DNA of 24,621 nt from a virus: IMG/VR virus record IMGVR_UViG_3300047453_000137, positions 1 to 24,621 of that record; one strand, given 5' to 3'. Positions 1-24,621 of the stretch are shown here, piece after piece. A model generated the notes under the pieces. The model did no database searches. It was not told the DNA's origin and saw nothing but the letters and a program-made list of their open reading frames with translations. The translations under genes were made by a program, and so were the position numbers. Numbering within the stretch: position 1 is the first letter of the stretch; each line of letters starts with the position of its first letter.

Positions 1-3000
1 AAGAGAACTAATATTTAAATTACCAGTAAGATTGTAATCTCCTGTTTGTATTCTATCACCAACGTGTGTAAGTGTTCCTGTAATATTTGTATTAGCAAGA
101 GCAGTTGTACCGTTAACTGTTAAGTTTTGTGAAAGTATAACATTATTTGATGCTACTGTAACATCGCCTGTAGCACGTAATTGTAAATCACTATTAGATA
201 CTTTAGTACTAATATAGTTTTCATTAATTTCAATATTACTATCAGTTATAACAAGCTCATCAAGTACTAATGATTGGTTAATTGAAATATCATTAGTTGC
301 TATACTAGCGGCAAATAAGTCTTGTGTAACTCGCATATTGGTGCCGTCAATAAGAACTTCACCTGTGCCTGAAGCACGTAAATCTAAATCATTATTACCT
401 ATAGTTGTTGTAATAACATTGTCACTAATATTAACATCGGTAAGTTGTACATCTCCTTGGAAGTCAACTTGTCCGGTAACATCTAAATTACCAACCTGTG
501 TATATTGTGAAGGAATACTTACAACTTCAGTATCACCTACTTTTCGAATTGTAAAATAAAAATTAGGCCCGTCAACATCGACTAGAGTGCCTTGAACATA
601 TGTGGCTCCGCCAATATTAATCTCAGGAACATTGCCTCCTGCATTATATGTTATACCGTCATATACAGCAGAACTATTTCCGTCAATAGCACCAAAATTC
701 CTCCAGTGATTTACATTTCGTTCGTATATAAAGCCCTTTAAGCGTGTTTCTTCGTTGGTTATTGTTCTAGTACCTACATGTGTTAAACCACCGCTTAGAG
801 ACGTTGTACGTAGGTCTGTGACACCACTAACAGTGGTATTATTAGTCACTTCTACGTTTGCAGTTGGTACATATATTCTGTTTGTTGATCTTAAATCAAG
901 GTCAGTATCTACTGCGGAAGTAGTAATAACATTAGTATCAATATTGATACTGTCGATATCCAAACTGCCACCAATAGCCAAATTTCCTGTTTGTACATTA
1001 TCACCTACATGTGTTAGGGTTGAATTAATTGTAGTATCGTCTAGTGTTGTTACTCCACTAACTGTTAGATCGTTAGTAATAGAAACATTATTTGTATCAG
1101 CAACAACATTGCCAGTTGCTCCTAATAATAAATTGCCTGTGGTAGTTGTAATAAAGTTATCTTCAATATAAACATTATCAACTGTAAGTTCGCCGTTCAG
1201 TGTAAGACTATTGCCTACAAACGTTGTTCTATCACCTGTATGATTTAAAGTTCCAGTAATATTAGTGCTGGCTATTACGCTAAGTCCTGCTACTGTAAGG
1301 TCTTGTCCAAACACAACATCAGTTCCGGTAACTCTAACTTCGTCGTCGGCATTTAGTATTAAATTAGAATCTGTTGATGTTGCACTAATATTATTATCAT
1401 TTATTTCAACATTACCAATATTAGCATTATCTGTAGTAACGTTAAGTGTTATATTAGCATTTGTAGTCTGTATATTATCAGCACTAACATTGTCTGTTAC
1501 ATTAACATTATCTTGTAAGTTAACAATACCTGTTCCTGCCGCACGTAATTCTAAATCTGCATCACTTGTAGTTGTTGTGATAAAATTGTTATCAATTAAT
1601 ATTTCTTCAAGCTGAACGTTACCGTCTACATCAAGTGTACTTGTTACGTTTAAATCTTCTGATATATTAGTATTGCCAGTTTGGTTCGTAGTACCTACAT
1701 GTGTTACAGTACCTGTGATATTTGTATTAGCAAGGGTAGCAAGGCCATTAACATTTAAATTATTTGTAACATTTACATCGTTACTAGGAACAAGAACTTT
1801 ACCTGTGCCATTAGCACGTAGCTCTAGGTCTGCGTTCGATACATTTGTTTCAATAACATTATCATAAATGCTTATGTCACCAACTTCCATTCTTGATAAG
1901 TGTGCTATAAGCCACTTGTTATTAAATGATCCTAAACTAAAAGTTAAGTTTTGATGTGGATTGAAATTTTGTTGTAGTTCTGCATTGAATACTAGTGCGT
2001 CACCTAGTTCGTTACCTTTAACATTTAATGCACCACCATAACTAAAGTTACCTGTAATATCAACATCGCCTGTAACATTTGTATTATCATTAAGATTTAT
2101 TTTACCTGCCGATTCAATAATTAAATCGCCCACATCAGTTTGAATAATATTATTTTGTATTCTTAAGTTTCCGGTATCTATAAAAGCACCGTCAATTACT
2201 GTTGTGCTTGTACCTGTGTTAATTCTTAACGCATTAAATTGATTGACTGATAAATCATCAATACTAATTGTTGTATTACCTGTTTCAAAGTCAACAAAGA
2301 AGTTGTCGCCAATTCTAAAAGAGCCACCTTGATCAGTTGTAACAAAATGAATTTTACCTGAGTTCAATTCAGTAATTTCATTTGTTTGTATAACCCTACT
2401 AGGGTCGTTGTCAACAAACTTACCTGCACCAATGTATGCCATGTTGTGCTGTATAAGATACATTAATGTATCAGCGCCATCACATTCAGCACCTTTAGTA
2501 CCGTATACGTTTGCTGAACCTATAGAACGTAATTCTGCACCATAGTTTGTAGTTCCATATGCTGTTCTTCCTGTAGATCCTCTAACTGCATACATACCTC
2601 TTTTTGCAAAGTATGTAAACGAGTTAAGCCATTCTACTCTAACACCATTTGTCATTGTTAGTGCATCTGCATTTGGTGTTATAAATGTTGCACTATGAAA
2701 TAGCATACTGCCTTCGATACTAGCACTATTTAGATCAGCACCATCTACTAGTGCGCCTTTACCAGCATCACCTTGTGCAAAACCTCTTGGATCACTTGCG
2801 CTTGTTACGCTACCTTTTGTAATTACTGCTACATCTTTTATGTAAGGACTTCTATTTGTAATTACAGCATCAGGAGCAAATCTAAATGCATGTCCTGTAT
2901 TATTTGTACTGTTGTAGTAAAAGTCTTTGATAGTAACTTCTGTAATTGTAGAACTATCATTTAGTAAGAAGATATCTTTATCATTAGTACCTGCTGTAGG

Positions 3001-3924
3001 TTTAATAATAACATTTCTTATATCATTACCTAAAATACTAACATTGTCAGGAACTTCTAACGGACATATTTCTTCATATTCGCCTGGATACATAAACACA
3101 GTTACAGGACCTGTTGTACTTGCATCACAACGATCAAGTGCTTCTTTAAGAGTCAGTAACGGTGCTTGTGGATGATCTCCTGTGTATGTATCGTTACCAC
3201 CTTTGGCAACATAAAATATATTTCCTTGTCTTGAATCAAGAAATACATTTCCTACATTAACTAGTCCTGTAGTAATTAACTGTCCGTTAACTAATTCAGT
3301 ATGTAAAGTGTTCCAGTTATATCCTGTACTACCTAGTGTGTAAGTATCTGTTGTATCAGGAATAATGTCATCAGCAGTATCTGCGTTAAGATCTATACTA
3401 TCTGTATTTGCATCACCAAATGTAATATTGCCGTCAAATGTAACATTACCTTGTGCATGTATATCACCAAATACTTCTAAATTAGATTTAATATCTAATT
3501 CACCTGTACCATTAAATTTTAAATCAATGTCAGTATTTGTGTCTTTAGTAAGTATGTAATTATCACTAATATAAAACTGTTCTGTTTCTAAATTAGACAG
3601 TTGTATATGTTCACCAGCATCTAAATAAATTGCTTGGTTATTAATAGCATCAATATTGTTGCCGATAATTGTAAAGTTAGCAACACCTGCATTACTTGTA
3701 GTTGATAATAAATCAGTTGTTTGAATAGTTTGAGATACTTGTAGTTCGTTAGCAACTGCTTCTAAGTCTACACCAATACGACCGTTTGCTACATCAACTT
3801 TTAGAAGTGTAGTATCACTGTTGGTGTTTTTAAAACTTAAATTGGCTTGGGTTCCGTTGGCAATGCCTTGCCTTAAAAGGTTTTCCTCTAATAACGGACC
3901 GGATATTCTACCTACTTGTGCCAC
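1..3924 (-). CDS. Giant repetitive tail-fibre/adhesin-like virion protein (C-terminus cut by window edge)
   Basis: One uninterrupted frame of 1308 codons runs off the left edge. The start is GTG at 3924: the codon just upstream is an in-frame TGA, and AGGGAG lies 8 nt before the GTG. Residues ~195-225 hold a LGST..NWNTLH motif, seen in marine phage fibre proteins. Residues ~235-460 begin FYVAKGGNDTYTG and look like a pectin-lyase-type right-handed beta-helix. The C-terminal half is built from degenerate ~78-residue repeats with recurrent LTHVGD, VITTT..DLDLR and NLNITG-like words, all predicted short beta strands. No catalytic residues are recognised. It follows the 171-aa gene and has its own late promoter. 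Long tail fibre or adhesin is inferred from repeat style and context, not from a clear match to T4 gp34-37. Confidence 0.72.
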   Translation of the reverse strand, partial: MAQVGRISGPLLEENLLRQGIANGTQANLSFKNTNSDTTLLKVDVANGRIGVDLEAVANELQVSQTIQTTDLLSTTSNAGVANFTIIGNNIDAINNQAIYLDAGEHIQLSNLETEQFYISDNYILTKDTNTDIDLKFNGTGELDIKSNLEVFGDIHAQGNVTFDGNITFGDANTDSIDLNADTADDIIPDTTDTYTLGSTGYNWNTLHTELVNGQLITTGLVNVGNVFLDSRQGNIFYVAKGGNDTYTGDHPQAPLLTLKEALDRCDASTTGPVTVFMYPGEYEEICPLEVPDNVSILGNDIRNVIIKPTAGTNDKDIFLLNDSSTITEVTIKDFYYNSTNNTGHAFRFAPDAVITNRSPYIKDVAVITKGSVTSASDPRGFAQGDAGKGALVDGADLNSASIEGSMLFHSATFITPNADALTMTNGVRVEWLNSFTYFAKRGMYAVRGSTGRTAYGTTNYGAELRSIGSANVYGTKGAECDGADTLMYLIQHNMAYIGAGKFVDNDPSRVIQTNEITELNSGKIHFVTTDQGGSFRIGDNFFVDFETGNTTISIDDLSVNQFNALRINTGTSTTVIDGAFIDTGNLRIQNNIIQTDVGDLIIESAGKINLNDNTNVTGDVDITGNFSYGGALNVKGNELGDALVFNAELQQNFNPHQNLTFSLGSFNNKWLIAHLSRMEVGDISIYDNVIETNVSNADLELRANGTGKVLVPSNDVNVTNNLNVNGLATLANTNITGTVTHVGTTNQTGNTNISEDLNVTSTLDVDGNVQLEEILIDNNFITTTTSDADLELRAAGTGIVNLQDNVNVTDNVSADNIQTTNANITLNVTTDNANIGNVEINDNNISATSTDSNLILNADDEVRVTGTDVVFGQDLTVAGLSVIASTNITGTLNHTGDRTTFVGNSLTLNGELTVDNVYIEDNFITTTTGNLLLGATGNVVADTNNVSITNDLTVSGVTTLDDTTINSTLTHVGDNVQTGNLAIGGSLDIDSINIDTNVITTSAVDTDLDLRSTNRIYVPTANVEVTNNTTVSGVTDLRTTSLSGGLTHVGTRTITNEETRLKGFIYERNVNHWRNFGAIDGNSSAVYDGITYNAGGNVPEINIGGATYVQGTLVDVDGPNFYFTIRKVGDTEVVSIPSQYTQVGNLDVTGQVDFQGDVQLTDVNISDNVITTTIGNNDLDLRASGTGEVLIDGTNMRVTQDLFAASIATNDISINQSLVLDELVITDSNIEINENYISTKVSNSDLQLRATGDVTVASNNVILSQNLTVNGTTALANTNITGTLTHVGDRIQTGDYNLTGNLNISSL

Positions 3925-3945
3925 TCAATAATCTCCCTGACACAG

Positions 3946-3953
3946 TATTTATT
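3946..3953 (-). promoter_or_regulatory. Late promoter core AATAAATA
   Basis: Minus strand reads AATAAATAC, one mismatch from the T4 late consensus TATAAATA. It sits 22 nt upstream of the GTG start of the giant fibre gene, in the only gap between that gene and the preceding one. Confidence 0.55.
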
Positions 3954-3957
3954 GAAT

Positions 3958-4473
3958 TTACTTATCGAAGTTATGTATTACTGTTACAGGTTTGCCTGCA
4001 TCAACTGGTGATGCAAATTGTAAATAATAACCTGCTGTTTTTCCTGCTGGATTTTGTACAAGTGTGTAGTTTGTAATAGGTAATTGAAAGACGTTTTCAG
4101 CAAATACTAAAACGTTTTGTGCCGCGGCTGGTACAGGATAAAAAGGGTCTCCGCTATTAAGTGGACCAAATACTGTTTCACTTGCATCACCGTTACCTAA
4201 GTTTTGTATAGTAATAGGTGCATAAGCTGATGGAGCCGCGTTTCTTATACCGTTCCATTCGTTTGCTTCATACACTTCAAATCTGTTATCATCAGTGTTA
4301 TAACGCATATGTCCGTTTTTTGGATTTTGCGGACGATCTTCTGTACGGCCTTTTGGAACCATAACTACGTTTTCACTGTCAAGAATAATTTCTTTATCAA
4401 CAGCGGTCATATGTATGCCTCTGTTGTTTCTAATAAACCTGTTAGCGGTTGTTTGTCTTCTAACGTATCTCAT
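3958..4473 (-). CDS. Virion structural protein, fibre/neck-like, 171 aa
   Basis: The segment PKNGHMRYNTDDNRFEVYEA followed by NEW (residues ~51-73) matches a short motif common in tail-fibre and structural proteins of marine T4-like phages, where a fibre monomer is displayed as N-G-x-x-R-Y-N-T...F-E-V-Y-...-W. The C-terminal half is Pro/Gly-rich beta-type sequence. The first ATG overlaps the stop of the upstream 122-aa gene (TAATG), suggesting translational coupling. A second start at Met22 (MTAVDKEI), preceded by AGAGG, is possible and would give 150 aa. A structural role is inferred from motif and neighbours; the exact position in the virion is unknown. Confidence 0.6.
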   Translation of the reverse strand: MRYVRRQTTANRFIRNNRGIHMTAVDKEIILDSENVVMVPKGRTEDRPQNPKNGHMRYNTDDNRFEVYEANEWNGIRNAAPSAYAPITIQNLGNGDASETVFGPLNSGDPFYPVPAAAQNVLVFAENVFQLPITNYTLVQNPAGKTAGYYLQFASPVDAGKPVTVIHNFDK

Positions 4474-4841
4474 TATACCGGTATGTAACTTACTGTTGCA
4501 GTAATATTAGTTGGAGATGTAGTTGAACATCTTACAATATCACCTGGTGCTAAAATCAACTTCTCACTGTCCATTGAAAATGTTTCGCCTGCTGGAATAG
4601 GAATATTATTTAAAATCATATTTCCGTCTCCTGCGGCAATACCGCCTGGACACACATGTACATCTAAGTATGTGTCGCCGCCGTCTGTGTAGAGTTCTAA
4701 CTCTGGGTTTTGCGCTGTATTACAGAACATAATAGTCGTAACAGCGAATCCACCTAGATTGTAGTTAGGGTCGCTAGATGAGCTAGGAACTGTTAGTATG
4801 TCTGTAAAGCTACCGCCAATTTGTGTATTAACTATTGCCAT
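4473..4841 (-). CDS. Small virion-associated protein, 122 aa
   Basis: An all-beta-looking protein starting MAIVNTQIGG and ending VSYIPV, with a central segment of T/V/I strands and a loop with two Cys residues (FCNTAQ and HVCPGG). No catalytic motif or signal peptide is seen. The start has a good ribosome site (AAAGGA, 6 nt before ATG). It lies between the 350-aa repeat protein and the 171-aa fibre-like protein with almost no spacing, so it probably belongs to the same fibre or baseplate-periphery group. I do not recognise a specific family; it could be a fibre-tip or decoration protein. Confidence 0.55.
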   Translation of the reverse strand: MAIVNTQIGGSFTDILTVPSSSSDPNYNLGGFAVTTIMFCNTAQNPELELYTDGGDTYLDVHVCPGGIAAGDGNMILNNIPIPAGETFSMDSEKLILAPGDIVRCSTTSPTNITATVSYIPV

Positions 4842-4851
4842 TTTTGTTCCT

Positions 4852-5904
4852 TTATAATATCATCGAAAACAGTAGTGCCTTCTTTTTACTTACCAATTCA
4901 TCTTGCACTGATCCGCCATTGATGAAATATAAGCTAGAGCCTGCCGCACCTTCTGCTTTACTGTATAATTTAATACCATCTCCTGGAGCATCCGGATTGG
5001 CTGTATCCGCATCTACACCAAAGTTTGGTATACCTCCGCCGCCTGTTCCATCATCATCTTGATATGGACCTTGTGGAATATACAAAACGTCATTGATTTG
5101 TACATTACCCGTTCCAGGTGCGCTTAAAACTAAATCTGCATTACTTGATGTAGTTTCGATTGTTGTGTCTTGAATTCTTAAATGCTGTAGCTCTGCTCTG
5201 TTATTAAAGAACTTTGCCGCTGGTGTATTATCAATAGTAAATTCAATAGCACTTTCGTCTATTGCAAATGCATCACTATCATGTACAACAACAAACGTGT
5301 CTAATGATTCAATTTTGTTTTGGAATTTACCAACAAAGAAGCCATCTACATAATCAACAACACCTTTTGCATTTACTAATGTATCATGTTGATTTGCTTT
5401 TAATACTGGGTTAACAGTAAAGTCAACTAATGAACCGTCATACTCAAATATTTGTTTTTCATAATCTGTACAACCTTCTACAGTAACAATACCAGTACCG
5501 TCATTAATTAATTTAAGATCAGCACCGCCTGTTTGTATTCTTGATGTTCTAAGATCAACTATAGTTCCTGTTGACGGACTACCTGTTCTACCTATGAATA
5601 CTGGATCAGCAAGTCCTTGCTCATCGTATACCCAAAATGCATCACTTCCACCTCTGTCAATTTGTATACCTGCAACATCACCTTCGGAGTTGTTTACTAC
5701 TCCTCCTGACACGCCGCCTTGGTTTACTGTAACAAACGGATCATCTACTACAAGAGTAGAACTATTGATAATAGTTTGATCACCATCAACTTCTAAGTCG
5801 CCAATGATTTTTACTTTACCATCAGTGCCTGGATCGAGTCTAATCTCTCCACCGTCAGTGACTGAAATTTTATAGTCGCCATCTATATTTAAAAACTTTG
5901 ACAT
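4852..5904 (-). CDS. Tail-fibre-like structural protein, 350 aa
   Basis: Starts MSKFLNIDGDYKISVTDGGE. It has repeated short beta-type modules such as GDLEVDGDQTIINS (residues ~35-48) and TTIETTSSNADLVLSAPGTG (~250-270). The second module is the same kind of repeat found many times in the giant fibre gene to the left (VITTT..DLDLRASGTG), so the two proteins share a building block. The ATG directly follows the TAG stop of the upstream gene, and its AGGAAAG ribosome site lies inside that gene. The C-terminus is Gly/Asp-rich, then ends in a short basic-hydrophobic tail (KKKALLFSMIL). Probably a fibre or baseplate-attached spike component; the function is inferred. Confidence 0.62.
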   Translation of the reverse strand: MSKFLNIDGDYKISVTDGGEIRLDPGTDGKVKIIGDLEVDGDQTIINSSTLVVDDPFVTVNQGGVSGGVVNNSEGDVAGIQIDRGGSDAFWVYDEQGLADPVFIGRTGSPSTGTIVDLRTSRIQTGGADLKLINDGTGIVTVEGCTDYEKQIFEYDGSLVDFTVNPVLKANQHDTLVNAKGVVDYVDGFFVGKFQNKIESLDTFVVVHDSDAFAIDESAIEFTIDNTPAAKFFNNRAELQHLRIQDTTIETTSSNADLVLSAPGTGNVQINDVLYIPQGPYQDDDGTGGGGIPNFGVDADTANPDAPGDGIKLYSKAEGAAGSSLYFINGGSVQDELVSKKKALLFSMIL

Positions 5905-6270
5905 CTATAGCTTTCCTGTTAATATTAATACATTGGTTGTAGAATCATTATCTAAATGCCAAGTATATTCTTTGTTTGTAAAGTCATTCATAATGTTGTT
6001 GACTATTGAAGCAATATACACAAACGCTGAACTGTTTAATACAAATCCAAGAATAGACATTTCATTGTCTAGTAATTGTTCTGTATGTTTGTTAACTAAT
6101 TCACACACGCCTTGATTTCCTTCTCCGTCTTCAACTTTAAACTTTGTATTGCTAAGTTGCTCTAAAACAGCACCATGAGGAACTGCTTCAGAGCTTCCAA
6201 TTTTTACTGAAACAACCAGGTCTTTTAGATTCTTTAAAAGTTCCCAAAAAACATTTACTGGATGTCCCAT
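5905..6270 (-). CDS. Conserved small phage protein, 121 aa
   Basis: MGHPVNVFWELLKN at the N-terminus, a short beta segment resembling the downstream-neighbour style (GAVLEQLSNTKFKVEDGEGN), then a hydrophobic helix around residues 72-92. It is translated from AAGGA 9 nt upstream of ATG, and 11 nt separate it from the stop of the 149-aa gene. Both proteins share a layout of initial MG-P residues, an attachment segment and a K-F-V/K-V-E strand, and may be distantly related. Its position in a late operon of virion genes suggests a structural or assembly role, but no family is recognised. Confidence 0.5.
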   Translation of the reverse strand: MGHPVNVFWELLKNLKDLVVSVKIGSSEAVPHGAVLEQLSNTKFKVEDGEGNQGVCELVNKHTEQLLDNEMSILGFVLNSSAFVYIASIVNNIMNDFTNKEYTWHLDNDSTTNVLILTGKL

Positions 6271-6281
6271 TACACTAGTCC

Positions 6282-6731
6282 TTATGCGTCTTCTGTGAAG
6301 TCGTCGTCATCAGTACCAATTAGTGTGTTATCGTCACCAGCTTCTTCAACTTGTGCCGCTCCATCTGCTGTAGATGCCGCAAAGTTCCATGGAACACTTT
6401 TTCCATCATAAGCGTTTGCGCCTGTTGCACTTGGTGCTGACAATGTTGCTTTACGTCCAGAAATTTTACTTACTGTGTATGTTTCTTCATCATCCATTTT
6501 GAATGATATTGACATTTCACCTGCCGCTAATGCCGCTGGTAATTTATCAGTTGTTAGTACACAAGTAAATTCGCCGCCTGTGCCAATTTCTTCACATACA
6601 AATTTCTTTGAAGCTTTTTGCTTTACAATATAACCTTCTTTAACTGCTGTGCCGTTATGAAAGTTTACTTTGATTTCAGATCCGCCTGCTGTAGGTTCGC
6701 TGAATAATCTTTTATTAAGTGGTCTTCCCAT
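6282..6731 (-). CDS. MGRPLNKR-type virion structural protein, 149 aa
   Basis: The N-terminal MGRPLNKR leader followed by ...VNFHNGTAV.EGYIVKQK.SKKFVCEE is one I associate with small structural proteins widely found in marine T4-like phages. The middle is beta-rich. The C-terminal ~35 residues are strongly acidic (GDDNTLIGTDDDDFTEDA). The start has a strong ribosome site (AGGAGA, 8 nt before ATG). It is the first gene of the late unit running left to the giant fibre gene, behind a GATAAATA promoter and a ~95-nt structured leader. The precise virion location is unknown. Confidence 0.6.
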   Translation of the reverse strand: MGRPLNKRLFSEPTAGGSEIKVNFHNGTAVKEGYIVKQKASKKFVCEEIGTGGEFTCVLTTDKLPAALAAGEMSISFKMDDEETYTVSKISGRKATLSAPSATGANAYDGKSVPWNFAASTADGAAQVEEAGDDNTLIGTDDDDFTEDA

Positions 6732-6828
6732 TTTTTTTCTCCTATTTAAGTAGTCCTATGCCCGTTCTATGAGCTACGCTGTGGGTTAAACAGCATAAGT
6801 CCGCCTTGCGGCACACTATTTGACATAT
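6732..6828 (-). promoter_or_regulatory. Structured 5' leader of the 149-aa gene
   Basis: About 95 nt lie between the late promoter and the ATG. In the transcript, GCTGT-(7 nt)-ACAGC forms a perfect 5-bp hairpin and CCGC-AAG-GCGG a tight GC hairpin. The ribosome site AGGAGA follows in an unpaired A-rich stretch. Whether the structure regulates translation or only stabilises the late mRNA cannot be told from sequence. Confidence 0.4.
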
Positions 6829-6829
6829 G

Positions 6830-6837
6830 TATTTATC
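6830..6837 (-). promoter_or_regulatory. Late promoter core GATAAATA
   Basis: Minus strand reads TGATAAATAC, one mismatch from TATAAATA, about 100 nt upstream of the 149-aa gene and immediately downstream of a terminator. This is the expected position for a promoter restarting transcription of the left-hand structural operon. Confidence 0.55.
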
Positions 6838-6840
6838 ATA

Positions 6841-6876
6841 AAAGAAAAAAGCTCGACACAATTAAGTATCGAGCTT
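6841..6876 (-). terminator. Rho-independent terminator of the candidate ncRNA
   Basis: Minus-strand RNA would form AAGCTCGA (comp. 6869-6876) paired with TCGAGCTT (comp. 6849-6856), 8 bp perfect with a 12-nt loop, followed by TTTTTTCTTT. It ends transcription arriving from the right, just before the GATAAATA late promoter. Confidence 0.82.
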
Positions 6877-7087
6877 TAAATAAAAGTGATAGGTTGGACT
6901 TCAGAATACCAACAATGCGGTTAACAGTCTGTCTGTTTTTCCCGCAAACCTCGCATCAAACAGTTACGTTCGAAAATACATCTCCATGTCTCCACAGTCA
7001 TGCAATGCCACTACAGCTACTCGTCAAGTTCGGTGCCTGTAACACCTCTTCCTTGCACTATCTAAGTTACACCGTCGTCTAACTTAT
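6841..7087 (-). ncRNA. Candidate structured non-coding RNA, ~245 nt
   Basis: A sigma70-type promoter (7094-7122) and a strong terminator (6841-6876) bracket ~245 nt with no convincing ORF. The longest in-frame ATG reading is 27 codons without a ribosome site. The RNA would fold into several helices: AAGTTA/TAACTT (7080-7085 with 7064-7069) right at the 5' end, GGTG/CACC (7043-7046 with 7032-7035), ATGCG/CGCAT (6952-6956 with 6915-6919) enclosing AACAG/CTGTT (6933-6937 with 6923-6927), GTTGG/CCAAC (6909-6913 with 6893-6897), then the terminator hairpin. It does not match tmRNA, 6S or RNase P signatures that I can recognise. It lies between the porin and the fibre operon. Function unknown. Confidence 0.6.
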
Positions 7088-7093
7088 GTACTT

Positions 7094-7122
7094 AATATAA
7101 CAAACTATTAAGCAGAAGTCAA
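7094..7122 (-). promoter_or_regulatory. Sigma70-type promoter for the candidate ncRNA
   Basis: Minus strand: TTGACT (7117-7122), exactly 17 nt, TATATT (7094-7099). This is near-consensus for the host housekeeping sigma factor, so it is expected to act early, unlike the surrounding late genes. The -35 box lies within the 3' end of the 32-aa ORF. Confidence 0.72.
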
Positions 7123-7206
7123 CCTCTTTTTTAATAAAAAGTTAACTTTTTTTATGTGGTGCTGTTTAATGATTTGTTGAAAGCACCAAAGCGTGTAATT
7201 ATCCAT
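7108..7206 (-). CDS. Small ORF, 32 aa, unknown
   Basis: ATG at 7206 preceded by GAGGAG with 7 nt spacing, a better ribosome site than many genes here. It encodes MDNYTLWCFQQIIKQHHIKK followed by VNFLLKKRLTSA, a basic peptide with an amphipathic N-terminal half. It lies ~75 nt downstream of an AATAAATA late-promoter-like element and overlaps the ncRNA promoter. It may be a real micro-gene or a leader peptide coupling late transcription to the ncRNA region. Coding status rests on the ribosome site and start alone. Confidence 0.4.
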   Translation of the reverse strand: MDNYTLWCFQQIIKQHHIKKVNFLLKKRLTSA

Positions 7207-7281
7207 AACACTCTCCTCGTTAAAGGGTTAAGTGCGTTCCTTCGCTTATGCTACTCCCGGCCTATTGGCTGAACGTAATAT
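7207..7281 (-). promoter_or_regulatory. Leader between porin stop and 32-aa ORF
   Basis: Short hairpins are visible (GCC-AATA-GGC and GCG-AAGGAA-CGC). The stretch contains the words TAGCAT, AAGCGA, GGAACG and AACCCTTTAA, which recur rearranged near 22934-22970. No gene is seen here. Confidence 0.3.
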
Positions 7282-7289
7282 TATTTATT
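7282..7289 (-). promoter_or_regulatory. Possible late promoter core overlapping the porin stop
   Basis: Minus strand TAATAAATAATA contains AATAAATA, one mismatch from the late consensus. The first TAA is the porin stop codon. It could drive the 32-aa ORF; it could also be chance in AT-rich DNA. Confidence 0.35.
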
Positions 7290-8304
7290 AAAACTTATAC
7301 TTAAGAGTAGCTTTAATACTGTCATCGCGTTCAGTTGTTACACCTGTCCATACACTTGTATTAGTAACATCTGTATGATAGTAGAATCCTGTTTCTACAG
7401 GTCCTGCTGTATGTACTACACCAAGATATGTACCATCAGTTCCAAGGTCATCATTTAATACTTTATGTGCTGTAAACATTACTTCTTTAGAATAGTTGTA
7501 CATAACACCAAAGTCAACACGATCATCTTTTGCTAATCCTGTATTTTTGTCGTCCCATACTTCAACACCAAATCCTACCGGAATGCCATATCTACGCAAT
7601 ACTTGCGAACCTACAGCAACACCTTGTTGATTTAATTCATTGTTAGTGATGTTATTTTTATTACCAATTTGCATGTATGATAGTTCTGCATAACCTGCTA
7701 AACTTACAGTACCACCTAAGTATATTGTACTTGCTTCTGCATCATAACCTACAGCAAAACCAAATGGTAGATCTCTTTTTAGTCTATGTTCATCAAAGTC
7801 AAATTCATTATTGTTGTTCCATCCGCCAAAAGTAAGTACGATCTTTTCGTTATGATCAATTCTACTATTAGCTTCTGTAATAATAAGTGGTAAACCAATT
7901 TTAGCTGTCTTAGCAAATCCTAATCTTTGTGCATCTGTTTCGCCTACATAAAGTCTAGTATTTCCTAAACCAACACCAATTTGTTTTTCAACAATAGTAT
8001 TGTTTAATGTTGTGTCTAATGAATATTGAGAATCAAATCTAGTACTTGCTCCTGCCCAATCAATAGGACCGTCTAGTTCAGATTGTAGTCCTACAAACAC
8101 TTCTGCTCGTGTATCAAAATCTGAATCGTAAGTATCTGGGTCGTAAAATACTTCAATGTTTCCGTTAACAAACATTCCTGTTGGTAACGTTGGTGCTGAC
8201 TTTTCTAAATCAGTAACTCTTTCTTCAAGAGTCTTTGTGTCTGCAAATGCTTGAAATGATATCAAAGCGAAAAGAGCAGACAGAATAACTATAGTCCGTT
8301 TCAT
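7288..8304 (-). CDS. Phage-encoded outer-membrane porin, 338 aa
   Basis: The N-terminus MKRTIVILSALFALISFQAF followed by A/DTK is a textbook Sec signal peptide with a cleavage site near A21. A short coiled-coil (LEERVTDLEK, ~26-36) follows. Then come ~16 alternating beta segments typical of general porins, including GNIEVFYD, GNTRLYVGE, GGTVSLAGYAELSYM and FDFGVMYNYS-like strands. The last residues, SIKATLKYKF, end in Phe with alternating aromatic/hydrophobic residues, the beta-signal read by the BAM complex. It is most like the Gram-negative porin superfamily. RBS AAAGGAAAAT precedes the ATG. It sits alone between two terminators beside the capsid gene. The product would be exported to the host outer membrane rather than built into the virion; altering permeability or blocking superinfection are inferences. 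Confidence 0.85.
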   Translation of the reverse strand: MKRTIVILSALFALISFQAFADTKTLEERVTDLEKSAPTLPTGMFVNGNIEVFYDPDTYDSDFDTRAEVFVGLQSELDGPIDWAGASTRFDSQYSLDTTLNNTIVEKQIGVGLGNTRLYVGETDAQRLGFAKTAKIGLPLIITEANSRIDHNEKIVLTFGGWNNNNEFDFDEHRLKRDLPFGFAVGYDAEASTIYLGGTVSLAGYAELSYMQIGNKNNITNNELNQQGVAVGSQVLRRYGIPVGFGVEVWDDKNTGLAKDDRVDFGVMYNYSKEVMFTAHKVLNDDLGTDGTYLGVVHTAGPVETGFYYHTDVTNTSVWTGVTTERDDSIKATLKYKF

Positions 8305-8346
8305 TTTTATTTTCCTTTCGAAAATAGTTAGGGGTTTCTTCTGCGG

Positions 8347-8354
8347 TATTTAAC
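8347..8354 (-). promoter_or_regulatory. Possible late promoter core GTTAAATA
   Basis: Minus strand GGTTAAATACC lies ~45 nt upstream of the porin ATG and just downstream of the gp23 terminator. It has two mismatches to TATAAATA, so support is mainly positional. Confidence 0.4.
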
Positions 8355-8376
8355 CATATACCGAATGGTTAGCCAT

Positions 8377-8402
8377 AAAAAAAGGGCGACCTAAGCCGCC
8401 CT
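8377..8402 (-). terminator. Rho-independent terminator after gp23
   Basis: Minus-strand RNA: AGGGCGGC-TTAG-GTCGCCCT, an 8-bp GC-rich stem (one G-U pair) with a tetraloop, followed by seven T residues in total. It lies 28 nt beyond the gp23 stop and closes the capsid operon. Confidence 0.9.
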
Positions 8403-8429
8403 TTAGTATAGTTAAAAACTATATTCTGC

Positions 8430-9602
8430 TTACGAGAATGATAAGTTGTTGCTATTCACTTCAACTTTTTCAACGTAATCAGCCGCGTTACCTAAAGATG
8501 ACGCTGTGTTGTTTAACTCAACATATCCGTATCTAGTCATAAATGATACAACTGGTTCGAATGAAGTTGGGTCTAGTACAACACCTGAGCTCATTAGCGG
8601 AATGTATGGGCAATAGAATGCTGCCGCATCTGATTCACTTGAGCCTTTGTAGCCAACTAGTACATCGTCGTCTGCCGCATATGTATTAACATAGATCTTC
8701 ATAGCATTGTTTAATGTACCAACCATTTTAGTATTAGTTGGTGCTTCAAACGTACCTTCAGTTGTTCTTGCAAACGCTGAAGTTGTTGCTGATTGAAGGA
8801 CAGTTAAAATTGCTGGAGAAACAACAGCCCAGTTACCTGCGCCTCTACGTGTTCTTTGTGCAATTCTGTTTGCCGCTCTATTAATTAATACAGCTAATGC
8901 CGCATGTTCGTCACCGACGAATGTTGCAGTACCACTTACACCAGCTTGGTTGTAAGTATCAGTACCTGTACCTGCTAATGATGCTAATGAAGTTAATACT
9001 TCTTGATCAATCTCAGCTGTAATCTCTTGTGCAAGAGCTGCCATGATTTCTGCTTCAACATCAATACCGTGTTGTGACTGCGCATCTTGTGCAGATTCAA
9101 ACGTCCAGCGAGCTGACAATTTACGTGTCTTAGCTTCTACTGTTTGTTTTAGAATCTGAATGCTTAGTCTGTTACCAGCAACACCTTCTTTTGATGCTGT
9201 TGGATCTGCTTTACCATTTGCATTACCTGAATAGCCTTCAGCAATTTTGAATGGGCTTAAAGCCTCTTCGCCTGCTGCCGCTGATCCGCCTGCTGTACCT
9301 GTAAAGGCATCAGCGTAACGTACTCGTAATGTGTGGATTTGACCCACTGGTCCTGTCATAGGCTGAACACCAACGATCTCGTTCGCGATCACAGTTGGCA
9401 TTACACGTCTAATAACTGGTAAAATAACTCTATTTAGAGTTGCTACGTTGCCTGCAGAAGTTGCACCTGCTGTTGCACTCTCTGACAAATACTTTCTAGT
9501 ATTCTCAAGTGTTGCTTCCATAACAGATTTCTTATTTCCTGTTAATCCTTCAACTAGTGCACCTTTGGTCTCCTGCCAGCGACTTTCTAGTAGTTCTGAC
9601 AT
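8430..9602 (-). CDS. 23: Major capsid protein gp23, 390 aa
   Basis: This is the shell protein of the T4-type head. The N-terminus contains TLENTRKYLSESATAGATSA, in which L-S-E (Glu41) fits the gp21 cleavage consensus (I/L-x-E), and the mature start SATAGAT is typical of marine T4-like capsids. Downstream are NRVILPVIRRVMPTVIANEI, GPVGQIHTLRVRY and the C-terminal CPYIPLMSSGVVLDPTSFEP and TRYGY segments, all conserved in the HK97-fold gp23 family. At 390 aa it is much shorter than T4 gp23 (521 aa), apparently through reduced insertion domains. Ribosome site AAGGAGAT precedes ATG; it is 16 nt after gp22 and followed by a strong terminator. Confidence 0.96.
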   Translation of the reverse strand: MSELLESRWQETKGALVEGLTGNKKSVMEATLENTRKYLSESATAGATSAGNVATLNRVILPVIRRVMPTVIANEIVGVQPMTGPVGQIHTLRVRYADAFTGTAGGSAAAGEEALSPFKIAEGYSGNANGKADPTASKEGVAGNRLSIQILKQTVEAKTRKLSARWTFESAQDAQSQHGIDVEAEIMAALAQEITAEIDQEVLTSLASLAGTGTDTYNQAGVSGTATFVGDEHAALAVLINRAANRIAQRTRRGAGNWAVVSPAILTVLQSATTSAFARTTEGTFEAPTNTKMVGTLNNAMKIYVNTYAADDDVLVGYKGSSESDAAAFYCPYIPLMSSGVVLDPTSFEPVVSFMTRYGYVELNNTASSLGNAADYVEKVEVNSNNLSFS

Positions 9603-9618
9603 TTCATATCTCCTTAAA

Positions 9619-10728
9619 TTATATTCCAGCTAAACGCACAATGTCTACAACATTTCTGTTGAATTGTTCTGCGTCTGCTTGTCTACTAACGTTAGTTTGT
9701 GAACTTTGTTCACGGTTGCCTGTAACTTCTTTGCCTTCTGATAAAATTGCCTTTTTGGCTGGAGTATTCCCGTCTATTACTGCCGGTAGGTACTTGTCAA
9801 ACGCAGAACGTAGTTTTGCTGTTTGTACAGATTCCAGTAAGTCTGTCATAATCTCTTTCTGGTCTTTTGATAAAGGTCCAGTAAGTTCATTAAGTACGTC
9901 TTTTCTTTCTGCCGCTTCTACTAAACGCTTCTTCTCAGTTGCCTGAGATTCTGCTAATGCTTTAGCTTTAGTTGCAAATGTTTTTGCTTCACTAATTTGC
10001 TTATCTTTCATAGCGATAACATTAATTAGTTTTGCGGTTTCTGACGCTTCATTTAGGTAGCTTCCTGCGTATTCTGAAGCAAATGCTTCAAACAGTTTAC
10101 GCCCAAAATCGTTTCTTCGTGCTTCTTCAATATCTTCTTTAAGTTGTCCAATTTCTCCTTTAAGAGCTTTGTCAACTGTTTCTGATACTGCTTTAGCACT
10201 TCTTTCAACAAAGTTAGTTTTAACTTTCTTGAAGTGTTCTTTAGCTTCACGTACTAAACGTACTTTAGTTTCTGCTAAATCTTTTTTGTCTTCGTTAAAC
10301 TCTGCAAGTTCTTTTGCAAGTGCTTCTACAACAAATTCTTCTAGCTTGCCGAAGTTAACCGCCATTGCTTTTTGATCTTCATGTAGCTCACCAACTTCTT
10401 TAGTTAGTTGCTCCATAACAAATCCTTTTAGTTTCTCTGCGTTTTCACGCTGAGCAACTGCATATTTTGCACGGGCTTCTGCTAATTGTTTACGGTCATC
10501 CGCAAACTCAGCAATTTCTTCTGCTAAACGTTCTGATACAAGAGTATCAATGGCTTCAACCATTGTACCTTTGTCATGCTCATATTTCTTGGCAAATTCT
10601 TCACGTAGCTCTGATGTTACTTGCTGGCGATTCTCTTTGATCTTCGCGTCCCAAGCTTCTTGAATTTCGTTGCGCACTTCTTCCGTAACTACATCGTTTT
10701 CGAAAAGTGTTTTTAGTGCATCCAACAT
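9619..10728 (-). CDS. 22: Prohead core scaffolding protein gp22, 369 aa
   Basis: An almost entirely alpha-helical, Lys/Glu/Ala-rich protein with long heptad-like segments (e.g. residues ~35-210 and ~245-300), as expected for the major internal scaffold around which gp23 assembles. The C-terminal end (FNRNVVDIVRLAGI) resembles the conserved tail of marine gp22 proteins. The position between gp21 and gp23 is that of T4 gene 22. L-x-E type sites such as AILSEG may be gp21 cleavage points. Ribosome site GAGGAGAA precedes the ATG. It is longer than T4 gp22 (269 aa). Confidence 0.9.
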   Translation of the reverse strand: MLDALKTLFENDVVTEEVRNEIQEAWDAKIKENRQQVTSELREEFAKKYEHDKGTMVEAIDTLVSERLAEEIAEFADDRKQLAEARAKYAVAQRENAEKLKGFVMEQLTKEVGELHEDQKAMAVNFGKLEEFVVEALAKELAEFNEDKKDLAETKVRLVREAKEHFKKVKTNFVERSAKAVSETVDKALKGEIGQLKEDIEEARRNDFGRKLFEAFASEYAGSYLNEASETAKLINVIAMKDKQISEAKTFATKAKALAESQATEKKRLVEAAERKDVLNELTGPLSKDQKEIMTDLLESVQTAKLRSAFDKYLPAVIDGNTPAKKAILSEGKEVTGNREQSSQTNVSRQADAEQFNRNVVDIVRLAGI

Positions 10729-10743
10729 ATTATTTTCTCCTCG

Positions 10744-11379
10744 TTATTGGAGTTTGCTAATGATATTCACTAGCGATTCCTTTAGATACTTTTGTGCCTT
10801 TGGGTCTTGTTTTGTTGCCTGTGCCATTTCGTATGCCTTCATTCCGCCACGTGCATTCATTAAATGCTCGTAGATTGGTGTTGGGTAAGCGCCTGGCGCA
10901 CTTGGTTGCGCCACGACATCAACTGTTATAATTTCAAAGTCGGAGACTTGATTGCCTCCGTCTTCTGAAACGTTACCAGAGCCCCTACTGGAAACACCTA
11001 ATTTAACGCCGCTTTCCAGCATTGTTTCAACTAGTTTTCCCATAGGAGTTGGTAAAATTTTTAACTTGCCATAACCGTTTGGGCCATCCATCCAACAATC
11101 TGTTATCATGTGACTTACACGGTCTAAGTTAATATTAAGGCCTTCTGGATGATCAACTTCCCCGAGTACACTATATCCTCCGGATATTTGATCATTGAGA
11201 GTTTTGACAGCCCTACCAATTTCTTCTACAGGATACACACGTTGGTTTGCGTTACGCACACCGCCTTGTATACAAATACCTTTCATGTAAAGGTCTTTGC
11301 CTCCTTTGGAGTTATCGGTAGACTCAACGACTATGTTAGCCTGGTCGAATGTCAAGTGCTCTCTTAAAAAGTTGTTCAT
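10744..11379 (-). CDS. 21: Prohead core protein and maturation protease gp21, 211 aa
   Basis: Serine protease of the T4 prohead core (assemblin-like fold) that digests scaffold and trims gp23. Visible signatures are NQRVYP (45-50), GEVDHPE with the presumed catalytic His77, GVSSRGSG with the nucleophile among Ser130/131, and ITVDVVAQPSAPGA (151-164) with a conserved Asp. The length matches T4 gp21 (212 aa). Ribosome site AAGG lies ~11 nt before ATG. It is downstream of the acidic core protein and 15 nt before gp22, preserving the T4 order. Confidence 0.95.
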   Translation of the reverse strand: MNNFLREHLTFDQANIVVESTDNSKGGKDLYMKGICIQGGVRNANQRVYPVEEIGRAVKTLNDQISGGYSVLGEVDHPEGLNINLDRVSHMITDCWMDGPNGYGKLKILPTPMGKLVETMLESGVKLGVSSRGSGNVSEDGGNQVSDFEIITVDVVAQPSAPGAYPTPIYEHLMNARGGMKAYEMAQATKQDPKAQKYLKESLVNIISKLQ

Positions 11380-11394
11380 ACTAGTTCAACCTTA

Positions 11395-12372
11395 TTATTT
11401 GCCGACTATAGATTTTTTATTGTCAGCTGTTTCGCCTGCGCCTTTTTTCTCTGCGCCGTGGCCTTTTGGTTCAGCTTTCATTGACTTAGATGCTTTTCCG
11501 CCTGGTACGTTAACGTTCCCTGCTGTTTCATCTTTAGTAGTGTTTGCCGCTAATCCGCCAGTAGTTCCTTTAGTATCAGACTCTCCGCCAGCAACTATGT
11601 TACTTGCACTTCCGCCCATATCGTTAGAACCTGCTACAGTTGACTTAGCGTTTGCGCCGTTGTCGCCCATAGAAGCAGTTACTTTTTCAACATACTCTTT
11701 CATTACATCAATGTCTGACTTAGGCTCTTTTGATTCGTCAACTTCTTCGTCAGTAGTTTCATCTACTTCTTCGTCTGTTGCTTCTTCAACTGCTTCGTCA
11801 GTATCTTCTTCAGCTTCGCCAAAGTTATAAGCCTCTTCTTCAGGGGCTTCTTCATCACCAGCGTCCATATCGTCTCCAGCTTCTTCGCCTTCATCGCCAG
11901 CCATCATTTTTTCAAATTCAGCTTTTAGGTCATCTAGTGCATCTTCTAGGTCTTCAACACGATCTTCAACATCGCCTTCTTCACCTTCATCTTCTTCGCC
12001 TTCGTCGCCGTCAACTGCATCCTCGATGTCACCCATCATATCGTCTGCTGGGTCACCGCCCATGTCGTCGTCGCCTTCAACTTCAAATTCGTCAAGATCA
12101 AAGTTTTCATCAACTTTGTCTTCTTCAGAAGCTTCATCAACTTCTTCGTCAGTTGCTTCGTCTACTTCTTCGTCAGTAGTTTCATCAACTTCTTCATCAG
12201 TAGTTTCGTCGACTTCTTCGTCGGCTACTTCTTCTAAATCATTTTCTAAAATATTTTCGTAGATGTCTCTTGATTTCTCAACTACGATTTCGTGAAATAA
12301 TTCTTCAGCACCTGCTTTGTCTTCTGCAATTAGGCGCTCAAGCATTTCTTCAAACTTGTTGCGATCTGCCAT
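11395..12372 (-). CDS. Acidic prohead core protein (gp68-like position), 325 aa
   Basis: The N-terminus MADRNKFEEMLERLIAEDKA and following helix (...LFHEIVVEKSRDIYENIL) resemble proteins placed between gp20 and gp21 in marine T4-like phages and often called prohead core. It is extremely acidic, with tandem 8-residue repeats TTDEEVDE at residues ~51-81 (four copies) and again at ~197-213 (two to three copies). The C-terminal ~100 residues switch to Gly/Ser/Thr/Lys-rich, basic sequence. Its site corresponds to T4 genes 67/68, whose products are acidic core proteins. It has a strong ribosome site (AGGAGAAAAC) and a perfect late promoter. Assignment to gp68 is by position and composition. Confidence 0.7.
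   Translation of the reverse strand: MADRNKFEEMLERLIAEDKAGAEELFHEIVVEKSRDIYENILENDLEEVADEEVDETTDEEVDETTDEEVDEATDEEVDEASEEDKVDENFDLDEFEVEGDDDMGGDPADDMMGDIEDAVDGDEGEEDEGEEGDVEDRVEDLEDALDDLKAEFEKMMAGDEGEEAGDDMDAGDEEAPEEEAYNFGEAEEDTDEAVEEATDEEVDETTDEEVDESKEPKSDIDVMKEYVEKVTASMGDNGANAKSTVAGSNDMGGSASNIVAGGESDTKGTTGGLAANTTKDETAGNVNVPGGKASKSMKAEPKGHGAEKKGAGETADNKKSIVGK
11734..11786 (-). repeat. 24-nt tandem repeat encoding TTDEEVDE, distal copies
   Basis: Two to three near-identical 24-nt units (…TCTTCGTCAGTAGTTTC… on the plus strand) encode residues ~197-213 of the acidic core protein. They are the same unit as the cluster at 12131-12224, indicating internal duplication. Confidence 0.7.
12131..12224 (-). 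repeat. 24-nt tandem repeat encoding TTDEEVDE, proximal copies
   Basis: Four tandem 24-nt units in the coding sequence of the acidic core protein (residues ~51-81), differing mainly at synonymous or Thr/Ala positions. Confidence 0.8.
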
Positions 12373-12424
12373 TGTTTTCTCCTATAAAATTGTTACCTAT
12401 GGTAAGGCTGTCATTTGTATTTAC

Positions 12425-12432
12425 TATTTATA
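12425..12432 (-). promoter_or_regulatory. Late promoter core TATAAATA for the gp68-like/21/22/23 unit
   Basis: Exact T4 late consensus on the minus strand, ~53 nt upstream of the acidic core gene ATG. A second partial copy (GTAAATAC) directly adjoins it. It probably supplies the high expression needed for gp21-gp22-gp23, which show no closer promoter. Confidence 0.75.
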
Positions 12433-12451
12433 AGGAAAACTACGTAGATAT

Positions 12452-12472
12452 AGGCGTTTTTTGCGCCTTTTT
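12452..12472 (+). terminator. Hairpin with T-run, terminator-like on the plus strand
   Basis: AGGCG-(7 nt)-CGCCT followed by TTTT(T) reads as a small intrinsic terminator in the plus direction, although the flanking genes are on the minus strand. In the minus direction the stem lacks a U-tract. It may stop antisense transcripts, or simply mark the end of the 242-aa gene's mRNA. Confidence 0.4.
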
Positions 12473-12481
12473 GACTAGATG

Positions 12482-13210
12482 CTAGGAAAGATTGAATATT
12501 TCCTTAAAATCATCTACTAAAATGTGCTTCATATTGTCAAAAGTATTTAGTTCGTCAGGTATATAGTTATCAGGTAATATTATTCTATTAAATTCAATAT
12601 GTGGGTTTTCACGTAGTACAGCAATGGTTTGTCTCATCCAATTACCAAAAAAAGTTGCACCATCTGTTGATTTTTTGTAATTGCGTGTATTTGCAAAGAT
12701 ATTGTTTAATCTTTTACCGTCGTCTAAACCTTTGTAGTCAAAGCCTAGTATGTATATTTTTTCATATCCGTGTTGTGCGGCAAGCCATAATGCTGTGGGT
12801 CCGCTACTCCAACCTTTGCTAGGATTGAAAAAATTTAAGTTTTTTATACCTGAATATGATTTATTAGGATTTGTGTAAACTATATTATTGTTTTGATAAC
12901 CAGTACTTGTAATCTCTAGTATCATTTTTGTATCAACAGCAACTAGATAGTCTGGAGTAATACCGTTTCTGTATACAGCATTACATGCATATGTTTTACC
13001 TTGCTGTTGTAGTTCTTGAACGTCAATACTACTTCTACTTGTGCCATTACCTAGCACAAAGCCAATTTTACCTTTATTTGCTGTTTGCAATAACGTGTTT
13101 AATGGAACAGTGTTTTCACGAATAAGACGTTCACGCTTTTTGTTGCGTCTTTCTTCTCTAACTATTTTCCATTGTTGCTTAGTGTATTGACTCTTGTCTA
13201 TCTTTGGCAA
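12482..13210 (-). CDS. DUF115/sialyltransferase-like Rossmann-fold protein, 242 aa
   Basis: After a basic N-terminal tail (residues 1-33, KKRER), residues ~48-100 read IGFVLGNGTSRSSID...YACNAVYRNGITPDYLVAVD, the nucleotide-binding start of DUF115/MAF-type and Campylobacter Cst-like sialyltransferase folds. SSGPTALWLAAQHGYEKIYI (~135-154) followed by LGFDY matches the second conserved block of that group. Translation apparently starts at TTG (13210), directly after the TAG of the 81-aa gene, with GGGGGT upstream. Lying between portal and core genes, it may be a virion- or host-modifying glycosyltransferase-like enzyme. The family is fairly well supported; the substrate is unknown. Confidence 0.6.
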   Translation of the reverse strand: MPKIDKSQYTKQQWKIVREERRNKKRERLIRENTVPLNTLLQTANKGKIGFVLGNGTSRSSIDVQELQQQGKTYACNAVYRNGITPDYLVAVDTKMILEITSTGYQNNNIVYTNPNKSYSGIKNLNFFNPSKGWSSGPTALWLAAQHGYEKIYILGFDYKGLDDGKRLNNIFANTRNYKKSTDGATFFGNWMRQTIAVLRENPHIEFNRIILPDNYIPDELNTFDNMKHILVDDFKEIFNLS

Positions 13211-13456
13211 CTAGACCCCCGCTTCGGCATTGGCTGCCACTCCATACATTTGACGCACAAAATCTAATTCTTCTGCTTGTTCACTGTTATGTAGTTCAGA
13301 TGCCTTGCGGACTTTATTGATTTGACGAAGTGTTAACCGTGTCTTACGTGTATCATTATACTCAACTGGTGAGTCATCATCTCGCTCTTCATAGCGATCG
13401 TCTTCGATTGTGTCGAATGTTTCTTTGTCGTAGTAAAATAGTTCACGTAGTATCAT
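13211..13456 (-). CDS. gp67-position small protein, 81 aa
   Basis: A charged, helical protein with an acidic N-terminal half (TIEDDRYEERDDDSPVEYND) and a conserved-looking TRKTRLTLRQINKVRKASE core, followed by FVRQMYG. This TRLTLRQINK block is characteristic of small proteins immediately after gp20 in marine T4-like phages. In T4 this position holds gene 67, an 80-aa prohead core protein, so length and place agree, but sequence similarity to T4 gp67 is not evident by eye. The ATG lies only 5 nt downstream of a TATAAATA element. Confidence 0.6.
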   Translation of the reverse strand: MILRELFYYDKETFDTIEDDRYEERDDDSPVEYNDTRKTRLTLRQINKVRKASELHNSEQAEELDFVRQMYGVAANAEAGV

Positions 13457-13461
13457 GTTAG

Positions 13462-13469
13462 TATTTATA
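13462..13469 (-). promoter_or_regulatory. Late promoter core TATAAATA overlapping the gp20 stop codon
   Basis: Exact consensus on the minus strand; its TAA is the gp20 stop. With the usual T4 spacing, transcription would begin at or next to the A of the ATG at 13456, giving an essentially leaderless transcript. Confidence 0.6.
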
Positions 13470-15219
13470 TCGTTTGATCCGTTGCCGGAGGTGCGGATTG
13501 TTCTGCTCCTGCTTCAGGGGTTGCTCCAGCCATTTCATCTCCACCTATTGTTGGATCTGGTTCTTCTGTTGCATCGTCTTCAATGTTCCCTAAGTCTGAA
13601 CTTATACCTGCGCCGCTTATCCCTGCACCACGCATTTCTCCTGCGGCATCGGTATTTGACGCTTCTAGATTTTCATCATTTTCTTCACGCCATAGTCTTT
13701 CGTTTTCTGCAATCTCTTCGTCGCTCATTCCTAAGAAACGTGTCATTGCAAATCTATTTGAAATATAAGGTATTGCACTCATTTGTGAATACGTAGGTAC
13801 TCTTGCATTATCAATCTCACTTTGTCTATAACTTGCAAAGTTTTGTGGAGGTTGAAATTTAAGATCAAACATTGCTGTATCAATGTTTACACCTTTTTCT
13901 AAAACATAACGTTTAAATTCTTGGTTGAATTCTTCAACTACTAAATTCTGTAAACGTTCACAGTATGTATTAAATCTTAGTTCTTGTATGTATGCTGTTC
14001 CAACTCGTCCGTCAGTGTATTGAGAATTTCCATCATCAGGCCCGGTCGGTAAGTATGAACTAGGGATTCGTAAGCCACGTACGAGCTTATTAGTAAAATA
14101 TCTAAGGTCATCTATCTCTCCGAGGTTAGTACCGCCTGGTAACGTTTCAACTTTAGATCCTCTACCTTCAGCAGTTTGTGGGAAGAAGTAGTCTTCGTTA
14201 ATTGATAGGGGATTGTAAGCTGAGTCTATAACGTTTTGGCCACCCCCCGTTTGCGATGGGATTCGTCTTTGATGAATTTCCGTCTTAACACGTTCCACAA
14301 ATTGCATAGCAAGGTGTGATGGCATGTTACCCACATCAACGTAGAATACTCTTCTTTCTGGAGCTCTTTGCACACGATATATAATAATCGCATCTTCGAG
14401 CAATTCTTTTTGTTTGAATACTTTGAATACTGTTTCTAATAAACTATTACCAAACGGATAATTTAAATCTAATCCTTCTGATAAACTTAAATGTATCATA
14501 TGCTCTGCATCAACAGCTATTTCATTTTCGCCTTGTTGAAAACGTCCGCCGCCTGCACTTGTACTTGAATTACCAACCATGCCACGAACGCCACCAGTTA
14601 AGTAACCTGCATCGCCTGTGCCTCCTGATCCTTGACCAGTTGTTTGATATGGTGTTGTTGCTACCATTTCAGCAAAGTTTAAATTAAAGTCTTTTACTAG
14701 ATATTGCTCAGGTGTTTTACCTTGAGATTCATTTACAATAATTTTTGTAACTTTTGCAGGATCAACATGAAACAATTTTTTAGTTTCTGGATCTCTTACA
14801 AAAAATGCATCACCATACTTAAACACGTTACGCATTAAGCGGAACATACGTGTTTCAAAGTTTTGTAATTTACTCCACTGTTGTAAGTATTGCGATATAA
14901 TTGTAATTTCTGAATTTGTTGCTTTAGTTTTAAAGTCAACTAAAAACGGAGTTTTATTTTGTTTGTTTTGTTGTGTAGTAAATTCTGCAAGGATATCAAG
15001 TGCGGCATTTACCTCACTATCCATATCCATTGTATTATATTGACCATAACGTTCAACACGATTTGGACTACCTATGTATACGTCTGGCAAATATGATGAA
15101 TAGTTAGACCGCGCAGGACCAGCTTGACCACCACCACCATTTCTTGCAGTGAACGGACTGTAGCTTCCTTCTGTGTTATTACCAGTTTTAACTGGTGTAA
15201 AATGCTTTTTCCAACTCAT
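13465..15219 (-). CDS. 20: Portal vertex protein gp20, 584 aa
   Basis: Forms the dodecameric portal that nucleates head assembly and is the DNA channel. Signature segments are PDVYIGSPNRVERYGQY (~45-61), MDMDSEVNAALDILAEFTTQ, the central IIYRVQRAPERRVFYVDVGN (~280-300) and LPGGTNLGEIDDLRYFTNKL. These are diagnostic of T4-family portals, which are commonly used as a marine myovirus marker. The C-terminal ~80 residues are low-complexity Glu/Ala/Gly/Pro. Its length is close to T4 gp20 (524 aa) and cyanophage portals. RBS TTAGGAAA precedes ATG. It starts 8 nt after the tape-measure gene. Confidence 0.97.
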   Translation of the reverse strand: MSWKKHFTPVKTGNNTEGSYSPFTARNGGGGQAGPARSNYSSYLPDVYIGSPNRVERYGQYNTMDMDSEVNAALDILAEFTTQQNKQNKTPFLVDFKTKATNSEITIISQYLQQWSKLQNFETRMFRLMRNVFKYGDAFFVRDPETKKLFHVDPAKVTKIIVNESQGKTPEQYLVKDFNLNFAEMVATTPYQTTGQGSGGTGDAGYLTGGVRGMVGNSSTSAGGGRFQQGENEIAVDAEHMIHLSLSEGLDLNYPFGNSLLETVFKVFKQKELLEDAIIIYRVQRAPERRVFYVDVGNMPSHLAMQFVERVKTEIHQRRIPSQTGGGQNVIDSAYNPLSINEDYFFPQTAEGRGSKVETLPGGTNLGEIDDLRYFTNKLVRGLRIPSSYLPTGPDDGNSQYTDGRVGTAYIQELRFNTYCERLQNLVVEEFNQEFKRYVLEKGVNIDTAMFDLKFQPPQNFASYRQSEIDNARVPTYSQMSAIPYISNRFAMTRFLGMSDEEIAENERLWREENDENLEASNTDAAGEMRGAGISGAGISSDLGNIEDDATEEPDPTIGGDEMAGATPEAGAEQSAPPATDQTI

Positions 15220-15227
15220 ATAATTTC

Positions 15228-18200
15228 CTAACCGTAAATGTTCCCGCTAGTGTTAGTAGCAGTCGCTTTGGTATTTGTACTCACTTCTCTCATTACTGTT
15301 TCAAGATTTCCTACTAACATATTTAACCGTTCTAGCTGATCTGAGCTACCAGTGCCGGATCCACCGCCGCCAATTGTATCCATTTTAGCTACAACATCAC
15401 CTGCATTAGTTCCACTACCAAAACCAAGTTTATTATCTTTAGCAAGTTCGGCATTTAATTCACCTAATACTTCTACTAATTCTTTCATTGCTTTATTATA
15501 ATTGGTTATGCTCTCTGTGTCAAGTGAATTGAGCGAATTAATATTTGTATCTAATCCTGTTATTGAAGCAATACTTTGCAAGTTAGTAGATAATGTACCA
15601 ATACCTGTGCTATCCATGCCAGCTAAACGTTCTAATGATGCAACAGTTTTTTTAGAGATTTCAATCTCTCCTGCTTCTCCACTTGTAAATGAGTTTAGAG
15701 CATTTGCCATGTGAACCATTGCTTCAGCATTTGTTTTAACACCTTCAGCATTTAATTCCATTGCTCCAAAATCTTTTACTTTGTCAAATGGTGTTTTAGC
15801 TCCAAAGAATCCTGCAATAGCATTGCCAATTGCTCCAACTGCATTTCCTACACCGCTTTTTGCGCCTGCACTTGAATTAGAAGTTAATGCTTCGTTAAAT
15901 GCTACCATTGCGGCCGCGTTTGCTTTTACTTTTTCTGTATCAAAAGCATAACCTTGGAATTTAATTATATCATCATATGGTATGCCAGTTTCACCGCCAA
16001 AGAATGATGTAATGCCACCTGCTAACCCACTTACTAAAGTACCTAATCCACTTGCCGCTGTACCGCCACCGTATGCGGCCATTGCAGTTGAATATGCAAC
16101 TAGTGCGTTTGCATTGCCTTTGACTTTTGCTTCATCAATTGTGTATTTTTGAAATTCTAATAGTTGATCTAATGGATTTGCTTTTTCAGCACCAAATAAT
16201 GCACCAATGCCGTCTGCTATTCCGCCTACTAAGTTTCCTAGTCCTGCAACTGCTGTTCCTGCACCAAATGCCGCCATGCCTCCTGCAACTGCAAGCATAC
16301 CTTTTCCTGCCGCTGAAAGTTTAGCACCGTCTAAATCTTCAAAAGACTTCATGCCGTCTGCAAACGTTGGTAATGATTTACCTACTAACCACGTAGCACC
16401 TGCAACTGCCGCGCCAATAACAAGAATAACTCCTGCTAGTACTGCGCCACCTATTGCTACTTGTGGATTGCCGAATGCCGCTAATCCTTTAGCGATGCCT
16501 TTGAGAACACCACCGCCTACATTGCCAACAAAGTCTCCAACACCTTTACCTGCTTTGCCTGCACCTGCTGGACCTTTAACAGGACCTCCTTTAGTACCGC
16601 CAAATAATCCGCCAAACATACTGCCAACACCTTTTGTCATTGCGCCAATAACTTTTGCGCCTACAAACAGTCCAGTAATAGCAAGTCCTAACTTTACAGC
16701 AATGCCTGAAAAATCAATACCGCCGATCATTTCGCTAAATTTATCTTTAACAACATCACCAATGGTTGCACCTTCTGCACCACCTAGTGCTTTTGCAATA
16801 GCTTTGTTCAATCCTAAGTTTGTAACATCAGTAACAAACCCCTTAATTGATTTTACACCTTCACCAATTTTTGCCATAAAGTCATCAAACTTTTTCTTAA
16901 ACTCTTCCGATCTTAAATATTTGACCATACTTTGTGCTTTTACGGCCATTGCGACTATTTTATTTTTAAAGTTTTCAACATCTGTTTTAAACTGATCACT
17001 CTTAAGATATCTTGTAACATTTTCAGTAATTCCTTTAGTAACTTCTATAAGTGTATTGCTTATACCTGTTAATGCAATACCTAGTGTTTCCATTACTTCT
17101 GATTTAAGTAATGCTTCTTCAATGTTACTTCTAATAGTTTGTATAGTTTGTCTAAACTTAGCGAACACATCAGTAACAGAATCTTTTTTACTTTGTTCAG
17201 CCGCGGCTTTTCTCATATCTATTTCACGTTGACCTGCTGTTCTAGCATCAGCAGTCATTTGTACAAACTCTCCCATGCCTTCAGTTTGGGCCAATGCTGT
17301 TACGCCCGCCGCTTTCATACCATCTGCTAATTTAGTAATCTCTGGAAGCATCTTCATTAGACGAGCTTTATATTCTTCTTGACTAATTGCTCCTGTTGCG
17401 TTTGCTACTTGTAATTCTTTTAGACCGGATACGTTTGCTTCTAAATATTGTGCTAGTGGTGTTTGGGAAACACCGTCAGCCATATCACCTAATGCATCAC
17501 TAAATGCTGGTCCTGACTTGCCCATAATATCAGAAGAAAATTGTAAGTTGTTTTGGAAGTTTTCTAATCCTTTGCCACTTAATTGAGCCGCAAGCACGTT
17601 AATGTTTGCCGCTTCCATTCTGCCGTTTATTTCGTCTTGTAATGCTTTTCTACTTTTACCAGTAACTTTTGCAAGTTTGTCTATTTCTAGTAGATAACTT
17701 TTAGCACCAGCTGTTAATGATGCATCTGATCTTCCTCTAAGTTGTCCTGCTCTTGCTTGGTTTTCAATATAATCAGCCATGCCTTCATTTAATGACTCTT
17801 GTGTGAAACCTAAACCAAACATACCGTTTTCTACACTTCTAAGTGATTTGGTTAATTTACCTAAACGCTGTGCACCACCTGTAACTGTTCCGCCTAACAA
17901 AGTCATGTTAGATGAGTTTGATGAAACCATATCTGCAAATTGATCTAAACTAAGACCTGCTTCTGCTGATGCTTGTCGCATTGCTAACATATTGTTACCA
18001 AATCCAGCACCTGATTCACTTAACTGTTGGAAAGTTTGTAGACTTTTATCAAAGTAAGCACTTGCTTTTCCAAGTGCTGAGCCTAATATAGGTACTTGAC
18101 TAAGAAACTCAGTAACACTATTACTATTTTGTACTGCGCCAGCAAAATTTGTTAGTTGTCCTGTGGTAGCACCTAGTACTGATCCTAGTGCTTTAAATGC

Positions 18201-18458
18201 AAAACCTAAAGTTGAGTTAAGACCGCTACTAAACGATTTTAATGCACTAGTGCTTTTTTTGACTTCTGCTGTTTGTTTTTTAGTAGTTGTTGTACCACGT
18301 GTTACTGCTTTTGTGTACAGGTCTTGTGCTTTTGCACCGCCGCCACCGCCGCCGGACCCGGATTGGCCTCCGCGCTTCATTATCTTTAATATTTCTTGTA
18401 ATGTAGCTTCTGCGGCAGGTCCGCCGGCAACGTCAACAATTTTTACTTCTTCGGCCAT
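15228..18458 (-). CDS. Probable tail tape measure protein, 1076 aa
   Basis: A long, helical, Ala/Gly/Ser-rich protein with a poly-Gly linker (~33-41), long amphipathic helices and two hydrophobic segments that could be membrane-spanning (around 585-610, IAVKLGLAITGLFVGAKVIG, and 665-695, GGAVLAGVILVIGAAVAGAT). Residues ~695-915 contain four degenerate ~63-aa repeats, each with K..NA.A.VA....A...G.G.AA.GLG.LV.G...GI..FFG. Length, transmembrane segments and repeats are typical of tail tape measure proteins, and the adjacent gp26 locus fits a tail-assembly neighbourhood. It is nearly twice the length of T4 gp29 (590 aa). Similarity to T4 gp29 cannot be shown by eye; another large virion protein is possible. 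Confidence 0.65.
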   Translation of the reverse strand: MAEEVKIVDVAGGPAAEATLQEILKIMKRGGQSGSGGGGGGAKAQDLYTKAVTRGTTTTKKQTAEVKKSTSALKSFSSGLNSTLGFAFKALGSVLGATTGQLTNFAGAVQNSNSVTEFLSQVPILGSALGKASAYFDKSLQTFQQLSESGAGFGNNMLAMRQASAEAGLSLDQFADMVSSNSSNMTLLGGTVTGGAQRLGKLTKSLRSVENGMFGLGFTQESLNEGMADYIENQARAGQLRGRSDASLTAGAKSYLLEIDKLAKVTGKSRKALQDEINGRMEAANINVLAAQLSGKGLENFQNNLQFSSDIMGKSGPAFSDALGDMADGVSQTPLAQYLEANVSGLKELQVANATGAISQEEYKARLMKMLPEITKLADGMKAAGVTALAQTEGMGEFVQMTADARTAGQREIDMRKAAAEQSKKDSVTDVFAKFRQTIQTIRSNIEEALLKSEVMETLGIALTGISNTLIEVTKGITENVTRYLKSDQFKTDVENFKNKIVAMAVKAQSMVKYLRSEEFKKKFDDFMAKIGEGVKSIKGFVTDVTNLGLNKAIAKALGGAEGATIGDVVKDKFSEMIGGIDFSGIAVKLGLAITGLFVGAKVIGAMTKGVGSMFGGLFGGTKGGPVKGPAGAGKAGKGVGDFVGNVGGGVLKGIAKGLAAFGNPQVAIGGAVLAGVILVIGAAVAGATWLVGKSLPTFADGMKSFEDLDGAKLSAAGKGMLAVAGGMAAFGAGTAVAGLGNLVGGIADGIGALFGAEKANPLDQLLEFQKYTIDEAKVKGNANALVAYSTAMAAYGGGTAASGLGTLVSGLAGGITSFFGGETGIPYDDIIKFQGYAFDTEKVKANAAAMVAFNEALTSNSSAGAKSGVGNAVGAIGNAIAGFFGAKTPFDKVKDFGAMELNAEGVKTNAEAMVHMANALNSFTSGEAGEIEISKKTVASLERLAGMDSTGIGTLSTNLQSIASITGLDTNINSLNSLDTESITNYNKAMKELVEVLGELNAELAKDNKLGFGSGTNAGDVVAKMDTIGGGGSGTGSSDQLERLNMLVGNLETVMREVSTNTKATATNTSGNIYG
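15690..16380 (-). repeat. Four degenerate ~63-residue repeats within the tape-measure-like protein
   Basis: Protein-level repeats: ...FADGMKSFEDLDGAKLSAAG..., ...FQKYTIDEAKVKGNANALVA..., ...FQGYAFDTEKVKANAAAMVA... and ...FGAMELNAEGVKTNAEAMVH.... The first three are followed by a glycine-rich G.G..V.G...GI..FFG-like hydrophobic segment. The DNA has diverged, so this is an old duplication. Confidence 0.75.
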
Positions 18459-18485
18459 TAATCACTATTCCAAGTTAACTGCGTA

Positions 18486-18493
18486 TATAAATA
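18486..18493 (+). promoter_or_regulatory. Late promoter core TATAAATA for gp26
   Basis: Exact late consensus on the plus strand, 44 nt upstream of the gp26 start at 18537, in the 78-nt divergent gap. No equally good element is seen for the minus-strand gene that starts at 18458. Confidence 0.72.
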
Positions 18494-18536
18494 AAGTAGA
18501 TACATACAACTAATAATGTATTTATACGGAGAAAAC

Positions 18537-19415
18537 ATGTCACAAATAAAATCACCAGAATCAAACCCACTTAGTAAGTATTTTCGACAATCTAAGTTAT
18601 ATATTAGCCTTCCTAGCCAAGGAAAACACTATCCAGCAGGAGCAATTGACTTTCCAGAGAGCGGAGAAGTTGAAGTTTATTCAATGACAGCAAAAGATGA
18701 GCTGTTATTTAAAACTCCTGATGCGTTACTTAACGGACAAGCAACAGTTGATGTAATTCAAAGTTGTATACCTGCAATTAAAGATGCATGGAAACTACCT
18801 AGTGTAGATCTTGATGTATGTCTTATTGCTATTAGACTTGCAACATATGGCGAACAAATGACACTCAAAATTAAAACTCCAGTGACAGGAGAAGAAAAAG
18901 AAATGGGTGTAGATTTAAGACAATTATTAGATCAGTTTGCTAATATTGAATACAATGATGTTGTAATGCTACCGGAAATGACAATACGTTTACGTCCATT
19001 AAATTACAGAGAATTTACAGACGGTGCTTTGAAAACATTTGAAGAACAACGTATCTTTAATGTTGTTAACGACGATACAATGAAAGAAGAAGATAAACTT
19101 CAAGCATTTACAAACTCGTTTGCAAAACTTACTGAACTAACTGTAGACATGATGGTTAAAGGTATTAAAAGTATTGAGATACAACAAGAAAATGATGATC
19201 CATTATTAGTAACTAACAGAACACATATACTTGACTTTATTAAAAATGCAGATAAAACATTTTTTAATAGTATTCAAAAACACTTAGAAGCAGAAAAAGA
19301 CAAGTTTACACTAAAGCCGTTAATTGCACAAGCAACTGACGAAGAAAAATTACAAGGTGTTCCAGAAACTTACGAAGTACCAATTACATTCGATCAGTCG
19401 AATTTTTTCGAATAA
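18537..19415 (+). CDS. 26: Baseplate hub assembly protein, gp26-type, 292 aa
   Basis: Residues NPLSKYFRQSKLYISLPSQG followed by TAKDELLFKTPDALLNGQ and TVDVIQSCIPAIKDAWKLPS are diagnostic of the family annotated as gp26/baseplate hub subunit in marine T4-like phages. The start chosen is ATG 18537 (MSQIKS), with GGAGA 5 nt upstream; the ATG at 18516 lacks a ribosome site. It lies on the plus strand, opposite all other large genes here, next to the tape-measure-like gene, behind a TATAAATA promoter. Its last codons include a T TTT TTC slippery heptamer, so a fraction of ribosomes may continue in the -1 frame. The role is assembly of the tail or hub in the cytoplasm; whether it stays in the virion is unknown. 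Confidence 0.8.
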   Translation: MSQIKSPESNPLSKYFRQSKLYISLPSQGKHYPAGAIDFPESGEVEVYSMTAKDELLFKTPDALLNGQATVDVIQSCIPAIKDAWKLPSVDLDVCLIAIRLATYGEQMTLKIKTPVTGEEKEMGVDLRQLLDQFANIEYNDVVMLPEMTIRLRPLNYREFTDGALKTFEEQRIFNVVNDDTMKEEDKLQAFTNSFAKLTELTVDMMVKGIKSIEIQQENDDPLLVTNRTHILDFIKNADKTFFNSIQKHLEAEKDKFTLKPLIAQATDEEKLQGVPETYEVPITFDQSNFFE

Positions 19416-19446
19416 GGATCCTGACGTGGACCGTCCCAGAGATCCT
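19403..19446 (+). promoter_or_regulatory. Putative -1 programmed ribosomal frameshift signal
   Basis: Slippery heptamer T TTT TTC (19403-19409) in the gp26 frame; 5-nt spacer; then a hairpin AGGATC (19415-19420) with GATCCT (19441-19446), 6 bp perfect, enclosing GACG (19423-19426) with CGTC (19432-19435). The zero-frame stop TAA is at 19413-19415, so slippage must happen before it. Sequence, spacing and structure fit the bacterial -1 frameshift pattern. Confidence 0.68.
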
Positions 19447-19639
19447 AGAAGAAGTTAAGGTCCTTGAACAAGAATCTAAACAGTTTAAATTAGAACTTAC
19501 TAAATTATGTTGGTTGATGCGTGGAGGTCTAACCTACGAAGAAGCCTATTATCTCGGACCTGAAGAACGAGAAATAATTGGTAAAATGGTTGAAGACAAT
19601 TTCGAAACTACAAAGAAAAGCGGACTACCTTATTTTTAA
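19409..19639 (+). CDS. -1 frame extension of gp26 (76 codons), probable frameshift product
   Basis: In the -1 frame, 76 sense codons run from the slippery site to TAA 19637-19639. They include TWTVPEILEEVKVLEQESKQ followed by F, a coiled-coil-like helix, then LCWLMRGGLTYEEAYYLGPE and ETTKKSGLPYF. The sequence looks conserved: WYMRGG(L/V)..E-type motifs follow gp26 in relatives I recall. Back to the in-frame TGA at 19337 there is no ATG, GTG or TTG; the first is at codons 36-37, within the conserved part. Fusion to gp26 residue 291 would give 367 aa. Its stop overlaps the stop of the converging 698-aa gene, so the space is fully used. Alternatives are initiation at a rare codon (CTG 19421 or ACG 19424) or a sequencing error in the T6 run. 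Confidence 0.66.
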   Translation, partial: RIRILTWTVPEILEEVKVLEQESKQFKLELTKLCWLMRGGLTYEEAYYLGPEEREIIGKMVEDNFETTKKSGLPYF

Positions 19640-21732
19640 GCAGTCTTAAGTTTTTCAGTTCCTTTAACACCTGCTTGTGCCGCTTGTCCTGCTTGTGCAG
19701 TACCCGGTTTTACACCTTTAGCAGTAAGTTGTGCTTTTACTAATTTTCCTAATTCTGGATCAGCTTTAACAGCCTTAAGAATTGCAGTAAATTTAGGATT
19801 TGGTAATCCCATATCAAAACTTGCTTGTACACCAACAGGTTTATTTGTTTCTGTGTCAACCCATAGTGCGCCTGCCCATTCGTAATCTTTACCACCTTTG
19901 TTCATTATAGTACCCTTTTTAATAGGTGCATCTTTAACTGCTGGTGGTGTTTTAGCACTTGGTTGTTCCGAATCCGCACCTTTTTGTGCTGTATCCGTAC
20001 TCGGTGCATCTGGCTGTGTTTCAGGATCTTGTTGGGGCTTAGATGGTTCTAATTCTACTTTTTGTGTTGATCCAATGCTTTGTATTTGGTCGTTACTCAT
20101 ACCAGCATCTGCTAGTATATTAGCAATACTACCTGAATCTAATGGTGATCCCATCTTAGTCCATTGTTTAGTAAGTTTATCAGCAGTAACTTTATTACCT
20201 ACATTTTTTGCAGTTTGTTTAACTGCTCCTGCCGCTGAACTTGCCGCGCCCTTTACTGCGCCTGCGGCTTTACCTGCTAAGTTTCCTGCTCCACGTTTTA
20301 GTTTAGCACCTAGTGTATTAGGATTGTTTAAAGGTAATTCACCTTGTGCAGGATCTGCTTCTGCTAGATATAATTCATACTTTTCTTCCATTGACAATGT
20401 TTCGCCAACTTTACCAAAGTCGCTTAACTTTTGACTTTTGTCAAAGTCTTTATCTACTGGAGTTGCATCGCTTCCGCCTTTGAGATCTAATTCAAGTTGT
20501 TTCTTTTCATCAGGATCAATTGGCTTAATTTTGTGCATTTCTTTGTTTTTGTCATCAACTGTTGCAAGAGCACCTTGTGCCGCCGCGCCTGCCGCGCCGC
20601 CAACTGCTGATACTGCTTGAACTGCTTCTTCAGCATTGTCAAGAACAGCAATAGCCGCATCTAATTGATCGCCTGTCCACACTTCTTTTGGAATGTTTTT
20701 AATTGTATCTGATAGTGCTGATAAATCTGCGTTTGCTTGTTGTGTTGTTGATAAGAATCCGTGTAACTTACCTGCCGCTTCATAATATTCAGGACTAAAT
20801 GTTTCTGCACTAGAAGCCGCACTTGCAAGTGCTTTATATTGTGATACTTGATCAGCAGTCATAGTCATATCATAATTGTAATAGAAACCATTAATATTAC
20901 CTGAAGAACTATAATCCATTGCACCATCTAGTACGCCTGCATCAAATCCGGCATCAGATGCCGCACTGTCTACTGCTGATTTAAAGTTATCTGCCGCAAA
21001 CCCGTCCATCATTGCATCTGCTTCTGCTTCACTACCTGTTGCAATGTTATCAACCATACCGTCAGTTAAGCCTTTAATTGCTAGACCAGCAAGAGCACCA
21101 TATGCCGCTGTTTTAACTGACTTACCAACTGCTGTTGAAAGTTTTTCACCTTGCAATAAATCTTTAGATGCACGTAGTATTAAACCTGCGGCCGCACCGC
21201 CTGCTGGACCACCTGCAAATGCCGCCATAGTAGTTAGAACACCAACTGCTATACTTGCTTTACCTGGATTTTCTTTTGCCCAGTCACTTATTTTTTGTAT
21301 ACCTTGTACAATTTTACTGTCACTGTTGTTTGCTGTAATTTGTTTTTTAAGATCTTCAAACTTTTGATCTGCGTTTTTAACTGGACCAGCATTTTGTGCT
21401 AATCTGCCTAGTTCGTTAATTTTAGCATCAACCTTTTTAGCAATATCAACAGGTAGTTTAGCAACAGCCGCCGCACCTGCACCTACTTTACCTGCAACTG
21501 TTTTATTATCACCGCTGTCCATAGCAACTTGTTCAGCACCGCTAAAGATGTCTAATACTTGTTGCTTAGTAAGTTCTTGTTCTGCTAATTTTGTATACTG
21601 TTCAACTAGTGGCCAAAGTTCTTTTTCCCACTTGCCTAAATAAAGTATTTGTTGTTCAGTTAGGTCTTGATATCCTTCGTTAAGGATAGTTGCTGTACGT
21701 GAATTAAATCCTGTTACTTCTTGTAGTTTCAT
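19636..21732 (-). CDS. Ala/Gly-rich phage protein, 698 aa, probably virion-associated
   Basis: The N-terminus is MKLQEVTGFNSRTATILNEG, then a Trp-rich helix (YLGKWEKELWPLVEQYTK). A hydrophobic Gly/Ala segment follows (~158-190, IAVGVLTTMAAFAGGPAGGA), then a second at ~205-222. The middle is helical, a basic Ala-rich stretch (AGNLAGKAAGAVKGAASSAA) follows, and there is a Pro/Asp-rich linker. The C-terminal YEWAGALWVD block is seen in several marine phage structural proteins. No enzyme motif is recognised. It starts where the next gene ends (ATG overlaps its stop). The composition, with membrane-like helices and low-complexity linkers, would suit an internal or injected virion protein, but that is inference. 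It converges with the gp26 frameshift ORF. Confidence 0.6.
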   Translation of the reverse strand: MKLQEVTGFNSRTATILNEGYQDLTEQQILYLGKWEKELWPLVEQYTKLAEQELTKQQVLDIFSGAEQVAMDSGDNKTVAGKVGAGAAAVAKLPVDIAKKVDAKINELGRLAQNAGPVKNADQKFEDLKKQITANNSDSKIVQGIQKISDWAKENPGKASIAVGVLTTMAAFAGGPAGGAAAGLILRASKDLLQGEKLSTAVGKSVKTAAYGALAGLAIKGLTDGMVDNIATGSEAEADAMMDGFAADNFKSAVDSAASDAGFDAGVLDGAMDYSSSGNINGFYYNYDMTMTADQVSQYKALASAASSAETFSPEYYEAAGKLHGFLSTTQQANADLSALSDTIKNIPKEVWTGDQLDAAIAVLDNAEEAVQAVSAVGGAAGAAAQGALATVDDKNKEMHKIKPIDPDEKKQLELDLKGGSDATPVDKDFDKSQKLSDFGKVGETLSMEEKYELYLAEADPAQGELPLNNPNTLGAKLKRGAGNLAGKAAGAVKGAASSAAGAVKQTAKNVGNKVTADKLTKQWTKMGSPLDSGSIANILADAGMSNDQIQSIGSTQKVELEPSKPQQDPETQPDAPSTDTAQKGADSEQPSAKTPPAVKDAPIKKGTIMNKGGKDYEWAGALWVDTETNKPVGVQASFDMGLPNPKFTAILKAVKADPELGKLVKAQLTAKGVKPGTAQAGQAAQAGVKGTEKLKTA

Positions 21733-22562
21733 TATATTGCTCCAGCCAGTACTTTTTTCTCAGTTGGTGTAAGTGCATCTAGTTGTTTTTGCATTTCAGG
21801 AGTAATACCTGCTCCTGGCTTTTTCATTGGAATAACTTTTGCACCCATTGGCTCACCTGTAGCATCGTCTTTGCCATCTTTGTTTTTGTCAACTTGTGGT
21901 GCTTGTGCTGTAGTAGGTTTTCCTGCTACATTAGTTCCTTTAGCCGCTCCTGCGGCAGGCGCACTAGGTTGTGCCGGTGCTTGGCTAGTTCCTGCTGTAC
22001 CGTCACCGTCTGCTTTTGCGGCATCTTGAGCCGCAGTCATTATTGCTTGATCTATTTGTTTAGGCGTCATTATGCCTTGTACACCTTGAAGGTGCATATT
22101 TGGATAACCTTTTGATTTTAAAAATGCCGCAAGTTGTGGACCTTGCATTTGTTTTATGTTTATACCAGTTTTACCTGCATAACCTTGAAGTGCTACTTTT
22201 AACTGTCTTGCTTCGTCACCTACTTCAGCGGCACCACTTAATTTAGCGGCTGTGCCTTTCATGCCAACTGCACTAGCGGCTTTAGCACCAATTTTACGTC
22301 CTACTTGTTTTAATAGCCCAACAGGTGCTTCGTTTGCTACACTTTCACGTGGTGGATTGTAATGCCAATCGTATGATCCATAGCCTCTATACGATCCTTT
22401 TGTATAACCAGCCATTTCCATAGCATCATCTGTATCGATACCTTTTCCTTCAGCCCATTTCATAATATAGTAAGATCTTTGACTATCACTTACACCTGCA
22501 AATTTTTCCACTACATCTGGATCAGCTTTTGCTTCTGCTATTATAATATCTTGTACACGCAT
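21732..22562 (-). CDS. Conserved phage protein of unknown function, 276 aa
   Basis: ATG 22562 (MRVQDIIIAEAKADPDVVEK) is preferred over the far upstream start at 22643, because a perfect TATAAATA late promoter lies between them and AAGGA precedes 22562. Residues ~25-75 (SDSQRSYYIMKWAEGKGIDT followed by DDAMEMAGY) form a helical block ending in a Tyr/Gly-rich patch (YRGYGSYDWHYNP). The centre is basic and Ala-rich. The last ~80 residues are Ala/Pro/Gly/Lys low complexity, finishing in a short helix (PEMQKQLDALTPTEKKVL). It forms a two-gene unit with the 698-aa protein, whose C-terminal linkers are similar in style. No function recognised. Confidence 0.6.
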   Translation of the reverse strand: MRVQDIIIAEAKADPDVVEKFAGVSDSQRSYYIMKWAEGKGIDTDDAMEMAGYTKGSYRGYGSYDWHYNPPRESVANEAPVGLLKQVGRKIGAKAASAVGMKGTAAKLSGAAEVGDEARQLKVALQGYAGKTGINIKQMQGPQLAAFLKSKGYPNMHLQGVQGIMTPKQIDQAIMTAAQDAAKADGDGTAGTSQAPAQPSAPAAGAAKGTNVAGKPTTAQAPQVDKNKDGKDDATGEPMGAKVIPMKKPGAGITPEMQKQLDALTPTEKKVLAGAI

Positions 22563-22597
22563 TTTCTGAGTTATCCTTAAAGAATGTTTATTAAGTG

Positions 22598-22605
22598 TAT
22601 TTATA
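22598..22605 (-). promoter_or_regulatory. Late promoter core TATAAATA
   Basis: Exact consensus on the minus strand, 35 nt upstream of ATG 22562. It decides against the longer reading of this gene and should drive the 276-aa/698-aa gene pair. Confidence 0.78.
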
Positions 22606-22624
22606 TTATTCGCTACGCGAATAA
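22606..22624. repeat. Inverted repeat TTATTCGC-TAC-GCGAATAA abutting the late promoter
   Basis: A perfect 8-bp inverted repeat with a 3-nt centre directly adjoins the TATAAATA. The related word TTCGCTAACGC follows at ~22629-22639. It could be a protein-binding site next to the promoter or a hairpin at the end of an upstream transcript; there is no T-run for a classic terminator. Confidence 0.5.
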
Positions 22625-22694
22625 AGTTTTCGCTAACGCTCAAACTGTTTACTTCGTATTTAATATTATGCGTGATAGAAGTAATAGATATGAA

Positions 22695-22887
22695 TTAAAG
22701 CAATATTACGATAGTAATATTGTAATTGCTTCATGTAGATTGTTTCAGTCAGACGGAACCTGTTTATGGTTCCATCTAATCTTGGCACTTCATGTGAGTC
22801 CGTCACAGCCGAGACTTGGAAGTAGGTAATTGTTTATACACTTAGTTCAATGGGCTCTGACCTTTCCCAACCTACGTCGACATTATG
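22695..22887 (-). ncRNA. Candidate second structured RNA, ~190 nt
   Basis: Downstream of a sigma70-like promoter, this ORF-free stretch folds into ordered helices. GTAGGT/ACCTAC (22870-22875 with 22822-22827) is stacked on TGGG/CCCA (22866-22869 with 22851-22854). GACGGA/TCCGTC (22799-22804 with 22752-22757) is mutually exclusive with GGAACC/GGTTCC (22768-22773 with 22755-22760). There are also AGATT/AATCT (22778-22782 with 22737-22741) and a perfect 9-bp CAATATTAC-hairpin (22701-22722) near the 3' end. The two overlapping helices could form a switch. No strong terminator is seen; the 3' end is a guess. No known RNA family recognised. Confidence 0.45.
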
Positions 22888-22920
22888 TACATTATAATAT
22901 ACATTATCCAGGATAATGTA
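22881..22920. promoter_or_regulatory. Putative operator: palindrome plus repeated CATTAT half-sites
   Basis: TACATTATCC-A-GGATAATGTA (22900-22920) is a perfect 10-bp-arm inverted repeat. Additional CATTAT half-sites occur at 22881 and 22890 in the same orientation as that at 22902, with the inverted ATAATG at 22913. The array covers -10, spacer and part of -35. Confidence 0.5.
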
Positions 22921-22922
22921 AA
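22894..22922 (-). promoter_or_regulatory. Sigma70-type promoter with palindromic spacer
   Basis: Minus strand TTTACA (22917-22922), 17 nt, TATTAT (22894-22899): one mismatch per box. The 21-bp palindrome at 22900-22920 fills the spacer and reaches into the -35 box, as a repressor operator would. Confidence 0.58.
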
Positions 22923-23135
22923 CTACAGTATACAATATTCCCTCGCTTCGTTCCTAATGCTAAAGGGTTTTTATGAACTGTGTTGTGTTTTTCGACTGCC
23001 AACATTCAATCTATATCAACTAGTGAGCCCAATTTGTTTGGTGGCTTCCACACTCTGGTGTGTCAATCAATATGTACGTGTGCTTCTATACGAGAGCTTT
23101 TTCCACAGCGGTATTTCTAATCCGGCCCGCTAACC
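22923..23135. other. Non-coding stretch upstream of the palindromic promoter
   Basis: No credible gene is seen: the plus-strand 82-codon frame here lacks a ribosome site and has unusual composition for this genome. Visible elements are a CACAC-TCTG-GTGTG hairpin (~23053-23066) and the sequence 22934-22970 whose words (TAGCAT, GGAACG, AAGCGA, AACCCTTTA on the minus strand) also occur, rearranged, at 7221-7250. It follows the stop of the GIY-YIG gene. Confidence 0.4.
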
Positions 23136-23585
23136 TTATGTGTTGGAATGTTTTGCCTGTATGTGTTGTTCTAGCAATGCCTGTTTAAGTTTGTCCGATC
23201 CGCCTACTCTAACATTAATGATACCATTATAGTAGTCATCTGTTTCAAGTACTCGCCTATCAAACTGCTCTCGTGCCTCTATGTAGGACATTTCGCCCCT
23301 ACCTTTACATAGGTATAATATTTCTCTTGTAAACTTGTCTTCGCCTAGTTCTGCAACATCTGCGTTTAGTCTATCACTGGATCCCCAGTAAGTACGCCAA
23401 TCGCTTTCTTTAGTGCCGCGTCTTTTGTTTTTCTTGCCTTTTAGTGGTGGCTTAGTAGTTTTAAATTTTGCTAGTTTTTTGCCTATGTATTTTTGCCCAG
23501 TGGTCGTATTAGTAATGAGATAAACAAAACCTTCGTATTCGTCCGGTATGTTTTCTACCTCTTTGCCTTGATAAGTCCACTTCAT
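23136..23585 (-). CDS. GIY-YIG family endonuclease-like protein, 149 aa
   Basis: GFVYLITNTTTGQKYIGKKL (19-38) contains the two halves of the GIY-YIG nuclease core as VYL and YIG. A basic stretch (KGKKNKRRGTKESDW) and YWGSS follow. Later, YIEAREQFDRRVL holds a candidate catalytic Glu (E103 or E106), and YYNGIINVRVGG completes the domain. The length is that of a single catalytic domain without a DNA-recognition module, as in phage Seg-type enzymes. It lies downstream of the gp46 unit with only weak ribosome-site sequence (AATAAG). It may be a stand-alone homing endonuclease or a phage DNA-processing nuclease; sequence alone does not decide. Confidence 0.75.
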   Translation of the reverse strand: MKWTYQGKEVENIPDEYEGFVYLITNTTTGQKYIGKKLAKFKTTKPPLKGKKNKRRGTKESDWRTYWGSSDRLNADVAELGEDKFTREILYLCKGRGEMSYIEAREQFDRRVLETDDYYNGIINVRVGGSDKLKQALLEQHIQAKHSNT

Positions 23586-23596
23586 AGTGATACTTA

Positions 23597-23806
23597 TTAC
23601 TTGCCTTGTTTTTCTGCCTGTTTCTTGGTTTGATACGTGTCGTGTATCTCTTCCATTCTTGTTTTTGCAAGACTTCTAATTTCTCTTAACCAGCGTCTGC
23701 TACTAGCATGAGTTCTGTGTGATTTACGAGACTCGTAAGCCTCGTTAGATTTAAAGTACTCCATGTAAGCCTTAGTTAACTTGTCATGTGTATCGTCGTC
23801 TATCAT
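23597..23806 (-). CDS. Small basic protein coupled to gp46, 69 aa
   Basis: MIDDDTHDKLTKAYMEYFKS followed by a basic helical segment RTHASSRRWLREIRSLAKTR and ending in a Lys/Gln-rich tail. The ATG overlaps the gp46 stop (ATGA), so translation is probably coupled and the product may act with the gp46/gp47 complex. No family with known function is recognised. A charged, helical 69-aa protein of this kind could bind nucleic acid, but this is inference. Confidence 0.6.
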   Translation of the reverse strand: MIDDDTHDKLTKAYMEYFKSNEAYESRKSHRTHASSRRWLREIRSLAKTRMEEIHDTYQTKKQAEKQGK

Positions 23807-24621
23807 TCCACTACTTCTACATCATTTTCATAACTTGTAAAACCGTTCTCTTTAACAACTTTTAGTATTGTGTTTACTCGACCTACAAGTTCGTCTTTGT
23901 GACTAATTAAATAAATGTTCTTTTCACGTTCACGTGCCATTTTCTTCAGCACACTTAATGAACTTTCTACACCTGCTGTATCCATACCACTATCAATTAA
24001 CTCGTCTATAAACAACAAGTTAATGTTCTGATATAAACTTTCCCAAACATCTCTAAATGCAAACGACAAACCTAATATAAGTCTGTTACGTTCGCCTCTT
24101 GACAAGTTATCAAAGTCTAAGTCTTGACCAAGTTGTGTAATTTCAACAACTAAGTCGTTTTGGAATACAACTTGATGTGGCAATCCTAATCTATCAAGAT
24201 AGTATGTAAGTCTATTATTAAGATACATTAGGTTTTGTTCGATAATCTTTTTACGTATAAAACTGTCTTTGTTTGTCAACAGTTTTAACATAAAGTCTTG
24301 ATGTTCTTTGTATGTTGTAAGTTCGTTTACAGGCGTCCAATCAATTTCTTGTATTGCACTTTCATTAAGTTCATTAATTTGTGCTTCATACGGATCTTGT
24401 TCATCTTTCTTAGACTCGTATGCCTGCTTTAGACTGTCAACATTTTGTCTATGTTCATATGCTTCTTTAGCAGTATCATAAAACACACTAGGTTTACCAT
24501 TAATATCACCAATGTCTTTTAAGCCTTTTGTAACCTCTAAAAGTTTACCACTTATTTCTGTTTGATATGCTAGTGCATCCTCAAGTTCTTTTTTCTTACG
24601 TTCTGCAATTTCTGCTTTTTT
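23803..24621 (-). CDS. 46: Recombination endonuclease subunit gp46 (C-terminal 272 aa; start beyond the window)
   Basis: The Rad50/SbcC-like ATPase of the gp46/gp47 exonuclease complex that resects DNA ends for phage recombination and recombination-dependent replication. The frame is open to the right edge; the part present is the end of the coiled coil (KKAEIAERKKKELEDALAYQ...) and the C-terminal ABC lobe. This has the signature motif LSRGERN (~24089-24111), Walker B NLLFIDELIDSG (~23988-24027) and the H-loop LISHKDE. Walker A and the zinc-hook region lie outside. The GTG at 24486 sits within this continuous frame and is not a start. The gene is followed directly by the overlapping 69-aa gene. 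Confidence 0.93.
   Translation of the reverse strand, partial: KKAEIAERKKKELEDALAYQTEISGKLLEVTKGLKDIGDINGKPSVFYDTAKEAYEHRQNVDSLKQAYESKKDEQDPYEAQINELNESAIQEIDWTPVNELTTYKEHQDFMLKLLTNKDSFIRKKIIEQNLMYLNNRLTYYLDRLGLPHQVVFQNDLVVEITQLGQDLDFDNLSRGERNRLILGLSFAFRDVWESLYQNINLLFIDELIDSGMDTAGVESSLSVLKKMAREREKNIYLISHKDELVGRVNTILKVVKENGFTSYENDVEVVE

Follow-up and report, generated by a model that had tools for sequence, protein, structure and literature searches.

Locus and extent of the RNA

The stretch of DNA analysed here (the window), a 24,621-base IMG/VR virus record, is a genome fragment. It comes from an uncultured T4-like phage, with gp20 (portal) and gp23 (capsid) among its genes. Between a segE-like gene and a gene for a 276-aa protein, both on the minus strand, a preliminary description had pointed out a gene-free stretch, which is indeed present and spans 573 nt (22563-23135) if the 276-aa gene is taken to begin at its ATG. 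Judged from sequence comparisons, this spacer is almost certainly the gene of a structured RNA of ~450 nt that is modular and independent (Table 1). The same description had placed a candidate structured RNA at 22695-22887 and had considered an independent small RNA. Structure and independence are both supported, yet that interval covers the 3' half only of an RNA running from ~23141 to 22693 on the minus strand, and the molecule is large rather than small. At its 5' end, the stop codon of the segE-like gene overlaps ACAUAAGG of the 5' domain.

Single-sequence folding could not decide the strand because both strands beat their shuffles: the 193-nt stretch reached -54.0 kcal/mol on the minus strand (z = -3.67, 0 of 200 shuffles as good) and gave a similar fold on the plus strand (z = -3.41). 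The minus strand was chosen because both neighbouring genes run in this direction and the kept G-U pairs fit it. The 276-aa gene has an element of its own, TATAAATA, which resembles a late promoter of the T4 type. Between the RNA and this element, many relatives carry more conserved hairpins (AGTTTGAGCG..CGAAAACTT and others; 22606-22660, minus strand).

Table 1. Features of the RNA locus in the window (strand as in the window; R1 and R2, twin repeats)
Feature	Position	Strand	Basis or remark
Whole structured RNA	22693..23141	-	Conservation, covariation, synteny in >130 loci
Putative transcript ends	5' end near 23141; 3' hairpin finishing near 22700		
Upstream neighbour, segE-like GIY-YIG protein	23136..23585	-	PF19835 E=7e-36, synteny
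5' domain, module type 'a' (ACAUAAGG..GCGGGCC..CCGCUGUGG..)	22937..23141	-	BLAST, covariation
H1, RGCGG 23131-23127 with CCGCU 23111-23107	23107..23131	-	100% of cells paired, mostly invariant
H2, GUG 23106-23104 with CAC 23080-23078	23078..23106	-	UA to AU covariation; encloses H3
H3, hairpin inside H2	23097-23082	-	GC/CG/UA covariation
H4, long-range helix AUAUUGA../..GUUGAUAU	23007..23073	-	98.9% paired; encloses H5
H5, hairpin CACACCAGAGUGUG (relatives: CUACCCAGAGGUAG etc.)	23049..23062	-	Alignment of relatives
H6, hairpin AUUG..CAGU (relatives: GAUAG..CUGUC, GGCUA..UAGUC)	22995..23010	-	
H7, hairpin, internal motif UAGGAACGAAGC conserved	22940..22967	-	
Linker hairpin, length variable	22882..22936	-	Base covaries; GNRA swaps in relatives
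3' domain type A (GUCGACGUAGGU..R2)	22720..22881	-	50-sequence alignment
P1, GUAGGU 22875-22870 with ACCUAC 22827-22822	22822..22875	-	UA/CG/GC covariation, 99.3% paired
P2, hairpin UGGG[AAAGGUCAGAG]CCCA	22851..22869	-	Belongs to core 17-mer GGGAAAGGTCAGAGCCC
Predicted pseudoknot, P2 loop GUCAGA 22861-22856 with UCUGAC 22753-22748	22748..22861	-	99.3% of cells paired
R1, ACATGAAG, CTC ahead at 22798-22796	22788..22795	-	Identity with R2
P5, hairpin GGAACC/GGUUCC	22755..22773	-	50 relatives, with 99.7% of cells paired and C-G to U-A compensation
R2, ACATGAAG, TCT ahead at 22739-22737	22729..22736	-	Identity with R1
3' AT-rich hairpin downstream of R2	22700..22729	-	Most relatives have one, sequence variable
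TATAAATA, late-promoter-like element of 276-aa gene	22598..22605	-	-AAATA- kept in most relatives
Downstream neighbour, 276-aa protein	21732..22562	-	No family match

Structure of the two domains

In the 5' domain, helices H1-H7b are paired in 97.7% of the cells of 39 aligned sequences. Comparative alignment, proposed in the preliminary description as a check for covariation, returned a strong signal here, with 147 compensatory cells as compared with 47 when shuffled and at most 20 when slid, the helix models of both domains having been drawn from the very sequences tested, which gives them an advantage over the slid controls. Compensatory changes in H4 affect four pairs. The linker that follows had been described as a palindromic promoter (22882-22936). 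It fits an RNA hairpin of variable length instead: its base covaries, relatives have brief GNRA-capped hairpins in its place, the stems of which show compensatory changes (GCUG-GAAA-CAGC, GUUG-GAAA-CAAC, GC-GUAA-GC), and the promoter-like palindrome is missing from five loci (L008, L014, L016, L018, L023).

The 3' domain was modelled on 50 sequences, in which P1, P2, the pseudoknot and P5 together are paired in 99.1% of the cells, with 9 compensatory cells versus 0.7 in shuffled alignments. P5 is the GGAACC/GGTTCC hairpin of the preliminary description, which is thereby borne out. The second helix named there, GACGGA/TCCGTC, pairs in 57.6% of the cells, with zero compensatory change and no better than slid versions, and amounts to chance complementarity in the window sequence and a few relatives; the switch proposed to operate through these two mutually exclusive helices is left unsupported because GACGGA/TCCGTC is not conserved. 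A pseudoknot between the P2 loop and its downstream strand is plausible from the alignment, yet lacks proof by covariation because both strands are nearly invariant.

RNAalifold favoured a partly different fold of the same 50-sequence alignment, with a GUAGG/UCUAC pairing. We prefer P1 because its partner covaries and that of the alternative does not (96% of cells pair, compensatory changes zero). Alternative pairing of GTAGG with either CCTAC (P1) or TCTAC (the lead-in of R2) might possibly constitute another sort of switch. Two other candidate pairings were rejected, namely the closing helix of the minimum free energy fold, GUAGGUUG/CAAUCUAC (96% paired, compensation nil, with P1 GUAGGU/ACCUAC covarying instead), and AGCC/GGCU, of which one side changes without compensation. 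The AT-rich hairpin at the 3' side could be a terminator or mark the transcript end.

Distribution, genomic slot and modularity

A search with the 276-aa protein led to 51 loci, ~20 of which carry the spacer at 78-100% identity. At four of them (L019-L022), identity is 92-95% for the spacer but just 53% for the counterpart of the 276-aa protein, and the RNA is also retained at loci where the downstream gene is an altogether different one. The core 17-mer occurs in at least 120 viral stretches. BLAST placed a match to the window's 5' domain ahead of the 3' domain at 120 of the 140 oriented loci, the other 20 mostly having another 5' module or being cut off; these are counts of loci rather than of independent phages, and separate searches may recover one contig twice. 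Nearly all loci share the order gp46, a small gene, segE and the RNA, followed by variable genes and, on the opposite strand, the baseplate hub. The slot from gp46-segE to the baseplate hub is occupied by the RNA, or by a relative with a different core, at over 200 phage loci from metagenomes. Searching by segE revealed a different RNA in the slot at six loci (L244, L247, L251, L256, L262, L271), and elements of classes B and C share it as well (82 loci, 65 with segE, 55 with gp46 and 55 with the hub). A departure from this arrangement is seen in two unrelated phages (L087, L096), where a type A 3' domain lies directly upstream of TerS/TerL-like genes, named as such from sequence alone.

Polynucleobacter-1, a motif of 141 nt, has been on record since 2010 (PMC2864571). 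It constitutes the 5' module of two relatives in the same slot (L256 2938-3079, E=4e-12; L238 547-687, E=2.4e-13) and is also found in two phage contigs of 84 kb (G011, 4e-24) and 219 kb (G012, 1e-23). The window has another 5' module, and its spacer gave no match to Polynucleobacter-1 (RF01718) at the gathering score or at E≤5. The Rfam model ends at 141 nt and excludes the 3' domain and the repeats R1 and R2. Since L256 and L238 carry this motif as their 5' part in the very same slot, the slot appears, as far as sequences can tell, to be a place where 5' and 3' modules are swapped. Polynucleobacter-1 had 0 matches in 79 genomes from the family to which a Polynucleobacter metagenome-assembled genome (MAG) belongs, the control being likewise silent.

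In phage isolates, blastn with the RNA sequence retrieved no match. GTDB matches to the core 17-mer were dismissed as chance, save two contigs (L190/L191, 335 and 153 kb) of the Neomarinimicrobiota MAG RS350; both carry the phage segE-RNA-gene locus and are probably phage contigs misplaced in a bacterial bin. Sinorhizobium phage Phosso has a 1-kb unannotated gap after gp46 (L272 5920-6800) that is rich in inverted repeats and contains a CCCCGCAACCGGGG hairpin resembling that of class B (GCAAC hairpin). A search of this gap for R1/R2 gave nothing convincing, and we only tentatively regard it as a distant relative in an isolate. Besides, the gp46-hub slot of phage PA5oct contains tiny annotated ORFs and a gap (L273 5780-6963), where a structured RNA may hide. 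The segE-like GIY-YIG protein is labelled 'NAD synthetase' in many phage records (H5-H24; PHROGs phrog_447), apparently a propagated error.

Twin repeats kept identical

The 3' domain contains two direct repeats of 7-8 nt, R1 and R2, which lie ~58 nt apart (mode 59) and flank a hairpin and a pseudoknot strand. Over their first 7 nt, R1 equals R2 in 110 of 111 distinct cores (at most 63 in shuffles), although 11 distinct sequence types of the 7-mer occur among these cores. The repeats are the most strongly covarying columns in the 3' domain, by identity and not by complementarity. On a repeat-masked tree, ~21 changes are required per copy, with one discordant sequence. The lead-ins remain constant (CUC before R1, UCU before R2), and the repeats themselves conform loosely to A/G, N, A, T, A/G, A, A/T/G; their sequence is therefore not wholly free, which suggests an additional protein or structural constraint.

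The identity rule extends to class B/C RNAs, retrieved with a search pattern that specified neither R1 nor R2. At 63 of 81 sites, the R2 7-mer recurred exactly upstream and at 7 more with 6/7 matches (null: mean 7.5, maximum 16), while the remaining 11 were mostly unrelated GC-rich chance matches. Among 49 distinct accepted class B/C elements, whose acceptance required at least 6/7 repeat identity, R1 and R2 agree at positions 1-6 throughout. Position 7 is mismatched in L116 and also in a small number of class B elements. In L087, the repeats have a very different sequence (ATCATCAAGT), yet match each other.

Across ~530 nt, no column behaves as a base-pairing partner of the repeats; only the other copy covaries. 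No exact complement of R was found inside the RNA, and the partial phage genomes scanned held no consistent or recurring target in phage DNA. The scarcity of complements on the RNA-sense strand probably reflects the purine richness of coding strands. Pairing with anticodon loops and in-frame stop codons were both considered for R and discarded, as exceptions such as ACAGGAA break either rule. To our knowledge, no described RNA family has such an identity rule.

Comparison with known RNAs

Against the Rfam 15 families, the window RNA yielded two matches at E≤5, both at chance level and far under the gathering scores, and the Rfam models of group I and group II introns had no match at this threshold. 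GOLLD, ROOL and OLE are large ornate noncoding RNAs of bacteria and phages (PMC12286853); the window RNA is likewise large, multi-helix and noncoding, but differs in having no Rfam match to any of the three at E≤5. The marine myophages of the Melnitz type encode a two-piece tmRNA along with a glutamine riboswitch (PMC9004378). The window RNA shares with this tmRNA its large size, its structured character and its occurrence in aquatic T4-like phages, but ARAGORN detected no tmRNA in the window or in the contigs of eight relatives. We know of neither the identity rule of twin repeats nor the gp46-segE-hub slot for GOLLD, ROOL or OLE. Elsewhere in the window, a glutamine riboswitch (RF01739; 7231-7277, minus strand) and, ~400 nt from it, a freshwater-2 RNA (RF02980; 6729-6815, minus strand) score above their gathering thresholds. 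A description of the window RNA was not found in the open-access literature, and the RNA class has apparently not been described before.

What the twin repeats may do

Taken as a whole, the best explanation is an independent RNA whose twin repeats share one complementary sequence, preferably in an R-loop or primer, a reading to which we assign a probability of roughly 0.45. Drift with retained identity is most simply explained if a single complementary sequence is the pairing partner of R1 and R2 alike, and the chances that the twin arms would indeed read one shared sequence appear to us about even. As the partner is absent from the RNA and none recurs in phage contigs, a strand copied from the RNA's own locus is the most economical candidate.

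In plasmid ColE1, RNA II is a long structured primer, part of which presumably anneals to template DNA where an identical segment is encoded. The phage RNA resembles it in that R1, being equal to R2, is an RNA segment identical to the one at the hybrid site, if R2 is assumed to be this site; the resemblance is not one of homology, and a primer role of the phage RNA is hypothetical. By this analogy, R1 of the RNA would anneal at R2 to the template strand of the DNA and form an R-loop, from which the RNA might prime phage replication or recombination-dependent replication. This step to an R-loop or primer at the RNA's own locus, which rests on exclusion and analogy, is rather unlikely when taken by itself. 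In three contigs, the turning point of the GC skew is not at the RNA but lies upstream, at a distance of 4.6 to 6 kb, which is compatible with a nearby origin, with gene orientation as a confounder. The near-constant spacing of 58 nt, however, counts against a ColE1-like hybrid because such a hybrid does not require it. More broadly, and tentatively, the RNA may represent a self-identity class, with matching segments of which one uses the complementary strand of the other, for instance to prime replication; this strand could conceivably be template DNA, an antisense RNA or cDNA.

A shared target in trans would also fit identity combined with drift. The scanned genomes being incomplete, it could possibly belong to the host or to stretches of phage DNA that have yet to be sequenced. 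In that case, R1 and R2 may be identical seeds of a twin-arm antisense RNA, directed against a host RNA or a phage RNA outside the contigs and reminiscent of small RNAs with several seeds; the target would differ among hosts with both seeds tracking it, and the conserved scaffold would hold both arms at a fixed spacing. We regard this as a possibility of modest weight, as the repeats differ even between close phages (the window versus L007, with 95% identical 276-aa proteins, and also L010), outpacing the likely change of a host target, and no recurring complement was found in the phage contigs.

It is less probable that the repeats are two RNA sites of a dimeric phage protein whose preference co-evolves with them. 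The loose pattern, the fixed spacing and the invariant CUC/UCU lead-ins would suit such a protein, but ~21 independent paired changes in one class and an exact identity, as opposed to a shared degenerate motif, speak against it. Even less credit is due to the idea that the repeats act in DNA, as a site of recombination, resolution or packaging, with the RNA as a separate function of the locus. Crossover regions of tyrosine recombinases comprise 6-8 bp and need identical overlap sequences, so a variable yet identical 7-8-bp sequence resembles them, and the RNA directly upstream of TerS/TerL-like genes in L087/L096 would fit as well. However, no inverted arm repeats were noted around R1/R2, a spacing of 58 bp is short for excision, and in two RNA classes the repeats keep a regular position with respect to the helices of the RNA.

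Finally, the suggestion of the preliminary description that the RNA is a leader regulating the 276-aa gene in cis (a riboswitch) is very improbable: the RNA does lie upstream of this gene on the same strand, and Polynucleobacter-1 was flagged as possibly cis-regulatory (Weinberg et al. 2010, PMC2864571), but the gene downstream varies and carries its own late-promoter-like element, and the GACGGA/TCCGTC switch helix is not conserved, so that neither a stable tie to the 276-aa gene nor conserved alternative helices were found.

Implications

In summary, uncultured aquatic phages gain an RNA class that is large, abundant and strongly supported, with hundreds of T4-like sequences, and the orphan motif Polynucleobacter-1 becomes one interchangeable module of a larger phage RNA. 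That R1 and R2 are identical is an unusual hallmark, which probably reflects how this RNA works, and it makes the function of the RNA open to test.
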